64,000 bases of DNA from the NCBI RefSeq assembly GCF_007970185.1, contig NZ_CP042431.1, forward strand, positions 2,108,001 to 2,172,000, written 5' to 3'. The position numbers and the translations under genes are program-made. Origin of the DNA: Pseudobacter ginsenosidimutans. Its GTDB lineage: Bacteria; Bacteroidota; Bacteroidia; Chitinophagales; Chitinophagaceae. The notes below the pieces were generated by a model. That model was given only the letters and a program-made list of their open reading frames with translations. It searched no databases and was not told the DNA's origin. Below are positions 1 to 64,000 of the stretch, in pieces (position 1 is the stretch's first letter; each line of letters starts with the position of its first letter).

Positions 1-2298
1 ATCGGTGATCTTCTGCACTGCAGTTACACTGTAACCGAAAAGCGCTGTGGCGTTAACGCTGAGGAATTCATCGCCATAGGTGGCAGACACTTCAAAACCG
101 GGTTTGGTGTTGAAGGTCCCGTTCTCATTTCCGTAGTAGACATAAGTAGACCCTCCCACAAGATTGGTCTGCAACATACCGAGATTAACGCCGGATGATA
201 ATGGCTCTCCCACCACAATGTCCGCATAACCATCACCGTTCATATCATAAGCATTGTCGATAGCGGTACCGAAGAGCAGGCTGAGCTGCAATGTACCGCT
301 GAACAAGCCCTGCAGCAGGTTGGAGGGCCTGGGCGATTCCAGTACCTGGTCCGCATTCGCCATGACTCCTTTGAAACCGGAAGCTTTTTGTTTGAAGAAG
401 TGTACGTTACCGGTTTTGATATTGAGAGAAAGTGCGTTTGAGAGAAGTCCACCTAACGGTGCACCCACCACGATGTTTCCATTTCTTTTTCCATCTATAC
501 CGCGCATGCCTTTCACTTTCATTCCAAAGAAGTTGGCGGCATTGCTGAGCAGGCCGGTTGAGGCAGCTTCCAGTCTTGTGCCAATGCTGCTGTTGATGCC
601 GGTCTTGTTTGTCTTACCGTAATATACATACGCAGTTCCTCCCAGGATCTGTCCATTCAGGATATTGGTAAGGCTGGAGATGTTCACGCCTGCGGGGGCG
701 CCTACCACTACATCCGGAGCGCCATCGTTATTGAAATCGCCCACGCCGTCCACGCTGAATCCGAACATCAGTCCACTGATGCCGCTGAGCAGCGGAACGT
801 TGAGGATGCCCAAGAGATTGAAACTTGGGGGATCCAGTTGCACGATGCTGGAAAATTTGTTACTGTTCTTATCGGTGAGGAAAACGAATGCACCGCCGGT
901 AGTAGTGGAAAGCAGGATGAGATCTACTTTCACAAAAGCGGGAGTACCTACGATGATGTCTTGTTTTCCATCATTGTTAAGATCTTCCGTTACAGCCACT
1001 GAAAATCCGAAGAGTGCATTTGCCTTGATGCTGATGCCGGTAACATGACTGGCATTCATATTCAGTGTAAGGAAATTGGTGGGATTGGTTGCCGCCTGGT
1101 TACCGCCTGGAAAAACATATACTTTTCCAACAGTGCCATCGATATTTCCGAGCAAGCCAAGTGATAGTTCCAGGTGATCGAGAGGCGCACCAACAACAAT
1201 ATCGTTAATGCCATCGCCTGTTACATCTCCTGCATCGATGCTCAGACCGAAGAGTGCGCCGGCCACGGCAGTATTCGGTTGCAATGTTTTGGCAGGCGTT
1301 TCGGACAGGCCGGTGGGCGTACCATAATACACGAACACAGCGCCAACGCTGGCAAGTGAATTACCATTGAGTACACCGATCAGTCCGGGTGCAGATACGG
1401 CCACATCTCCATAGCCATCATTGTTTACATCGCCCACTCCACAAACTGCATAACCATACAATGAGCTGAGGATCTGCGGCCCCGTAAGACCGAGTCCTGC
1501 GAGAAGTCCATTTGTATTGGTTTTCCAGTCAGCTGCCTTATTGATGGGATCGATGGTAACAGGATATTGTGCGCCGCTGTCATCCACTTCCAGCGTAAGG
1601 ATATTGCCTTTCAGCTTCATGGCAGCAGGAAGTGATTTGTACTGATTGTCCCACACTTTGAGATCTTCATACAACAATACAGTTTGTTGCAGACTATCTT
1701 TTGTCTGGAACTGCAGCCGGTTATTTTGCAGAACCGGTTTCAGATTACCGTCGATGGCTATGCGAATTTGTATTTTTCCTTTGCCCGATGGTTTTTGCCG
1801 GATGACAAAATTCTGACGAAGCCCTGCGTTGTTATTGGTGTATTGTACTTCTATATTATTATAGGAGTAGCGGAGCATGTCTTTGTCTGTGTGAGGTGTA
1901 CAGTAAGACCCCGGGGTCCAGAAAGAATTTTTTCTGTATGCGCCGAGAATATTGAAGTGCATTTTCCAGCCAACCTCCTGGTATTGCTCCTGCACCTGTT
2001 GAACGGTGTATCCTTTTGGGGAAATATCAAATGCCAGGCGGTTGGCGGAGTTGGCAACGCGGAAATGTTTTTGTTGAGCAGATGGATAGAATTTGTTTTC
2101 AAGTTGCTGAATGTGGTCAGCTATCTGTGCATACCAGTTGGCGCTGGCGGATGCAGGAAGCTGGTGCTTTGAAGAGCTAAGCTCAGGAATGCCATTGGCA
2201 TTGAGCTGGGTACGTGACCAGGTTGACTGGGCATAGTTTGGATCAATGGTAAGGAACGGACTAACAAGCAATACAGTGTAAAATTTCCAGAGTTTCAT
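1..2298 (-). CDS. Large secreted FG-GAP (integrin-alpha-like beta-propeller) protein, 3' end outside window
   Basis: The minus-strand frame from the ATG at 2298 stays open to the window edge (766 codons), so the C-terminus is missing. Residues 1 to about 22 form a signal peptide ending near YAQS. About 200 residues of mixed sequence follow. Then come at least six repeats of about 60-90 residues, each with a calcium-binding loop such as DVNNDGYGD, DVTGDGIND, DLNNDGKQD, DFNNDGAPD and DMNGDGYAD, followed by VVGAP or VVGEP. This is the FG-GAP repeat of integrin alpha chains and bacterial surface propellers, which bind Ca2+ and usually act in adhesion or carbohydrate binding. A tail such as a type IX secretion or gliding-motility C-terminal domain could lie beyond base 1 but cannot be seen. 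It is divergent from the AraC gene. The family call is firm; the ligand is unknown. Confidence 0.88.
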   Translation of the reverse strand, partial: MKLWKFYTVLLVSPFLTIDPNYAQSTWSRTQLNANGIPELSSSKHQLPASASANWYAQIADHIQQLENKFYPSAQQKHFRVANSANRLAFDISPKGYTVQQVQEQYQEVGWKMHFNILGAYRKNSFWTPGSYCTPHTDKDMLRYSYNNIEVQYTNNNAGLRQNFVIRQKPSGKGKIQIRIAIDGNLKPVLQNNRLQFQTKDSLQQTVLLYEDLKVWDNQYKSLPAAMKLKGNILTLEVDDSGAQYPVTIDPINKAADWKTNTNGLLAGLGLTGPQILSSLYGYAVCGVGDVNNDGYGDVAVSAPGLIGVLNGNSLASVGAVFVYYGTPTGLSETPAKTLQPNTAVAGALFGLSIDAGDVTGDGINDIVVGAPLDHLELSLGLLGNIDGTVGKVYVFPGGNQAATNPTNFLTLNMNASHVTGISIKANALFGFSVAVTEDLNNDGKQDIIVGTPAFVKVDLILLSTTTGGAFVFLTDKNSNKFSSIVQLDPPSFNLLGILNVPLLSGISGLMFGFSVDGVGDFNNDGAPDVVVGAPAGVNISSLTNILNGQILGGTAYVYYGKTNKTGINSSIGTRLEAASTGLLSNAANFFGMKVKGMRGIDGKRNGNIVVGAPLGGLLSNALSLNIKTGNVHFFKQKASGFKGVMANADQVLESPRPSNLLQGLFSGTLQLSLLFGTAIDNAYDMNGDGYADIVVGEPLSSGVNLGMLQTNLVGGSTYVYYGNENGTFNTKPGFEVSATYGDEFLSVNATALFGYSVTAVQKITD

Positions 2299-2947
2299 AG
2301 ACGGTAATTTGGTGATTGACAGGATTGTCTTTAAAAGGTGAATACTGTCAGAGCCTTGCAATACTGATCTTTCATCTCTGCCGTTCGGGCAATAAAGTAG
2401 CTGTTGCATAGGTTGAGACCTGTGCAGACGCAAGCGAATTCCTTCTTTCGAAAAAAAAGTTGCAAACAGACTAGTACAATGATGTCGCTTACTTGTTACT
2501 TAATTGAAGGGACATGCAGAGAGTCATGGATATTGAATGGATGGAGTAGTTGCTATTGGTTCTTTCTAAAGAATTGGATAATGAACAAGAAATAATCAGT
2601 GATCATTTCTGCGGTTAAAATTAATCACGAGTATTGTTTTGAGATGCCTGTAAGGATTCATAAAATACCCGTATAAGTTCAATAAACACTTAGGGTTTCT
2701 ATTTAGTCGAAATAATTATTGAGAAAGATCAACAACTAGTTGCACGACAAAAAAGTTTATCTAATTTTAGAGCTAACGATCTGGTATAATCGTTAACTCT
2801 CCACCCAAACCTTCATCCTTAGTTAATTCACTCTGGTTTTCCTGATTGTAGCCAATTAGTAAGTCTGATGTTGCCGAACATGTTGCTGATAAGTATCATT
2901 TTATATGATACTAACTGTCAGCAATAGGGTATGTATGCAATAAAAAA
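2299..2947. other. Intergenic region between divergent genes
   Basis: These 649 bases separate the divergent FG-GAP gene and the AraC regulator. They are AT-rich and hold no convincing gene: the one short open frame on the plus strand (2404-2595) has no recognisable domain or signal peptide. Promoters for both flanking genes must lie here, but I could not fix one with confidence. Confidence 0.6.
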
Positions 2948-3985
2948 ATGCCAATGTCAACCCGAACCAGTATGAGAAACTATAGAATCAAATTTCCTGC
3001 GATTGATCATGATCAAGAGTTTGAGCAACTGAGCCACGAAATGAATGGAGAGGTAGTGGCTGAGGACCTGTTGAGGGTATCCGGTCGCCTGGCTCGTGGT
3101 ATCGTGCAAAGGTGGCAACCTGAGCCGGCCTTTTCACTTCGTGCCTGGAATCTGCTTTTCCATCAGCCGGTGGAGTTTTATAAGCCCGGAACGGAAGGGG
3201 CTGATAAAACCTATACCATCATTTTTATTCTTACGCCTGAACATTGCACCTGGCAACAGATTGGTGCGCACCGTCAATACTCCAGGCCTAATACACGCAG
3301 TACACTGCTGATTGCAGACAGTGTTCCGATGGACCTGGAGATCACGCCACATTTCCCTGCTCAATGGATAGATGTAAATGTTTCTGCCTTCTGGCTGGCA
3401 CAACAGTTCCAGAAAGCAAATCTTCCATTGGAATCACTCTGGGAGAAATTAAGCGCTGATAATAAACCTCTGGTATTGATAGAACCTGCTACTGCCACAG
3501 ATAATGTAACAGTAAACGCATTGTTCGAAGCGGCCATCAACCAGAGCAGTGATCCGCAATTGATCAGGACCATCACTATCAAATTGATCAATAGTTTTCT
3601 GTTGCATGCATTGCGTCACCGGGTGCAGGGAATTCCTGCCACGCAGGATGCTCACTTTGAAAAGATCATGGAAGCGGAAGCTATCTTAAAAGCGCATTTG
3701 CAAAAAACGCTTCCCAATCTCAATGCCATTGCACAACAGGTGGCGCTGAGCGAATCCACTTTGAAGCGTCACTTCAAGAATATTTTCGGCAAGAGCGTAT
3801 ATGAATATTATCTCGACAAAAAGATGCAACTGGCCAAGAACCTGCTGTTGGAAAAACCATTGACTGTGAATGAAGCTGCTGTGATGCTGGGATATGAGAA
3901 GGTGAGCAACTTTATCGATATTTTTAAAAAGCATCACGGGATCTCTCCCGGCAGTGTAAAAAAGAAAGGGTTTCAGAGCTTATAG
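2948..3985 (+). CDS. AraC/XylS-family transcriptional regulator
   Basis: A 345-residue protein with an unrecognised N-terminal region of about 240 residues and a C-terminal AraC double helix-turn-helix. The first HTH is around LNAIAQQVALSESTLKRHF (about residues 255-275) and the second around VNEAAVMLGYEKVSNFIDIF, ending in the family's typical aromatic/HG-SPGSVKK tail. It should bind DNA as an activator or repressor; the N-terminal part probably senses a ligand or dimerises. The start could be any of three nearby ATGs (2948, 2954, 2972). It stands alone, divergent from the FG-GAP gene, which is a natural but unproven target. Confidence 0.9.
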   Translation: MPMSTRTSMRNYRIKFPAIDHDQEFEQLSHEMNGEVVAEDLLRVSGRLARGIVQRWQPEPAFSLRAWNLLFHQPVEFYKPGTEGADKTYTIIFILTPEHCTWQQIGAHRQYSRPNTRSTLLIADSVPMDLEITPHFPAQWIDVNVSAFWLAQQFQKANLPLESLWEKLSADNKPLVLIEPATATDNVTVNALFEAAINQSSDPQLIRTITIKLINSFLLHALRHRVQGIPATQDAHFEKIMEAEAILKAHLQKTLPNLNAIAQQVALSESTLKRHFKNIFGKSVYEYYLDKKMQLAKNLLLEKPLTVNEAAVMLGYEKVSNFIDIFKKHHGISPGSVKKKGFQSL

Positions 3986-4526
3986 GAATGAAATAAACAC
4001 AATTGTTTTAAAGCTTGTGTAGTTAAATAGCGGCATCCTTCAACAGGAAAAAAAAATGATCCGCCTGATTGCCTGCAATGGATTTTTCTCTAATTTTATA
4101 GGACAGTCCCTTCAGGTATCACCACACAACCAACGGGTTTTTAGCAGCTCCACACGTAAGCACATGAGTAGCTCTTCAATTGAATGAGCAATGTCTACTT
4201 CCTTTTCTGGTTAATTCTGATAGTGAAAATGATTATTGAAAAACCACAAAAACCAACAACCCCAGACTTTTTTAAACCGATAGAAGTCTCCGTACACTGA
4301 GCTTGATTGAGTGACACTATCCGGCAATGAACTACCCGGCCGCATGGATGCGGCAAGGTTAATTCTCTTATGAAAAGCCATCCCAATCTGCTACCCTACT
4401 GAATACTATTTCTGTCTGTACGACCAGCATGTGCATCTCTATGTACATTTTTTTCTTCTTCCTGCCGGCCTCCTCTTCCGGCCAGGGTTCACTGACTTCC
4501 CCATTTTACCAGGGTAATAATCTGCG
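3986..4526. other. Intergenic region upstream of the two-component operon
   Basis: About 540 bases without a supported gene. Short open frames on either strand here have no domain, signal peptide or homologous look. A short palindromic stretch around ACAATTGT follows the AraC stop, and a CCGCAT/ATGCGG hairpin lies near 4340. Neither has a clear T-run. The regulatory repeats of the downstream operon are listed separately. Confidence 0.5.
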
Positions 4527-4527
4527 T

Positions 4528-4555
4528 TTTAATTCACTTTTAATACGATATTTAC
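4528..4555 (+). promoter_or_regulatory. Direct-repeat operator candidate (TTTAAT, 11-bp period) before the response regulator
   Basis: Two perfect TTTAAT hexamers at 4528-4533 and 4539-4544 lie exactly 11 bp apart. A degenerate third (ATTTAC) follows at 4550-4555, again 11 bp on. The array sits about 60-85 bp upstream of the response regulator start. Tandem hexamers one helical turn apart are the binding pattern of OmpR/PhoB-type regulators, and the same element occurs before 6780, 7096 and 61984. I infer autoregulation. Confidence 0.55.
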
Positions 4556-4613
4556 AGCTCCGGCTGTATATAAGCCTGTTTATTTCTGATTTTTGCCGGC
4601 ATAAGTCATAACT

Positions 4614-5309
4614 ATGAATATGGATGAAGTCAAAATCTTGCTCGTAGAAGACGAAAAGAAGATTGCGGAAGCCCTCAGAAAAGGCCTGATGGAGCAACAG
4701 TACCATGTGGAAGTCGCCTACGATGGATTGATCGGTAAAAAGATGGTGGAAAGCTATAAGTTCGATCTCGTGATCCTGGACATCAACCTGCCAGGCATGA
4801 ACGGTTATGAACTTTGCAAGGAGATCCGCAAACGCGATGAAAGGATCCCGGTAGTAATGCTTACCGCCCTCAGCGCCACAGACGATAAGATCGAAGGCTT
4901 CGATGCCGGCGCCGATGATTATATCGTAAAACCCTTCGATTTCAAAGAACTGCTCGTTCGCATCCGCGCACTCCTCAAACGCATCTACCAGAACGTCCCC
5001 TCAGGCAATATGCTCAAAGTGGCCGACCTGGTGATGAACCTCGACAGTAAGGAAGTGACGCGCGCAGACAGGCCCATCTCCCTCACAGCCAAAGAATTTC
5101 AATTGCTGGAATACCTGGTCCGCAATAAGAACCGCGTTGTGAGCCGCGCAGACATCGCACTCAATGTGTGGGATATCGATTTCGATACCAAAACCAATGT
5201 GATTGATGTGTACGTGAACTTCCTGCGTAAGAAGCTCGACAGGGATTTCGATTCCAAACTCATCCATACACAGGTAGGCATGGGCTATATCCTGAAAGAA
5301 AATTCCTGA
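4614..5309 (+). CDS. OmpR/PhoB-family response regulator
   Basis: 231 residues. The receiver domain (about 5-120) has the acidic pair E12-D13, phospho-acceptor D56 in LVILDINLPG, the switch Thr in VMLTALSA and the conserved Lys in IVKPFDF. The C-terminal winged helix (about 135-230) includes LTAKEFQLLEYLVRNKN and the recognition region around TNVIDVYVNFLRKKLD. Either ATG 4614 or 4620 may be the start. It is followed after 7 bp by its kinase, so the two are an operon. Phosphorylated OmpR-type proteins bind tandem half-sites as head-to-tail dimers, which fits the TTTAAT repeats upstream of this gene and of the next two genes. The signal sensed is unknown; the CusR/CzcR-like architecture hints at envelope or metal stress but does not prove it. 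Confidence 0.93.
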   Translation: MNMDEVKILLVEDEKKIAEALRKGLMEQQYHVEVAYDGLIGKKMVESYKFDLVILDINLPGMNGYELCKEIRKRDERIPVVMLTALSATDDKIEGFDAGADDYIVKPFDFKELLVRIRALLKRIYQNVPSGNMLKVADLVMNLDSKEVTRADRPISLTAKEFQLLEYLVRNKNRVVSRADIALNVWDIDFDTKTNVIDVYVNFLRKKLDRDFDSKLIHTQVGMGYILKENS

Positions 5310-5316
5310 TTGCTGA

Positions 5317-6705
5317 TTGAAGATCAAGTATAAAATAACCGCCCTCTTTGCATTACTGGCTACTGCCATCATGTTATTAAGCAGTGTGAGTGTTTATTAC
5401 TTCACTTCCAGCGACCGCGCCGAAGCATTCAAGAGGCGCCTGAAAGGCCGCGCCAACAACAATGCACAGATCTATTCCATCTTCGGAGACAGTAGTATCA
5501 AATTACTGGCGCAGATAGATTCGGGTTCTGTAAGCACACTACCCCGCAAGAGCGTGGTGATCTTCGATTACCTGGAAAACCAGTTGTACACTTTCAATGC
5601 AACAGGTGAAACCACTCCGGAAGTTGACAAGACTGTGCTGGAGAGGGCCCGCATGGATGAGGATGTTTATTTCAAAGTGAAAGGACGTGAAGCCATCGCC
5701 TTCCATCATACAGATGCACGCAATCGCATTGTAATTGTTGTTGCTGCCTATGATGAAGACGGGTGGGCAAGGCTGGTGCAACTCCGGCATATCCTCTTTC
5801 TCGGGCTCCTGATCGGGATTGCCATTGCGCTGATCGGCGGATGGGTTTTCTCGGTACAACTGGTCAGGCCGTTATCCATGATCATACAGGAAGTAAAAGA
5901 TATTTCTTCGCAAAACCTTTCTCACAGGCTGGAAGCCGGAAGCGGCCATGATGAACTTCATCAACTGGCCAATACTTTCAACGAGCTGTTGAACCGTCTG
6001 CAGGAATCCTTCATGATACAACGCAGATTTATCTCCAATGCATCGCATGAATTGAGCACTCCGCTCACTTCCATCTCCAGTCAACTGGAAGTTACCCTGC
6101 ACAAGGACCGCAATATCGAAGAATACAAACAGGTGATGCTGAGTATCCGCGAAGACGTAAAGCAGATGCAGCAACTCACCAAAAGCCTGCTGGAAATTGC
6201 AAAGACGGGCTCACAGGGGACCATCGAACTGGTTGAAGTACGCATCGATGAAGTGATGTTCAAAGTAATGGGGGATGTACAAAAGATCAGTCCGGATTAC
6301 AAAGTGGAATTGCATTTTGAAGATATCCCTGAAGACGACAGAGAGTTCCTTGTGTTCGGCAACAGCGATCTGTTGTACAGCGCCATCAAGAACTTTGTGG
6401 AGAATGGATGTAAGTATTCGCAGGATCATACTTCATGGGTTGATCTCAGTTTTCAGAGCGGGCAGATCATCATTCGCGTGAAGAATCAGGGTGATGTGAT
6501 TGCTGAAGAAGAGATCGAACATATCTTCCAACCCTTTTACCGTACCAATTCTGCCGCTACCCGTACGAAGGGATTTGGCCTGGGGCTGGCGCTGGCCAAA
6601 AGGATCATCGGATTGCACAAAGGAGCTATCAATGTGCAGAGTGATATCGTTGCCGGCACCGTCTTCACCATCGTTTTACCCAGTATCAAAGCTTTCTCAC
6701 GTTGA
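5317..6705 (+). CDS. Membrane sensor histidine kinase, partner of the OmpR-type regulator
   Basis: 462 residues starting at a TTG codon, 7 bp after the regulator stop. Order: TM helix about 7-29, a short periplasmic domain of about 120 residues, a second TM helix about 155-178, HAMP, HisKA with the phospho-acceptor His244 in SHELSTPLTSI, then HATPase_c with the N box (FVENGCKYS) and G2 box (FGLGLALAKRI). The G1 box reads NQGDVI rather than DxGxG, so the usual ADP-contacting Asp is Asn; related Bacteroidota kinases also vary here. It should autophosphorylate on His244 and pass phosphate to Asp56 of its partner. The periplasmic domain matches no family I recognise. Confidence 0.92.
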   Translation: MKIKYKITALFALLATAIMLLSSVSVYYFTSSDRAEAFKRRLKGRANNNAQIYSIFGDSSIKLLAQIDSGSVSTLPRKSVVIFDYLENQLYTFNATGETTPEVDKTVLERARMDEDVYFKVKGREAIAFHHTDARNRIVIVVAAYDEDGWARLVQLRHILFLGLLIGIAIALIGGWVFSVQLVRPLSMIIQEVKDISSQNLSHRLEAGSGHDELHQLANTFNELLNRLQESFMIQRRFISNASHELSTPLTSISSQLEVTLHKDRNIEEYKQVMLSIREDVKQMQQLTKSLLEIAKTGSQGTIELVEVRIDEVMFKVMGDVQKISPDYKVELHFEDIPEDDREFLVFGNSDLLYSAIKNFVENGCKYSQDHTSWVDLSFQSGQIIIRVKNQGDVIAEEEIEHIFQPFYRTNSAATRTKGFGLGLALAKRIIGLHKGAINVQSDIVAGTVFTIVLPSIKAFSR

Positions 6706-6744
6706 TTTAATTCCTTTTTAATGCTGGTTTAATGCGCGTTTAAG
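6706..6744 (+). promoter_or_regulatory. Four-copy TTTAAT direct-repeat array (11-bp period)
   Basis: Hexamers start at 6706, 6717, 6728 (all TTTAAT) and 6739 (TTTAAG), each exactly 11 bp from the last. The array begins at the base after the kinase stop codon. A -7-like element (CACATTTG, 6755-6762) begins 16 bp after the start of the fourth hexamer, and the small ORF starts at 6780. The position covers the -33 region, as for an activator that contacts sigma, or a repressor. Confidence 0.65.
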
Positions 6745-6779
6745 GGGTTTAGATCACATTTGTCGACTTATAAAATGGC

Positions 6780-6992
6780 ATGAACTACCGATTGCTAATT
6801 CAGTGGATCCCTCTTTGTTGTATTATCGCTCTGTTGGTAGCTGGCGCAATGCTCAAACAAAAGAACGTTGAGCTTGCTTCAAAGCAGAAGCGATTGATGC
6901 TTCAAAATGATTCCATCCTCTCCGTAAATATTGCGCTGGAAAAACAGCTTGCAAAACTTCAAAAGTCGCTTGACAGTCTGCGTCCTCATTAG
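6780..6992 (+). CDS. Small single-pass membrane protein with coiled coil
   Basis: 70 residues: a short N-terminus, one TM helix at about 8-24 (LIQWIPLCCIIALLVAG), then a basic, heptad-like helix of about 45 residues rich in Leu, Lys and Gln. The layout resembles small bitopic proteins such as FtsL/FtsB or phage-shock-like modulators, but I see no specific family. It lies 74 bp after the sensor kinase and has its own four-copy TTTAAT array. I therefore infer it is a target, and perhaps a membrane feedback partner, of the two-component system. Coding status rests on composition and context only. Confidence 0.6.
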   Translation: MNYRLLIQWIPLCCIIALLVAGAMLKQKNVELASKQKRLMLQNDSILSVNIALEKQLAKLQKSLDSLRPH

Positions 6993-7016
6993 GGTGAAAC
7001 CCTTACTGCGTCTTAC

Positions 7017-7055
7017 TTTAATAGGCTTTTAATACACACTTAACTGGGTTTTAAT
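7017..7055 (+). promoter_or_regulatory. Four-copy TTTAAT direct-repeat array before uspA
   Basis: Hexamers start at 7017 (TTTAAT), 7028 (TTTAAT), 7039 (CTTAAC) and 7050 (TTTAAT), every 11 bp. A -7-like element TAGCTTTA (7066-7073) begins 16 bp after the start of the fourth hexamer. That is the same offset as in the array at 6706-6744. The uspA ATG is at 7096. Confidence 0.65.
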
Positions 7056-7095
7056 TACTTAAGCATAGCTTTATTTAAAGGGGAAGTCCGATAGC

Positions 7096-7941
7096 ATGAA
7101 TAAGCTGTTCAATAATATCCTGGTTCCTGTTGAATTCAGTAAACAAAGCAGCCAGGTGATCAGTCAGGCGGTAATGATCGCCAATCACTTCAGGTGTGAT
7201 CTGCACCTGGTGTATGTGGAGCATAATAGTATGGCGGATGCAGAGAAGCATCTGGTACAGGCGCTCACGGAAGGTGAGCTGGCCGATTATGAAGTGGAGA
7301 TGATGGAACTCAAGGCAGCTTTCCAGCCACAATTGGAAGATGGCCTGCAGCTCATAACGGCTATGCGCAGGGGCAGCAGGGAACAGCATGTTACTTCTTA
7401 CGCTTTACAGCACGCAATAGACCTCATAATCGTAGAAAAGCCGCGAAGCATTCTTCCCATGCGGTTTTCAAGATCTTTCAATATCAACAGGATCTCCAAG
7501 AAGACCGGCTGCCCGGTACTGACCGTAAAAGGAACGGCCAGGCTGGAAGCGATCAAAAATATCGTGTTGCCGGTGGATGCACATCTTCCATTGAGAAAAG
7601 TGATGTTTGCCAGTTACCTGGCCAGGCATTTCAATGCAAGGATCCACCTGATCGCATTGAGTGAGCCCGGAGAGGAAGACAATGTAGAGAACAAAGTATA
7701 CCTCTATAAAACTTACCAGTTACTGCGCGAGAACACCAATCTCACAGTGGAATGTCATACCGTGCATGGCGGCAATATTGCTGATACCACATTGGAGTAT
7801 GCCCGCCAGATCAACGCAGACCTGATAGTGGTGAATCCCGGCAAGGAAATGCTGTTGAGCGGGTTTGTGAACAGGCTGTTTGCCCGCCTCCTCTTCAATG
7901 AAAGCAGGATCCCGGTAATGACTGTAGCGCCCGCCCGTTAA
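7096..7941 (+). CDS. Tandem-domain universal stress protein (UspA family)
   Basis: 281 residues made of two UspA-like alpha/beta domains, about 1-145 and 150-281. Each opens with the typical strand (NILVPVEFS and NIVLPVDAH) and each closes with a strand before a PV(L/M)TV tail. The canonical ATP-binding glycine motif (GxxGx9GS) is not evident in either half, so nucleotide binding is doubtful. Tandem Usp proteins are soluble stress-tolerance factors in Bacteroidota. The gene follows the two-component system and is preceded by a four-copy TTTAAT array, so I infer control by the adjacent OmpR-type regulator. Confidence 0.88.
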   Translation: MNKLFNNILVPVEFSKQSSQVISQAVMIANHFRCDLHLVYVEHNSMADAEKHLVQALTEGELADYEVEMMELKAAFQPQLEDGLQLITAMRRGSREQHVTSYALQHAIDLIIVEKPRSILPMRFSRSFNINRISKKTGCPVLTVKGTARLEAIKNIVLPVDAHLPLRKVMFASYLARHFNARIHLIALSEPGEEDNVENKVYLYKTYQLLRENTNLTVECHTVHGGNIADTTLEYARQINADLIVVNPGKEMLLSGFVNRLFARLLFNESRIPVMTVAPAR

Positions 7942-8013
7942 TCCGTCATTTGTTTGAATACGCATACGATCCGTACCCTTACTTTCTTTCCTGGTTACGA
8001 TAATTTAATCCGC

Positions 8014-8026
8014 TTCCGTTACGGAA
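8014..8026. promoter_or_regulatory. 13-bp palindrome upstream of the CBM48 gene
   Basis: TTCCGTTACGGAA is a perfect inverted repeat of TTCCGT around one T. It lies 133 bp before the CBM48 start and 73 bp after the uspA stop. It could be a dimeric regulator site. There is no T-run, so it is not a terminator. Confidence 0.3.
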
Positions 8027-8158
8027 ATCCAGGAGTATTGTCGTAACTTTTACGTCCTCCCAAATACATACCGTCATTCAGTGTAGGCTATCCGTCTGTA
8101 TGGACCAACGATTGATTGCTTAGGCATTGTTTTCTGCAAATCCTAAAATGGAGCGATC

Positions 8159-8458
8159 ATGAAAACGCATGAATATCCTTACGTGAACAAACGGAAAAAG
8201 ACAATCCGTTTTGTGGTGCACAACAGTTGCGCCGACCATATTGCACTCTGCGGCAGTTTCAATCACTGGGAACATGATAAACTATTGCTGAAGCACGACA
8301 AAAAAGGGCAATGGTATATCGAGATCCCCATGCTGCCCGAGGGGAAATATCATTACAAATTCTTTATCGACGACAGGATGTGGATGGAAGACATCGAGAA
8401 TATGCACCGTGAGCCCGATGGTGTTTCGGGATGGAACAGTGTATTGATGATCGGTTGA
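8159..8458 (+). CDS. Stand-alone glycogen-binding (CBM48/AMPK-GBD-like) protein
   Basis: 99 residues that are almost only a CBM48 fold. The canonical starch/glycogen-contact signature GSFNHWE is near residues 38-44, followed by W-Y-EIPMLPEGKYHYKFFIDD and a tail NSVLMIG. In larger proteins this domain targets AMPK beta subunits, branching enzymes and isoamylases to alpha-glucans. Alone it may bind glycogen or regulate an unlinked enzyme. No glycogen enzyme is adjacent. An upstream ATG (8149) hits a stop at once, so 8159 is the start. It ends 2 bp from the convergent SDR gene. Confidence 0.85.
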   Translation: MKTHEYPYVNKRKKTIRFVVHNSCADHIALCGSFNHWEHDKLLLKHDKKGQWYIEIPMLPEGKYHYKFFIDDRMWMEDIENMHREPDGVSGWNSVLMIG

Positions 8459-8460
8459 TC

Positions 8461-9150
8461 CTATGCGTTATTGTACATCTTGTAAACAGGCTCGCGGATG
8501 GCATCGCCTTTATCAGAGCAGATGAAATCCAGCAGGTCAGCTATTTGCTCCGGCTTCACCCATTTGCTGGTGTCTGCATCAGGCATGTCTTTTCGGTTGA
8601 CAGCTGTATCGATGGTACTTGGGGCCACAACGGATGTAACCACATTGGTTCCTTTGGCGGTTTCATTGAGAAGCTCGGCCAGTTTGAAAAGCATGTTCTT
8701 GGTGATGGCATAGGCCAGTACATTCTTTCCTGCGGTGGCATTGAGTGCAGGTTTGGAACCGATCAGCACGATTCGGCCATAACCCTGCTGCATCATATGA
8801 TTGAAGAGCGGCCTTGCCGCATAATAAGCTGTTTCGAAATTGATGGAGAACATTTCCTTGATGGCCTGGCCATCTGTTGTATCGATATTCCCCATGGCAA
8901 ATCCTCCTGCCAGTAACAAAGCGCCATCTATCTTCTTGTGCTTACTGATCATCGTATCAACAAAAGCGCTGGTTTCCGTTTCATCAGCCAGGTTCAGCGC
9001 ATGGTACTCATACATGGGGTGATCGGTAACGAAGCGGGACTTGCTGTCGTGCCCTGTTGCAATCACGCGGTAGTTTGCCGAGAGAAACTTTTTTACTACC
9101 GCGGATCCCAGTCCTCCATTTGCTCCTGTGATAATGATGGTCTTTGCCAT
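8461..9150 (-). CDS. Short-chain dehydrogenase/reductase (SDR) family oxidoreductase
   Basis: 229 residues with the classical SDR layout: dinucleotide-binding TGANGGLG at 8-15, an NxxG-like region (LLLAGG), a Ser in VLIGSKPALNA, and the catalytic Tyr147/Lys151 pair in YAITK. It should be an NAD(P)(H)-dependent oxidoreductase; the substrate cannot be told. The C-terminus keeps EPVYKMYNNA. A terminator hairpin lies just upstream (9218-9249), so it is transcribed separately from the GNAT/decarboxylase pair. Confidence 0.9.
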   Translation of the reverse strand: MAKTIIITGANGGLGSAVVKKFLSANYRVIATGHDSKSRFVTDHPMYEYHALNLADETETSAFVDTMISKHKKIDGALLLAGGFAMGNIDTTDGQAIKEMFSINFETAYYAARPLFNHMMQQGYGRIVLIGSKPALNATAGKNVLAYAITKNMLFKLAELLNETAKGTNVVTSVVAPSTIDTAVNRKDMPDADTSKWVKPEQIADLLDFICSDKGDAIREPVYKMYNNA

Positions 9151-9217
9151 AGCATATACTTTTGTTAGCGCTACAAATGTACTGTTATTAATTCCCCGGC
9201 ATTCTTTTTGAATAAAA

Positions 9218-9249
9218 AAAGGACCCTACGTGGAAACGTCCGGTCCTTT
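9218..9249 (-). terminator. Rho-independent terminator of the GNAT gene
   Basis: AAAGGACC (9218-9225) pairs with GGTCCTTT (9242-9249), with an inner ACGT/ACGT extension. The A-run on the plus strand before it supplies the U tract of a minus-strand transcript. Confidence 0.75.
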
Positions 9250-9276
9250 CCAACATGAGTTTCATGTGGATCCTTT

Positions 9277-9804
9277 TTAAAACACAGCGTTCTGTTCCTG
9301 CCGGGGGCTTTCACCATCCCGGGAAGAGCGGGCGCTGTTATTGATCAACAGCTCCATTTTGATATCAGATCTGATGTAATCGTTATCAGGTTCCAGAGGA
9401 ACTTCCACAAAACCAAGTTTGCGGTACAATGACAAGGCTGGCAGTAAACCTGTATTTGAATACAGTATCACTTTATGGGCTCCGAGCCTAGCTGCTTCTT
9501 CGATAACGGCTTTTCCGAGAATGGCTCCGATCCCTTTCCCCTGGGAATTTTCACTCACGGCCATCTTGATCATCTCGTAATCGGTGTCGTTGATTTTTTT
9601 CAAACCAACCACTCCAACGGCTGTGTTGTTCTCCAGTGCAATCAGGATAGAGCCTCCTGGTTTGATCACTGTTTCATCCGGGTTCAACAGCACATAATCG
9701 TCTGCAGGTTCAATGCGGAAATATTTTTCGATCCAGGCCCTGTTCAGATAATCGAAATCCTTACGGTATTTCGGTTCATACGAAACTACAGTTATGGGTT
9801 GCAT
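9277..9804 (-). CDS. GNAT-family N-acetyltransferase
   Basis: 175 residues. The acetyl-CoA-binding motif A is clear: a strand ending in MIKMAVSE, then QGKGIGAILGKAVIEEA (Q/RxxGxG/A), then the motif B strand VILYSNTGLLPALSLYRKLGF. It transfers an acetyl group to an amine; the substrate is unknown. It starts 24 bp after the stop of the upstream decarboxylase, so the two are probably cotranscribed. A decarboxylase followed by an amine acetyltransferase could act in series, but many GNATs act elsewhere, so this is an inference from position. Confidence 0.88.
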   Translation of the reverse strand: MQPITVVSYEPKYRKDFDYLNRAWIEKYFRIEPADDYVLLNPDETVIKPGGSILIALENNTAVGVVGLKKINDTDYEMIKMAVSENSQGKGIGAILGKAVIEEAARLGAHKVILYSNTGLLPALSLYRKLGFVEVPLEPDNDYIRSDIKMELLINNSARSSRDGESPRQEQNAVF

Positions 9805-9828
9805 TTTGTTTAGTTTATTCGTTAAATT

Positions 9829-11298
9829 TTAGAGTGAAAACCCGCCTCCTATGTGTATTACAGCTTTCACTAATTGATCAAGATCAGATGAGCGTGTACG
9901 ATGATTGGTGATGGCTACCCTGATCACATATTTCCCGTTGAGGAAAGTATAAGTAGGTGCGGCAATTCCCTTTTCATGCAATTGCATCAGGATCTCTTTG
10001 TTGAGAAGATTGAGTTGTTCAGTATCTGTGGTATCGCCAACATACCTGAAGCAAACGATGTTGAGCGATGGTTCCAGCAATAGTTCAAGCGAGGGTTCCT
10101 GTTTTATCAAACCGGCCAGGTATTGCGCCTGTCGTATGTTCTGGCGGACGAGCTGCCGGTATTTCTGCATACCGTTCTCTTTCATTACCATCCATACCTT
10201 CAGGGCCTTGAAGCCTCTCGATAATTCCATGCCGTAATTGCTGAAAGGGTCCGGGCCGGAAGAAAGACCGCGTTCATGATTCGCCAGGTAGCTGACTGCA
10301 ATCGCAAATGCTTCGCGATGTGCTGCTGCGTCTTTGATCAGTACGCAGGCCACTTCATAGTTTACGTATAGCCATTTGTGATAGTCGAAGGCTAAGCTGT
10401 CCGCCAGTTCGATCCCCTGCAAACGTTGTTGAAACTCGGGTAATATTTTCGGGATAGCCCCGAAAGCGCCGTCCACATGGAACCAGCAGTTATAGGCTTT
10501 GGCAATAGCAGAGAGTTCGGTGAGTGGATCGATTGCGCCTGTGTTGACGGTTCCGGCATTGCCGATAATGCAGAATGGAGTGTACCCCGATGCTTTATCG
10601 GCGATGATCATTTGCTCTAGTACTTTGAGATCGATGCAATAGTTTTCGTCAACCGGTACTTTCCTGAAGTTGTCGCTTCCGATACCGATCACTTCAATGC
10701 CTTTGCTAACGCAGTTATGCGTTTCTGCAGAACCATACACGATCAATTGGGAGGGCATGGACTGCAATCCTTTCTGACGGATGTTGTTGTTGAAATGATT
10801 TCTTGCCACGATCATCGCTGTGATATTGGCGAGGGAGCCACCACTCAACAGGATGCCGCTGGCCGTGGCTGGAAAGCCCATCATTTCTTTTGCCCAGTTG
10901 ATCACCTGACGCTCTACATACATGGGCATATGTTCTCCAATGCTCACATTGGCATTCATGCCGCTCGCCAACATATCGGCCAGCATGCCGGTAATGGTGC
11001 CGCCGCCCTGTACCCAACCCCAGAAGCGGGGATGGATATTGTTGGTGTTGAAGGGAAGCACCTGCGTAAAAAAATCTTCGTACACATCGGCTGCTTCCTG
11101 CGGAAGCTCCGGCAATGGTTGCTGCATACTGGCAACTGCATATGATGATGGTTTTTTCCAGGCCGGCCTTTGTGCGGCTGATTGAATATAATCGATCATA
11201 TCATTCAGCATCTGATGACCCAGTGCGCGGATGGAATTCCAGTCCTGCGGATCAAGCGTGGATTCTTCGGGGAGAATGGTTTCTGTTTTCATACACAC
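9829..11298 (-). CDS. Group II PLP-dependent decarboxylase (aromatic-L-amino-acid decarboxylase-like)
   Basis: 489 residues, the usual size for the family. The PLP fold type I signature is intact: a cofactor-ring-stacking region (SAETHNCVSKG), the Asp in FHVDGAFGAI, and Schiff-base Lys308 in DYHKWLYVN. The N-terminal SIRALGHQMLNDMIDYI helix is typical of aromatic decarboxylases and related pyridoxal enzymes. It should convert an aromatic amino acid (Trp, Tyr, Phe or DOPA) to the amine. The exact substrate cannot be read here. ATG 11298 or 11292 may be the start. The GNAT gene follows in a likely operon. Confidence 0.88.
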   Translation of the reverse strand: MCMKTETILPEESTLDPQDWNSIRALGHQMLNDMIDYIQSAAQRPAWKKPSSYAVASMQQPLPELPQEAADVYEDFFTQVLPFNTNNIHPRFWGWVQGGGTITGMLADMLASGMNANVSIGEHMPMYVERQVINWAKEMMGFPATASGILLSGGSLANITAMIVARNHFNNNIRQKGLQSMPSQLIVYGSAETHNCVSKGIEVIGIGSDNFRKVPVDENYCIDLKVLEQMIIADKASGYTPFCIIGNAGTVNTGAIDPLTELSAIAKAYNCWFHVDGAFGAIPKILPEFQQRLQGIELADSLAFDYHKWLYVNYEVACVLIKDAAAHREAFAIAVSYLANHERGLSSGPDPFSNYGMELSRGFKALKVWMVMKENGMQKYRQLVRQNIRQAQYLAGLIKQEPSLELLLEPSLNIVCFRYVGDTTDTEQLNLLNKEILMQLHEKGIAAPTYTFLNGKYVIRVAITNHRTRSSDLDQLVKAVIHIGGGFSL

Positions 11299-11425
11299 CG
11301 TTTTGGAGTCCCGGGAGGGGAGTAGAAAAGGTTATTGACAGGAACAAAGTTCCAATCAATTTTCGATTGAAAACAGATTCAGTTTTAGAAAAAGTAACTG
11401 TATCAGATATGATGCCAGATAAGGA

Positions 11426-11596
11426 TTAATTCATTACTATCCTGTTGGCATCCGGTGATGCAACAATGATACAATCCTGTATTGATGCGCTGTTGAACAT
11501 CTCCGGTATGGAAGGATCGGGTTGTTGAAAGCTTTTGCCGGCAATGGTAAAGCCCATATTGGCAAACACCAGTAATAGCAGCAGTAGTGATTTCAT
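11426..11596 (-). CDS. Small secreted peptide, 56 residues
   Basis: A frame starting at ATG 11596 encodes 56 residues. The N-terminus is a strong signal-peptide core (MKSLLLLLLVF then ANMGFTIAG). A short hydrophilic tail rich in Pro, Ser and Asp follows, with one Cys (IQDC). Likely cleavage falls near residue 20. I recognise no family. The other reading frames lack such a signal. It lies between the decarboxylase and the acyl-CoA synthetase. Coding status is inferred from the N-terminus alone. Confidence 0.45.
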   Translation of the reverse strand: MKSLLLLLLVFANMGFTIAGKSFQQPDPSIPEMFNSASIQDCIIVASPDANRIVMN

Positions 11597-11772
11597 ACCC
11601 GGGAGTTGATTGATTTATGAATGAGTGTGCCTGTAAAAATGCGATAGAATACAGGGATTGGCAACTGAACTTCGCTCAACTGTGGCAATAACGTTCTGAG
11701 GCGTCAGTGTTTTCAAATGAGGCTGCCGGTAATAAAGGAGACTTTGATATCAGTGCAGGGGACATACCATTT

Positions 11773-11822
11773 TCAAATCAAAGAGGCTGCTCGATTCTTA
11801 ATGAGCAGCCTCTTTGATTTGA
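11773..11822. terminator. Strong 20-bp hairpin, likely terminator of the acyl-CoA synthetase gene
   Basis: A perfect 20-bp stem (11773-11792 with 11803-11822, core AAAGAGGCTGCTC) closes a 10-base loop. It lies 26 bp after the acyl-CoA synthetase stop. A/T-rich outer stem ends on both sides allow use in either direction. Confidence 0.8.
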
Positions 11823-11848
11823 GAACCTGATGAGACAGGAGATATTTC

Positions 11849-13654
11849 TTATTCTTCAGTATGTGCCACCGCATTGAGATAGATGCGATCGATAGCATCC
11901 TGGTATTTTTCCATGATCACTTTTCTTTTGATGCTGAGCTTGGGCGTTAATTCTCCGGTGTTGATGCTCCACTCGTTCGACAGCAGTTCAAATTTTTTCA
12001 CCTGCTCAACATGGTTGAAGAATTTATTGAAATTCTCGATGAGGTCTTTGTACAACTGTATCACTTTGGGATGACGGATCAGTTTGTTGTTGTCCATTTC
12101 TTCCAGGCCTTCCTTGCGGGCCCAGTCCTTAAGATTGGAGAAAGAAGGAACGATGAGCGCTCCTACGAATTTTCTTTCGGGGCCTACCACCATTACCTGT
12201 TCCACGAACCTGGACTCTTTGAGTTTGTTTTCGATGGGCAGCGGCGCTACATATTTTCCGCCGCTGGTTTTGAAAAGTTCTTTTTTGCGGTCGGTGATCT
12301 TGAGGTATTTGTTGTTTATCATCTGTCCGATATCGCCGGTATGGTACCAGCCGTCGGTGATGGATTCAGCGGTGAGATCGGGGCGCTTGTAATAGCCCAT
12401 CATGATATTGGGGCCTTTGCAAAGGATCTCTCCGTCTTCCGCGATCTTCACTTCCACGCCGTCGATAAGCGGGCCAACGGTGCCGAACATACGATCCTGC
12501 ACTTCATAGCGGTTCACGCTGATCACAGGAGAGGTTTCTGTAAGACCATATCCTTCCATGATAGGAATGCCGGCGGCGGTGAAGATGCGGATCAGTCGAA
12601 CCTGTGCGGCCGCGCCACCGGTAACGATACAGCGCAGTTGTCCGCCCAGCGCTTCACGCCATTTGCTGAAGATAAGTTTATTGGCGAGTGCCAGCTGCAT
12701 ATTGTACACCATGCCCTGGTTCTTGTTGATCTCGAATTTTGTAGCCAGGCTATGCGCCCAGAAGAACAGATTTCTTTTAACGCCGGTAAGATCTGCTCCT
12801 TTTGACATGATCTTTTCGTAGACTTTTTCCAGGAGCCTCGGAACGGTGGTGAACATATGAGGTTTCACTTCGCGCAGGTTATCTGCGATGGTGTCCATGC
12901 TTTCCGCATAGTAGATTGCCACGCCACGGAAGAGGTAGAGATAAGTGACCATCCTCTCGAACACGTGGTTCAGCGGTAGGAAGCTCAAAGACCGCATATT
13001 ATCGCCGGGCGGGAAGCAGGGCATACAGGCGATCACATTGCTCAGGATATTCCTGTGCGAGAGCATCACGCCTTTGGGAGTGCCGGTTGTCCCGGAAGTA
13101 TAGATAATGGTAGCAAGATCTTCGTATTGGATAGTGTCTGCGATCTTTTGAACACGGGCCAGGTTGGCGGAGTCGGAAAGACTGAGCAGTTCGGTCCAGT
13201 TGCGGCTGCCGCTCACATCTTCGATGGTGAAGATGAACTGAAGTGTAGGCACCCTGTCTTTTATGGCGGCCACTTTATGATAGAGCTCTTCATCATTCAC
13301 GAAGATGATCTTCACTTTGGCGTCGTTGAGAATGAACTCGAGATCTATAACGTTGATGGTTGGGTAAACGGGAGTAAGTACAGCTCCGATCTGTTGAACG
13401 GCCAGGTCGATCATCATCCATTCAGGTCTGTTCTTTGCGATGAGCGCCACCTTGTCTTTGCCTTCAACAGTATTATCGCCGGGACCGATACCCAGGGAAA
13501 GCAGGCCTGCGCTGAGCTGGTCCACAATATCTTTCACTTCTCTTGTGCTGAAACTTTTCCAGCTGCCGTTGATCTTTGCTGAGAGCATATCGGCAATTGG
13601 TTTTCGTTCCAGGTGATAATTCAGGCAATCGAAAAGGCGTCTGGGTTCGGTCAT
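11849..13654 (-). CDS. Long-chain acyl-CoA synthetase (AMP-binding, FadD-like)
   Basis: 601 residues. ANL-superfamily motifs are in order: the P-loop YTSGTTGTPKG (about 184-194), the YGLTETSP motif, the YHTGDIG motif and the ITDRKKELFKTSGGK hinge followed by the C-terminal catalytic Lys region. The length and the insert with FFWAHSLA fit bacterial and eukaryotic-type long-chain acyl-CoA synthetases (AMP-dependent thioesterification of fatty acids). No signal peptide, so cytosolic or peripheral. The gene is bounded by hairpins on both sides (11773-11822 and 13714-13745), so it is probably a single-gene transcript. Confidence 0.92.
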   Translation of the reverse strand: MTEPRRLFDCLNYHLERKPIADMLSAKINGSWKSFSTREVKDIVDQLSAGLLSLGIGPGDNTVEGKDKVALIAKNRPEWMMIDLAVQQIGAVLTPVYPTINVIDLEFILNDAKVKIIFVNDEELYHKVAAIKDRVPTLQFIFTIEDVSGSRNWTELLSLSDSANLARVQKIADTIQYEDLATIIYTSGTTGTPKGVMLSHRNILSNVIACMPCFPPGDNMRSLSFLPLNHVFERMVTYLYLFRGVAIYYAESMDTIADNLREVKPHMFTTVPRLLEKVYEKIMSKGADLTGVKRNLFFWAHSLATKFEINKNQGMVYNMQLALANKLIFSKWREALGGQLRCIVTGGAAAQVRLIRIFTAAGIPIMEGYGLTETSPVISVNRYEVQDRMFGTVGPLIDGVEVKIAEDGEILCKGPNIMMGYYKRPDLTAESITDGWYHTGDIGQMINNKYLKITDRKKELFKTSGGKYVAPLPIENKLKESRFVEQVMVVGPERKFVGALIVPSFSNLKDWARKEGLEEMDNNKLIRHPKVIQLYKDLIENFNKFFNHVEQVKKFELLSNEWSINTGELTPKLSIKRKVIMEKYQDAIDRIYLNAVAHTEE

Positions 13655-13713
13655 ACAATCGTTTTTTTACGGTGAATCAACTATCAAATTACCACTTCTG
13701 CAGCAATAAAAAA

Positions 13714-13745
13714 AGCTATTCCGGGCCGGGGGCCGCAGAATAGCT
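13714..13745 (-). terminator. Terminator of the TPR gene
   Basis: AGCTATTC (13714-13721) pairs with GAATAGCT (13738-13745) around a GC-rich loop that can pair further (GGGCC/GGCC). The plus-strand A-run before it gives a U tract on the minus transcript. It lies between the TPR stop and the acyl-CoA synthetase start. Confidence 0.7.
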
Positions 13746-13761
13746 ATCAATTGATTGTTAA

Positions 13762-14796
13762 TTATTTGGAAGCAGTCTGATAATACTGCCCGGTGGCCGG
13801 TAATTTAAAAACACGGTTTCTTTGGAAATTGTTGAACTGGTTGGCTTCTTCTGCATGAAGTTTTGTCCAGTTCTCGTAAGCTCCCAAATTGGCCGCTGCT
13901 CCGAAGATCCACTGGTTATATGCTTCAAACATTCCTCCTTTCAGCAATTGCTGCTGATAATCGAAAAGGCGGAAAGGATGTCCTGTAGCATTTTTTGCAA
14001 ACCAGTCCACAATGAATTTGGTGCGGATGGCGGAAAGCGATTCGGGTGTAATGCCATTGCTGGCGATATAACCTGACTGGGACTGGATGGTTTCCAGGAA
14101 GAGGCGAACAAAGTTGTTCTTCATATCCTGTCCCTTGGTAAGGTTACCATCGGTGAACAGTTTCTTATAGCTGTCCAGCAAAATGGTTTTTATTTCCGGT
14201 GTTCTTTTGGAATAGCTTTCGAGGTTTACGAAGATCTCTCCGTAAATGGTACTCCATACTTTATCCTGTGTGAAATAATAGTATTTGGCAGCGTTGTAAT
14301 AATTACCGGAATGATTGGGATCTGACTCGATCCCTTTTTCCCATTGTTTGATGGATTCCTTAAAGTCTTTTTTGCTCCAGAGCATTTCTCCGTATTCGCT
14401 ATAAAGAACTCCTTCATTAGGATATTTCTTCAGTGCAGTGCGATACATTTTTTCACAGTCCTTTCTTTCTTCCAGGGCTTTGTAAACAAGGCCAAGGATC
14501 TGGAACGACTGCACATCTGCGTCTTCACGTTCGGCAAGCGGTTTGGCAACACCCATTGCATGTGCGTAATCACGCTGAAGGTAGTAGGCAAATGCAAGGT
14601 CTTTCTGCAATTCAAAGTTACTGGCGTCTTTTTGCAAAGCGCGGTTCAGGATGAGAATGGCATTGGGATAATCTCCCTGCCTTACAAATCCTTTAGCGGT
14701 TTCCAGCGCCGCCTTGCTATCTGTATCCTGGGCAGAAGCGATTCCTGCTGATAACAAGATGCTGGCGGCAAATAATAACTTTTTCATATCTGTCAA
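13762..14796 (-). CDS. Exported tetratricopeptide-repeat protein
   Basis: 344 residues from ATG 14796, but the fourth codon (ATG 14787) is the better start because it puts MKKLLFAASILLSAG first, a typical signal peptide ending at ASAQ. TPR-like helix pairs follow from about residue 30 to 190 (for example AKGFVRQGDYPNAILILNRA and YSEYGEMLWSKKDFKESIKQ). The C-terminal half has no motif I know and ends with several aromatic residues. It should be a periplasmic scaffold or binding protein; the partner is unknown. Confidence 0.85.
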   Translation of the reverse strand: MTDMKKLLFAASILLSAGIASAQDTDSKAALETAKGFVRQGDYPNAILILNRALQKDASNFELQKDLAFAYYLQRDYAHAMGVAKPLAEREDADVQSFQILGLVYKALEERKDCEKMYRTALKKYPNEGVLYSEYGEMLWSKKDFKESIKQWEKGIESDPNHSGNYYNAAKYYYFTQDKVWSTIYGEIFVNLESYSKRTPEIKTILLDSYKKLFTDGNLTKGQDMKNNFVRLFLETIQSQSGYIASNGITPESLSAIRTKFIVDWFAKNATGHPFRLFDYQQQLLKGGMFEAYNQWIFGAAANLGAYENWTKLHAEEANQFNNFQRNRVFKLPATGQYYQTASK

Positions 14797-14895
14797 AGAT
14801 AAGTGATTGAAGTTTATGAACGGCCAGGGCTAAATCGGGTCAGTTGAATAATAGGAATTGATTAACAGGGTCTTGCTATGTGCGTGCCTGTTATA

Positions 14896-16125
14896 TCAAT
14901 CGATCAGGTGCGTCAGTAATCCGTCTCTGAGCTTGGGTTCAAACCAGGTGCTCTTTGGAGGCATTACATTGCCACTGTCTGCAATATCGAACAATTGCTG
15001 GATAGTTACCGGGTGCAAACTGAATGCCACAACCATTTCTCCGGAGTTCACCCTTTTTTCCAGTTCGCCGAGCCCGCGGATACCACCAACGAAATCGATG
15101 CGTTTGTCTGTGCGCTGGTCCTTGATGCCGAGGATGGGATCGAGCAGGTTATTGGAGAGAATGGTTACGTCCAGTACGCCGATCGGGTCTTCCGAGTAGG
15201 TTCCGGGTTTGGAGCTGAGCTTGTACCATTGACCACTGATATACATGCCGAACTCATGAAGATTGGCGGGCGCCAATGCTTTGTTGATTTTTTCGATGGT
15301 AAAGGCTGCTTCCAGTTTTTTCAGGAAGTCTGCTTCGCTGAGGCCGTTAAGGTCTTTCACCACGCGGTTGTAATCCATGATGTACAACTGGTTGGAGGGA
15401 AAGAGTGTGGTGAGGAAAATATCTGCACCGGCTTTGGCATCGGCGCCGAGTGCTTTGCGCACTTTGGCGGCGGAGGCAGCACGGTGGTGGCCATCTGCGA
15501 TATAGGTGGCGGGCACTAATTTCAGGAACAGGTCAGAGATGGAGCGGATAGTATAATCATCATCGATAGTCCAGATAGTATGGCTGATCTCGTCATCTGC
15601 TGTGAACAGGTAGGTGGGATGATTGGTAGCCTTCCATTCTTCGATGAGTTTATCCAGTTCCGTCACATTGCGATAAGCGAGGAATACATTACCGGTTTGC
15701 GCGCCGGTTGTTTTGATATGGTTGATACGGTCCTGTTCTTTTTCAGGACGAGTGAACTCATGTTTTTTGATGAGGTCTTTTTCATAGTCATCCACAGAGC
15801 TGCCACAAACGAGACCGGTTTGGCTACGGCCATTCATTACCAGCTGGTAAATGTAGTAGCAGGGTTTTTCCTCGCGGAAGAGTGTGCCGCGGCGGATGAA
15901 GTCCTGCAGGTTTTCTTTCGCCTTGTCGTACACAGCCTGCGTATGAATGTCAACGTTATCCGGCAGATCGATTTCGGATTTGGTGATATGCAGAAAAGAA
16001 TCGGGATGTCCGTTGGCTTCAATTCTGGCTTCCTGGCTATTGAGCACATCATAGGGTCTGGATGCAACTTCTTTTGCCAGTTCTGCGGCAGGTCTTAACG
16101 CTCTGAAAGGTGAAATGGTAACCAT
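14896..16125 (-). CDS. DUF1015-family protein
   Basis: 409 residues. DUF1015 features include the N-terminal ISPFRALRP and RPYDVLNSQEA segments, and YIADGHHRAASA near residue 215, a conserved and likely catalytic or binding loop. There is no signal peptide or TM helix. In many Bacteroidota the gene sits with serA and serC, which points to serine or one-carbon metabolism. Here serC lies upstream on the same strand with one lipoprotein gene between; serA is not in the window. The biochemical role is not established to my knowledge, so I give none. Confidence 0.85.
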   Translation of the reverse strand: MVTISPFRALRPAAELAKEVASRPYDVLNSQEARIEANGHPDSFLHITKSEIDLPDNVDIHTQAVYDKAKENLQDFIRRGTLFREEKPCYYIYQLVMNGRSQTGLVCGSSVDDYEKDLIKKHEFTRPEKEQDRINHIKTTGAQTGNVFLAYRNVTELDKLIEEWKATNHPTYLFTADDEISHTIWTIDDDYTIRSISDLFLKLVPATYIADGHHRAASAAKVRKALGADAKAGADIFLTTLFPSNQLYIMDYNRVVKDLNGLSEADFLKKLEAAFTIEKINKALAPANLHEFGMYISGQWYKLSSKPGTYSEDPIGVLDVTILSNNLLDPILGIKDQRTDKRIDFVGGIRGLGELEKRVNSGEMVVAFSLHPVTIQQLFDIADSGNVMPPKSTWFEPKLRDGLLTHLID

Positions 16126-16220
16126 AATAGCTGATTATATGTATGATCTTTTAATACAGGTTTACGTGATAGCAGCCGGTCAGGTCCCTTGCGGGGCTTG
16201 AGCGGTATTAGCGTGAACAA

Positions 16221-16260
16221 AATAAAAGGCTTTGGAAGGATTTACCAAAAGCCTTTTATT
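16221..16260 (-). terminator. Terminator of the 431-residue lipoprotein gene
   Basis: AATAAAAGGCTTTGG (16221-16235) pairs with CCAAAAGCCTTTTATT (16245-16260), with one bulged A. It lies about 50 bp after the lipoprotein stop on the minus strand. Confidence 0.75.
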
Positions 16261-16311
16261 GGAGAGTGGAACTATCGGTATGTTATCAGGTGAGCGACTG
16301 GTTCCACCTGC

Positions 16312-17607
16312 CTATTTACGCACCGGCATGGTATACGCTACAGAAGTTTTGCAGTCGTAAATAGTAAAGCCATTGGAGAGTCCGCATCCATTGTTGAGAC
16401 CGCCCTGGTTGAAGGCGAAAAAACTGCTTCGTTTCCAGCCCAGTTGACGGATGATATCGTCTTTTGTTTTTACGGTGAACTCATAGTTCAGCGGTTCGAT
16501 AGTAAGTGATTTGAGTTTGGCCTGGATGGAGCCGGAAAGTGTGCGGCTACCCTCATTGTCTTCTTCATAAATTGCGAACACTTGTTCGGGGTTGTCGGGT
16601 TCCCAGTTGGAATCCCAGATACTGTTCACTTCTTTCCATCTTTTCTTACGGATGTCTTTGCGGGAGCAATTGACGGAAATTACATTTTGCGGACTGGTGA
16701 TCTGGCCATTGGAATTCTGCTGCAGGTAGCCGTCAGCCCTGACGAATCTCAGTTCAGAGCCGCCGCCATTGCCGCTGAAGCTGATCAGGTGATCATACTG
16801 TTTGCTGCACATCACAGATCCAATCATTACCATGGTGATGGTGGGTGAAGCAGCCGGAGGAGCAGGTGTTGCAACCTGGCCTCCCGATTGTGCGATATGT
16901 ACAGCACGTTTTTCGCAATAATCATCATTCACCAGAACAGGGATATAACAATTGTAACTGCCGCAGTTCAGTGGTTCGAGGCCCGGGGCTTCATTGGCAT
17001 CCCTGTCGGCAGCAACGAGGGTTGTGCGAAGCCAGGTTTGTTCATCGTTCTGAAATAGGGCTCTGTAATTTTCAGAGTAAGGAAAGTATATAGCAGGAGC
17101 TTCTTCGTCTCCACCTGTTTCAGGATCGATGTTCACCGAAGTATTCACACGCATCAGGGAAGGCTGTTCCTGAGATGGCCAGTTACTGCCGGTTTTGTAT
17201 CCTGCTTTTTCCAGGTATCGCATCAGCAGGGGAAAGCTGTCTTTATTGATGATGCGGTCGAATTGTTGCTGGAACCTGCCTTTGGCAGTATTGAACTTTT
17301 TGAAGGCGTCCAGGGTATACAGTGGGCTGGAACCCGGCGCCAGCAATGCTTTGAGCAAAACGCGTTCATCTTCATAATAGCCGCTCCAGATAGCGGCCAG
17401 CACTTCGCGGAATGCCTGCTCGTCCTGGTAGATATGGCGGAGCATGTTTGCGAATTCGGTATGCAGGGCTGCTTTTTCTTTTTCCTGTTCTGTACGGGGG
17501 AAGGTAGTGTTTCCGGAAAGGCGGTCAATTCTATCTTTTTTACAACTGAGCATTGTGATGCAGAGGATACAGAAGAGAAGGCTCGCAAGGTTTGCGGATC
17601 GATTCAT
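16312..17607 (-). CDS. Predicted lipoprotein of unknown function
   Basis: 431 residues with a type II signal peptide: hydrophobic core ASLLFCILCITM and lipobox LSC with Cys22, followed by KK. Lys after the lipidated Cys does not give the charged surface-export signal known from some Bacteroidota, so its final location is open. The mature part is Glu- and Arg-rich at first, then holds scattered Cys residues (CGSYNCYIPV, DDYCEKRA, NCSRKD, GCGLSNGFTIYDC), perhaps disulfide-linked. I recognise no domain. It lies between serC and the DUF1015 gene. Confidence 0.75.
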   Translation of the reverse strand: MNRSANLASLLFCILCITMLSCKKDRIDRLSGNTTFPRTEQEKEKAALHTEFANMLRHIYQDEQAFREVLAAIWSGYYEDERVLLKALLAPGSSPLYTLDAFKKFNTAKGRFQQQFDRIINKDSFPLLMRYLEKAGYKTGSNWPSQEQPSLMRVNTSVNIDPETGGDEEAPAIYFPYSENYRALFQNDEQTWLRTTLVAADRDANEAPGLEPLNCGSYNCYIPVLVNDDYCEKRAVHIAQSGGQVATPAPPAASPTITMVMIGSVMCSKQYDHLISFSGNGGGSELRFVRADGYLQQNSNGQITSPQNVISVNCSRKDIRKKRWKEVNSIWDSNWEPDNPEQVFAIYEEDNEGSRTLSGSIQAKLKSLTIEPLNYEFTVKTKDDIIRQLGWKRSSFFAFNQGGLNNGCGLSNGFTIYDCKTSVAYTMPVRK

Positions 17608-17815
17608 ACGGATTCAATTTAATGGTTTAAAAAAACGGATGTGATCACTATCCGGATGCAAACTTACGGGGAGGTTCATTCGAAAAATTACTTCAACACA
17701 TCTCCGGTTCTTATATCGCTTTATGATGTATTGTAGTTGTATAAGTTGTAAAGAACGGCAGGTCTGTGTGCCGGAGGAAGTACATGGGCTGCAGAGTAAT
17801 TGAAGTGGTGCAAAA

Positions 17816-17844
17816 AAAGACTGCCCCAATCCGGAGCAGTCTTT
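17816..17844 (-). terminator. Terminator of serC
   Basis: AAAGACTGC (17816-17824) pairs with GCAGTCTTT (17836-17844). The plus-strand A-run at 17812-17818 gives the U tract for the minus strand. It lies about 30 bp after the serC stop. Confidence 0.8.
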
Positions 17845-17875
17845 CTAAAATATTTATCGGCCTTTAAAATTCTTC

Positions 17876-18952
17876 TTATCCATTCTTCTTTGCAAAATCC
17901 TTCATCAGCTCTGTAATAGCCTGTACACCTGCCAAAGGCATGGCATTGTACATGGATATCCTGAATCCACCGGAGAGCCTGTGCCCTTTCACGCCTACCA
18001 TTCCATTGTTCTTGCAGATATCCAGGAACGCTTTTTCCAGTTCAGGATTATCGATGGTGAATGTGGCATTCATCTTACTCCTGTCTTCTTTAGGAACAGA
18101 TCCTTTGAAGAGTGGCAATGAATCCAGTGTGCTGTACATGAGATCGGCTTTTTCATCATTGAGCTTTTCAATAGCAGGGATGCCACCGAGCTCTTTCAGC
18201 CAGCGCAACGTAAGCATGCAAACATAGATGGCAAAAACAGGAGGCGTATTGAGCATGGAGCCATTCTCGATATGCTGGCGATAGTCCATCATGCCCGGGA
18301 TCTTTCGGTCCACTTTTCCAAGGATATCCTTGTTCACGATCACCATGTTCACACCGGCAGCACCTATGTTCTTTTGTGCGCCTGCATAAATGAGATCGAA
18401 TTTATTGAAATCCATCACGCGGCTGAGAATATCACTGCTCATATCGCAGACCAGCGGAACGCCTGAGTTGTAGAATTGTGTGAAATCGTGCCACTGCGTT
18501 CCTTCGATGGTATTGTTGGATGTGAGGTGCAGGTATTTGGCTGTTTTCGGGACCTGGATATTTTTAGAAAGCTCACGGAAACTGGAAGGCTTTCCATTGT
18601 ACACCACTTCCACATGTCCGAAGGTGCCTGCTTCTTTAATGGCCTTGGTGGCAAACACGCCGGTATCTGTGTAAGCCGCCATTTCGTTCTCATTGAGCAG
18701 GTTCATGGGGATCTGGAAGAATTGTGTGGAAGCGCCGCCGTGGAGGAACAGTACTTCGTGCTGATCATCCAGTTTCATCAGTTCTTTTACATGGGCGATG
18801 GCTTCGTCCAGCACAGCCTGGAACAAGGGAGTGCGGTGGCCGATTTCCAGGATCGATAAACCGGTGTTGTTGAAATCGAGGATTGCCTTGCTGGCTTGTT
18901 CGAATACTTCTTTGGGTAATACGCTGGGGCCAGAATTGAAATTATAGATCAT
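17876..18952 (-). CDS. serC: Phosphoserine aminotransferase
   Basis: 358 residues, full length for the family. The start MIYNFNSGPSVLPKEV is the classic SerC N-terminus. The PLP Lys is Lys194 in AGAQKNIGAAG. Other family marks are FLHGGAST, the STDTGVFATKA-like stretch AYTDTGVFATKA, and the terminal KGHRLSGGFRISMYNA with phosphate-binding Arg/His. It converts 3-phosphohydroxypyruvate and glutamate to phosphoserine (serine biosynthesis) and also serves the PLP pathway. Cytosolic. A DUF1015 gene, its frequent neighbour, lies downstream. Confidence 0.96.
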   Translation of the reverse strand: MIYNFNSGPSVLPKEVFEQASKAILDFNNTGLSILEIGHRTPLFQAVLDEAIAHVKELMKLDDQHEVLFLHGGASTQFFQIPMNLLNENEMAAYTDTGVFATKAIKEAGTFGHVEVVYNGKPSSFRELSKNIQVPKTAKYLHLTSNNTIEGTQWHDFTQFYNSGVPLVCDMSSDILSRVMDFNKFDLIYAGAQKNIGAAGVNMVIVNKDILGKVDRKIPGMMDYRQHIENGSMLNTPPVFAIYVCMLTLRWLKELGGIPAIEKLNDEKADLMYSTLDSLPLFKGSVPKEDRSKMNATFTIDNPELEKAFLDICKNNGMVGVKGHRLSGGFRISMYNAMPLAGVQAITELMKDFAKKNG

Positions 18953-19090
18953 GATCTTCTCTTCTATTGTTGATTACTATACTAATCTTATGGAATATCA
19001 AAATTATTCAATTCATGGCATACAGGAGCGCATAATTTAAGCGAACAGGCGTAAGTGTTTGCTGAAATGTAGTCTGGATAAGGGCTGGCG

Positions 19091-20047
19091 CTAATAATTC
19101 CTTTCTTCGTGCATCCATAATTTATTCAGCAGTTGAACGGTCTTCTTTCTTTCTGAATTGCCTGAATCCTTCATCAGCTGTTGAAGGTCCGGCTGGCCGG
19201 CATTCACCCAGGCGGTGTACCAGCTGGCTGCAACTGCCTGAATGGATTGCTTCAGTCTTCTTTCCGTCATACCATTCATGGCAAGGTGATAAGCCGCTGC
19301 AAATTCAACGGTGTATTGCCTCTGGAGTTTTCCGTTCCGTTCTGAAAATGCGTATCGTGCATCCGGCGGGAACCGGACTGAGAGAGTACGCCCGGTCTGT
19401 AATACGGTATCTGCTGCGGCGCCGCTTTCCAGTACCCGTTCCCAGAAGAAAGCTGCAGGATCGGGTAGGTAGAAAGCCCGCAATGTGAAGAGCTGCCATT
19501 GTTCTTCTGCCAGCAGTTCCGGCAGTGCAGATTCCCACAGCGCATGGATGCCGCGTTGATTGGTTTGTTGTCCATCGTAGTTGCTGCAGGCGTGAAGAGG
19601 AACATGGGCATCGCCAATATAATGCCCGATGTCTGCCGACAATTTCAGGATGGCATCGGTCCTCTTCTCTTTGAATGCCCTGGTGAGCCTTTGCTGCATG
19701 GTCTGCAGCCACCAGGGAACGATGCCATGTGCCTGGAGCGTATCTTCAGAATACTTCTCCACTGCAGCTTTCCAGTAGCGGGGCAGGCTGTTGGTCTGGT
19801 AATGGTCAAGATCGATAAAATGTTTAGGCCCTTCACCAGGCAGGATATAACGGCGCCGGTCAGGGTCTGTTGCATGATCGCGCAGGTAATGGATATGTGA
19901 TTTGAAAAAGACGATCATCTCCGGGGGAAGCAGGAACACGGCCTGGAAATTGATGAGCCTATGGGCATAAAAGCCCCAGGAGAATGCTTTGAGCCCAATA
20001 AGCACAAAGCAAGAGAGGAGGAAAGGTTTTCTCATGTGTAGGTACAT
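19091..20047 (-). CDS. Exported zinc-dependent S1/P1 nuclease or phospholipase C-like protein
   Basis: The best start is ATG 20035, giving a signal peptide MRKPFLLSCFVLIGLKAFS cut before Trp. In the S1/P1-nuclease/PLC superfamily that Trp becomes residue 1 and its amino group binds zinc. WGFYAH follows at once. Further expected ligands are seen in HFIDLDHY, DIGHYIGDAHVPLHA and the GIHALWE motif. The protein is about 314 residues. It should be a periplasmic trinuclear-zinc hydrolase of nucleic acids or phospholipids; which one cannot be told. No operon partner is evident. Confidence 0.82.
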   Translation of the reverse strand: MYLHMRKPFLLSCFVLIGLKAFSWGFYAHRLINFQAVFLLPPEMIVFFKSHIHYLRDHATDPDRRRYILPGEGPKHFIDLDHYQTNSLPRYWKAAVEKYSEDTLQAHGIVPWWLQTMQQRLTRAFKEKRTDAILKLSADIGHYIGDAHVPLHACSNYDGQQTNQRGIHALWESALPELLAEEQWQLFTLRAFYLPDPAAFFWERVLESGAAADTVLQTGRTLSVRFPPDARYAFSERNGKLQRQYTVEFAAAYHLAMNGMTERRLKQSIQAVAASWYTAWVNAGQPDLQQLMKDSGNSERKKTVQLLNKLWMHEERNY

Positions 20048-20105
20048 TTTCGGTTATCCCGGAACGATAGCACCGGGGAAAAACGAACTATGTACGAAAA
20101 GAAAA

Positions 20106-20741
20106 CTATGCCGGATTTTCTTCGTCGATCTCTGTTACGCCACCGGAGATTGCGAATTTCATTGCGTCTGTGGAGCTGATATCGGTGAGGACCTTCACCC
20201 TGTCTGCCTTTACGAAGTACAGCCTGCCGGTGAGCGCATAAGATTGCGGCACATAAACCGCAACATATTCGGTGAGACCGAACTCATGCAACTCTTCGCG
20301 GGTGATGAAACCGATCTGCCATACATCGTTGCCTTCGATGCTGACGAGAACAGATTTATCGAACTTCCTTTTATTTCCTGCAAATGCTTCAAAGAAATCT
20401 TTGATAGTGGAATAGATCAGCTTGATGCCCGGCGTTCTTTCCAAAACCTTATCGAAAAGCTCCACCAGTTTGCCGATGATGTAAGAAGAAGAGATATAAC
20501 CCACAAAGATCACAACCAGCAACACCAGCACGAAGCCAAGACCTGGTATATTGATCGCTTTTCCTTCCGCATCTGTGCCAAGGAATCCCGGGAAGAATTT
20601 TCCGATGATGCCGGGCAGGATGCCATCGATAAAATTGAAGAGGGCGCTAACCGCATACACCGTAATGGCGATGGGCGCCAGGATGATCAGTCCCTGCAAA
20701 AAATATTGAAAGATCTTTTTCAGTACCTGCTTCACTGTCAT
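20106..20741 (-). CDS. DUF502-family membrane protein
   Basis: 211 residues. Two TM helices (about 13-38 and 68-92) flank a short loop, and a soluble C-terminal domain follows. Family marks are the LLQGLIILAPIAITVYA-like first helix, the ERTPGIKLIYSTIKDF segment and VYVPQSYALTGRLYFV. The family is widespread in bacteria and has no agreed function. It lies alone, divergent from the tetR-led efflux operon, with about 250 bp between them. Confidence 0.88.
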   Translation of the reverse strand: MTVKQVLKKIFQYFLQGLIILAPIAITVYAVSALFNFIDGILPGIIGKFFPGFLGTDAEGKAINIPGLGFVLVLLVVIFVGYISSSYIIGKLVELFDKVLERTPGIKLIYSTIKDFFEAFAGNKRKFDKSVLVSIEGNDVWQIGFITREELHEFGLTEYVAVYVPQSYALTGRLYFVKADRVKVLTDISSTDAMKFAISGGVTEIDEENPA

Positions 20742-20956
20742 ACGATGGGAAGATTTGTGTTCAAAAGTACTACCCCCATCCTTACCGCCGAAATAGTTCC
20801 TGAAACCCCTTACTGCTCAGTGTTTCAACATTCAGAACGGCCCGGTTCTTGTGCAATTTTAAGGAAGCAGTCCCGCTGCTGTCGTGTTTGCCCCCATACC
20901 TTCCTTTCATCGCATCGGTTAGAAAAAATCATCCAAAAAGCTAAAAAAAACTGGCT

Positions 20957-20984
20957 GGAAACTTGAACTACTTTCAAAGTTTCC
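20957..20984. promoter_or_regulatory. Inverted-repeat operator candidate for the TetR regulator
   Basis: GGAAACTT (20957-20964) and AAGTTTCC (20977-20984) form a perfect 8-bp inverted repeat with a 12-bp spacer. It lies between the TTG (-33) and TAGTTTTG (-7) elements of the operon promoter, the usual place for TetR autorepression. Confidence 0.6.
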
Positions 20985-20993
20985 ATAGTTTTG
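20963..20993 (+). promoter_or_regulatory. Bacteroidota-type promoter of the tetR-RND operon
   Basis: TAGTTTTG (20986-20993) matches TAnnTTTG exactly. A TTG at 20963-20965 lies 20 bp upstream as the -33 element. Transcription would begin near 20999, so the mRNA has almost no leader before ATG 21003. Confidence 0.6.
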
Positions 20994-21002
20994 TTGCCGA
21001 TT

Positions 21003-21641
21003 ATGAGCTCAACAGACACACAAACCAGGGAAAGGATCCGGCAGAAAGCCGATGATCTCTTCATGCAACTGGGCACGCGCAACGTGAGTATGGATGATAT
21101 TGCGCGGGAGCTCGGCATGAGCAAAAAAACCATCTACCAGTATTATTCAGATAAGGATGAGCTGGTAAATGCCGTGCTGGACTTCACGCTCTCCAAAATG
21201 AAAAGGGAATGCGATGAATGCTATGCGGGAGCCAAAGACGCGGTGCATGAATTGTTCCTCACCATGGACCTGCTGGCTGAACAGTTCCGGAACATGAATC
21301 CCATTATCCTGCACGACCTGGAGAAGAACCATTCGGATGCATTCAAAAAATTCCTGAATTACAAACACGAGTATCTCTTCACTGTAGTTCGGGAGAACAT
21401 GAAACGCGGCATCAGTGAAGGTTTATTCAGGGAAGATCTCAATACAGACGTGATCAGCAGGTTCAGGCTTGAATCCATGATGATGCCTTTCAATACGCAG
21501 GTGTTCCCTACTTCGAAATACAATTTCGTGGAAGTGGTGCAGCTGATACTGGAGCATTATGTATTTGGAATTGCCAGCACCCAAGGGCATGCCCTGATCA
21601 TGAAATACAAAGAAGAAAGAAAAAAAAGCAAACCAATATGA
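21003..21641 (+). CDS. TetR/AcrR-family transcriptional repressor
   Basis: 212 residues from ATG 21003; in-frame TTG codons at 20991 and 20994 lie inside the -7 element and are not used. The N-terminal HTH (about 10-55) has VSMDDIARELGMSKKTIYQYYSDKDEL, typical of TetR. The C-terminal ligand-binding part is helical and poorly conserved. Its stop overlaps the start of tolC by ATGA, so it heads the efflux operon. It probably represses the operon through the inverted repeat 20957-20984 and is released by a pump substrate. Confidence 0.93.
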   Translation: MSSTDTQTRERIRQKADDLFMQLGTRNVSMDDIARELGMSKKTIYQYYSDKDELVNAVLDFTLSKMKRECDECYAGAKDAVHELFLTMDLLAEQFRNMNPIILHDLEKNHSDAFKKFLNYKHEYLFTVVRENMKRGISEGLFREDLNTDVISRFRLESMMMPFNTQVFPTSKYNFVEVVQLILEHYVFGIASTQGHALIMKYKEERKKSKPI

Positions 21642-23053
21642 ACCCTTATCAGGTAGCAAGGCGAAGTTCAACAACGCTGATCATGTTCCTGGCAGGTTTT
21701 GCCCTTCCATCAACCCTGATGGCGCAGAACCGTCATGAGATGTCGGTACAGCAATGTGTGGAATATGCCAGCAAGAACAGTGTAACTGTAAAGAATGCAC
21801 TGGTTGATATTCAGATCCAGCAGCAGACCAATAAAGAGATCACTGCGCAGGCATTACCCAATGTTTCGGGAAATATCGAAACCATTCATTATCCCAAGGT
21901 ACCGGTACAATCATTTCCCAACTTCATTGCCCAGGGCACTTACGGTGTACTGGTAGCGGAAGGTGTGCGCAAAGGCAATGGCGATCCCATCACTGCGCCG
22001 GAGGACTTCGGATTGATTGCTGCGCCATTCGGTACCAAATGGAATGCGTCTGCAGGCGTAAGCCTGAATCAGATCCTTTTCGATGGCCAGGTATTCATCG
22101 GACTGCAGGCCAGGGAAACCAGCATACAGTGGGCTACCAGGAACGCTGAAGTAACAATGGAACTCATCAAGGCCAATGTTTACAAAGTTTACTGGCAGAT
22201 AGTTATCGGAAGGAAACAAATGGAAACTTTCGATGCCAATATCGAGCGGCTCGATAAAACACTCAGCGATACCCGCGCCATTTATCAGCAGGGCCTGGTA
22301 GAAAAACTGGATGTAGACAAACTGGAAGTATCCATCACCAATCTCCGCACAGAAAAAATGAAAGTGGAGAACAGCCTGAAGATCGGATTGATGGGGCTGA
22401 AATTCCTGATCGGAATGCCTTCCAAAGATGAACTGGTACTTACAGATACGCTGTCTGAAGAAAAGTTGAAAGAAAATATCCTCGACGATAGCTACAAATA
22501 CGAAGACCGCAAAGAATTCCAGTACCTGCAATTGGGCAAGAAGCTGAATGAGTTCAATGTAAAACGTTATCAGCTCAGCAGGATCCCTACTGTTTCCGCT
22601 TTCGGCACTTTCAGTAAGAATGCCATGCGCGACAAGTTCAATTTCTTTAATGATGGAGAATGGTTCACTACCGCCTTTGTGGGAGTAAGGATCTCAGTTC
22701 CCATCTTTGAAGGCTTCGCCAAGAATGCAAGGGTTGCCAAAGCGAGGTTGGAACTTCAGAAAACGCAGAACCAGGAAGAACTGCTGAAACTGAATATCGA
22801 TAATGAAGTAGACACAGCGAGGATCAAGATCGGAAATGCATTGCTGACAATGGAAAGCCAGAAGAAAAATATGGAGCTGGCGGAAAGCATCTTCAACCAG
22901 GCGAAACTGAAATATGATCAGGGCCTTGGATCCAACCTGGAGATCACCAATGCACAAACAGAACTGAAGAATGCGCAAGTGAATTATTACGCAGCACTCT
23001 TCGATGCAGTGATCGCAAGGATCGACTATCTCCGCGCCATCGGTAAACTCTAA
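21638..23053 (+). CDS. TolC-family outer-membrane efflux protein
   Basis: 471 residues with an N-terminal signal peptide ending near LMAQ. The two OEP repeats of the TolC fold are visible as long amphipathic helices with YEALxxGL-like features, for example YQQGLVEKLDVDKLE and YDQGLGSNLEITNAQTEL, each near the end of a repeat. It forms the outer-membrane channel of a tripartite pump with the two following genes. The start overlaps the tetR stop by 4 bp. Confidence 0.93.
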   Translation: MNPYQVARRSSTTLIMFLAGFALPSTLMAQNRHEMSVQQCVEYASKNSVTVKNALVDIQIQQQTNKEITAQALPNVSGNIETIHYPKVPVQSFPNFIAQGTYGVLVAEGVRKGNGDPITAPEDFGLIAAPFGTKWNASAGVSLNQILFDGQVFIGLQARETSIQWATRNAEVTMELIKANVYKVYWQIVIGRKQMETFDANIERLDKTLSDTRAIYQQGLVEKLDVDKLEVSITNLRTEKMKVENSLKIGLMGLKFLIGMPSKDELVLTDTLSEEKLKENILDDSYKYEDRKEFQYLQLGKKLNEFNVKRYQLSRIPTVSAFGTFSKNAMRDKFNFFNDGEWFTTAFVGVRISVPIFEGFAKNARVAKARLELQKTQNQEELLKLNIDNEVDTARIKIGNALLTMESQKKNMELAESIFNQAKLKYDQGLGSNLEITNAQTELKNAQVNYYAALFDAVIARIDYLRAIGKL

Positions 23054-23082
23054 AAACAAACACAACTTCCATTACCAGATAA

Positions 23083-24273
23083 ATGACTAATATGAATACG
23101 ATACTTAAACTAAGCGCCGGTGTAGTGATGCTTTCGCTCGCAGCCTGCGGCGCTTCAGTGAACGACAATATCAGCAAGAAAAAAGAGGAGCTCACAAAGC
23201 TCAAGTCTGAACAGCAGGCCCTGAGCAGCCAGCTTACTACAGTTTCAGATAAGATCATCAAACTGGAAGATGAACTGAGCAAGCTCGACTCCAGTTTTTC
23301 GAAACCTGAGAAAACAAAGCTGGTGGCGGTTTCCAGCCTGTCTACTTCCCGCTTCACGCACTTTATCGACCTGAAAGGAAGGATCGATGCAGTGAACGTT
23401 GTTTTTGTAACGCCACGTGGCGTGGGTGGGCAGATCAAGGCCATCTATGTGAAAGAAGGCGACAATGTAAGAAAAGGACAATTGCTGGTGAAGCTGGATG
23501 ATGTGGCTTACCGCCAACAGGTAGAACAGGCGAAGATCCAGCTCAGCACCGCCAAAACTTACTATGATCGCAGGAAGAATCTCTGGGATCAAAAGATAGG
23601 CGCGGAGATAGACCTGATCAATGCCAAAGCACAGATGGACAATGCCGCCAAAGTAGTGGAGCAGGCCGAGAACCAGCTGGATATGGCCAACGTATATGCC
23701 GAAATGAGCGGAGTGGTGGATATGGTGAATATCCGCGTGGGTGAAGTGCTTTCACCTGCTTCTGCAGCACAGTTCGGTATCCGTATCGTGAATGTGAACG
23801 ATCTGAAAGTAGTAGCTGATGTACCGGAAAATTACCAGAACAAGATCGGTGTGGGCAGCAATGTACTCGTTTCATTACCCGAGTCAAACAATGATACGCT
23901 CCGCACCAAAGTGAGTGTTGCCAGCAAGCTCATCAATATGGATACAAGAACTTTCAATATCGAAGCGCGCATCCCAACGGGAAAAACTGTAAGGGCCAAT
24001 CAGCTCGCTATTGTTCGCATCCAGGATTATACAACGCCTGATGCCATCACTATTCCCGTAAGCACCCTGCAAAGCGATGAGAACGGTAAATTCGTAATGG
24101 TGGCCATCAATCAGAATGGCAAACTCACTGCCGTGAAACGCGCAGTGACTGTAGGTGAATTGTATGGAGACAAGCTCGAAATAAAAACCGGTCTCCAGGC
24201 TGGTGATCAACTGATCACAGAAGGATTCCAGGGGCTCTACGACGGACAGCTCATCATCACGAACGTAAAGTAA
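23083..24273 (+). CDS. RND efflux periplasmic adaptor (membrane fusion protein), lipoprotein
   Basis: 396 residues. Type II signal peptide with lipobox LAAC (Cys about 22). A Lys/Glu/Ser coiled coil of about 45 residues follows the Cys. The usual lipoyl half-motif (GQIKAIYVKEGDNVRKGQLLVKLDD), alpha-hairpin (EQAKIQLSTAKTYY onward), second lipoyl half (AEMSGVVDMVNIRVGEVL), beta-barrel and membrane-proximal domains come next. It bridges the RND pump and TolC. The extra coiled coil before the lipoyl domain is longer than in AcrA. ATG 23083 or 23092 may be the start. Confidence 0.93.
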   Translation: MTNMNTILKLSAGVVMLSLAACGASVNDNISKKKEELTKLKSEQQALSSQLTTVSDKIIKLEDELSKLDSSFSKPEKTKLVAVSSLSTSRFTHFIDLKGRIDAVNVVFVTPRGVGGQIKAIYVKEGDNVRKGQLLVKLDDVAYRQQVEQAKIQLSTAKTYYDRRKNLWDQKIGAEIDLINAKAQMDNAAKVVEQAENQLDMANVYAEMSGVVDMVNIRVGEVLSPASAAQFGIRIVNVNDLKVVADVPENYQNKIGVGSNVLVSLPESNNDTLRTKVSVASKLINMDTRTFNIEARIPTGKTVRANQLAIVRIQDYTTPDAITIPVSTLQSDENGKFVMVAINQNGKLTAVKRAVTVGELYGDKLEIKTGLQAGDQLITEGFQGLYDGQLIITNVK

Positions 24274-24299
24274 GTTCAGCAGATCATTAAATCAACCTT

Positions 24300-27200
24300 A
24301 TGAGTGTTTTAGAAAACCTTACAGGGAAATTCAAAGAGTTCAAGCCTACCACCTGGAGTATCAAGAATAAAACCTCGATATACCTCCTCATGCTCCTTGT
24401 GAGTACCATGGGTGTGTACCAGTTTGTGACCCTCCCTAAAGAACAGTTCCCGGATATCGTGATACCTACCATCTATGTACAAACGATATATGTAGGTAAC
24501 TCACCCAAAGACATAGAAAACCTGGTAAGCCAGCCGATCGAAAAACAGATCAAAGGCATTACCGGCGCCAAGATCAATAAAGTGACCAGCACTTCCGTTC
24601 AGGATTATTCTGCCATCATGGTGGAATTTGATACGGATGTGAAAACGGATATCGCACTGCGGAAAGTGAAGGATGCGGTAGACAAGGCCAAACCCGATCT
24701 GCCGACAGACCTTACCGAAGAACCTTCTGTAATGGAAGTGAGCTTCTCCGATCAGCCCATCATGTATGTGAACGTGAGCGGCAACTTCGATGTGGTGCGT
24801 CTCAAGAAATATGCAGATGACCTGAAAGACAGACTGGAAGAGCTTTCCCAGCTTAACCGCGTTGACCTGGTAGGCGCTCCCGAGCGCGAGTTCCAGATCA
24901 ATGTAGACAATTACCGGATGGCCAGCGCCAATGTTTCTTTTGATGATATCGAAACTGCTATCAAGCGCGAGAACATGGATATCTCCGGCGGTCTCCTGGA
25001 AGCAGGCAATACCAAACGGAACCTGCAACTGAAAGGACAATTCAAAACAACTTTCGATATCGAGAAAGTAGTGATCCGCAATTCAAAAGGCGGGTCCATC
25101 TACCTGAAAGACATCGCCCAGATCAAAGACACTATCAAGGAGCGCGAGAGCTATGCGCGTCTCGATGGAAAGAATGTGATCACCCTCAACATCATCAAGC
25201 GCGCCGGGGAAAACCTCATCGAAACTTCTGATGCTGTAAAAGTTGTTGTGGACCAGATGAAGGCAGAGAACTTTCCGAAGAATCTCGACGTGGTTGTAAC
25301 GGGCGATCAGAGCAAAACCACCAGAACATCTTTCAACGAACTGGTGAATACCATCGTGATCGGCTTCCTGCTGGTATTGATCATCCTGATGTTCTTCATG
25401 GGTGTAACCAACGCCTTCTTCGTGGCGTTGTCTGTGCCGCTGAGTATGTTTGTGGCCTTCATGTTCCTGCCTGCGGCGGATCTGATTGTGGGCACGCATG
25501 TAACCCTGAACTTCATCGTGTTGTTTGCATTGCTGTTCGGACTGGGTATCATAGTGGACGATGCCATTGTGGTGATTGAGAATACACACCGGATCTTTGT
25601 GCAGGCAGGCGGTAAACTGAGTTCCGAGAAATCCGCCATGATGGCGGCGGGTGAAGTATTCGTGCCCGTACTGGCCGGTACACTCACTACGCTGGCGCCC
25701 TTTGTGCCATTGTTGTTCTGGCCGGGTATCATCGGTAAGTTCATGATCTACCTCCCAACGATGCTGATCTTCACTTTAACGGCATCATTGATTGTGGCCT
25801 TCATCATGAACCCCGTATTTGCAGTGGATTTCATGAACCATGCAGAGCATGAGAAAAGGAAATCGGATATCTTCAAAAAGCCGGCCCTTTGGGTAGCGCT
25901 TGTTGTTGGTATCATCTTCGATCTCACTGGTTATACTTTCCTGGGGAACCTCCTGATCTTTATTGTGTTGCTGGTGATCCTCAACACGTATGTTCTGGAA
26001 GGAATGATCCGTTCATTCCAGCATCGTGTACTGCCCTGGATCATGGGTCACTATGAAACCCTGTTGAGATGGGTATTGAAAGGATGGAGACCCGTATGGA
26101 TGCTGATCGCCACATTTGTGCTGCTGATTTTGTCCGTGATGATCTTCGGCGCGTCCAATCCTAAAGTTGTGTTCTTCCCAACCGGCGATCCCAATCAGAT
26201 CTTCGTATACCTCAAATTACCGGTAGGTACCGATGTTGATTATACAGATTCGATTACCAAAGCAATGGAAAGCCGCGTAGCCCGTGTACTTGATATGGAG
26301 AACGGAAAAAAGAACCCGGTAGTGGAAAGTGTGATCACCAATATCGCAGTGGGCGCAGGTGATCCAATGAGTGGCGATAGAAGTACACGCCCCGAGCTGG
26401 GACGTATCCAGGTTTCTTTCGTGGAGTTTGAAAAACGACATGGTGTATCAACCAAACCTTATCTCGATTCCATCCGCGCAGTGGTGAAAGGCGTACCTGG
26501 CGCGGAGATCACAGTGAACCAGGAGCAAGGCGGCCCTCCTACCGAACCTCCGGTCAACATCGAGATCGCCAGTGAAGACTTCGACAACCTCACCAAAACA
26601 GCAGTAGCGCTGAAGAACTACCTTGATTCCATCCAGGTGCCGGGTGTGGAAGAGTTGAAAATGGATATAGATCTTACCAATCCTGAAATTACGCTTACTG
26701 TAGACCGTGAGAGAGCAATGATGGCCGGCGTAACTTCTGCACAGATCGGTATGACCATCCGTACTGCTCTCTTCGGAAGAGAGCTTTCAAAGATCAAAGA
26801 CGGTGATGAAGAATATAAGATCCAGTTGCGCAACCAGGAACTGCAAAGAAAAGATCTGGGTTCGCTGCTGAATATGAATGTAGTGTTCATGGATCAGAGT
26901 GTGGGCCGCTGGAAATCGGTTCCCATCAGTTCCTTAGTGAAAGTGGATTATACCAGCACGCTGGGAAGTGTGAAGCGCAAGAACCAGAAACGTATGATCA
27001 CACTCGTGTCTAACGTTCTGGAATCACAGGGATATACTCCTACCGGCGTTAACCAGGAGCTGGCACAGCATATCGCCAACTTCAAACAAAAGCCTGACGG
27101 TGTAACCATCAGGCAGACCGGTGAAGGCGAACAACAGGCTGAGACGGGAGCATTCCTCGGTAAGGCCCTGATCATAGCCCTGCTGTTGATCCTGCTGATC

Positions 27201-27878
27201 CTGGTGATCCAGTTCAACTCTATCAGTAAATCTGTGATCATCTTAACGGAGATCGTATTCAGTGTGATCGGTGTACTGCTTGGATTTGCGTTCACCGGAA
27301 TGGAAGTGTCTGTGGTGATGACGGGTATCGGAATCGTTGGTCTGGCTGGTATTGTGGTGAAGAACGGGATCCTCGTGATCGAGTTTGCGGATGAGCTGCG
27401 TATGCGTGGAATGAAAACCCGTGAAGCCGTGATCCAGGCTGGTAAAACGCGTATCATCCCGGTTCTGCTGACGGCTGTGGCGGCTATCCTCGGTCTGATC
27501 CCGCTGGCAGTTGGTTTCAATATCGACTTCATCAGGATGTTCTCCGAACTGAATCCGCATATCTTCTTTGGTGGTGATAATGCCGTGTTCTGGAAGCCAC
27601 TGTCCTGGACCATCATCTTCGGTCTGGCCTTCGCCTTCTTCATGACGCTGATCATTGTACCGAGCATGTACCTGATCGCGGAAAGATTGAGACGTCCGAT
27701 GCGTAATTTATACGGAGGCAAGTGGGTGAGCTTTATGGGCATCCCGCCACTGACCCTGATCTTTGCACTGATGATGATAGTTGAGATCTTCAGGCATAAT
27801 TACAAACGTGGACGCCGGAGGAACAAGCTCAGGAACAATCCGAATGTGAATGAAGCCTTTATCGGCAGCTGGTTCTGA
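24300..27878 (+). CDS. RND-family efflux transporter (AcrB/HAE1-like)
   Basis: 1192 residues, about 140 more than AcrB. Twelve core TM helices and two porter loops are present. TM4 holds the proton-relay Asp pair in IIVDDAIVVIENTHR, and TM10 has the matching Lys in GIVVKNGILVIEFADE. Between TM6 and TM7 there is a longer segment with additional hydrophobic stretches (KPALWVALVVGIIFDLTGY and NLLIFIVLLVILNTYVLEG). The C-terminus ends in a basic stretch and EAFIGSWF. It exports drugs, metals or lipids by proton antiport together with the adaptor and TolC. The substrate is unknown. Confidence 0.95.
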   Translation: MSVLENLTGKFKEFKPTTWSIKNKTSIYLLMLLVSTMGVYQFVTLPKEQFPDIVIPTIYVQTIYVGNSPKDIENLVSQPIEKQIKGITGAKINKVTSTSVQDYSAIMVEFDTDVKTDIALRKVKDAVDKAKPDLPTDLTEEPSVMEVSFSDQPIMYVNVSGNFDVVRLKKYADDLKDRLEELSQLNRVDLVGAPEREFQINVDNYRMASANVSFDDIETAIKRENMDISGGLLEAGNTKRNLQLKGQFKTTFDIEKVVIRNSKGGSIYLKDIAQIKDTIKERESYARLDGKNVITLNIIKRAGENLIETSDAVKVVVDQMKAENFPKNLDVVVTGDQSKTTRTSFNELVNTIVIGFLLVLIILMFFMGVTNAFFVALSVPLSMFVAFMFLPAADLIVGTHVTLNFIVLFALLFGLGIIVDDAIVVIENTHRIFVQAGGKLSSEKSAMMAAGEVFVPVLAGTLTTLAPFVPLLFWPGIIGKFMIYLPTMLIFTLTASLIVAFIMNPVFAVDFMNHAEHEKRKSDIFKKPALWVALVVGIIFDLTGYTFLGNLLIFIVLLVILNTYVLEGMIRSFQHRVLPWIMGHYETLLRWVLKGWRPVWMLIATFVLLILSVMIFGASNPKVVFFPTGDPNQIFVYLKLPVGTDVDYTDSITKAMESRVARVLDMENGKKNPVVESVITNIAVGAGDPMSGDRSTRPELGRIQVSFVEFEKRHGVSTKPYLDSIRAVVKGVPGAEITVNQEQGGPPTEPPVNIEIASEDFDNLTKTAVALKNYLDSIQVPGVEELKMDIDLTNPEITLTVDRERAMMAGVTSAQIGMTIRTALFGRELSKIKDGDEEYKIQLRNQELQRKDLGSLLNMNVVFMDQSVGRWKSVPISSLVKVDYTSTLGSVKRKNQKRMITLVSNVLESQGYTPTGVNQELAQHIANFKQKPDGVTIRQTGEGEQQAETGAFLGKALIIALLLILLILVIQFNSISKSVIILTEIVFSVIGVLLGFAFTGMEVSVVMTGIGIVGLAGIVVKNGILVIEFADELRMRGMKTREAVIQAGKTRIIPVLLTAVAAILGLIPLAVGFNIDFIRMFSELNPHIFFGGDNAVFWKPLSWTIIFGLAFAFFMTLIIVPSMYLIAERLRRPMRNLYGGKWVSFMGIPPLTLIFALMMIVEIFRHNYKRGRRRNKLRNNPNVNEAFIGSWF

Positions 27879-27902
27879 TGATCATGAATAATTGATCCAA
27901 TG

Positions 27903-27933
27903 CGGGCCTCAGGTAATTTTTGCCGGAGGCCCG
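27903..27933 (+). terminator. Terminator of the RND efflux operon
   Basis: CGGGCCTC (27903-27910) pairs with GAGGCCCG (27926-27933), followed by TAATTTTTTAAA. It lies about 25 bp after the RND stop. Confidence 0.8.
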
Positions 27934-28022
27934 TAATTTTTTAAACCGCTTCACTACTAATTGTAAGTAATCAATTTAAATGATAATATTGCGGAAGCAG
28001 TATTTGCAATAAAACAAAAAGT

Positions 28023-28817
28023 ATGAGAACGAACCACGAGATAGACTATCGCATTTACGGAGAAGAAATGCAATATGTTGAGATAGAACTCGACCCCAAC
28101 GAAACCGCCATCGCAGAAAGCGGCGCCTTTATGATGATGGATGATGGCATCCAGATGGAAACTATTTTCGGAGACGGAGCCAAAGCGCAGCAAGGCTTCT
28201 TCGGCAAACTGATGTCTGCCGGTAAGCGCATGCTCACTGGTGAAAGTCTTTTCATGACTGCCTTCACCAACCTGGGGCATGGAAAGAGAAAAGTAAGTTT
28301 CGCCTCACCTTATCCCGGTAAGATCATTCCGCTGGACCTGCAGCAAATGGGCGGAAAGATCGTGGCACAAAAAGATGCATTCCTTTGCGCAGCCAAAGGA
28401 GTGAGCGTTGGTATCGAATTCCAGCGTAAACTGGGAACGGGCCTCTTTGGTGGCGAAGGTTTCATCATGCAGAAGTTGGAAGGCGATGGTATGGCATTTG
28501 TGCATGCAGGTGGTCACGTATTCGAAAGGGAATTGCAGGCAGGTGAATTCCTCCGCATCGATACAGGTTGCTTAGTGGCTTATACACAAACCATCGATTA
28601 CGATATCCAGTTTGTAGGTGGTATCAAGAATACATTTTTCGGAGGTGAAGGTCTTTTCTTCGCTACACTTCGTGGACCTGGTAAAGTGTGGATCCAGACA
28701 CTGCCTATCAGCAGGCTCGCAGGTCGCATCCTCGCTTACGGATCTTATAACCGTAAAGAAGAAGGAAGCCTTCTCGGTGGTTTGGGGAATATGCTTGATG
28801 GCGACGGCTGGAAATAA
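28023..28817 (+). CDS. TIGR00266/AIM24-family protein
   Basis: 264 residues with the AIM24/TIGR00266 beta-rich fold: [22 protein letters not shown] near the N-terminus, glycine-rich turns ([20 protein letters not shown]), and [17 protein letters not shown]. No signal peptide or TM. The yeast relative AIM24 is a mitochondrial protein linked to inner-membrane organisation, but the bacterial role is not settled. The gene is convergent with ricT, and one hairpin (28844-28874) sits between the two stops. Confidence 0.88.
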
Positions 28818-28843
28818 TGAAGTCATCTTCTGAACGCAATAAA

Positions 28844-28874
28844 AAAAGCAGGCACCTGTAAGATGCCTGCTTTT
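28844..28874. terminator. Bidirectional terminator between AIM24 and RicT genes
   Basis: AAAAGCAGGCA (28844-28854) pairs with TGCCTGCTTTT (28864-28874). A-runs and T-runs on both sides let it serve both convergent genes. Confidence 0.85.
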
Positions 28875-28898
28875 GTATTTTGATCTGTTGAAATAAAC

Positions 28899-30422
28899 TT
28901 ATGCCTGCGGTTGCTGCGGTGGCGTACCATCGTTGCCCTGCTGTTGCTGAGGCCGCGGAGGATTATTGCGCTGCTGGTTTTGCGGGCGTTGCTGTTGCTG
29001 AGGACGCTGACCATTCTGTTGATTGGTCTGCTGTGGCTTCTGACCTTGCTGGCCCTGCTGAGGTTTCTGTTGCTGCGGCTTGTTAGGTTGCGGCTTTTGA
29101 CCTTGCCCTTGTTGCTGCGGGCGTTGTTGCTGCTGTGGCTTTTGTCCCTGCTGCGATTGCTGCTGAGGACGCTGACCTTGCTGTTGCTGTGGTTTTTGTG
29201 CCTGCCCTTGTTGTCCCTGCTGCGGTTTTTGAGGCTGTTGTTGTCTCAACTGCTGAGCAGGTTTTTGTTGTTGGCCTCCTTTCTGCTGACCACCTTTCTG
29301 ATCCTTGCCCTGGTGGCGTTTTTTCTTTTCCGCTTTTTCCAGGCTGCGCAGGCTGATCTGTCCAACCACATCCACAAACTCAGGTTCTACTTCTTTCGGT
29401 TTGTTGGTAGTAACATCAACTGGTTCCAGTTCATCTGGGATGATACCCTGTGCATTCAGTTGTTTGATCTTGCGAACGCGTTCGATGCTCAGTGGATATT
29501 GTTTGTTGCTATCCGGCAACATATACCACATGAGGTTTTTGAAAATATCTTTCTTGATGAGATTGGCGTATCCTTTGGCTACCTGGATGCTCTCTGCATT
29601 TTCAGGGAATGATTGCAATGCATCGAGATAGGTATCCAGTTCGTAATTGAGACAGCATTTGAGGCGGCCGCATTGTCCGCTCAGTTTGCTCTGGTTGATA
29701 CTGAGGTTCTGGTAACGGGCAGCAGTAGTGTTCACTGATTTGAAATCAGAGAGCCAGGTACTGCAGCAGAGCTCGCGTCCACAGCTTCCGATTCCACCTA
29801 CTTTGGCGGCTTCCTGGCGGGCGCCGATCTGGCGCATTTCCACTTTCAGTTTGAACTCGCGTGCATAGATCTTGATCAGTTCACGGAAGTCAACGCGGTC
29901 ATCCGCAATATAAAAGAAGGTAGCCTTGCGGCCATCTGCCTGGATCTCCACTTCGCTTACCTTCATCGCCAGGTTCAGTTGTTTGGCGATGGCGCGCGAC
30001 TGGATCAGTGCCTCTTTTTCGCGGGCTTTGTTCTGCGCCTGCACCTCAAGGTCTTTATCAGAAGAACGTCTGAGTACTTTTTTCATTTCAGGCTCAAACT
30101 CGTTGAGCCCTTTCTTTTTCAGCTGCAGTCTTACTATTTCACCGGTCACGCTTACAGAGCCCACGTCAAAGCCGCTGATACCTTCAACGGTAACCTGGTC
30201 TCCTTTTTCGAGATTGTGAACAGTACTGTTTCTGAAATAATCTTTACGGCTGCCATTGTTGAAAGCGACTTCTATCACTTTACAGGCGCTGTCTTCATCG
30301 TTGATTGGAAGATTGACAAGCCAGTCGAACACATTCATACGGTTGCAGCCACCAGTGCTGCATCCTCCGTTACTTTTACAGCCGGCTACTTTGCCACCTG
30401 TACCACATGAACTACATCCCAT
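28899..30422 (-). CDS. PSP1-domain protein (RicT/YaaT-like) with a Gln/Pro-rich tail
   Basis: 507 residues. The N-terminus is Cys-rich (CSSCGTGG, CKSNGGCSTGGC). The PSP1 domain follows (about 90-260), with the Cys cluster of the family: GGIGSCGRELCCSTWL and SGQCGRLKCCLNYE. In Bacillus, RicT joins RicA and RicF in an Fe-S complex that guides RNase Y. From about residue 365 on, the protein is a low-complexity tail of QQ, QKP, GQ and PQ units, probably disordered. It may bind RNA or proteins. The gene is on the minus strand; the next upstream open frame is the unrelated holB. Confidence 0.87.
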   Translation of the reverse strand: MGCSSCGTGGKVAGCKSNGGCSTGGCNRMNVFDWLVNLPINDEDSACKVIEVAFNNGSRKDYFRNSTVHNLEKGDQVTVEGISGFDVGSVSVTGEIVRLQLKKKGLNEFEPEMKKVLRRSSDKDLEVQAQNKAREKEALIQSRAIAKQLNLAMKVSEVEIQADGRKATFFYIADDRVDFRELIKIYAREFKLKVEMRQIGARQEAAKVGGIGSCGRELCCSTWLSDFKSVNTTAARYQNLSINQSKLSGQCGRLKCCLNYELDTYLDALQSFPENAESIQVAKGYANLIKKDIFKNLMWYMLPDSNKQYPLSIERVRKIKQLNAQGIIPDELEPVDVTTNKPKEVEPEFVDVVGQISLRSLEKAEKKKRHQGKDQKGGQQKGGQQQKPAQQLRQQQPQKPQQGQQGQAQKPQQQQGQRPQQQSQQGQKPQQQQRPQQQGQGQKPQPNKPQQQKPQQGQQGQKPQQTNQQNGQRPQQQQRPQNQQRNNPPRPQQQQGNDGTPPQQPQA

Positions 30423-30685
30423 TCGTATGTTGAATTGACGATGATTAAATTGGATTTATGTTGAAGCCGTAGTACAGGGATCAAAAGGGAGGGAGTACAT
30501 GCAAACCAATATGCTAACAGTTGTAATCACTGATTAGCATACCAATACTATATATATAGCAGGTGTAAGATGACTCAGTTGATGCTTTCGCTCCTCTTCA
30601 CAATATCTTCCTTCACAAGCCTCTCTTTTTCACATTTCTGTACAGGCTGATATACAAATATAGGTTTTTCAGAACAAAAGGGGCT

Positions 30686-31891
30686 TTATAAGACAGTCAG
30701 GGTCTGGCGGGTAGCCAGGATATGGTATAATTTTATGGTGAGCGCATGGAAAAGCATTTTCGCATTAGCATTTCTTTCAATGTAATACGCGGCGTTATCC
30801 AGCTCTTTAATGATGGCTTCCTGCTGGGCGTAGCCCGATAGTTTATTGAGGCGGGAGGCAAAATCCTTCTCTGTTTCTGGAAGGTGAACGGCGTCAGGGC
30901 CCATTGCCTGCAGGCGGATGGCCTGTTCCAGGAGGTGATTGAAATATCTGAGGAACTGTTTTTGTTTTTCCCGGCCCAGCTTACTCACCTCATCCACCCA
31001 TTTCACCTGTGCGATAGGACCATTCTTCAGAACGGCATTGAGCCATTCACGTACGAGTGAGATCCAGTCTTCCCCGGCATGGTTCATCAGTTGAAGGGCC
31101 TCGCGATAATTACCCGAAGCAATGCTTGCGATCTGACGGGCCTGATCTGGTTGCAGATTAGCACGGGAACTGAGGGCTTCGGTAATTTCATTGGTGGTGA
31201 GTGCGGGGATCTTCACCAGCTGGGTGCGGCTAAGGATGGTGGCCAGGATCTGTGCTTCATTCTCTGCCACGAGGATGAAGAGCGTATCCGGGGGCGGCTC
31301 TTCTATCAGTTTGAGAAGTTTGTTTCCTTCATTACCAAGGTACTCCGGCATCCAGAGTACGAGTATCTTGAAACCGCTTTCGAAACTCTTAAGGTTGAGC
31401 TTGCGGATGATGTCGTTGCATTCGTAAGCAGTGATATTGCCCTGCTTGTTTTCTGCGCCGATGAACTGGAGCCAGTCGTACACATTGCCGTAAGGATACT
31501 GACCACAGAATTCTCTCCATTCAGTGATATAATCTGTACTGAGGGGTTTGTCGCCCGGTTTGCGCGGGATCACCGGATAGGAGAAATGGATATCCGGGTG
31601 CATCATTTGCTGTGCTTTCATGCAGGAGGGACATTCGCCGCAGGCATCGTTCATAAGAACGGGTTCCATGGCGGGTTCCGCTTCTCCAAATAAAGATGGT
31701 CCGGGATCAGGAGTGCCGGCCCTGTTCACTTTATCACACACTACATACTGGGCAAAGGCCATTGCCATCGGCAATGCGCCGCTTCCTTCTTTTCCGAGAA
31801 AAAGCAGCGCATGAGCCAACTTGTTCTGATGCACCATTTCTACCAGGTGCTGCTTTGTATCAGCCTGACCAATTACTTTTTTGAAAGACAT
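30686..31891 (-). CDS. holB: DNA polymerase III subunit delta'
   Basis: 401 residues, longer than the 334 of E. coli. The clamp-loader AAA+ layout is clear: KQHLVEMVHQNKLAHALLFLG, then a degenerate P-loop (GKEGSGALPMA) without the GKT/S needed for ATP binding, as expected for delta'. The zinc-binding Cys cluster is in CGECPSCMKA. Sensor-type residues lie around LSRTQLVKIP. It loads the beta clamp together with DnaX and HolA. It is the last gene of the co-directional run radA-comF-lipoprotein-GPx-holB, 27 bp after the GPx stop. Confidence 0.92.
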   Translation of the reverse strand: MSFKKVIGQADTKQHLVEMVHQNKLAHALLFLGKEGSGALPMAMAFAQYVVCDKVNRAGTPDPGPSLFGEAEPAMEPVLMNDACGECPSCMKAQQMMHPDIHFSYPVIPRKPGDKPLSTDYITEWREFCGQYPYGNVYDWLQFIGAENKQGNITAYECNDIIRKLNLKSFESGFKILVLWMPEYLGNEGNKLLKLIEEPPPDTLFILVAENEAQILATILSRTQLVKIPALTTNEITEALSSRANLQPDQARQIASIASGNYREALQLMNHAGEDWISLVREWLNAVLKNGPIAQVKWVDEVSKLGREKQKQFLRYFNHLLEQAIRLQAMGPDAVHLPETEKDFASRLNKLSGYAQQEAIIKELDNAAYYIERNANAKMLFHALTIKLYHILATRQTLTVL

Positions 31892-31918
31892 GGACGCGAA
31901 GATAACAAAAGCTCCCGC

Positions 31919-32431
31919 TTAGTTGAGGTACTTCATTAATTCAGGATCGGTGGGTTTCACCTTGCTGGGGAAAACGGTGATGAGCTTTCCATTCTCGTCT
32001 ACAAGGAATTTGGTGAAGTTCCATTTTACGGGATCTTCAATGCCCAGTTTCTTTGCTTCTTCCAGGAGATATTTATATAAAGGATGAATGTCTTCGCCTT
32101 TTACAGAGATCTTTTCAGCCATCGGAAAGCTGACGCCGTAATTCTTCTGGCAGAATTCCTGGATCTCTTCATTGCTGCCGGGTTCCTGTCCTCCGAAATT
32201 ATTGGCGGGGAAACCAACGATCACCAGTTTGTCTTTATGCGCTTCGTACAGGCTTTCCAGTTCTGCATATTGCTTCGTGTAGCCGCATTTGCTGGCCGTG
32301 TTCACGATCAGGATCTTCTTTCCCTTGTATTGGGAAAAATCGATGGTGCCGCCGGAAAGACCGGGAACCTTGAAATCATAAATTCCCATGGCGGCCGTAA
32401 GCATCAGTGAAAGCAATAACAGACGTATCAT
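31919..32431 (-). CDS. Exported glutathione peroxidase-like thiol peroxidase
   Basis: 170 residues. A signal peptide or anchor (MIRLLLLSLMLTAAMG) leads straight into the thioredoxin-fold GPx. The catalytic Cys (not Sec) is in NTASKCGYTKQY, with the family's Gln in FGGQEPGSNEEI and the Trp/Asn pair in VKWNFTKFLVD. It reduces hydroperoxides in the periplasm, probably with thioredoxin-type partners rather than glutathione. It belongs to the minus-strand cluster ending in holB. Confidence 0.9.
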   Translation of the reverse strand: MIRLLLLSLMLTAAMGIYDFKVPGLSGGTIDFSQYKGKKILIVNTASKCGYTKQYAELESLYEAHKDKLVIVGFPANNFGGQEPGSNEEIQEFCQKNYGVSFPMAEKISVKGEDIHPLYKYLLEEAKKLGIEDPVKWNFTKFLVDENGKLITVFPSKVKPTDPELMKYLN

Positions 32432-32492
32432 AAATTATTTGTTTTGAAATGATGTATTGTAATACAAGAATTGTACTAAAAAGGTTGCCGGT

Positions 32493-33887
32493 TTATTGTT
32501 TTTCATAACAACCGAGATCGGGCTGGGCAACAGGACGTGGTTTGCCATCCAGGTCGATACTGATACCGGAAGCGATACCTGCATCGATAGCCGGTGATCC
32601 ATCCTTCAGCCGGAAATTGAAATTCTTCTTTTGTGTATCGATGGTTTCAAATTCCGGCGACTGGTTCAGCAATACTCCCGTGAGCGTACTGTTGGCCGGA
32701 TTCGTTTTTACTTTCATGATACAATTGGTGAAACTAACATCGAAATTGCTATTGCCTTCTTTCTGAACTACCACTTCGTTCTCCACAATACTGTTCTCAG
32801 ACCAGAAGATGGAGTTGGTGAAACTGGCTGAAAGATCAACCGAAATAGTATTGTTATTTTCTTTCACAAAATTGGTCAGACCCAGTACCGGATCCTTATG
32901 TTGTATGAAAGAAGTGGTGTAAGACGCAGCCGTAAGATGATTGAAAGTATATTGTCCGCCTTTCACCAGTATCAGGTTCTTTCCGCAATTGCTGATCAGG
33001 CAGTTTTCGGAATTGATGGAAGATGAGATGGCGAGGATGCCTGCATCATATGCATTGTCTATGATGGATTCTTTCAGTTGTAATTTCGCTTGTCCGTTAC
33101 TGGCAGGGTTGTTGAGAACGATGGCCTGGTATGCGTTCTGGATTGTCGTGTATTGGATACTGTTATTGATGCTTGCGTCTCTGAAGATCAGTCCTGGCCA
33201 GGCGGCGGGATAATCCCTGTAAGGAATGTCCAGCCTGTCTCCCCGGAAAATGATCCTTTCATTTTCATCAGCTCCGCCATTGGCCTGGAGGGTTCCGTCA
33301 ACAAATAAGGGGGCATCTGCATGAACATAGATGCGTGTTCCTTTTTCGATAGTGAGTGTTACATTTTCTTCAACCAGCAGGCCGCCGAGGATCACATAAG
33401 GTTTATCGTTAGTCCAGGTTTCATTGGCATCGATGAGTCGGTTCCGGTAGAAATGAGCATTCTGTCCCCAGGCATCCAGTTGCACCCATTGTTCCTGGTC
33501 ATTGTATTTGATATGCACACTGTCTTGTACAACAAAGGGCAGGTTGGCAGCGGTGGGATCAATCTTGACTGTAACGAAAACATAGAGACTATCGTTGGCT
33601 TCCACTTCGAGATCACGAACAACAGGGCCGGGAAATCCATCCACGTTGATCTTGAAGAAGGAGGCTGCTCCACCGCCGAGCGATACTTCGCTGATGCGGA
33701 GTTTCTGATCGTTCTGGTTGTAGATACGGAAGAACTGGGTAACGGAGCCTGTTGAAGTGAACAGGGTATCGAAATGAAGTGAATCGGAAGAAGTGATAAC
33801 GGTAGCGTTACCTGTAATGAATGAGTTTTTCTTGCACGCGCTGGCAGTGATAAGCACCAGCAGTATGGCAACAAGGATTTGTTTCAT
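32493..33887 (-). CDS. Predicted lipoprotein with parallel beta-helix (right-handed)
   Basis: From ATG 33887 the protein has 464 residues. Upstream in-frame ATGs (33923, 33911) would run into comF, and 33887 places MKQILVAILLVLITASACKK as a clean type II signal peptide. The rest has an Ig-like or beta-sandwich N-terminal part (SVTQFFRIYNQNDQ...), then a beta-helix region with repeated Asn-rich turns (NNSIQYTTIQNAYQAIVLNN, ENCLISNCGKNLILVKGG). It ends PVAQPDLGCYE, typical of right-handed beta-helix proteins in Bacteroidota. Substrate binding, such as polysaccharide, is possible; enzyme activity is not evident. Confidence 0.8.
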   Translation of the reverse strand: MKQILVAILLVLITASACKKNSFITGNATVITSSDSLHFDTLFTSTGSVTQFFRIYNQNDQKLRISEVSLGGGAASFFKINVDGFPGPVVRDLEVEANDSLYVFVTVKIDPTAANLPFVVQDSVHIKYNDQEQWVQLDAWGQNAHFYRNRLIDANETWTNDKPYVILGGLLVEENVTLTIEKGTRIYVHADAPLFVDGTLQANGGADENERIIFRGDRLDIPYRDYPAAWPGLIFRDASINNSIQYTTIQNAYQAIVLNNPASNGQAKLQLKESIIDNAYDAGILAISSSINSENCLISNCGKNLILVKGGQYTFNHLTAASYTTSFIQHKDPVLGLTNFVKENNNTISVDLSASFTNSIFWSENSIVENEVVVQKEGNSNFDVSFTNCIMKVKTNPANSTLTGVLLNQSPEFETIDTQKKNFNFRLKDGSPAIDAGIASGISIDLDGKPRPVAQPDLGCYEKQ

Positions 33888-33907
33888 GCAGCTCAAAAAT
33901 AAGGTTT

Positions 33908-34606
33908 TCATTTCATGGCGCAAGCCAGGGTACAGATGCTGAGACGGGCGTCGGGAGCTTTGAGCAAGGCGGCTCCACAGGCTTCCAGGGTGGCGCCTGT
34001 AGTGATCACATCGTCCACCAGCAGCAGGTGTTTACCGGCAACAGCTTCCGGAGCCTGCAGTATGAAGCTGCCGGCAATGTTCTCCCATCTTTCTATCCTG
34101 TTCTTATGCGTTTGTGATCCCGTGGAGCTGATACGTGTAATGATATGCTCCAGCACCGGCCGGTTGATCACTGCGCCGATGCTATTGCTGAGAATACCGG
34201 CCTGGTTGTATTTCCTTTTTTTCATTTTGTGTTTGTGCAATGGCATCGGTATGATGGCATCGATACTTTGGAAACGGCCGGATTGTAAAATGGCTTCTCC
34301 CATCCTCTTTCCAAAATATTCTCCGATCTCCTGCCTGCCTTTGTATTTGAACTGGTGCATCAGTTCCTGTATCAGGGATTGCTGCGTGTAAAAGTAATGG
34401 CTGGCTGCGTTGAGGAATGGCAGCCGGCCGGCAAGTATCTTTTCCGTGGCATTTCCTGAATGCGGGTAGAAATCGGTTGCTGGTAATCGTTGGAGACAGG
34501 AAAAGCAGAGCATCTGGTCCCTACTCACCGCGTCAGATCCGCATCCCTGGCAGGTTTGCGGGAAGAAAAGCTGAATGAGTGATTGAGCGGCTTGCCTGAA
34601 CTGCAT
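33908..34606 (-). CDS. comF: ComF-family phosphoribosyltransferase-like protein
   Basis: 232 residues. An N-terminal Cys finger (CQGCGS...MLCFSCLQRLP) and the type I PRPP-binding loop LLVDDVITTGATLEACG are the ComF hallmarks. ComF is needed for the cytosolic end of DNA uptake in competent bacteria and resembles amidophosphoribosyltransferase GntX. It starts 8 bp after the radA stop, so they are one operon. comEC, another competence gene, lies at 51.9-54.0 kb. Confidence 0.9.
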   Translation of the reverse strand: MQFRQAAQSLIQLFFPQTCQGCGSDAVSRDQMLCFSCLQRLPATDFYPHSGNATEKILAGRLPFLNAASHYFYTQQSLIQELMHQFKYKGRQEIGEYFGKRMGEAILQSGRFQSIDAIIPMPLHKHKMKKRKYNQAGILSNSIGAVINRPVLEHIITRISSTGSQTHKNRIERWENIAGSFILQAPEAVAGKHLLLVDDVITTGATLEACGAALLKAPDARLSICTLACAMK

Positions 34607-34614
34607 AGGGATGG

Positions 34615-35991
34615 TTAACCGAAAAGATAGCGGTAGAGTTCTTCAACCCTTGCCATCTGTATTACTTCAATATTGAAGGATTGCTGACTGATTGCTTTTT
34701 GGGTGTATTTGGAAACGATGATCTTTTCAAAGCCGAGTTTCTCTGCTTCGGCGATCCTTTGTTCGATCCTGTTCACGGCTCTGATCTCTCCGCTGAGACC
34801 AACTTCACCTGCGAAACAAATATCATAGGGAAGCGGAATGTCTTCATAAGAGCTCAGCAATGCGGAGAGAACGGCGAGATCGATGCTCGGGTCTTCCACT
34901 TTGAGTCCGCCTGCGATATTGAGAAAAACATCTTTGACTCCGAAATGGAAGCCGCCTCTTTTTTCAAGTACGGCCAGGAGGAGCTGAAGCCTGCGCAGGT
35001 CGAAACCCGAAACCGTTCTTTGCGGTGTTCCGTAAACCGACTGGGTCACCAGGGCCTGCACTTCCACCAGGAGGGGGCGCATGCCTTCGATGGTAGCGGC
35101 AATGGCGATTCCGCTGAGCTGTTCCTCCTTCTGGCTCAGGAGGATATCGCTGGGATTGTTCACGCCCCGCATCCCGTCTGCCCCCATTTCGTAGATTCCC
35201 AGCTCCGCGGTGCTCCCGAAGCGGTTTTTGAGGGTCCGGAGGATGCGGTAAGCATAGTGTCTGTCGCCCTCAAATTGCAGTACAGTATCCACCATATGTT
35301 CCAGTATTTTCGGGCCCGCAATACTTCCATCTTTTGTGATATGTCCGATCAGGAAAACAGGAATATGCGTGTCTTTCGCGAAGCGCTGGAATTCTGCAGT
35401 GGTTTCGCGGATCTGCGAAACACTTCCGGGAGAAGAATCTATGTAAGGGCTTTGAATGGTTTGAATGGAATCTACTATTACCAGGTCTGGTTTCAGTTTT
35501 TTGATCTCCTGGAAAATAGTTTGTGTGAGGGTTTCCGTGAGCAGATAAAAAGAATCGTTCTGGATTTTCAAACGGTCTGCGCGGAGTTTGATCTGTTGAT
35601 CGCTTTCTTCCCCGCTGATATAAAGTGTTGTAATGTTTTTCATCTGCAAAGCGATTTGCAGAAAGAGCGTAGACTTACCGATGCCTGGTTCGCCGGCCAC
35701 GAGAACAAGACTTCCGGGAACAATGCCACCGCCTAAAACCCTGTTCAGCTCTGCATCTCCGGTGATGATGCGTTCCTGTGCATTACTTTTTATTTCATTC
35801 AGCGCGATCGTTTTTGCTGTTCCGTTTTTCTCATCATCGTTTTTCCATTGCTTCTCTTTTTGGGAAACATCTTTATGGATCACTTCTTCAATGAAAGTAT
35901 TCCAGTTACCACATGAAGGACATTTACCGGACCACTTTGGACTTTCATAACCACAGTTCGAACAGAAGAAGGCGGTTTTTATTTTACTCAT
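34615..35991 (-). CDS. radA: DNA repair protein RadA/Sms
   Basis: 458 residues. Zinc finger FFCSNCGYESPKW and KCPSCGNW at 8-31, RecA-like ATPase with Walker A GEPGIGKST (about 100-108), the RadA-specific LKNRFGSTAELGIYEM motif, and a C-terminal Lon-protease-like domain ending in EELYRYLFG. RadA is a branch-migrating helicase in recombination and transformation. It heads the minus-strand run radA-comF-lipoprotein-GPx-holB. Confidence 0.95.
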   Translation of the reverse strand: MSKIKTAFFCSNCGYESPKWSGKCPSCGNWNTFIEEVIHKDVSQKEKQWKNDDEKNGTAKTIALNEIKSNAQERIITGDAELNRVLGGGIVPGSLVLVAGEPGIGKSTLFLQIALQMKNITTLYISGEESDQQIKLRADRLKIQNDSFYLLTETLTQTIFQEIKKLKPDLVIVDSIQTIQSPYIDSSPGSVSQIRETTAEFQRFAKDTHIPVFLIGHITKDGSIAGPKILEHMVDTVLQFEGDRHYAYRILRTLKNRFGSTAELGIYEMGADGMRGVNNPSDILLSQKEEQLSGIAIAATIEGMRPLLVEVQALVTQSVYGTPQRTVSGFDLRRLQLLLAVLEKRGGFHFGVKDVFLNIAGGLKVEDPSIDLAVLSALLSSYEDIPLPYDICFAGEVGLSGEIRAVNRIEQRIAEAEKLGFEKIIVSKYTQKAISQQSFNIEVIQMARVEELYRYLFG

Positions 35992-36580
35992 ATGATAAAG
36001 ATACGTTGGGAAGGATCAATTTCCGGACTTCAAAACGGAATGAACTTGTTTGACGTAGCGAAGAAAAAAAACGGGATGATGTATGAACGAAAAAAAACTG
36101 AAATGCATTTCAAAAATGATATTCGAAATAGAAAAATGAAGAAAGAATTTTTGATAGAAAAAATGCGGGGAAAAATGATAAAAAATGAGGTGAGAAAACG
36201 AAGAAAATCTGAGGTGATTTTTTAAAAAGTAAAAGGGCCAACATTGCTGTTGACCCCTTACTTACTAACCCATTAAATTCTTGCACTAAATTACAAATTC
36301 ACGCCACATAACAAAATTATTTTTTAGGGTTGTGAATAAATAATAATCGTTATGAGGGATACATTTTAATGCATATATAATATTGTAAATCAATTGATTA
36401 AATTATTTTTGACATATCAGGGCAAGGCAACGGTGATAAAATGTCAGCCATGTTTTTTTGATTAGATTTGAGGTGACAAAACTGCTCGTTTTCAACCCCT
36501 GACATGACCAAAAATCTGAAAAAAAATTTGGTAATTCTTTTGATATTTAATTAGAATATTCATCAAAAATCCTAGTACAA
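35992..36580. other. Gene-free AT-rich region between radA and the YugP gene
   Basis: About 590 bases. From 36050 to 36220 the plus strand is strikingly purine-rich, with GAAAAATGA-like units repeated four times. An open frame of 77 codons there (35992-36225) is low-complexity and Lys/Arg/Met-rich; I do not accept it. A hairpin (36233-36259) and a perfect -7 element for the minus strand (36312-36319) suggest a short minus-strand transcript, listed separately. The remaining 36320-36580 is very AT-rich and must hold the divergent promoters. Confidence 0.5.
36225..36305 (-). ncRNA. Candidate small RNA (about 80 nt)
   Basis: On the minus strand a perfect TAATTTTG (-7 type TAnnTTTG, complement of 36312-36319) would start transcription near 36305. 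A hairpin (about 36233-36259, arms AAGGG-CAAC and GTTG-CCCTT) followed by a U-rich tail would end it. No ORF with a start fits inside. Alternatively it is a leader with an attenuator before radA. Prediction only. Confidence 0.28.
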
Positions 36581-37273
36581 ATGACACCATCGATTTTGAT
36601 AGTTTCCCTCGTGTTTCTTGGTATCAGTATGTTAGTTTCCGGGGTGTTAAAAAGTAAGTTTAATTCTTATGCAAAGATCCGGTTATCCTCCGGTCTGACC
36701 GGTAGTGAAGTAGCCCGGAAGATGCTCCGGGATAACGGTATATATGATGTTCAGGTGGTATCTGTAGACGGCTTTTTGAGTGATCACTACAATCCGGCCA
36801 ATAAAACCGTCAATCTCAGCCCCGATGTATATAATGGAGTGTCTATTTCAGCGGCAGCGGTAGCTGCCCACGAATGCGGCCACGCCGTACAACATGCTAC
36901 CCAATACCCCTGGCTGAACATGCGGAGCAAGCTGGTTCCCGCGGTGCAACTAAGCGCCAACCTGGTGAACTGGGTATTGCTGGTGGGGGTGATCATGGTC
37001 CAAACCTTCCCTCAGTTACTGCTGGTAGGCATCATTCTTTTCGCTCTAACTACCTTATTTTCAGTGATTACGCTCCCTGTGGAGTTCGATGCCAGTAAAA
37101 GGGCGCTTGCCTGGCTGCAGCAAACCAATGTTACCACAGCCCAGGAATACCCCAAGGCCAAGGATGCCCTGAAGTGGGCTGCCACCACATATGTGGTTGC
37201 CGCGCTGGCTTCCATCGCCACCCTGGTACAATACATTTTGATCTTTTTGGGTGGTAGCCGGAACAGGGATTAA
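36581..37273 (+). CDS. YugP-family membrane zinc metallopeptidase
   Basis: 230 residues. Motif AAAVAAHECGHAVQHATQ contains HExxH-like HECGH (catalytic Glu, zinc His pair) at about 102-106. Hydrophobic helices flank it: one at the N-terminus (about 4-22) and two or three in the C-terminal half. The layout matches the YugP/zinc peptidase family (PF04298), membrane proteins of unclear substrate. A strong terminator follows 31 bp after the stop, so the gene is monocistronic. Confidence 0.9.
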   Translation: MTPSILIVSLVFLGISMLVSGVLKSKFNSYAKIRLSSGLTGSEVARKMLRDNGIYDVQVVSVDGFLSDHYNPANKTVNLSPDVYNGVSISAAAVAAHECGHAVQHATQYPWLNMRSKLVPAVQLSANLVNWVLLVGVIMVQTFPQLLLVGIILFALTTLFSVITLPVEFDASKRALAWLQQTNVTTAQEYPKAKDALKWAATTYVVAALASIATLVQYILIFLGGSRNRD

Positions 37274-37303
37274 AGAAACACAGCAATTTTTTAATATTCT
37301 GGT

Positions 37304-37331
37304 AAAGCCATGCAGCATCCTGCATGGCTTT
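37304..37331 (+). terminator. Terminator of the YugP gene
   Basis: AAAGCCATGCAG (37304-37315) pairs with CTGCATGGCTTT (37320-37331) over 12 bp with a four-base loop. The A-run on one side and the TTT on the other fit an intrinsic terminator. Confidence 0.85.
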
Positions 37332-37522
37332 CCTGTCTCAGAATGATAACAACACAAGCTAACGATTGCTGACTTATACTTTTTCATGTTAACGTTGCCA
37401 TTTTCCTGAAGAAGGAAGATGGTATCCCGGAAACGGGGATACTCTTACTCAAAACCAAACTGCAAAGAAAACTCTGGCTAACCACCGGAGTTTTTGATTT
37501 TTAGGGGGGCTCAGTTTTTTCG

Positions 37523-37538
37523 TTTGACAATTGTCAAA
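37523..37538. promoter_or_regulatory. 16-bp perfect palindrome
   Basis: TTTGACAATTGTCAAA is fully self-complementary. A TAGATTTT element (37556-37563), close to TAnnTTTG, lies about 22 bp after the TTG in its right half, so the palindrome would overlap a -33 region. It could be the operator of a dimeric regulator for the transcript that ends at 37880. Confidence 0.35.
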
Positions 37539-37689
37539 AGAAGGGGCGGCAGAAATAGATTTTAATACTTAATGTCCGCAGGATTAATTGCCTGGAACGT
37601 TCAGGGGCATTTTTTAAGCTGTTTTGGCGAAATGCCACGAATTCCACCTTGCTGTTTTCCTTCGCCAATAATGCCTCAATTTCGTTTTA

Positions 37690-37886
37690 CGGGCGGTAGA
37701 ACAAATATCCTCCAATCGCTTTCGTTCATAAAAATGCACAGTTACAATTCTTCCTGGCACAGTTGCTAGTTTCTTATTGTTCTACCGATGGGAGGGGTAT
37801 ATCTTTACTCCCGTACATATACTTTGTACAGGGCTGGTTCATTGTATATAATACATCCGGGCAACTTTAGGGTTGCCCGGTTTATT
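37690..37886 (+). ncRNA. Candidate structured non-coding RNA
   Basis: GGTAGAACAA (37695-37704) pairs with TTGTTCTACC (37777-37786) to close an 81-base helical domain. A GGGAG/CTCCC hairpin (about 37790-37812) and a GTAC/GTAC pair follow, then the terminator 37857-37880 with a U-rich tail. The start is unknown; a promoter near 37556 would give about 310 nt. It does not show the signatures of tmRNA, RNase P RNA or SRP RNA. Not a known family to me. Confidence 0.35.
37857..37886 (+). terminator. Strong intrinsic terminator in the gene-free region
   Basis: CCGGGCAAC (37857-37865) pairs with GTTGCCCGG (37872-37880) and is followed by TTTATTTTAT. No coding gene lies directly upstream on the plus strand, which supports an RNA gene. 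Confidence 0.8.
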
Positions 37887-38542
37887 TTATGTTCCTTCCT
37901 GCCGGAATATTTATGGGATTATTTCTTTCACTGGATTTTACCCGGTTCCTGCTCTGCCGCGTTCATTCATTGCCACTGTAGCCGGCAGGCGGCCGATCGG
38001 TTTGGTTTCGCCAGCAGAACAGGTAAATGGATCAGGCATTGATGGTCTCAAAGGCTATCGCTTCAATCAGCAATAAGGAGCGATCCCGGTACCGGTCAGG
38101 TGATCAATAACGTTAGTGATGCATACATGCATAGCGTTGACGGTATTCACATTACCCGGACAACTATGCGAAAATCAATTGATCAGTCAAAGAGAGTAGA
38201 AGTCATCTTACGCTGGTTATGTTTTGAAGATGATACTGGATAACTGACTCCGGGCAATTACTCATGGAAGAGTTTTGTGGTGCTGTTTGTTTTGAGATGG
38301 TTTCTTCTCAGAATTTCCCGGTATAGTTCCAGCTTCTATCAGTAAATATGTTCAAACAGCAACTGTTTACATTATGGGATATTAAGATTCGCCTGATGAG
38401 TGCGTGGCGATCTTGCTGCATTGCCGCAGAAACAATGCTGTTGAGCTGCTGATTTACCCGAATGATCATTGCTCTTCTCCTGAGCATCCTCCAGTGAAGA
38501 AGATCCCATCTTTTCTTACGAAGAGAATCACGATAAAAGAAA

Positions 38543-38568
38543 AACGGCGCAGAATTTTCTGCGCCGTT
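38543..38568 (-). terminator. Terminator of the RNase G gene
   Basis: AACGGCGCAGAA (38543-38554) pairs with TTCTGCGCCGTT (38557-38568). The plus-strand A-run before it gives a U tract on the minus strand. It lies 5 bp after the rng stop. Confidence 0.82.
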
Positions 38569-38573
38569 CATTT

Positions 38574-40127
38574 TTATAATTTGATCTCTTCGTCGTGTTT
38601 ATCAAAGAAGTGGAATTCCGTGAGATGGTAGTTTGTGTTTTCTCTCATTTTTACTTTACGGCCATATTTGAACCGCCATTTCCACTGACGTGAACTGAAC
38701 CATTTGCCTTTGGTGAGATAGGCGTACATGATCGGGTGTACAACCAGAGCAAGATCTTTGTGCTGGTGGGTGATGAGATAAGAAAGATTCTTTTCAATTT
38801 CATCTTCCAGCAATAAGGTAGACGAGATCTTACCGGTTCCCGCGCAGGTGGGACAAACTTCTTGTGTATTGATATTCACTTCCGGCTTCATTCTTTGCCG
38901 GGTGATCTGCATGATACCGAATTTGGAGATCGGCAGCACAGCATGTTTTGCTCTGTCGGCTTTCATGAACTCTTCCATCGCATCAAGGAGCTTGCGTTTG
39001 TTCTCGGGGAGTTTCATGTCTATGAAATCCACTACGATGATACCACCGAGGTCGCGCAAACGAAGTTGTCTTGCGATCTCAGCTGCAGCTTCGAGATTTG
39101 TTTCCAGTGCGTTCAATTCCTGGTTATTGCCAACAGATTTGTAGCCGCTGTTCACGTCAATTACGTGGAGGGCTTCTGTGTGCTCGATGATCAGGTAGGC
39201 GCCACTGGGGAGGTTCACTGTTTTACCGAAGGCGGCTTTCACCTGTTTGGTGATACCGAACTGGTCGAAGATGGGCAGGCCATTATTATAGTAGGTAACG
39301 ATCTCAGATTTTTCAGGAGCGATACGCTGGATATAGTTCCTGGTATCGTTGAAAAGGTTTCTGTCGTTCACTACTATCCGGTTGAAATCTTCGTTGAGCA
39401 GATCGCGAAGGATGCTGGTTGTTTTGGTCTGTTCACTCAGGATTTTGGCGGGAGCTACGGCGCCTTTGAGGTTGTGCTGGATGGTTTTCCAGGTTTCAAC
39501 CAGCATGGAGAGGTCTTCATGCAGTTCTGCCGTATTCTTACCTTCAGCAGCAGTACGAACGATAACGCCGAAATTTTTTGGTTTGATCGCTTCCACGATC
39601 TTCTGCAGGCGTTTGCGTTCATCCGCGGAATGGATCTTCCGGGATACCGCTACAATGTCGTTAAATGGAGTGATGACTACAAAACGTCCGGGGAGGGAGA
39701 TCTCGCAACTCAGACGTGGTCCTTTGGCCGCAATGGGTTCTTTGAGGATCTGAACCAGAATGTTCGGCTTACCGCTGAGCACTTCATTGATCTTACCGGT
39801 TTTGATGATCTCGGGTTCAACCACAAAGGTGCCGAAATCGAAACCTGGTTCGGAAGTATCGTTGATAGCCTGCTGGGTGAATTTCAACAATGAACGGGCA
39901 TAAGGGCTGAGGTCTGTATAATGCAGGAATGCATCTTTTTCAAACCCCACATCCACAAAGGCCGCATTCAATCCGGGGATGAGTTTCTTCACTTTCCCCA
40001 GATAGAGATCACCTACAGCAAAACTGCCATCCGCTTTTTCGTGATGAAGTTCTACCAGCTTCTTGTCCTCTAATAGGGCTATTTCTACCCCCTGAGGCGC
40101 AGCATTAATTATTAATTCCTTATTCAA
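38574..40127 (-). CDS. rng: Ribonuclease G/E family protein
   Basis: 517 residues, RNase G size. The S1 domain is at about 35-125 (VGDLYLGKVKKLIPGLNAAFVDVG). The RNase E/G catalytic core has the metal-binding Asp in GGIIVVDFIDM, and the zinc-link Cys pair is in VCPTCAGTGK. It lacks the long scaffold tail of RNase E. It should process 16S rRNA and decay mRNA in the cytosol. It follows the small mS38-like gene, which ends at a terminator, so rng probably has its own promoter. Confidence 0.94.
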   Translation of the reverse strand: MNKELIINAAPQGVEIALLEDKKLVELHHEKADGSFAVGDLYLGKVKKLIPGLNAAFVDVGFEKDAFLHYTDLSPYARSLLKFTQQAINDTSEPGFDFGTFVVEPEIIKTGKINEVLSGKPNILVQILKEPIAAKGPRLSCEISLPGRFVVITPFNDIVAVSRKIHSADERKRLQKIVEAIKPKNFGVIVRTAAEGKNTAELHEDLSMLVETWKTIQHNLKGAVAPAKILSEQTKTTSILRDLLNEDFNRIVVNDRNLFNDTRNYIQRIAPEKSEIVTYYNNGLPIFDQFGITKQVKAAFGKTVNLPSGAYLIIEHTEALHVIDVNSGYKSVGNNQELNALETNLEAAAEIARQLRLRDLGGIIVVDFIDMKLPENKRKLLDAMEEFMKADRAKHAVLPISKFGIMQITRQRMKPEVNINTQEVCPTCAGTGKISSTLLLEDEIEKNLSYLITHQHKDLALVVHPIMYAYLTKGKWFSSRQWKWRFKYGRKVKMRENTNYHLTEFHFFDKHDEEIKL

Positions 40128-40267
40128 GCGTAAACTTTTACCGTCTTACCAATCACCACTACAAGGAAGGTTGCTGAAGAGGTATTAATTGTCAGATATA
40201 TCTTATCAGGGCGGGGAAAACTTGAATAAATGACAAGTAATGAATTCAGCTAAAAGGAAGAAGGAAT

Positions 40268-40287
40268 GGGCCGGTGATCGCCGGCCC
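40268..40287 (-). terminator. Terminator of the mS38-like gene
   Basis: GGGCCGG (40268-40274) pairs with CCGGCCC (40281-40287). On the minus strand it is followed by a pyrimidine/U-rich stretch. It lies about 20 bp after the small gene's stop. Confidence 0.65.
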
Positions 40288-40307
40288 TGTGCAAAAAGAA
40301 AAAACTC

Positions 40308-40403
40308 TTAGCGATTTTTCTTCTTATGACGGTTCTTTCTCAGTCTTTTCTTACGCTTGTGCGTAGCGATCTTATGACGTTTTCTCTTTTTTCCACAAGG
40401 CAT
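40308..40403 (-). CDS. Tiny basic AURKAIP1/COX24-domain (mS38-like) ribosomal protein
   Basis: 31 residues from ATG 40403. The sequence starts MPCGKKRKRHKIATHKRKKR and then has more Arg, Lys and His; more than half of the residues are basic. It matches the short AURKAIP1/COX24-domain proteins annotated in Bacteroidota, homologous to mitochondrial ribosomal protein mS38. It very likely binds rRNA. It is often missed because of its size. It lies after the TPR gene on the same strand, with 41 bp between. Confidence 0.85.
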   Translation of the reverse strand: MPCGKKRKRHKIATHKRKKRLRKNRHKKKNR

Positions 40404-40444
40404 ATAACACCAATGAATTAAAGTTAACAAATGATTTTTCTATC

Positions 40445-41289
40445 CTATTGTTTCAGCGCTTTTATACGCTGGTCAATATCTGCAATGATCTCGGGGTTAC
40501 CGAGTTTTTTCTTTGCGGCTTCATACCAGTGAATGGCTTCGGACTTATTGCCTCTGCCTTCGTGGATATCTGCCAGCATCAGTACAGCTTCCAGGTTGTT
40601 GGGTTCTTTGGTGGCCACTTTGGTGAGCCTTTCGATGGCTTTATCCATCTGACCGGACATCAAAGCGCCCTGACCTAACATGAACTGTGCGTACATATTG
40701 GTGGAATCTCTCTCCGCCACTTCACGGATCTTCAGGATTCCTTCCATTGGATTGCTGCTGATATTACCGAAAAGGTAACAACTTCCCAGGCCGATTTTCA
40801 ACGAATCATTATTGGGATCCAGCTCTAATCCTTTCTCAAACAACTCTTTAGCCTGTGTGGCCATCCAATTTCTCAGGGAAGGGTCAGGTTGACGACGAAC
40901 CCCGTCCAAAAAGAATTGGGCAGCAAAGGTGAGGTTTTTTTGAGAATTTTCCAATTTAGCTGCTTCTGCAGTGTAATATGCATAAGGAAGCAGGGCATGG
41001 GCGGAGTCTCTCCAGAACCCAGCCATCTGCTTAAACATTTGAATCTGCTGTTCCTTCACGTCGCCGCGCACAACGGATGCTTCCAGCCGGGTGATGTACT
41101 CCTGCTGGGAAACAGACAGTTTTTGTTTGGATGCCGAAAGAATAGCTTTAATGTCGATCGCGGTAGAGTCCTGATGGGTAGCGGCGGCAACAGGTCCGGC
41201 CTTTTGAGTTGGAACTGTTCTGCCAAAAAATAAATCAGGCAGAGGAGGGCCACTCCGCCACCTACGACGATGATCTGCTGCTTTTTCAC
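40445..41289 (-). pseudogene. TPR protein with N-terminal membrane anchor, interrupted by one frameshift
   Basis: Two frames make one protein. The first (GTG 41289) begins MKKQQIIVVGG then a TM helix ending LLCLIYF. The second (about 41226 to 40445) gives FGRTVPTQKAGPV, then TPR-like helices (AKELFEKGLELDPNNDSLKIG, AIERLTKVATKEPNNLEAV). Frames switch at a run of six A (41225-41230, T on the coding strand); one more base would join them into 281 residues. The total, 845 bp, is one short of a multiple of three. So this is a one-base deletion, probably a sequencing error, or a real frameshift. The order HU-TPR-mS38-rng supports an intact gene in life. Confidence 0.82.
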
Positions 41290-41313
41290 GTCAGAATAAT
41301 TTAGGCAGCAAAA

Positions 41314-41634
41314 TTACATCTCATCGTCGGGGTTTGGTTGATCTTCTTTGATAGATTGTAACTTTTTAACTTCTGCAACAAATTCTTTTGCAGGTTTGAA
41401 TGCGGGAATGTAATGTTCTGGGATGTGAACCGCAATATTCTTTTTAATGTTGCGGCCGATCTTGGCGGCTCTTTTCTTGGTGATGAAGCTACCAAAACCA
41501 CGGATGTAGATGTTCTCCCCCTGGGACAAGGTGTCTTTCACTTCCTTGAACATGGTTTCCAGCGTAACCAGAACATCAACCTTCGGAATACCTGTTTTTT
41601 CAGATATTTGGTTAACGAGGTCTGCCTTTCTCAT
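41314..41634 (-). CDS. HU/IHF-family DNA-binding protein
   Basis: 106 residues. The HU fold shows MRKADLVNQISEKTGIPKVDV, then GENIYIRGFGSFITKKRAAKIGRN (the beta-arm start), then a Pro-containing arm region (VHIPEHYIPAFKPAKEF). The C-terminal DDEM tail is acidic. It bends and compacts DNA as a dimer. It is the first gene of the minus-strand run with the TPR gene 24 bp downstream. A 302-bp gap separates it from mutY on the other strand. Confidence 0.93.
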   Translation of the reverse strand: MRKADLVNQISEKTGIPKVDVLVTLETMFKEVKDTLSQGENIYIRGFGSFITKKRAAKIGRNIKKNIAVHIPEHYIPAFKPAKEFVAEVKKLQSIKEDQPNPDDEM

Positions 41635-41936
41635 GTCGTTTGAGTTTTAAACAGTTTAAAAATTTTTTTATAGGCTATTGATCGCCCACAGGGGCAATCC
41701 GCACAAAATCAATTCTTTACCCAAATTAAAAGTTAATTCGCACATTTGCAAGAAAAGTCTAAATTATTGATTATGAATTTTCAACATGCCAGGTGCGAAA
41801 AAGTTTATAGAAACACTCATTTTCAATAAGTTATTTGTCATAACTTGTGCCAACCGCAACTTTCCCTTTTGCCGGCAGAAGTTCAAAACGGGAATGGCGG
41901 GACAGCAGAAACCACAAAAAAGAAACCTGTTTTCGG
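41635..41936. other. Divergent promoter region between the HU gene and mutY
   Basis: About 300 AT-rich bases. No gene. It holds the promoters of both flanking genes, TTTAAA-rich stretches near the HU start, and the inverted repeat at 41827-41845. Confidence 0.5.
41827..41845. promoter_or_regulatory. 7-bp inverted repeat upstream of mutY
   Basis: AAGTTAT (41827-41833) and ATAACTT (41839-41845) around TTGTC form a 19-bp dyad, about 90 bp before the chosen mutY start. Possible operator; no T-run. Confidence 0.28.
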
Positions 41937-43007
41937 ATGAAACCTGATTTTACCCGGAAATTATTGCAGTGGAACAAAGATTCCAATACAAGGTCCATGC
42001 CCTGGAAAGGAGAGAAGAACCCTTACAGGATCTGGCTTAGTGAGATCATTCTCCAGCAAACCCGCGTGGAGCAAGGATTAGCGTATTATCAGAAATTCAT
42101 CGAAACATTCCCAACCATTCAACACCTGGCAGATGCACCCGAAAAGGAAGTGTTCAAATGCTGGGAAGGACTTGGTTATTACACACGCTGCAAGAACCTC
42201 ATCGCTACTGCAAAAAAAGTTGCCTACGAACTGAATGGTGTATTTCCTTCCACGTATGAATCCATCAAAGAACTCAAAGGGATCGGCCCATACACTGCAG
42301 CTGCTATCGCATCCTTTGCATTCAATGAGCCCAAAGCCGTGGTGGACGGCAATGTGCAACGGGTATTGAGCCGTTACTTCGGCATCTCTACTCCCATCGA
42401 TACCACTACCGGAAAAAAATTATACCAGGAACTTGCCCAGGCTCTCATAGACACAGACCAGCCTGCTGCATACAACCAGGCCATCATGGATTTTGGCGCT
42501 GTGATCTGTAAACCTCAGTCACCCTTATGCGCAATCTGTGTCCAGAACCAAGATTGCGAAGCATTCAAACATGATCTCGTAAAGCAATTACCGGTGAAAG
42601 AAAAAACACTGGTGAAGAGTACGAGATGGTTGTATTATTTTATTATCGTATCTGATGATGAGGTTTATATCCGTCAGAGAAAAGGTAAAGACATATGGGA
42701 AAACCTGCATGAGTTTGTACTCTATGAGGCTGAAGGTCCCGTGCATACTGCATTTCAGGAGCTTCCCTTCCTGAATGGATTTCTTGGTGATATACCTTTT
42801 TCCATCTGGCATATCAGCAAAATGTTCAAACAGCAGTTGACACATCAAACCATTAATGGACAGTTTATTACTGTAGATATAAGCAAACCCCTTCCCACCG
42901 GATCAGGATATTTTCAGGTTTCGAAAGCTCAATTGTCAGACTATCCATTCCCGCGATTCATCAATATGTTCCTGGAAGAAACCGCCTCCCCGGCACGATT
43001 ATTTTAG
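41937..43007 (+). CDS. mutY: A/G-specific adenine DNA glycosylase
   Basis: 356 residues from ATG 41937. An in-frame ATG at 41847 would add 30 residues unlike the family, so I reject it. The N-terminal catalytic Glu is in LSEIILQQTRVEQGL, the HhH in LKGIGPYTAAAIASFA, and the Asp in VVDGNVQRVLSRY. The 4Fe-4S ligands fit C-x6-C-x2-C-x5-C (CKPQSPLCAICVQNQDC). The C-terminal NUDIX-like domain recognises 8-oxoG. It removes A opposite 8-oxoG. The order mutY-ssb-gldE-gldD is common in Bacteroidota. Confidence 0.95.
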   Translation: MKPDFTRKLLQWNKDSNTRSMPWKGEKNPYRIWLSEIILQQTRVEQGLAYYQKFIETFPTIQHLADAPEKEVFKCWEGLGYYTRCKNLIATAKKVAYELNGVFPSTYESIKELKGIGPYTAAAIASFAFNEPKAVVDGNVQRVLSRYFGISTPIDTTTGKKLYQELAQALIDTDQPAAYNQAIMDFGAVICKPQSPLCAICVQNQDCEAFKHDLVKQLPVKEKTLVKSTRWLYYFIIVSDDEVYIRQRKGKDIWENLHEFVLYEAEGPVHTAFQELPFLNGFLGDIPFSIWHISKMFKQQLTHQTINGQFITVDISKPLPTGSGYFQVSKAQLSDYPFPRFINMFLEETASPARLF

Positions 43008-43144
43008 GCATGTGAAAGTTGGTTTAAAACCATCCATGGATACCTGTAGAACGGCCAAATAATTGTGATAATATCTCTGAAAAAAATTAACTTTAAAAGC
43101 AATTAAAACCGACAGGCGATTCATTAACATTCAAACTTACCATT

Positions 43145-43615
43145 ATGCGCGGTGTAAACAGGGTTATGTTAATTGGAAATTTAGGACGAGATCCGGATGT
43201 GCAATACCTGGAAGGTAATATCGCAGTAGCCAAATTCCCGCTCGCCACTACCGAAACTTTTAAAGACAGGGCTGGTAAGCTCATCTCACAAACAGAATGG
43301 CATACAGTTGTGCTCTGGCGCGGCCTGGCCGAGCTGGCTCAAAAATACCTGCATAAAGGAAGTCTGGTTTATATTGAAGGTCGTTTGCGTACCCGTAGCT
43401 GGGAAGACAAAGAGGGTAACAAGAAATTCGCTACTGAAGTGGTGGGTGATAACCTGATCATGCTGGATAAACGCTCCGACTCCGGTGGCCAAAGCTCGCA
43501 TACTCCCCCCACGGTGAGAACGTGGAAGGGTTCGGTAATCACGATGTACCCCCGCCCATGCAGGAGCCCTCACCAGACCTGCCTTTCTAAGAAGCCCCTT
43601 TTCCGTTACAAGTAA
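43145..43615 (+). CDS. ssb: Single-stranded DNA-binding protein, C-terminus frameshifted
   Basis: As read: 156 residues. The OB-fold (1 to about 108) is normal: RGVNRVMLIGNLGRDP, TEWHTVVLWRGLAELA, LVYIEGRLRTRSW. After about residue 121 the sequence turns foreign (PPTVRTWKGSVITMY...). In the +1 frame, from a run of six C (43505-43510), the coding resumes as HGENVEGFGNHDVPPPM and ends at 43590 with the PDLPF tip that binds SSB partners. One extra C would restore 148 residues. SSB is essential and its acidic tip conserved, so I read this as a sequencing or assembly deletion in a homopolymer. Confidence 0.92.
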   Translation: MRGVNRVMLIGNLGRDPDVQYLEGNIAVAKFPLATTETFKDRAGKLISQTEWHTVVLWRGLAELAQKYLHKGSLVYIEGRLRTRSWEDKEGNKKFATEVVGDNLIMLDKRSDSGGQSSHTPPTVRTWKGSVITMYPRPCRSPHQTCLSKKPLFRYK

Positions 43616-43730
43616 TATCTTTACAACCCAAATCGATAATGGTCAGGCTAAAACCTTGTGCCATACACGAAAACAACCAGCAAAACCGTTGTTTTGTCTG
43701 GCAAGCTATTGATCACGCAAACCCTTTGAG

Positions 43731-45083
43731 TTGGACAACCTTTCTACGCTGCTTTTTACCGGAGTGAGCTTTCAGCCTTTATTACTGGCTGTAAATGCAC
43801 AATCCACCACTATTCTGGGCGCCGTAATCCTGATGTTGCTCCTTCTGAGCTTCTTCGTATCAGGAGCAAAGCTCGCATTCTTCTCACTCACCTTCCGTGA
43901 CGTGAACATGCTTAAAACAAAGCAGGATACAGGTTGGAAGAGGATCGCCACCCTCCTGGAAGAACCCAGGAAACTGCAGGCCTCCCTCACTGTTGCCAAT
44001 ACGCTGATCAATATCGCCATCATCATTCTCTCCAATTACCTCATAGACGAGATCCTGATTTTCGACGAAGCCCAGGAAGGATCAACAATGATGATATTGC
44101 TCCGCTATGCCATCAAAGTGCTGATCATCGCTTCACTTATCATCCTTTTCGGTGAAGTGCTTCCCAAGATCAGGGCCACTCAGAATAATCTCAGGTCTGC
44201 ATACGAAACCTCATTTCTTGTAGAAGTACTGTATTATGTATTCCGCAGGATCGGCGACTGGATGATTGGTCTCAGCGATTCCGTGGAAAAATTCTTCGGC
44301 GGCAGCACCGCCCGCGCCAGCATTCAGCTACAACTGGAAGCCGATATCAAAAAATCGGTAACACAGGAAGGCGAACAAAAGATCCTCGCAGGCATCTATA
44401 AATTCGCGGACATCACAGTGAAACAGGTGATGCGCACCAGGCTGGATGTGAGCGGCATCGAATACGGCATCAGCTTCGGTGAGCTTAAGAAAAGAGTGGA
44501 GGACCTGCATTATTCAAGGCTTCCCGTTTACAAGGGCAGCCTCGATGATATTGTGGGTATCGTACAAACGAAAGACATCGTTCCGCATTTGCTGGAGCCC
44601 GATACTTTCGACTGGCATACCATTCTTCGCACACCTTACTTCGTTCATGAACAGAAATATATCGAAGACCTGCTAGGTGAATTCCAGAAAAAACATATCC
44701 ATTTCGCAGTAGTGGTGGATGAGTTCGGAGGCACCAGCGGTATCATCACCCTCGAAGATATCATGGAAGAGATCGTTGGTGAGATCAAAGATGAGTTCGA
44801 TGAAGAAGAATCCACCAATAAAAAAATAGACGACCACACTTATATCTTCGAAGGCAGCACCATGATCCACGATGTTTGCAGCATCATGGGACTGGCCGCC
44901 GATACCTTCGACCAGGTGCGCGGTGAAAGCGATTCCCTCGCCGGCCTGGTGCTGGAGCTCGCCGGAGAGATCCCCAAAGTGAACGATACCATCAACGTGG
45001 GCGACTTCGATTTTGTGGTATTGGAAATAGAAAGAAACCGTATCAAAAAAGTGAAAGTAGTAGTGAACCCACATGCAATATGA
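43731..45083 (+). CDS. gldE: Gliding motility-associated protein GldE (CNNM/CorC type)
   Basis: 450 residues starting at TTG 43731. N-terminal CNNM/DUF21-type TM block (ILGAVILMLLLLSFFVSGAK, then NTLINIAIIILSNYLIDEIL), a CBS pair (SRLPVYKGSLDDIVGIVQTKD and VVVDEFGGTSGIITLEDIM), then the transporter-associated domain (LAGEIPKVNDTINVGDFDF). In Flavobacterium johnsoniae GldE works with GldD in gliding. Its stop overlaps gldD by ATGA. Upstream ssb and mutY complete the usual order. Confidence 0.92.
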   Translation: MDNLSTLLFTGVSFQPLLLAVNAQSTTILGAVILMLLLLSFFVSGAKLAFFSLTFRDVNMLKTKQDTGWKRIATLLEEPRKLQASLTVANTLINIAIIILSNYLIDEILIFDEAQEGSTMMILLRYAIKVLIIASLIILFGEVLPKIRATQNNLRSAYETSFLVEVLYYVFRRIGDWMIGLSDSVEKFFGGSTARASIQLQLEADIKKSVTQEGEQKILAGIYKFADITVKQVMRTRLDVSGIEYGISFGELKKRVEDLHYSRLPVYKGSLDDIVGIVQTKDIVPHLLEPDTFDWHTILRTPYFVHEQKYIEDLLGEFQKKHIHFAVVVDEFGGTSGIITLEDIMEEIVGEIKDEFDEEESTNKKIDDHTYIFEGSTMIHDVCSIMGLAADTFDQVRGESDSLAGLVLELAGEIPKVNDTINVGDFDFVVLEIERNRIKKVKVVVNPHAI

Positions 45084-45670
45084 AACCAGTAGCCCTCCTC
45101 AGCCTCATCGCCCTTTTTGTGATCAGCTGCAACAGTGAATTCACTCCCAAAAGAAGAGGGTATTACCGGATCGATTTTCCGAAACATGAATACCAGGTTT
45201 TCAATCAGCCAGGCTATCCCTATTCATTTGAGTATCCCGTTTATGCCACCGTGGTAAAGGATACCACCTTCTTTGATGCGAATCCCGAAAACCCTTACTG
45301 GGTCAATATCGAGATCCCACGCTTTAATGGAAAAGTGTACATCAGCTACAAGAATGTAAACAGCAGGGATGACTTCATGAAACTGGTGAACGACGCCTAC
45401 AAAATGACCTACAAACATTCCTCCAAAGCCACGGAAATAACGGATTCGGCTATGCGAACTCCCAATGGTGTTCACGGCATGTACTTCCAGGTGGGAGGGA
45501 ATGCCGCCACAGCCAAACAGTTCTTCCTTTCCGATACCACCAAACATTTCCTGCGCGGCGCCCTTTATTTTGACGCTACTCCCAATGAGGACTCCCTTTC
45601 TGTTGTGAATGATTTTTTGCAGGAAGATCTGAAGCATTTGATCAATACGCTGAAGTGGAACTTGCAATGA
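45080..45670 (+). CDS. gldD: Gliding motility lipoprotein GldD
   Basis: 196 residues. Type II signal peptide with lipobox VISC, Cys17. The start KRRGYYRIDFPKHEYQ and the middle NPYWVNIEIPRFNGKVYISYK are typical GldD features. The family is needed for gliding and type IX secretion in F. johnsoniae. Overlap with gldE by 4 bp shows coupled translation. No other gld genes are in the window. Confidence 0.92.
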   Translation: MKPVALLSLIALFVISCNSEFTPKRRGYYRIDFPKHEYQVFNQPGYPYSFEYPVYATVVKDTTFFDANPENPYWVNIEIPRFNGKVYISYKNVNSRDDFMKLVNDAYKMTYKHSSKATEITDSAMRTPNGVHGMYFQVGGNAATAKQFFLSDTTKHFLRGALYFDATPNEDSLSVVNDFLQEDLKHLINTLKWNLQ

Positions 45671-45797
45671 GTGCCCGGGAAGTAACAAGGGGCCAGTTGT
45701 TTGCCTTCTGCGGGTGACCTGTATTTGTTCACCTTCCGGTGAACACTCATAGTGCATCAGCAATTTCCCTTAAATTTGCTTCATAAAACTCAATAGC

Positions 45798-46391
45798 GTG
45801 ATAGCAGTAGACAATGTATTGATCAGTGACGATATTGCCAAAGAGCAATTTGTCTGCGATCTCTCCAAATGTAAGGGAGGTTGCTGTGAAGAAGGAGATG
45901 CCGGAGCGCCACTGGAGGAAGCCGAGCTGGACCTGATGGTGGAGCTCTATCCAAAGATCGTTTCTTACCTCACGCCTGAAGCTATCAAAGAAATCGAAAA
46001 GAAAGGTAAATACGTTTACCATAAAGAATTCGGATGGGTAACCCCCACCCTTGGAAACGACAATGAGATCTGCGTTTACGGTACCCGCGATGAACAGGGC
46101 ATCATCAAATGTGCATTCGAGCAAGCCTATTACGATGGTAAGATCGGATGGAAGAAACCGATCAGTTGTCATTTCTTCCCCATCATTCAGAAGAGTGGCC
46201 GTGATGGCGACTATGATCGCATGAATTACGAGCCACGCGAAGTACTCTGCAAACCTGCCTGCAGTTTCGGTAAGAAGCTGAAAGTGCCGGTTTACCAATT
46301 CCTGAAAGAACCCATCATCCGCAAATACGGAGAAGCATTTTACGAAGCACTGGAAAAAGTGGCGAAAGACAATTTCCCACCCAAAACATAA
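45798..46391 (+). CDS. DUF3109-family protein (YkgJ-like Cys-rich)
   Basis: 197 residues from GTG 45798. The family's Cys set is seen: FVCDLSKCKGGCCEEGD, CVYG, IKCAFEQAY, ISCHFFPI and CKPACSFG. Such Cys clusters in the YkgJ/DUF3109 group probably bind zinc or an Fe-S cluster; the function is unknown. The next gene, lutB, starts 12 bp after the stop, so they are probably cotranscribed. This pairing might link it to Fe-S or lactate metabolism, but that is only context. Confidence 0.86.
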   Translation: MIAVDNVLISDDIAKEQFVCDLSKCKGGCCEEGDAGAPLEEAELDLMVELYPKIVSYLTPEAIKEIEKKGKYVYHKEFGWVTPTLGNDNEICVYGTRDEQGIIKCAFEQAYYDGKIGWKKPISCHFFPIIQKSGRDGDYDRMNYEPREVLCKPACSFGKKLKVPVYQFLKEPIIRKYGEAFYEALEKVAKDNFPPKT

Positions 46392-46403
46392 AGCCTGGCA
46401 ACA

Positions 46404-47789
46404 ATGAGTGATATCCTCTCTTCCTTCATGGCCAAAAGCACCATCAAGGCTGGTGATCTCGAACACCGCCGTAAAGTGGCTTTCAATATCAGCAGATATG
46501 ATGCTGTGGTGCCCGTTGGCAAGCAACAATTCCAGGATGTACACCTCGCCCGCGAGCGCGCCAAGAACGTGAAATGGAGAGCCATCGAAATGCTGGACCA
46601 GTACCTGGAGGAATTCGAATCCAATATCACCAGGCGTGGCGCCAAAGTGATTTGGGCAGAAGATGCCAAACAAGCCCTGGAAGAAGTGGCGAAGATCTGC
46701 GCAGAGAAGAATTGCAAAACCATCGTGAAGAGCAAGAGCATGGTAACCGAAGAGATCCATCTCAACGATTACCTGGAAAAAAAAGGAATTGAAAGCGTTG
46801 AGACCGATCTCGGCGAATACATCCAGCAACTGGACGAAGAGCCGCCCTATCATATCGTAACGCCTGCCATGCACAAGAGCAAGGAAGATGTTGCAAAACT
46901 GTTCTACGATAAGCTGGGAACCGCGCCCAATCTGAGCCCCAGTGAGCTCACACTCGTAGCCCGCGAAAAGCTCCGCAAAAAATATGTTGAGGCAGAGATC
47001 GGTATCACCGGCGCCAATTTCATCATTGCAGATGTTGGCGGCATCGCTGTTACGGAGAATGAAGGCAATGCAAGACTGAGCTGTGCATTCCCCAAAACGC
47101 ATATCGTGATCTGTGGTATCGAGAAGATCATTCCTTCCGTTACCGATCTGGGGCTGTTCTGGCCGCTGCTCGCCACTTACGGAACAGGACAACGCATCAC
47201 TGTTTATAATACCATCGTAACCGGGCCGAAGCAGGCGAATGAAACCGATGGCCCGGAAGAAATGTACGTGATCCTGCTGGACAATGGCCGGACCAATATC
47301 CTGGCCAACGAAAAAACAAGGGAAAGTCTTTACTGCATACGTTGTGGCGCCTGCCTCAACGCATGTCCTGTATACAAGAATATTGGCGGGCATGCTTATG
47401 GAACTACCTATAGCGGCCCCATCGGTTCTGTGATCACACCGCACCTGAAAGAGCTGGACGAATGGAAACACCTCAGCTATGCTTCCTCGCTTTGTGGCAA
47501 CTGCACTGAAGTATGTGCCGTGAAGATCAACCTGCACGAGCTATTGCTGGAAAACAGGCATGAAGCTGTAGAAGAAGGCGCCAGCAGTTTCGCTGAAAGG
47601 ATCGCCTGGAAAATGTGGAAGAAAGCCAGTCTCAGCCGCAAAATGATGAACATGGGCAACCAGAAAGTGAAGAATTGGGCTGCCAATAAAATGTTCAAGG
47701 GTTGGACTGCACATCGGGGCGATCTCCAGTTCCCGGAAAAAACTTTCAATGAACAATGGAAAGAGAAGTTTGAACCGAAGAAAAAATAA
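46404..47789 (+). CDS. lutB: LutB-like iron-sulfur protein of lactate utilization
   Basis: 461 residues. The N-terminal LUD domain (about 60-300) includes KTIVKSKSMVTEEIHLNDYL and GITGANFIIADVGGIAVTENEGNARL. Two 4Fe-4S motifs follow: CIRCGACLNACPVY (about 315) and CGNCTEVCAVKI. LutABC oxidises L-lactate to pyruvate. lutA and lutC are not in this window, so the partners may be elsewhere. Start and end are clear, and the protein lacks a signal peptide. Confidence 0.92.
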   Translation: MSDILSSFMAKSTIKAGDLEHRRKVAFNISRYDAVVPVGKQQFQDVHLARERAKNVKWRAIEMLDQYLEEFESNITRRGAKVIWAEDAKQALEEVAKICAEKNCKTIVKSKSMVTEEIHLNDYLEKKGIESVETDLGEYIQQLDEEPPYHIVTPAMHKSKEDVAKLFYDKLGTAPNLSPSELTLVAREKLRKKYVEAEIGITGANFIIADVGGIAVTENEGNARLSCAFPKTHIVICGIEKIIPSVTDLGLFWPLLATYGTGQRITVYNTIVTGPKQANETDGPEEMYVILLDNGRTNILANEKTRESLYCIRCGACLNACPVYKNIGGHAYGTTYSGPIGSVITPHLKELDEWKHLSYASSLCGNCTEVCAVKINLHELLLENRHEAVEEGASSFAERIAWKMWKKASLSRKMMNMGNQKVKNWAANKMFKGWTAHRGDLQFPEKTFNEQWKEKFEPKKK

Positions 47790-48005
47790 TCCGGATTGCG
47801 CCGGATCATTGATTGGTCAAACAGCAATCTACCCAATAACCCGCAGCGGATTTCGAAACTTTGCGGTTACCCCCTGCTTCATAAGCATTCGAAATAGTAG
47901 AATTCCAATTGGATTTGATGCAGATCAATCCTGGCGGGAATTCCACTTATCTTTTTTCAAATCCCCGATACAATTATCAACCTACTTTTATATTTTGTGT
48001 AACTG

Positions 48006-49328
48006 ATGCTGCTGCTCTACACTCATACTGTTACACCACGGTTGGAATATATCGTTGACTTTTTCAGCAGGGAATTGTTTGATGAACCGATTGAAGTAAC
48101 CTCCAGCCGGGCCGCTTACAATGCCAGTATTCAACCCAGGATCAACTACTCCGGACAGGCGTTCTCCGACAATGAATTCTTCATTGAACATACCAGCCTG
48201 TTATTTGAAAAAGGTATTCGCGATCAACCCATCGAATGCTTTGAAGTGAATTTTCACAAAGCCTTTTTTCAAACCCGCGGGGATTTTCCATTCGACATTT
48301 TTGCCGCATCATTTTATCTGCTCAGCCGATACGAAGAATATCTTCCTCATAAAAAAGATGAGTATGGCCGTTATGCACATACCAATTCACTGGCGTTCCG
48401 CGAAGGATTCCTTCAACAGCCTCTCGTGAATATCTGGATGGAAGAATTCAGGAAAGCACTGCAACAGAAATTTCCAAACCTTCGCTTCAAGGGAAGGAAT
48501 TTCAAATGCATCCTGTCTTACGATATCGACATGGCCTGGTCTTATCGCCACAAAGGCTTCATGAGGAATATGGGAGGATTTGCCAGGAGCATCAAAAATG
48601 GCAACTGGAATCAGGTGAAAGAAAGATGGGAAGTTGTGCGCGGTAAAAGAAAGGACCCCTTCGATTGTTTCGAGTGGCTGGACGCGTTGCATCTCTATTG
48701 CAGATTGAAGCCCTATTACTTTTTCCTCGTTGCAAAAAAACAAACCGGATACGATAAGAATACATCGCCCGATGTAAAACAATTCCAGGACCTGGTAGAA
48801 TATTATTCCAACAGCTACAAAGTGGGATTGCATCCCAGCTGGCAGACGGGCGATGATGAAGAACTGTTCGAATCCGAACTGGAGTGGATGGAAGACGTTA
48901 CCGGCAGGGCCATCATTCACAGTCGTCAACATTATATCCGGTTCACATTACCTGACACTTTCCGCACACTCACCAATCTCGGCATCCAAAAGGAATTTTC
49001 GATGGGATACGGTACCATCAACGGTTTCAGGGCATCCGTCTGTTCATCTTTCTATTGGTACGACCTGGAAAAAGATGATCCCACCACTCTGATGTTATAT
49101 CCCTTTTGCTTTATGGACGCCAACGCTTACTACGAACAAAAATTCACGCCACAGCAGGCATACACAGAGCTCATGCAATACTACTCCACGGTAAAAAAGC
49201 TTAATGGGATGCTGGTAACTGTCTGGCATAATTCCATTCTCGGCACAGACAGTGCTTTTGCCGGCTGGCGCGAGATGTTTGAACTCTTCATGAAAGAAAC
49301 AGTGTACTGGGATGCTTACTGCGACTGA
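48006..49328 (+). CDS. Polysaccharide deacetylase-like protein
   Basis: 440 residues. After an alpha/beta N-terminal domain of about 170 residues there is a NodB-like start, ILSYDIDMAW, where Asp residues would take part in metal/catalysis. A later KVGLHPSWQT gives the His. The family of Bacteroidota deacetylase-like proteins with an N-terminal DUF7033-type domain matches this. It may act on a cell-surface glycan. No signal peptide, so it may work in the cytosol during glycan assembly. It overlaps the convergent DMT gene by 13 bp at the 3' ends. Confidence 0.82.
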   Translation: MLLLYTHTVTPRLEYIVDFFSRELFDEPIEVTSSRAAYNASIQPRINYSGQAFSDNEFFIEHTSLLFEKGIRDQPIECFEVNFHKAFFQTRGDFPFDIFAASFYLLSRYEEYLPHKKDEYGRYAHTNSLAFREGFLQQPLVNIWMEEFRKALQQKFPNLRFKGRNFKCILSYDIDMAWSYRHKGFMRNMGGFARSIKNGNWNQVKERWEVVRGKRKDPFDCFEWLDALHLYCRLKPYYFFLVAKKQTGYDKNTSPDVKQFQDLVEYYSNSYKVGLHPSWQTGDDEELFESELEWMEDVTGRAIIHSRQHYIRFTLPDTFRTLTNLGIQKEFSMGYGTINGFRASVCSSFYWYDLEKDDPTTLMLYPFCFMDANAYYEQKFTPQQAYTELMQYYSTVKKLNGMLVTVWHNSILGTDSAFAGWREMFELFMKETVYWDAYCD

Positions 49329-50266
49329 TCTTTCACTTTCTCCTGATTTTTGAAAGCCTTATTGATGAGGCGAACGCCAATGAGGATCACAGCTCCGCCG
49401 ATAGCGATGTAGATGCTCAGTTTTTCATCGAACCAGATGGAACCGAGCAGGATCGCTACTATCGGGTTGATATATGCGTAGATCGATAACTGCTCTGTTG
49501 GCAGATGCTGTAACGCATACAGGTAAGCGATGAAGGAAACCACCGAACCGATGATCACCAGGTAAGCCAGCGCCGCCCAGGCCTGCCAGGGAATGCTGCT
49601 GTAAGGGATCGTCATTCCCGTGCCATTGGCTACGCCCGAGAGGATGATGCCGCCGATCAGCATTTGCAGGCCCAAACTGAAATACGGATTGAAAGCCGTT
49701 GCCTGTTGTTTTGTGTAGATGGTTCCAAATGCCCAGCTCCAGGCCCCTGCCAGCGAAAGAATGATCCCGAACCGGAAATCCGGGTTCAGGAAATCCACGA
49801 GATGATCATAGAAGATGGTGCATACTCCTGCAAAACCCAGAAGCAATCCAAGGATGGCATTTCGTGGTAGTTTCACTTTGGAGACTGTCAGATGTATCAC
49901 AACGATCCAGAGTGGAAAAGTAGCGGCGATGATGGCTCCCAGTCCTGCGGAAATGTATTGTACTGCCCAGGTGGTAAGTCCATTTGTGAAAGTGATGTTC
50001 AGCAGGCTCAGCACCAGGATGGGCATCCATTCCTTTCCTCTGGGCCATTGCATGCCTTTGGCGGTAAAATAAATGATGTAGAGAATGCCGCCGGCCAGTT
50101 GGCGGATGCCTGCCATCTGGAGGGCAGGCATGTAGAGTACGCCTTGCCGTGAGGCGATCCAGGTGGTGCCCCAGAGAAAGCACACCAGTCCCAATGCTAT
50201 GAGTGCTTTGGAACGGGTGCCTTTCTTTTTCAGAAATGGGGTTGATATATTAGTTGATGCACACAT
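49316..50266 (-). CDS. EamA/DMT-family transporter
   Basis: 316 residues from ATG 50266 (an ATG at 50296 adds ten unlikely residues). Ten TM helices in two EamA repeats: ALIALGLVCFLWGTTWIASRQ starts the first (about 17-37), and FGIILSLAGAWSWAFGTIYTKQQA the second. The C-terminus is charged. It is a drug/metabolite or amino acid exporter by family; the substrate is unknown. It follows purH on the same strand, 33 bp away, but need not be related. Confidence 0.88.
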   Translation of the reverse strand: MCASTNISTPFLKKKGTRSKALIALGLVCFLWGTTWIASRQGVLYMPALQMAGIRQLAGGILYIIYFTAKGMQWPRGKEWMPILVLSLLNITFTNGLTTWAVQYISAGLGAIIAATFPLWIVVIHLTVSKVKLPRNAILGLLLGFAGVCTIFYDHLVDFLNPDFRFGIILSLAGAWSWAFGTIYTKQQATAFNPYFSLGLQMLIGGIILSGVANGTGMTIPYSSIPWQAWAALAYLVIIGSVVSFIAYLYALQHLPTEQLSIYAYINPIVAILLGSIWFDEKLSIYIAIGGAVILIGVRLINKAFKNQEKVKDQSQ

Positions 50267-50299
50267 GTTATAGATCAGGAAGTGCGCATCGCGCAATTC

Positions 50300-51820
50300 T
50301 TAGTGTTTGAAATGGCGCATGCCGGTCATTACCATGGCGAGGTTATGTTCTTTGCAATACTCGATACTGTCTTTATCGCGAACAGAACCTCCGGGTTGAA
50401 TGAATGCTGCGATACCCGCTGCATGGCCGATCTGCACGCAATCATTGAAGGGGAAGAAAGCATCGCTGGCAAGTACTGCGCCGTTCAGGTCGAAATTGAA
50501 TTGCTTCGCTTTTTCGAGAGCCTGACGGAGTGAATCGATGCGGCTGGTTTGTCCGCAACCTTTGCCAACCAGTTGTTTGTTTTTCACCAGTGCGATGGCG
50601 TTTGACTTCAGGTGCTTGCACACGAGGTTAGCGAAGATGAGATCGGATCTTTCAGCTTCGGTGGTTTCCCTGCCTCCGGCTTCTTCCCATTTCTCATAAT
50701 TGCCTTCATCGGGTTTTTGCGCCAGAACACCGTTCAGTACAGCTTTGAATTCTTCTTTCTTCTTCAACTGGTTGATTTGCTGAAGGAGGATCCTGTTCTT
50801 CTTTGATTTCAGAACAGTCAGTGCATCTTCATCAAATGCAGGTGCGATCAATACTTCGAAGAAGATTTCGTTGATAGCGTCTGCAGTGGCCTTGTCGATG
50901 GTTTTGTTGCAAACCAGTACGCCACCGAATGCGCTTTCAGGATCACCTGCCAGGGCTGCGTCCCAAGCTTCTTTCACAGATGGGCGGGAAGCGATGCCAC
51001 AGACATTGGTATGTTTGATGATGGCAAAAACTGGTGTGCCTTCTCCGCTGAATTCATCAATGAGTTGAACGGCTGCATCCACATCAACAAGATTGTTGTA
51101 AGAAAGTTCTTTTCCATTGAGCTGGTTGAATATCTTTTCCAGGTTGCCGAAGAAAACGCCGGCCTGGTGTGGGTTTTCGCCATAACGCATGATGCGTGGA
51201 TTGGGGAAAGATTCCTGGAAATAGTTGGTGTGTTGTGGATTGAAATATTGTGCGATGGCTACATCATAGTGAGCTACGATCTCAAAAGCGCGTGCAGCCA
51301 GTTGTTTGCGTTGTTCGAGGGTGGTGGCTCCGGATTGTTCGCGAAGGAGTTGTTCCAGGTATGCGTAATCGCTTTTTGCGGCAACTACTACTACGTCTTT
51401 GAAGTTCTTGGCAGCGCCGCGGATCATGGAAGGTCCGCCGATATCGATCTTTTCGATAATGAGTTTTTCTTCAGAAGTGGTGGCCACTGTTTCTTCGAAG
51501 GGGTAAAGGTCTACGATCACCAGGTCGATCTCCGGGATATTGTACTGTTTCATTTCCTGGAGGTCCTGATCCAGGTCCCTTCTTCCGAGGATGCCACCAA
51601 ACACAGATGGGTGCAGGGTTTTAACGCGACCACCGAGAATGGATGGATAGGTGGTAAGATTTTCTACAGGCACAACGGGAATGCCCAGTTTTTCAATAAA
51701 GCTTTGAGTACCTCCGGTGGAGTAGATGGTGATGCCCTGCTGATGCAGTTGTTGAACTACGGGCTCGAGGCCATCTTTATAAAAAACGGAAATAAGCGCT
51801 GATTGAATTTTTTTGGTCAT
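50300..51820 (-). CDS. purH: Bifunctional AICAR formyltransferase/IMP cyclohydrolase
   Basis: 506 residues from ATG 51820, the normal PurH length; an open frame continues further upstream but lacks homology. The MGS-like cyclohydrolase domain is at about 1-180 (KKIQSALISVFYKDGLEP, ISTGGTQSF-like YSTGGTQSF, RVKTLHPSVFGGIL). The AICARFT domain covers the rest (YGENPHQAG, KHTNVCGIAS, GGSVRDKD). It makes the last two steps of IMP synthesis in the cytosol. Confidence 0.95.
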   Translation of the reverse strand: MTKKIQSALISVFYKDGLEPVVQQLHQQGITIYSTGGTQSFIEKLGIPVVPVENLTTYPSILGGRVKTLHPSVFGGILGRRDLDQDLQEMKQYNIPEIDLVIVDLYPFEETVATTSEEKLIIEKIDIGGPSMIRGAAKNFKDVVVVAAKSDYAYLEQLLREQSGATTLEQRKQLAARAFEIVAHYDVAIAQYFNPQHTNYFQESFPNPRIMRYGENPHQAGVFFGNLEKIFNQLNGKELSYNNLVDVDAAVQLIDEFSGEGTPVFAIIKHTNVCGIASRPSVKEAWDAALAGDPESAFGGVLVCNKTIDKATADAINEIFFEVLIAPAFDEDALTVLKSKKNRILLQQINQLKKKEEFKAVLNGVLAQKPDEGNYEKWEEAGGRETTEAERSDLIFANLVCKHLKSNAIALVKNKQLVGKGCGQTSRIDSLRQALEKAKQFNFDLNGAVLASDAFFPFNDCVQIGHAAGIAAFIQPGGSVRDKDSIEYCKEHNLAMVMTGMRHFKH

Positions 51821-51945
51821 AACATTAATTGATGCGTTCGAAAAAGTATGCAGGTAAGCGATCGTGAGTTCTATTCCTACAGAAGATTGACTGGCAAAGG
51901 CTTGCTGCAAGGGTCTTAAAAAGAAGGCGCAAAGGTAATTCAAAT

Positions 51946-54043
51946 TCAATAGGCATTCAAAACAAAAGCTCCTTTCTCTGCCGTGAAATGGCAGGGGATA
52001 CCGGCTTCCCGGCAGACTGAGCGCCATTCAAGGGCCAATTTCGCTGAATTGGACCCATCTACCACCACCTGTGTTGTTGGAAGCCGGGTCAGCAGGCTGT
52101 ACGGGTCCACGTATGGGTTATGGGAGATCAGCAGCAGGTCTGCGGGCGGAACAGGCCCTGATGGCGGTGGTGGCAAGTGGAAGGCTGAATCTATGATGAT
52201 CATTGTTTGTGAGCCTACCCTGACCAGGTTCTCATCTTTATACACTCCTTTCAGGGAACCGGATTGACTGACTTCAAACAAATCCCTTGCGGGGTTGAGC
52301 GTGTAGAGTTGCACCTGAAAACTTTGTTGGATAGTACTATCGCCTGTGTAAACAAACCTGTTCCCGATGATACAATCGATGGCAGTTGCGTTGGGGATCT
52401 GATAGATCACAAGGTATTGTTGTTTCCGGGTACGGTATGCTTCGGTTGCACCGATGCTGAAATAAGCAAGCAGTAAAATGAGCGCGGCGAAAACCATGAT
52501 TTTCTTTTGTGCAGCAACCAGATTGTAAAGGCAGTAATGACTCCGTAGAGCAGCCAAACCTGAACCAGGTTGATATTGATTTGAGTGATGGAAGTGAAGG
52601 GTAGCTGATCTATTCTTTCTACAATACCATTCATGACCCTGATAAGCCATGAAAGCAGCGTACCTGTTGGCCTGGCCAGAATGGGCATAAAGCTAAGGAG
52701 GCAGAGCAGTATTTCGCCCAGTAATATTCCGCTTGAGAGTGGAATGGCGATGAGATTGGTGAGTACAAAGAAAACGGGGAACTGATGGAAGAGAAAAAGA
52801 ATTACCGGAAGGGTGAGTATTTGCGCTGCGATGGTGGTAGATATGTGTTTCCAGATATGGTCAAGCCATTGCCAGGATATATTGATGGCATCGTAAATAG
52901 TTTGCTGGAAAAGCGCCAGGCTGGCTACTGCGGTGTAGGAGAGCTGGAAGCCTGCATCCCAGAGCCAGTATGGGTTATAGCAGAGAAGAAGGAATGCGGA
53001 AGCTGCGAGTGAATTAAATATCGAAGCCTGTTTTGAAAGGCTATTGCCGATAGCGATGCATGTGAACATCACGGCCGACCTGAAGATGGAAGGAGAGCCG
53101 CCTGCAAGGAAGCCGAATGCCCAGAGGCCTGCGATGATGAAGATGGGGCGAAAGATCCTCGTCCATTTTTTGTTTCCAAGAGGTTGGCAGATGAGTGAAA
53201 GCAGCATGTAGATGAGGCCGAGATGCAATCCTGAAATAGCGATCACATGAATAACGCCGGTGTTGGAGTAGGATTGAATGAGGGATTTGTGGAGGTCTTC
53301 TTTGTAGCCGATGAGCAGTGCTTCTGCGAGTCCTGCTTCTTTGGGCCCGGGGATGTAGCGTCGAAGAATGTTTACAATGGAATCGCGAAGAATGAACATT
53401 GATTTTTTAAGTGAGGAAGGGGCTTATGCGATAATTTTTTCAGGTCATTTTCTGCCAGGTAAGCCTGATAAAAAATGCCCTGGAATTCGCACCATGATTT
53501 ATAGTTGAAACTTCCGGGGTTTACCGTGGCTTTCACGGGGTGTAATTGCTTGCGGAAAACGATCTTGTCACCGTAATATAAACCCTGGTTGCTGCGTGTT
53601 TTCTGAAGGTAAAGGATGATGGTTGTTTTGATGGGGATGAGGGTTTGACCGGAAATGCGGTGTGTAAGTTGGGCGATGGTTTTGTATGAGTTTGGTTTTT
53701 CGGTTACTGGTTCCAGGAGGGAGGCGATATATGTATAGGCGGAATCCTCGATGTGGGCTATGGGTGTGGGTTTCAGCGAATCGGTTTTAATGTGCATCCT
53801 CCATGCGCCGGCAGTAGTGAGGAGTATCAGTAATGTATATGCGAGCTGGTATTTGAATTTAAAGAGGGTGGTAATGGAGCTGTTGGAGAGGAGGATGACA
53901 ACAGTGGTTGTGATAGTGGCGGAAATGATCAAATAAATGGGTGGACAATATGTATAGAATTGGATAACAATGCCTGTGCAGAATGGGAGGAGCAGGCGGA
54001 GAAATGGCGCCTGTTTCCAGGCAATTAAGGTTGCAGCATACAT
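51946..54043 (-). pseudogene. comEC: DNA-uptake channel ComEC, broken by two one-base frameshifts
   Basis: Three consecutive frames spell one ComEC. Part A (54043 to about 53410) has the N-terminal TM block and DUF4131-type OB region (SFNYKSWCEFQGIFYQAYL). Part B (about 53400 to 52500) holds the competence core (GVIHVIAISGLHLGLIY and GGSPSIFRSAVMF). Part C (to 51946) is the short C-terminal domain ending ADLLLISHNPY...GIPCHFTAEKGAFVL. A-to-B needs one base in a T6 run (53403-53408). B-to-C needs one base near T-runs at 52500-52508. With both added the gene is 2100 bp, 699 residues. Both are apparent single deletions in homopolymers, so I suspect sequence error, though decay is possible. Confidence 0.85.
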
Positions 54044-54742
54044 AATAAATAAAACTGAAATGAGTTAGAGAAATGATGCTGTACCTGGATTTGAGTGCGA
54101 TTTGGATTGGCATTTGGTGGGTATCGGAAGCTGGTGATACCCCGCTTTTTTGGCGGGGCAATATGCTAAACTCTAAGAAAGGTTGAGATTCTGAAGTTCA
54201 GGACATTGATACCAGCTTAACCCGAAAAAAGAAAAGGATAAGGATAAGGCCAATGGTTGGTTAATAGCTTGATCTGTTAGAATGAGTTGGGCGGATTTTT
54301 TAAAACCCGGTTCAGAAAAAAATTTCCTCAAGTATTTGTTGAGCAAAGAACTTGAGGAAATCTGTCGGCGGGTTTTCACAGGAGTATTGGACTTTGAAAA
54401 ACGGGATGATAGCAACTCTCCGATATCTAATATCAGACAAAAAATGGGATTGGGGCTGAAAAGCTGCTTTTATTAGGTACGGGATTTTATCCGTATAAAA
54501 GACGGTGCAAAATGCCCCGTTTTTTCACGGTATAAAATGGCGATGTTTTTACGGTATTATGGCGATGTTTTCAACGGATTTTAGCAATTTGATTTAACTT
54601 GGAACCTTGAAAGCCTTCGCTTTATGGATAATATTAATTTGTAATCATTTGACTAACACTCATTTGTAACCGAAATGCTGTCTGGTTACGGGTATACATT
54701 TACACTCGTAATTCAATTATTCAATTATAAACCCCCCAGACT
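54044..54742. other. Gene-poor AT-rich region before the 166-residue protein gene
   Basis: About 700 bases. Two overlapping short frames near 54173-54476 have no domain; I do not accept them. A short tandem repeat array lies at 54502-54573. AT content rises here and stays high to about 56.8 kb. Some part must be the promoter of the gene at 54743, but no clear element stands out. Confidence 0.5.
54502..54585. repeat. Degenerate tandem repeat, about 24-bp unit, 3.5 copies
   Basis: Units begin ACGGTGCAAAATG (54502), ACGGTATAAAATGGCGATG (54527) and ACGGTATTATGGCGATG (54551), followed by a partial ACGGATTTTA (54574). The last two full units share GGCGATGTTTT. The array sits about 160 bp before the 166-residue gene. 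Confidence 0.6.
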
Positions 54743-55243
54743 ATGACAGCTATTGAAACAAAATCCTTAAAGGTTGGCAAATACGTTGATACTGCCCATG
54801 TAGACACCTTGATCAGAAATTATAAGCAAGAGAGGTGGAGGCAGAATAGTGAACGCTTGGGGAAAGAGGATTCACTCAGCGTTTGGTTTAGTGTTGAAGA
54901 ACTCGAAGAGTTTATTGCCAATATCAAAGACTACAATGCAACAGGTGTACGATTTTATTTCGGAGCTTACCCAAATTTGCATATCAATAAAAAAGGTGAG
55001 GATGGACGCCAAACTATTGTCATGGTGGCTACTAAGAACCAAATAACCGAGGATGGTAATGTCGAAAAAAATATTCACATTTCTTCACAAAGCGGAATCA
55101 GCATCCTTGCTTACAATATGGGACAATATTGCCCACCAACTTGCCCAACGCCCAGAAAACCAACTCCAGGCGACAGCGATGATTGGGGCGGACTTGGCAT
55201 TACAATTGTTGATAAAGGTGAACAAGGCTTAGCGGTAATCTAA
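54743..55243 (+). CDS. Uncharacterised 166-residue protein with CPPTCP motif
   Basis: The central part (SVWFSVEELEEFIANI ... GVRFYFGAYP ... RQTIVMVAT) looks like a compact alpha/beta domain. After ISILAYNMGQ comes YCPPTCPTPRKPTPGDSDD, a short Cys/Pro-rich linker, and a C-terminal segment GGLGITIVDKGEQGLAVI. There is no signal peptide or TM. I have a sense that similar proteins with a C-P-P-x-C stretch occur in Bacteroidota but know no function. A terminator follows 23 bp after the stop. AT-rich, unlike the flanking genes. Real protein likely; role unknown. Confidence 0.7.
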   Translation: MTAIETKSLKVGKYVDTAHVDTLIRNYKQERWRQNSERLGKEDSLSVWFSVEELEEFIANIKDYNATGVRFYFGAYPNLHINKKGEDGRQTIVMVATKNQITEDGNVEKNIHISSQSGISILAYNMGQYCPPTCPTPRKPTPGDSDDWGGLGITIVDKGEQGLAVI

Positions 55244-55266
55244 AGTTAACTTACAAGAGATATTTA

Positions 55267-55294
55267 ACCCTTTGCTTCGGCAAGGGGTTTTTTT
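55267..55294 (+). terminator. Terminator of the 166-residue protein gene
   Basis: ACCCTTTGC (55267-55275) pairs with GCAAGGGGT (55280-55288), with one G-U pair and a TTCG loop, followed by a seven-T run. Confidence 0.85.
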
Positions 55295-55340
55295 ATGTTT
55301 AGAGATGTACAAAAGGGAATTATAAACTAATTTAGTAGTG

Positions 55341-55988
55341 ATGAATTTCCCTTCATTGGTAATCCAGATTATTAGCTTATTAATTTCTTCCTTCTTAATT
55401 TTCAGAAGGAATACACCAAGGTATATTAAGGTCTTTCCATTTTTCTTATTGGTAACGGTTATTATTGAAATAATCGGTTATGAGCTTTGGATGAATGGAA
55501 TCAAGACAACATTATTATACAACTTTTTTACAACTCTAGAGTTTGAGTTTTACTTATTTCTGCTTTATAACATAATACAGAATTCCAAATTTCGGAAAGC
55601 TATTTTCTATTGTATTTGCTTTTATCCTGTTTTAGTAATAGCAAACATTTGCCTGATTCAAATCAATACATTTCACACAATTACCTATGCATTCGGATGC
55701 TTGTTAATTGTGGCAGTTTGTATTTATTATTTCTTCGAATTATTTCAATACCCTAAATCTGTAGATTTAAAGCGTGAACCAGCATTTTGGATGTGTTCAG
55801 GTTTATTGTTTTTTTATTGCTGCAGCTTCCCTCTTTTTGGATTACTGAATTTTCTTCATGGTGTATCAGGAGTAATAATGAGGAATTTAGCTTCCATAGT
55901 TATGATTCTAAATATTCTGCTTTACACATCCTTCATTATAGCTTTCTTGTGTAATTTGAAAGTTCGGAAGGTGAAAATACATAGATAA
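55341..55988 (+). CDS. Multi-pass membrane protein, paralog 1
   Basis: 215 residues from ATG 55341 (a GTG directly before it is less likely). Six or seven TM helices are predicted by hydrophobicity, spread over the whole length, with short basic loops and a basic C-terminus (LKVRKVKIHR). Shared points with the next protein: YNFFTTLEFEFYLFLLY, FHTITYAFGCLLIVAVCIYYFFELF, VDLKREPAFW and GVIMRNLAS. The charged VDLKREP loop is a candidate contact or ligand site. No known domain. AT-rich. It lies 59 bp before its paralog. Confidence 0.72.
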   Translation: MNFPSLVIQIISLLISSFLIFRRNTPRYIKVFPFFLLVTVIIEIIGYELWMNGIKTTLLYNFFTTLEFEFYLFLLYNIIQNSKFRKAIFYCICFYPVLVIANICLIQINTFHTITYAFGCLLIVAVCIYYFFELFQYPKSVDLKREPAFWMCSGLLFFYCCSFPLFGLLNFLHGVSGVIMRNLASIVMILNILLYTSFIIAFLCNLKVRKVKIHR

Positions 55989-56050
55989 AAAATATTATAT
56001 TGTGATTCGATAAACAGGAAGGAAGTTTTTATTATTAAAAGCAAACCTTG

Positions 56051-56740
56051 ATGTATTACCAAATAACACAGTCGATCTATTTTACTTCAATTCTTGTAGC
56101 CTTCTTAACTAGTCTCACTGCTTATTCCAGATTCAATAAGACTACTTATCTTAAATATTTCGCTCCATTTCTATTAATCACTTTAGGAGTAGAAGTAGCG
56201 GCTAAAATTATCGAGGAAAGATCTGGAAATAATCAGTACTTATTTAATTTCTTCTCTGTATTAGGATTCATGTTTTACTTCTTCATCTTGTATAAAGGAA
56301 TTACTAATTTGATAATGAAAAGAATTATCCTAGGTCTCATTGTCATTTACCCATTATTCGCATTTTATATCATCTTCTTTGTTCAAGGGGTCTATGTATT
56401 TCATACAATTTCTTTTGGGATAGGAGCCTTATTAATTGTACTAATTTGTATTTTTTACTTTAAGTGGCAATTTTTTGAGACCCCAATTGAAGTAGATATT
56501 AGAAGAGATCCTCTCGTATTTATATGTCTAGGTTTAGTATTATTTCACACAATCACTTTTACTTATTTCTCTGGAATCCATTTTTTCAAAGGCCTTTCAA
56601 CGTCGTTCGTAAGAAATATGACTTTAGTTTGTATGATATGTAATTATGCTCTATATGCTTTTTTTACCGTCGCATTTCTAGTGAATCATAAATACAGTAA
56701 AATTGAATTTGTTGAATTTCCAGAAATCCCCAAACTCTAA
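56051..56740 (+). CDS. Multi-pass membrane protein, paralog 2
   Basis: 229 residues from ATG 56051 (the TTG before it is less likely). Same order of hydrophobic segments as the upstream protein, with clear counterparts: FNFFSVLGFMFYFFILY, FHTISFGIGALLIVLICIFYFKWQFF, VDIRRDPLVF and TSFVRNMTLVCM. The loop VD(I/L)(K/R)R(E/D)P is the best-conserved feature between the two. It is 150 bp upstream of the histidine kinase, on the same strand. A tandem duplication is the simplest origin. The function is unknown; a sensory or accessory role for the kinase is an inference. Confidence 0.72.
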   Translation: MYYQITQSIYFTSILVAFLTSLTAYSRFNKTTYLKYFAPFLLITLGVEVAAKIIEERSGNNQYLFNFFSVLGFMFYFFILYKGITNLIMKRIILGLIVIYPLFAFYIIFFVQGVYVFHTISFGIGALLIVLICIFYFKWQFFETPIEVDIRRDPLVFICLGLVLFHTITFTYFSGIHFFKGLSTSFVRNMTLVCMICNYALYAFFTVAFLVNHKYSKIEFVEFPEIPKL

Positions 56741-56893
56741 ACTTCCCCCCTTTTCCAAACTTCTCTCTCAACGGTAATCCTTTACCAAAATTTATTACGT
56801 ATTTTGTTGGCGTAAAGCCTTATCCTGCTCTGTTATTTCCGGGATTTTTACCCTTGCAAACATTTACCTAAATTCATATACCATTCCTGTTTT

Positions 56894-57724
56894 ATGGAGA
56901 ACCAGGGTCAGGAAATTTATTTTATTATAATTATCGGTGGTTTACTGGCCCTGCTACTGGTAGGTTTTATCGTAACCATTCTCTTCACCTATCAACGCAG
57001 ACAGCACCAGCAAGAGCAGGAACTGACCCGCTTGAAGGATCTCTTTGAACAAGAATCACTCCGTTCCCAACTCGAAATTCAGGAAGAAACTTTCAAAATG
57101 CTCAGTCAGGAGCTTCATGATAATATCGGGCAATCCCTGTCTGTAGTCAAACTCTCCCTGGCCATTCTGCCGGTAGACAAACAGCACGAAGCCTGGGAAC
57201 CTATCCAAAATGCCCGAGATATCCTCAATAAAGCCGTACTCGATCTCGCCGGTCTGAACAAAAGCCTGCATACCGACAGGATCGCGCAAATCGGACTGGT
57301 GGAAGCCATCTCTTTTGAAGTGGAAAGCCTGCGCAAATCCAGGCTAGTGGAAGTGGAATTCACTATCGATGGTTATGAACAACTACTAGACGAACAAAAA
57401 TCCGTGATGCTCTTCCGGATCTTTCAGGAAATGCTCAATAATATCCTGAAACATTCACAGGCATCACGCGTAGAAATATCGATCAACTTTACAGACGATC
57501 ATCAATTTATTCTCCGTTTGGCTGATAATGGAGTAGGGTTTGACATCGAAGCAAAAAGAAATTCTGTATCTTCTACTTCCGGTGTCGGACTAAAGAGTAT
57601 TTTCAACCGGGCAAAACTGGTAGGAGCCGAAATCGATATGCAAAGTACCATCGGCCAGGGCACTACCACCACCATTAAATTAGCTTTGCCTCCCGAAAGC
57701 GAAAGTGATAACCATGACAGGTGA
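56894..57724 (+). CDS. NarL-type sensor histidine kinase with one TM helix and no sensor domain
   Basis: 276 residues. The N-terminus is a single TM helix (about 9-30, FIIIIGGLLALLLVGFIVTI) after only eight residues outside, so there is no extracytoplasmic domain. A Gln/Glu-rich coiled coil links to HisKA_3 with the phospho-acceptor His in SQELHDNIGQSL (about 74) and HATPase_c with DNGVGFD and SGVGLKSIFNRA. Such kinases need input from another protein. It overlaps the regulator gene at the stop, so the two are one operon. The membrane paralogs upstream are candidate inputs. Confidence 0.92.
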   Translation: MENQGQEIYFIIIIGGLLALLLVGFIVTILFTYQRRQHQQEQELTRLKDLFEQESLRSQLEIQEETFKMLSQELHDNIGQSLSVVKLSLAILPVDKQHEAWEPIQNARDILNKAVLDLAGLNKSLHTDRIAQIGLVEAISFEVESLRKSRLVEVEFTIDGYEQLLDEQKSVMLFRIFQEMLNNILKHSQASRVEISINFTDDHQFILRLADNGVGFDIEAKRNSVSSTSGVGLKSIFNRAKLVGAEIDMQSTIGQGTTTTIKLALPPESESDNHDR

Positions 57725-58370
57725 TAAAAAAATACTGGTAGGAGTGGCAGATGACCATACACTGCTACGCAACGCACTGGCGCGACTCATCAGTTCGTTC
57801 GAGAACTACCAGGTTGTGTTCGAAGCCGGAAACGGAAAAGAAGTGAAAGAAAAGATAGCAAAAAATGTACTGCCGGATATTGTTCTCCTCGATGTGAATA
57901 TGCCGGATATCGATGGCTACGAGACCGCAAAATGGATCTACAAGAACTATCCGCAGATCAAGATCCTCGCCCTTTCCATGTTCACGGATGAAAGCATCAT
58001 CATCCGTATGCTTCGTCTAGGAGCAAAAGGTTATATCCTGAAAAATGCTGACCCCGATGAACTCAAACTGGCGCTCGATTCTGTGTGGCAAAAAGATTTT
58101 TACCTCTCGGAATATATATCAGGCAAAGTGATCAGCGGCCTGCACAAAGACATCGACCTCCCCGATGAACCTATTGTACTCAACGATAAAGAGAAAGAAT
58201 TCCTGCAGTGGGCCTGCTCGGAAATGACCTATAAAGACATTGCACAGAAAATGTACGTGAGCCCCAGAACAGTGGACGATTACAGAAATGCACTGTTCGA
58301 CAAACTCAAAGTGAAATCCAGGATCGGTCTGGTTCTCTATGCTATCAGACGCGGACTCGTGGAAGTATAA
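57714..58370 (+). CDS. NarL/LuxR-family response regulator
   Basis: 218 residues from ATG 57714, which overlaps the kinase stop by 11 bp; a GTG at 57705 is the only other option. The receiver domain (about 5-120) has DDH near the start, phospho-acceptor Asp in DIVLLDVNMPDIDGYE, and the Lys in GYILKNADPDEL. The LuxR-type HTH follows the linker (KEKEFLQWACSEMTYKDIAQKMYVSPRTVDDYR). It should dimerise after phosphorylation and bind DNA. Target sites are not evident. Confidence 0.93.
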   Translation: MTGDKKILVGVADDHTLLRNALARLISSFENYQVVFEAGNGKEVKEKIAKNVLPDIVLLDVNMPDIDGYETAKWIYKNYPQIKILALSMFTDESIIIRMLRLGAKGYILKNADPDELKLALDSVWQKDFYLSEYISGKVISGLHKDIDLPDEPIVLNDKEKEFLQWACSEMTYKDIAQKMYVSPRTVDDYRNALFDKLKVKSRIGLVLYAIRRGLVEV

Positions 58371-58403
58371 CCGAAATCAGTGTTTCCTCAGGGACCAAAA
58401 TAA

Positions 58404-58431
58404 AAAAGGCGTATCGGTTGATACGCCTTTT
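58404..58431. terminator. Bidirectional terminator between the regulator and carB
   Basis: AAAAGGCGTATC (58404-58415) pairs with GATACGCCTTTT (58420-58431) around GGTT, with A-runs and T-runs on both sides. It lies between convergent stops at 58370 and 58450. Confidence 0.87.
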
Positions 58432-58449
58432 GATTTATGTAGACCTGAA

Positions 58450-61272
58450 CTATTTACTCAGGTACATGCTTCTGTCTTTATACAGCTGACGGAAATAAGG
58501 ATCGCGGAGGTCCTTGATGAAACGGATGGCTTCGCCGGTTGATTTCATCTCAGGTCCGAGCTCTTTGCTCACGCCAGGGAATTTCTCGAAGCTGAACACT
58601 GGTTCCTTGATCGCATAACCTTTCAGGCGTTTCACGAACTTGAAGTCGCGGAGCTTGTTCTCGCCCAGCATCACTTTGGTAGCTACATTCAGATAAGGGA
58701 TCTGATAGGCTTTCGCGATGAACGGAGTGGTGCGGGATGCCCTTGGGTTGGCTTCGATCACATATACTTTGTTGTCCTTAATGGCAAACTGTATGTTGAT
58801 CAATCCGCGGATATTCAGTTTGAATGCAATTTTCCTTGCATACTCTTCCATGGTCTCAACAATCATGGGAGAAAGATTGAACTGGGGAAGAACCGCATTG
58901 CTGTCTCCGCTGTGGATACCGGCAGGCTCGATATGTTCCATCACACCCATGATGTGCACTTCGTCACCATCACAGATCGCATCGATCTCTGCCTCCTGGC
59001 AACGGTCCAGGAAGTGATCGATCAGGATCTTGTTACCGGGAATATGCTTCAGCAGACTTACTACTGCTTTTTCAACTTCTTCGTCGTTGATCACGATCCG
59101 CATTCTTTGTCCACCCAATACATAGCTTGGACGAACCAGAACAGGATAACCTACTTTATTGGCAACCTCAACGGCTTCGTCAACCGTATAGGCGGTACCG
59201 TAATCAGGGTAAGGGATCTTCAGCTCTTTCAGCATGTCGCTGAAACGACCGCGGTCTTCGGCAATGTCCATATTATCGAAGGAGGTACCGATGATCTTGA
59301 TTCCTTTTTGAGACAGGCGTTCTGCGAGTTTCAGGGCCGTCTGGCCACCAAGCTGAACGATCACTCCTTCTGGCTTTTCCAGTTCGATGATCTCCCAGAG
59401 ATGCTCCCAGAATACTGGCTCGAAGTAAAGTTTGTTGGCGATATCGAAGTCGGTAGACACTGTTTCTGGATTACAGTTCACCATGATGGCTTCGTAGCCG
59501 CATTCTTTCAGTGCCAGCAGACCGTGTACGCAGCAGTAGTCGAACTCGATACCCTGACCAATACGATTAGGACCTGAACCAAGAACGATCACTTTCTTCT
59601 TGTCGCTCACCTTGCTTTCGTTGGCATTGCCATTCTCGAAAGAAGAGTAGAAATATGGGGTCTTGGCCTCAAATTCTGCGCTGCAGGTGTCAACCATCTT
59701 GTACACGCGGGTGATATTGGCGGCTTTTCTCTTTTCGTATACGTCCTCATCTTTACCATCCTGCATGATCAGCGCAATTTGCTGATCGCTGAAACCAAGG
59801 TCCTTGGCGGTTTTCAGCAGTTCTACAGGTAAGGTGTTGAGTTTGTATTTGGCGATCTCCTTCTCCGTGTCAACGATCTTCTGGATCTCATTCACAAACC
59901 AGCGGTCGATACCGGTTGCTTTGGAGATGGTGCCTACACTGATACCGTCCATGAGGGCATCCTTGATTCTGAAGATGCGATCCCATTTCGGAGTTTTGAT
60001 GTATTCAACGATCTCTTCTGCGTGCATCTGGCTCTTGCCGTAGTAGCCCAGCCCAACAGCATTGTTCTCCAGGCTCTGGCAGGCTTTCTGAACGGCTTCA
60101 GCAAAACTTCTTCCGATGGCCATCACCTCACCTACGCTCTTCATCTGGAGGCCGAGGGTGTCATTGGCGCCTTTGAATTTATCGAAGTTCCAGCGTGGCA
60201 TTTTCACGATCACGTAGTCCAGCGCCGGCTCAAAGTAAGCCGAAGTGGTCATGGTGATCTGGTTCTTCAGTTCATCGAGTGTATAACCGATAGCCAGTTT
60301 GGCTGCTATCTTGGCGATGGGGTAACCAGTGGCTTTGGAAGCCAGGGCAGAAGAACGGCTTACACGCGGGTTGATCTCCACGGAGATCAGTTTTTCAGTG
60401 GAGGGGTCCATAGCGAACTGCACGTTACAACCACCGGCGAAGTTGCCGAGGCTGCGCATCATCAGGATGGCCTGGTTGCGCATTTCCTGGAAAGCGGTAT
60501 CGCTGAGGGTCATGGCAGGCGCCACAGTGATGGAGTCTCCGGTGTGAACGCCCATGGGGTCTACGTTCTCAACGGTACAGATGATGGCTACGTTGTCGTT
60601 TTTGTCGCGGAGGAGTTCCAGCTCATATTCTTTCCAGCCGAGCAGGGCTTTTTCAACCAGTACCTCATGGATGGGAGAGGCTTTGAGACCTTTGTCCAGT
60701 GCGGCTTCCAGTTCAGATTTGTCGTGAACGAAACCACCGCCTGAACCACCGAGTGTGAATGAAGGACGGATAACGAGGGGGAAACCGATCTCCTGTGCAT
60801 ATTCCTTTCCTTCGAGAAGGGAGTTAGCTACTTTGGAGTTGGCTACAGGAACGCCGATCCTGATCATGAGCTGGCGGAACTTCTCACGGTCTTCCGCAGT
60901 GTCGATCGCTTCCACGTCAACCCCGATCAGTCTTACATTGTATTTTTCCCAAACGCCGAGTTCAGCGGCCTCTTTGGTGAGGTTGAGGGCTGTTTGACCG
61001 CCCATAGTAGGGAGAACTGCATCGATCTGGTTTTCTTCCAGGATCTGTTCGATACTTTCTACTGTCAGTGGCAGTAGGTAAACCTTGTCGGCCATCATGG
61101 GGTCAGTCATGATAGTAGCCGGGTTACTATTGATCAAAATGACCTTAATTCCTTCTTCGCGCAGGCTGCGGGCAGCCTGAGAGCCGGAATAATCAAATTC
61201 ACAAGCTTGTCCGATAATGATGGGACCTGATCCGATAATGAGCACTGACTTAATAGAAGTGTCTTTTGGCAT
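58450..61272 (-). CDS. carB: Carbamoyl-phosphate synthase large subunit, without MGS allosteric domain
   Basis: 940 residues from ATG 61272 (MPKDTSIKSVLIIG); the open frame continues upstream but has no homology. Two ATP-grasp halves are visible: SGPIIIGQACEFDYSG and SGPNRIGQGIEFDYC start them, with LPTMGGQTALNL and VQLGGQTALKLAE following. It lacks the last about 130 residues of E. coli CarB (1073), the MGS-type domain that binds IMP/UMP/ornithine. Its absence seems normal for this phylum, not a truncation, since the frame ends cleanly at RDPYFRQLYKD. It makes carbamoyl phosphate for pyrimidines and arginine together with CarA. Confidence 0.95.
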   Translation of the reverse strand: MPKDTSIKSVLIIGSGPIIIGQACEFDYSGSQAARSLREEGIKVILINSNPATIMTDPMMADKVYLLPLTVESIEQILEENQIDAVLPTMGGQTALNLTKEAAELGVWEKYNVRLIGVDVEAIDTAEDREKFRQLMIRIGVPVANSKVANSLLEGKEYAQEIGFPLVIRPSFTLGGSGGGFVHDKSELEAALDKGLKASPIHEVLVEKALLGWKEYELELLRDKNDNVAIICTVENVDPMGVHTGDSITVAPAMTLSDTAFQEMRNQAILMMRSLGNFAGGCNVQFAMDPSTEKLISVEINPRVSRSSALASKATGYPIAKIAAKLAIGYTLDELKNQITMTTSAYFEPALDYVIVKMPRWNFDKFKGANDTLGLQMKSVGEVMAIGRSFAEAVQKACQSLENNAVGLGYYGKSQMHAEEIVEYIKTPKWDRIFRIKDALMDGISVGTISKATGIDRWFVNEIQKIVDTEKEIAKYKLNTLPVELLKTAKDLGFSDQQIALIMQDGKDEDVYEKRKAANITRVYKMVDTCSAEFEAKTPYFYSSFENGNANESKVSDKKKVIVLGSGPNRIGQGIEFDYCCVHGLLALKECGYEAIMVNCNPETVSTDFDIANKLYFEPVFWEHLWEIIELEKPEGVIVQLGGQTALKLAERLSQKGIKIIGTSFDNMDIAEDRGRFSDMLKELKIPYPDYGTAYTVDEAVEVANKVGYPVLVRPSYVLGGQRMRIVINDEEVEKAVVSLLKHIPGNKILIDHFLDRCQEAEIDAICDGDEVHIMGVMEHIEPAGIHSGDSNAVLPQFNLSPMIVETMEEYARKIAFKLNIRGLINIQFAIKDNKVYVIEANPRASRTTPFIAKAYQIPYLNVATKVMLGENKLRDFKFVKRLKGYAIKEPVFSFEKFPGVSKELGPEMKSTGEAIRFIKDLRDPYFRQLYKDRSMYLSK

Positions 61273-61406
61273 TTTTTGAAGAGCTGTTTTTTTTCTAAAC
61301 AAATTGCGCAAAAGTAAGGCAGCAGCAGGAATTTTGAGGATTAATTTTTGAAAAGGCCGGAACAGGCAGTAAAACAAGCTTTCCCGGGCAGGGCCGGGCA
61401 ATAAAA

Positions 61407-61433
61407 AAACCTTTACCTAACCGGTAAAGGTTT
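61407..61433 (-). terminator. Terminator of the small exported protein gene
   Basis: AAACCTTTACC (61407-61417) pairs with GGTAAAGGTTT (61423-61433). A plus-strand A-run before it gives the U tract on the minus strand. Confidence 0.8.
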
Positions 61434-61470
61434 ATATGCAGATTCTTAAGTTTCGTTAAGTGAGTTACCT

Positions 61471-61686
61471 TCAGCTATTGTGGAAAGCAGCTATCTCGAT
61501 ATCGTCCAGCGCAACTCCACCCTGGCGAATAACCCTACGTTGCTCCGCCAGATGCTTCTTCTCATCAAAACTGCTTCTGATTTTGAAGATCCACTTCTGC
61601 TTCGCCTCATTTCCTTTGAAGAATCCAACAACCGACCCTACTGTCAATGCAAGTAGTAAAACCATCCTGTTAATAATCGCTTTCAT
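61471..61686 (-). CDS. Small exported basic protein, 71 residues
   Basis: A signal peptide or anchor (MKAIINRMVLLLALTVGSVVGFF) is followed by a charged tail rich in Lys, Arg and Gln (KQKWIFKIRSSFDEKKHLAEQRR). No domain is recognised. A terminator lies 38 bp downstream, supporting transcription in this direction. An opposite-strand frame over the same bases lacks a signal. A coding assignment is likely but not certain. Confidence 0.5.
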   Translation of the reverse strand: MKAIINRMVLLLALTVGSVVGFFKGNEAKQKWIFKIRSSFDEKKHLAEQRRVIRQGGVALDDIEIAAFHNS

Positions 61687-61888
61687 AACCTCGAGTTTGT
61701 AGAATTAAACCATCATGTTTCCATATATTTCAATAGACAATTTATATACGCCAAATGCTGTTCCATAGTTTAGAAAAAAGCATACCACTAAGTGGGTATT
61801 TTTGATAACTTAACATGGCGGAATCCAATGTCCATCTACCTTTCATGTTAATACCCATTCCTGTGCCGGGTAACCTCTTTTTCCCATT

Positions 61889-61905
61889 TTTAATATTAGT
61901 TTAAT
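61889..61905 (+). promoter_or_regulatory. Two-copy TTTAAT repeat upstream of the M23 peptidase gene
   Basis: TTTAAT at 61889-61894 and 61900-61905 lie exactly 11 bp apart, as in the arrays near the OmpR-type regulator. They end 41 bp before a perfect TAGTTTTG (-7) at 61947-61954, which fits an activator site. Confidence 0.5.
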
Positions 61906-61946
61906 ACAAACAAACCGATACAGTCAAGCCCCCAACCTCTTTTCAG

Positions 61947-61954
61947 TAGTTTTG
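61947..61954 (+). promoter_or_regulatory. -7 promoter element of the M23 peptidase gene
   Basis: TAGTTTTG matches TAnnTTTG. The start would be near 61961, giving a leader of about 23 nt to ATG 61984. No strong -33 TTTG is seen about 20 bp upstream, which again suggests help from an activator. Confidence 0.55.
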
Positions 61955-61983
61955 TAACTTCTTTGTTAAATAAAAGCTGAGCA

Positions 61984-63702
61984 ATGCGAATATTGGTGAT
62001 CGTTTTTTTACTCTGTAGTGAAATGCTGACAGCGCAGGTTTTTACTCCGGCGATTTATCCGAAAGGTTATTTCAGAAACCCTTTAGCAATTCCCATCGAC
62101 CTCAGTGGGAACTTCGGGGAACTCAGGCCCAATCACTATCACATGGGATTGGATCTTAAGACCCGGCAAAGAGAGAACCAGCCCGTCCATGCTGCGGCAG
62201 ACGGGTATGTTGCCAGGATCAAGATCGAACCGGGCGGCTTTGGGCGCGCACTTTACATTAATCACCCCAATGGTTATACGACCCTGTACGCTCACCTCAA
62301 CGATTTCAACCCGCAGTTGGAGGCATGGGTGAAAGAACAGCAGTACAAACAGCAATCATGGCGCGTTTTCCTGGAACCGCCTGCCAGTCTGTTTCCAGTG
62401 AAGAAGGGCGACTTTATCGCGTACAGCGGCAATACCGGAGGATCGCAGGCTCCCCACCTGCATTTCGAGGTCCGCAGAACAGCCGACGATATCAACCTCA
62501 ATCCCCTGCTGTTCGGGCTTCCGCTTACAGACAATGTGCCTCCCCGCATTCTTCGTATGGGGATCTACGACAGAACCAAAAGCATTTACGAGCAGTCTGC
62601 CCGCATCTTCCCCGTCAAACTCACTGGAGGGACCAGATACGTTGCTACCCCGGAACTGATCACTGTTACCTCTCCTCAGATCAGCTTCGCTATTGGAGCA
62701 TTCGATACCCATACAGGTTCCACCAACCTGAATGGGATCTTTGAATCCATCTTGTATGTAGATGAGCAGCCGGCAGTGGGTTTTCAGATGGATAATATCA
62801 GCTACAACGATACCCGCTACCTAAATGCGCATATCGATTACCGGACCAAGTCCGGTGGCGGCCCCTGGCTGCAACAACTCTTCGACCTTCCCGGCTATAT
62901 CAACTCCATTTACAAAAACGAGAAAGCGCAGGGCGGAGTGATTGACCTGAGCGATGGCGGGATCCATAAGATCCGGATCGAAGTAAAGGATACCTATCTA
63001 AATTCCTCAACGCTGGAATGCCGCGTGCAATACAAGCCCGGTACGGCTTCTGCCGTATCCACTACTTCCGCGAACAATCCGATGTTCTATCCGCTGATGC
63101 TGGATGGCTTCGAGCGCGAGGACTGTGAATTCTATATTGGTGAGCGCTGCCTTTATGATTCAGTGCATATCCGGTACAACAGGTCAGCTTCCGCAAGTCC
63201 GCAAGCGGTTTCCGCCCAGCACTCGATCGGTGCCAGTTATATTCCGCTGCAGGAAGCCTTCCTGGTCAGGATCCAACCCACAAAGATCCTGACGCCAACA
63301 GAACAGCAAAGAACAGTGATGCTCTGGACCTCCGGAACCAAAAAGGATGTTCAGAAAGTGGAATGGCAGAACAACTGGGCCTCCGCTCGTTTCCGGGATT
63401 TTGGAACTTACCAGCTGTTGGTGGACGAAGAGCCACCAACCATCGTTCCTGTTGGATTCACAGACGGCGCAGATCTCAGTAAAGCCACCCGGATATCATT
63501 CACCATCAAAGACAATTACAATAAGTTCAAAAACGTGAGACCAACACTGGACGGCAAATGGCTCCGCTTCACCAATGATAAGGGCCGCACTTTCATTTAC
63601 CGCTTCGATGAATATTGCCCTCCGGGTAAACATGAACTTACCATCTATGCTGAAGACGAAGCAGGTAATGCCACTTCAAAAACTTTTACCTTCACACGCT
63701 GA
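61984..63702 (+). CDS. Exported M23-family metallopeptidase
   Basis: 572 residues. Signal peptide ending LTAQ (18), then a LytM/M23 domain with zinc ligands His53 and Asp57 (HYHMGLDL), and the HLH of SQAPHLHFEVRR near 161. A large C-terminal part of about 370 residues follows, with beta-sandwich-like sequences and EEPPTIVPVGF and DEAGNATSKTF, Ig-like. M23 enzymes cut peptidoglycan cross-links or peptides in the periplasm. The upstream TTTAAT pair suggests control by the regulator at 4.6 kb. Confidence 0.92.
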   Translation: MRILVIVFLLCSEMLTAQVFTPAIYPKGYFRNPLAIPIDLSGNFGELRPNHYHMGLDLKTRQRENQPVHAAADGYVARIKIEPGGFGRALYINHPNGYTTLYAHLNDFNPQLEAWVKEQQYKQQSWRVFLEPPASLFPVKKGDFIAYSGNTGGSQAPHLHFEVRRTADDINLNPLLFGLPLTDNVPPRILRMGIYDRTKSIYEQSARIFPVKLTGGTRYVATPELITVTSPQISFAIGAFDTHTGSTNLNGIFESILYVDEQPAVGFQMDNISYNDTRYLNAHIDYRTKSGGGPWLQQLFDLPGYINSIYKNEKAQGGVIDLSDGGIHKIRIEVKDTYLNSSTLECRVQYKPGTASAVSTTSANNPMFYPLMLDGFEREDCEFYIGERCLYDSVHIRYNRSASASPQAVSAQHSIGASYIPLQEAFLVRIQPTKILTPTEQQRTVMLWTSGTKKDVQKVEWQNNWASARFRDFGTYQLLVDEEPPTIVPVGFTDGADLSKATRISFTIKDNYNKFKNVRPTLDGKWLRFTNDKGRTFIYRFDEYCPPGKHELTIYAEDEAGNATSKTFTFTR

Positions 63703-63722
63703 GTTATAGGATCAGCGCCACA

Positions 63723-63750
63723 GCTGGCGGCTTTTGAAGAGCCCGCCAGC
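63723..63750 (+). terminator. Hairpin after the M23 peptidase gene
   Basis: GCTGGCGG (63723-63730) pairs with CCGCCAGC (63743-63750). No T-run follows, so it is a weaker terminator candidate or a transcript-end stabiliser. Confidence 0.45.
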
Positions 63751-63856
63751 CAGGCAACTGAAACCCGGGATTGAATGCAAGCTTTACTCATGGTTGCATA
63801 TGCTGCCTCCCGGCGAACAGCAAAAACAACTCAATAAATTCTGAAAAAGAACGAAT

Positions 63857-64000
63857 ATGATTTTACAGGAAGGCGATAAAGTGCCTGCTTTCAAAGGAGT
63901 GGACCAGAATGGAAATCCCGTATCTCTCAACGACTATAAAGGACAAAAACTGATCCTGTATTTCTACCCTCAGGACGATACGCCCACCTGTACAGTACAG
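63857..64000 (+). CDS. bcp: Bcp/PrxQ-type peroxiredoxin, 3' end outside window
   Basis: Only 48 codons are visible. The start MILQEGDKVPAFKGVDQNG, then LNDYKGQKLILYFYPQDDTP and the peroxidatic Cys in TPTCTVQ, is the N-terminus of a bacterioferritin comigratory protein-type peroxiredoxin. It reduces hydroperoxides with thioredoxin in the cytosol. The resolving Cys, if present, is in the missing part. Confidence 0.9.
   Translation, partial: MILQEGDKVPAFKGVDQNGNPVSLNDYKGQKLILYFYPQDDTPTCTVQ

Follow-up and report, generated by a model that had tools for sequence, protein, structure and literature searches.

The locus considered here raises the question of which protein reads two arrays of TTTAAT-like hexamers that lie between a two-component system and a universal stress protein gene in Pseudobacter ginsenosidimutans, and what the consequences of such reading would be for the genes downstream. 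The arrays are located in a 64,000-nucleotide stretch of the chromosome (contig NZ_CP042431.1, positions 2,108,001 to 2,172,000, forward strand), which was analysed as a whole and is referred to as the window. A first-pass annotation made from the letters alone had proposed that the adjacent OmpR-type system controls, through these repeats, both a small membrane protein and the universal stress protein. Few regulons have, to our knowledge, been defined for two-component systems of Bacteroidota, and the control of universal stress proteins in this phylum is poorly described; the reading developed below would tie universal stress proteins to a defined two-component system.

Genes of the locus

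The genes of the locus are encoded on the + strand. The first (4614 to 5309) encodes a 231 aa response regulator with the domains that define the OmpR/PhoB family, i.e., Pfam Response_reg (PF00072, 8e-33) and Trans_reg_C (PF00486, 5.5e-25). The nearest named relative of this regulator is found in Pseudoflavitalea rhizosphaerae (99%). Its best family models are of heavy-metal types, with PhoB ranking lower, and none reaches its cutoff: the regulator scored 238.1 bits against TIGR01387 (CusR/CopR; cutoff 279.2), 166 of the 330 bits needed against the PmrA model NF007928, and 178.5 of the 270 bits needed against NF053854, the model for PhoB of Bacteroidetes. As all of these scores fall below the curated cutoffs, assignment of the regulator as PmrA, CusR or PhoB was rejected. 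The regulator gene is followed by a gene for a 462 aa sensor histidine kinase (5317 to 6705; HAMP, HisKA and HATPase_c by Pfam), which is TIGR01386-like at 182.7 bits, below the cutoff of 292.55.

Downstream of the kinase lies a gene for a 70 aa small membrane protein (6780 to 6992), in which an N-terminal hydrophobic stretch precedes a segment with an NDS(I/L)-type motif, as seen in an alignment of 17 sequences. This protein has no match in Pfam or NCBIfam, and matches to it were found in 6 of 147 family genomes, its own genome included. A tandem universal stress protein of 281 aa, a likely target of the system, is encoded at 7096 to 7941 (Pfam Usp in two stretches, 1.7e-19). The next gene (8159 to 8458) encodes a single-domain AMPK1_CBM/CBM48 protein (Pfam AMPK1_CBM, 9.5e-11); it stays near the system in loci L053 to L060 and is divergent in L097, and no array of its own was seen, so that the protein is classed here only as a possible co-member of the system. 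At the left edge of the window, and crossing it, positions 1 to 2433 (- strand) encode a 1067-residue protein that, by eye, has repeated FG-GAP-like motifs and a C-terminal sorting-like domain. Further to the left, beyond the window (835 to 7079 in the extracted copy of this locus, L009), lies an RND efflux operon (outer-membrane factor, RND pump and membrane fusion protein) with an ArsR-type regulator alongside; these were likewise named by eye from their translations.

Two four-unit arrays and a two-unit site

Array A (6706 to 6744, + strand) starts straight after the stop codon of the kinase gene and consists of units at 6706, 6717, 6728 and 6739, which read TTTAAT, TTTAAT, TTTAAT and TTTAAG. 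Array B (7017 to 7055, + strand) has units at 7017, 7028, 7039 and 7050, reading TTTAAT, TTTAAT, CTTAAC and TTTAAT. The hexamer positions and 11-bp steps given by the first-pass annotation are thus borne out, with exact TTTAAT in six of the eight units, and so is the distance that it had claimed between the fourth unit and a -7-like element: counted from the first base of unit 4, the element starts exactly 16 bp downstream and reads CACATTTG (6755 to 6762, + strand) in array A and TAGCTTTA (7066 to 7073, + strand) in array B. Four-unit arrays are found in the place of array A in all five other genus members (L053 to L057) and beyond, and the five show CAAATTTG, CATATTTG or CATATTTA at the -7 position, at the same distance. 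Counterparts of array B occupy the same place in L053, L054, L055 and L056, where the -7 element is identical to that of the window, while no array of at least three units was found at this place in L057.

The regulator gene is itself preceded by a two-unit array, TTTAAT-N5-TTTAAT (4528 to 4544, + strand; units at 4528 and 4539), an exact match located 86 bp upstream of the regulator start that the first-pass annotation had overlooked. The site is found in the same place in L053 to L060 and in Niastella and Longitalea relatives, and precedes the regulator gene in the 15 relatives and copies that were compared. A putative -7-like element of the regulator promoter, GATTTTTG (4588 to 4595, + strand), begins 49 bp after the start of the second unit, and those regulator promoters of relatives that were inspected have GAATTTTG or GATTTTTG 47 to 49 bp downstream of the two units. 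While this site probably serves autoregulation of the regulator gene, the presence of only two units, at 47 to 49 bp from the -7-like element, suggests that the mode of action at this promoter differs from that at the four-unit promoters.

Expectation by chance and counts in the genome

The window contains two four-unit arrays (NYTAAB units, step 11) and five exact TTTAAT-N5-TTTAAT pairs; in 400 windows simulated with a first-order Markov model, the four-unit count had a mean and a maximum of 0, and the exact pair had a mean of 0.035 and a maximum of 1. By contrast, a scan of the window for pairs with two mismatches was not significant (17 pairs versus a mean of 11.1, with 10 of 100 shuffles reaching 17), and hence the case rests on the four-unit arrays. 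Across the whole genome (7.80 Mb), the exact N5 pair occurs 17 times versus 2 times for the reversed pattern. When spacers from N0 to N30 were considered together, no overall excess was seen in the genome (65 pairs versus 59 reversed); among these 65 pairs, as counted from the rows, N5 accounts for 17 and the next commonest spacing, N4, for 7.

A scan for three units gave 8 matches in the own genome, 4 of them local, versus 3 in controls, and 47 versus 13 over six genus genomes. The regulon thus looks small, and the own-genome count speaks against a wide regulon in this organism. One further exact TTTAAT-N5-TTTAAT pair in the window, at 61889 to 61905, lacks a -7-like element at the in-phase distances of 16, 27 and 38 bp; TAGTTTTG starts approximately 47 bp after its second unit, a distance that resembles the 47 to 49 bp of the regulator's own promoter. 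Another exact pair, inside the gene for the 1067-residue protein, is probably a chance occurrence.

Conservation of period and promoter distance

The regulator is present in six of six genus genomes searched, at 93 to 100% identity, and a match at 1e-90 or better was found in 41 of 147 family genomes. The neighbourhoods of 48 of the 49 hits listed were retrieved, as were those of five copies from further genus genomes. Counts of period and distance were made on 53 loci (47 of the 49 listed hits, the five further genus genomes, and L062), a set that leaves out G129 and the window's own copy, L009; array rows, the regulator alignment and the family tree were based on 53 rows from which L062, whose regulator is only 35% identical, was dropped and to which L009 was added. 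L062 carries two three-unit TYTAAY-type arrays (- strand, 5863 and 6283), and small-protein and USP-like genes are present at this locus.

Members of the genus and more distant relatives share the arrangement of a two-unit site ahead of the regulator and a four-unit array behind the kinase. Over the 53 regulator loci (634 kb), 49 four-unit windows were found at step 11, in 33 loci, versus none at steps 7 to 10 and 12 to 22; for three units, the corresponding numbers were 115 windows in 42 loci at step 11 versus at most 2 at any other step. The period is thus the 11-bp direct repeat that characterises tandem operators of the OmpR/PhoB family. The 53 loci hold 48 distinct arrays of at least four units, of which 33 have a strict YAnnTTTR element exactly 16 bp downstream of where the last unit starts and 43 a looser YAnnTT there; a strict element occurs only elsewhere within 6 to 49 bp in one array, and 14 arrays have none in that range. 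A fixed distance between box and promoter, here 16 bp in 33 of 48 arrays, is expected of class II activator sites.

Enrichment of the repeats near orthologous regulators, the absence of which the first-pass annotation had named as refuting its proposal, is present and in phase: arrays of at least three units occur at 42 of the 53 family loci and at 58 of 80 named loci. No such array was found near the regulator in 11 of the family rows and 22 of the named loci, and the site is not universal, as several array-less loci (e.g., in the Puia group) have Phe at residue 203 of the regulator. A search for the full architecture with at most one mismatch gave 81 matches (row count) in 56 of the 147 family genomes versus 10 for the reversed pattern, and a search of 296 phylum genomes with no mismatch gave 33 matches in 29 genomes versus 2 reversed.

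Anatomy of the array and its promoter

The anatomy of the unit was examined in 74 Chitinophagaceae arrays that remained after near-identical rows had been collapsed. Selection of these arrays demanded YTAA in the unit and YA..TT at the -7, so that conservation of these bases proves nothing here. Units 1 and 2 are the best conserved, with T at the first base, which selection had left free, in 69 and 74 of the 74 arrays, respectively; conservation at the first and last positions is weaker in units 3 and 4. Unit 2 is preceded by T in 71 of 74 arrays, and the spacers are otherwise without strong preference. In the -7 element, preselected for YA..TT, the two free last positions have T in 50 and G in 41 of the 74 arrays. 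Housekeeping promoters of Bacteroidota were taken as having TAnnTTTG at -7 and TTTG near -33; the absence of the -33 TTTG from the array promoters is partly built in, since the required core of unit 3 occupies its place. Leaders are mostly short, with the gene start located 28 to 60 bp after unit 4 in 94 of the 135 arrays that have a gene call.

Residue 203 of the regulator and base 2 of the repeat

Arrays near different members of this regulator family differ at base 2 of the hexamer, and this base covaries with residue 203 in the recognition helix (Phe in the window, codon at 5220 to 5222, + strand). We assigned loci as TTTAAT (up to 15% C), TCTAAT (45% C or more) or mixed (between these), with cut-offs of our own choosing, and left the 11 family rows and 22 named loci without an array of at least three units out of the comparison. 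All TTTAAT loci have Phe203 (16 of 16 in the family set and 34 of 34 among the 80 named loci), and all TCTAAT or mixed loci have Tyr203 (26 of 26 in the family set, i.e., 22 TCTAAT and 4 mixed, and 24 of 24 in the named set, 5 of them mixed). A count of single units, taken over the four-unit arrays of the 80 named loci, gives T at base 2 in 112 of 112 cases for Phe203 and C in 71 of 108 for Tyr203; outside the former count, one C-bearing unit each was seen at the Phe203 loci L095 (unit 4) and L227 (regulator promoter).

The covariation rests on few independent events, as the locus sets share genomes and the named tree implies only about two changes of the residue, at least two changes between Phe and Tyr being forced. 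In the family tree, the root of which is weak, L098 and L126 (Tyr) are placed among Phe rows, and L132, L121 and L130 (Phe) fall on the other side; among the latter three, only L132 has an array of at least three units, without a -7 element in place. Residue 206 (K/N) was also considered as the specificity residue, and was weakened as a candidate by Tyr203-Lys206 regulators that go with TCTAAT-containing arrays and by L265, where a Phe203-Asn206 regulator goes with a three-unit TTTAAT array.

In the alignment, Arg205 of the regulator corresponds to Arg222 of Mycobacterium tuberculosis PhoP, and hence Phe203 corresponds to Tyr220 of PhoP. In the crystal structure, the side chain of Tyr220 forms a hydrogen bond with C5, the second base of T4CACAGC (PMC4832192). 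Loss of the hydroxyl in Phe203 goes with T at base 2, and Tyr203 with C, so that a single regulator residue appears to set base 2 of the repeat. We regard this match between residue and base as the strongest indication that reading of the array falls to the adjacent regulator rather than to some other protein. Together with the enrichment near orthologous regulators and the mostly constant 16-bp distance, it lends good comparative support to the proposal of the first-pass annotation that the adjacent system may control the small membrane protein and the universal stress protein. The two combinations (Phe with T, Tyr with C) provide a natural pair for studying how this large regulator family reads DNA, and a rule that combines array, fixed distance and residue 203 would make targets of such regulators readable from sequence and testable.

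Proposed mechanism and alternatives

It is very probable, in our judgement, that the arrays are operators of the regulator encoded at 4614 to 5309, i.e., that this regulator uses these sites. Each hexamer would be read by one winged-helix domain, and two head-to-tail regulator dimers would fill the four sites; since the units repeat once per helical turn, the dimers would be aligned on one face of the DNA. The array ends 10 bp upstream of the Bacteroidota -7 element, with units 3 and 4 over the expected -33 region, and the bound regulator would, given this placement, probably recruit RNA polymerase and stand in for a -33 box that is not evident (class II activation, as with PhoB). Presumably phosphorylated in response to a stress signal, the regulator would switch on the genes for the small membrane protein and the universal stress protein, act in trans on a GT2/HAD gene (glucosyl-3-phosphoglycerate synthase/HAD phosphatase-like, see below) and, via the two-unit site, exert feedback on the promoter of its own gene.

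Binding of a different OmpR/PhoB-family regulator to the arrays, with the two systems merely coupled, is conceivable in a genome that encodes at least four close regulators and in a family where a single letter separates the sites of related members; an example would be the paralog at G000:5464914 (66% identity). This paralog has Tyr203, however, and adjoins its own divergent TCTAAT array, while the clade of the regulator studied here combines Phe203 with TTTAAT, and in 15 relatives and copies the two-unit site also precedes this regulator's own gene; we thus consider the involvement of another regulator unlikely. Equally little probability is given to the idea that the four sites repress, with the regulator covering the -33 region and blocking polymerase. 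An array that ends only 10 bp before the -7 is indeed where a bound protein could block, but base-pair-exact spacing before unrelated genes fits contact with polymerase better, and the comparable box position in E. coli Pho-box promoters is activating, although neither point is a direct test.

The repeats might also act without a dedicated protein, as phased AT-rich tracts that bend the DNA or as an UP-like element, given that the TTTAA units are AT-rich, that steps of 11 bp are in helical phase and that the array abuts the promoter. This explanation appears very improbable in light of the T-to-C change at one position that tracks one residue of the neighbouring regulator, the lack of strong preference in the spacers (except at the last base before unit 2), and the TpA step contained in each unit, as curved A-tracts avoid TpA steps. 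A chance or low-complexity origin could draw on two-unit matches, which are not rare at two mismatches (17 versus 11.1 expected), but it is refuted, and left with next to no probability, by the complete lack of four-unit arrays both in the simulated windows and at other steps in the 634 kb, and by the conservation of the arrays at orthologous places.

Paralogous regulators in the same genomes (approximately 66% identity) are accompanied by arrays of TCTAAT type in opposite orientation. The divergent TCTAAT array of the paralog (G000:C1:5464798, - strand; L063, L116 and L120) precedes the gene for a 540-residue TPR protein, a designation based on Pfam for the L116 copy only, and the neighbouring gene encodes, by eye, an FtsE-type ABC ATPase.

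Probable target genes and a site in trans

The target survey covered 192 loci, of which 114 have at least one array with a -7 element, and yielded 147 distinct arrays, including 21 with an ill-fitting fourth unit and 12 without a gene call. Among the 147 arrays, 39 precede proteins of one sequence cluster labelled USP, 23 stand ahead of the small membrane protein or one related to it, and another 15 precede a cluster of GT2 plus HAD-phosphatase proteins. The GT2/HAD protein looks like a fused glucosyl-3-phosphoglycerate synthase/phosphatase, with a score of 183.9 bits against the GpgS model that is below the cutoff of 262.

In the own genome, the GT2/HAD gene is located outside the gene cluster of the system and encodes a protein 58% identical to the array-preceded protein of L229. 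An array (G000:485038; TTTAAT, TTTAAT, TTTAAC) lies ahead of it, approximately 220 bp upstream of the GT2 domain, with CATATTAC in the -7 place, and it recurs in six of six genus genomes, each time with a degenerate fourth unit and with CATATTAC in phase. This is the only one of the 13 exact-pair sites outside the three local arrays that has an in-phase -7-like element; the other 12 have no YAnnTT at 16, 27 or 38 bp after the second unit. Elsewhere in the family, arrays stand ahead of genes for a trehalose-phosphate synthase/phosphatase (L108, where the -7 is poor), for a ribosome hibernation factor (L128), for an OmpA-domain protein (L252) and for a TPR protein (L116). The families of these array-preceded genes point to a putative regulon of stress and compatible-solute genes. 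A protein at L281 that had been named USP by eye was rejected, as it has no match in Pfam or NCBIfam.

Relation to known operators

Direct repeats with an 11-bp period are usual in this regulator family, as in PhoP and KdpE, and the kind of operator is already known. The PmrA/BasR box of Enterobacteria, (C/T)TTAA(G/T)-N5-(C/T)TTAA(G/T), is nearly the same in hexamer and spacing but has two units. Bacillus subtilis PhoP binds four TTAACA-like repeats, and the E. coli Pho box ends 10 bp before the -10; these systems resemble the present one in their four-repeat arrays and in box position relative to the promoter, but serve phosphate regulons with other sigma factors and regulators of other subfamilies.

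The E. coli KdpE site is TTTATA-N5-TTTACA (PMC3264566) and the M. tuberculosis PhoP operator is a direct repeat of TCACAGC with a 4-bp spacer and an 11-bp period (PMC4832192). The former shares with the present arrays AT-rich 6-bp direct repeats 5 bp apart and an OmpR/PhoB-family regulator, and the form is thus not new outside the phylum; KdpE differs in that it has two units, at a K+ pump operon with an E. coli promoter. The latter shares the period and head-to-tail reading, with the aligned Tyr220 reading base 2 as C, but has two units of another sequence, whereas here up to four TYTAAT units are locked to the Bacteroidota -7 and Phe replaces Tyr. The first-pass annotation knew of no described operator of this form in Bacteroidota, and none appeared among the papers listed in searches of an open-access library. 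The four-unit form 16 bp from the Bacteroidota -7, its spread, its association with universal stress proteins and the switch between Phe and Tyr, as read from the genomes compared, appear new to us.

Arrays with other hexamers in the phylum

The phylum search also returned four-unit CTTAAC arrays (L292 to L299 and L301) with, as the search pattern demanded, an 11-bp step and 16 bp to the -7. The four downstream proteins tested were PstS (L292), Porin_O_P (L295 and L299) and a TonB plug protein (L297), based on which these arrays are probably Pho boxes of Bacteroidota. TTTAAG-like arrays of the same form precede genes for a CusA/CzcA-type RND pump (L279, with L276 and L277 assigned by sequence clustering only) and, at L280, a heavy-metal-type response regulator; they may represent metal-efflux operators. 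A related TYTAAT array in another part of the phylum precedes a gene for an outer-membrane efflux protein.

With only seven downstream proteins identified, this wider picture is a lead. It would be consistent with four 11-bp repeats placed 16 bp from YAnnTTTR being a layout of activator site and promoter that OmpR/PhoB-family regulators use generally across Bacteroidota, with the hexamer as the main difference between branches (TTTAAT/TCTAAT for stress, CTTAAC for phosphate, TTTAAG for metal efflux), with the Phe/Tyr switch setting base 2 in the stress branch, and with a small Chitinophagaceae stress regulon that includes universal stress proteins, trehalose and glucosylglycerate synthesis, and ribosome hibernation; we put this generalisation forward tentatively, with doubt slightly outweighing belief. 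Units resembling GTTAAC or GGTAAT, with the same spacing to the -7, were also seen in the search of family genomes, at G009:C3:270648, G041:C1:65368, G042:C4:16689, G044:C182:6317 and G109:C10:2046.
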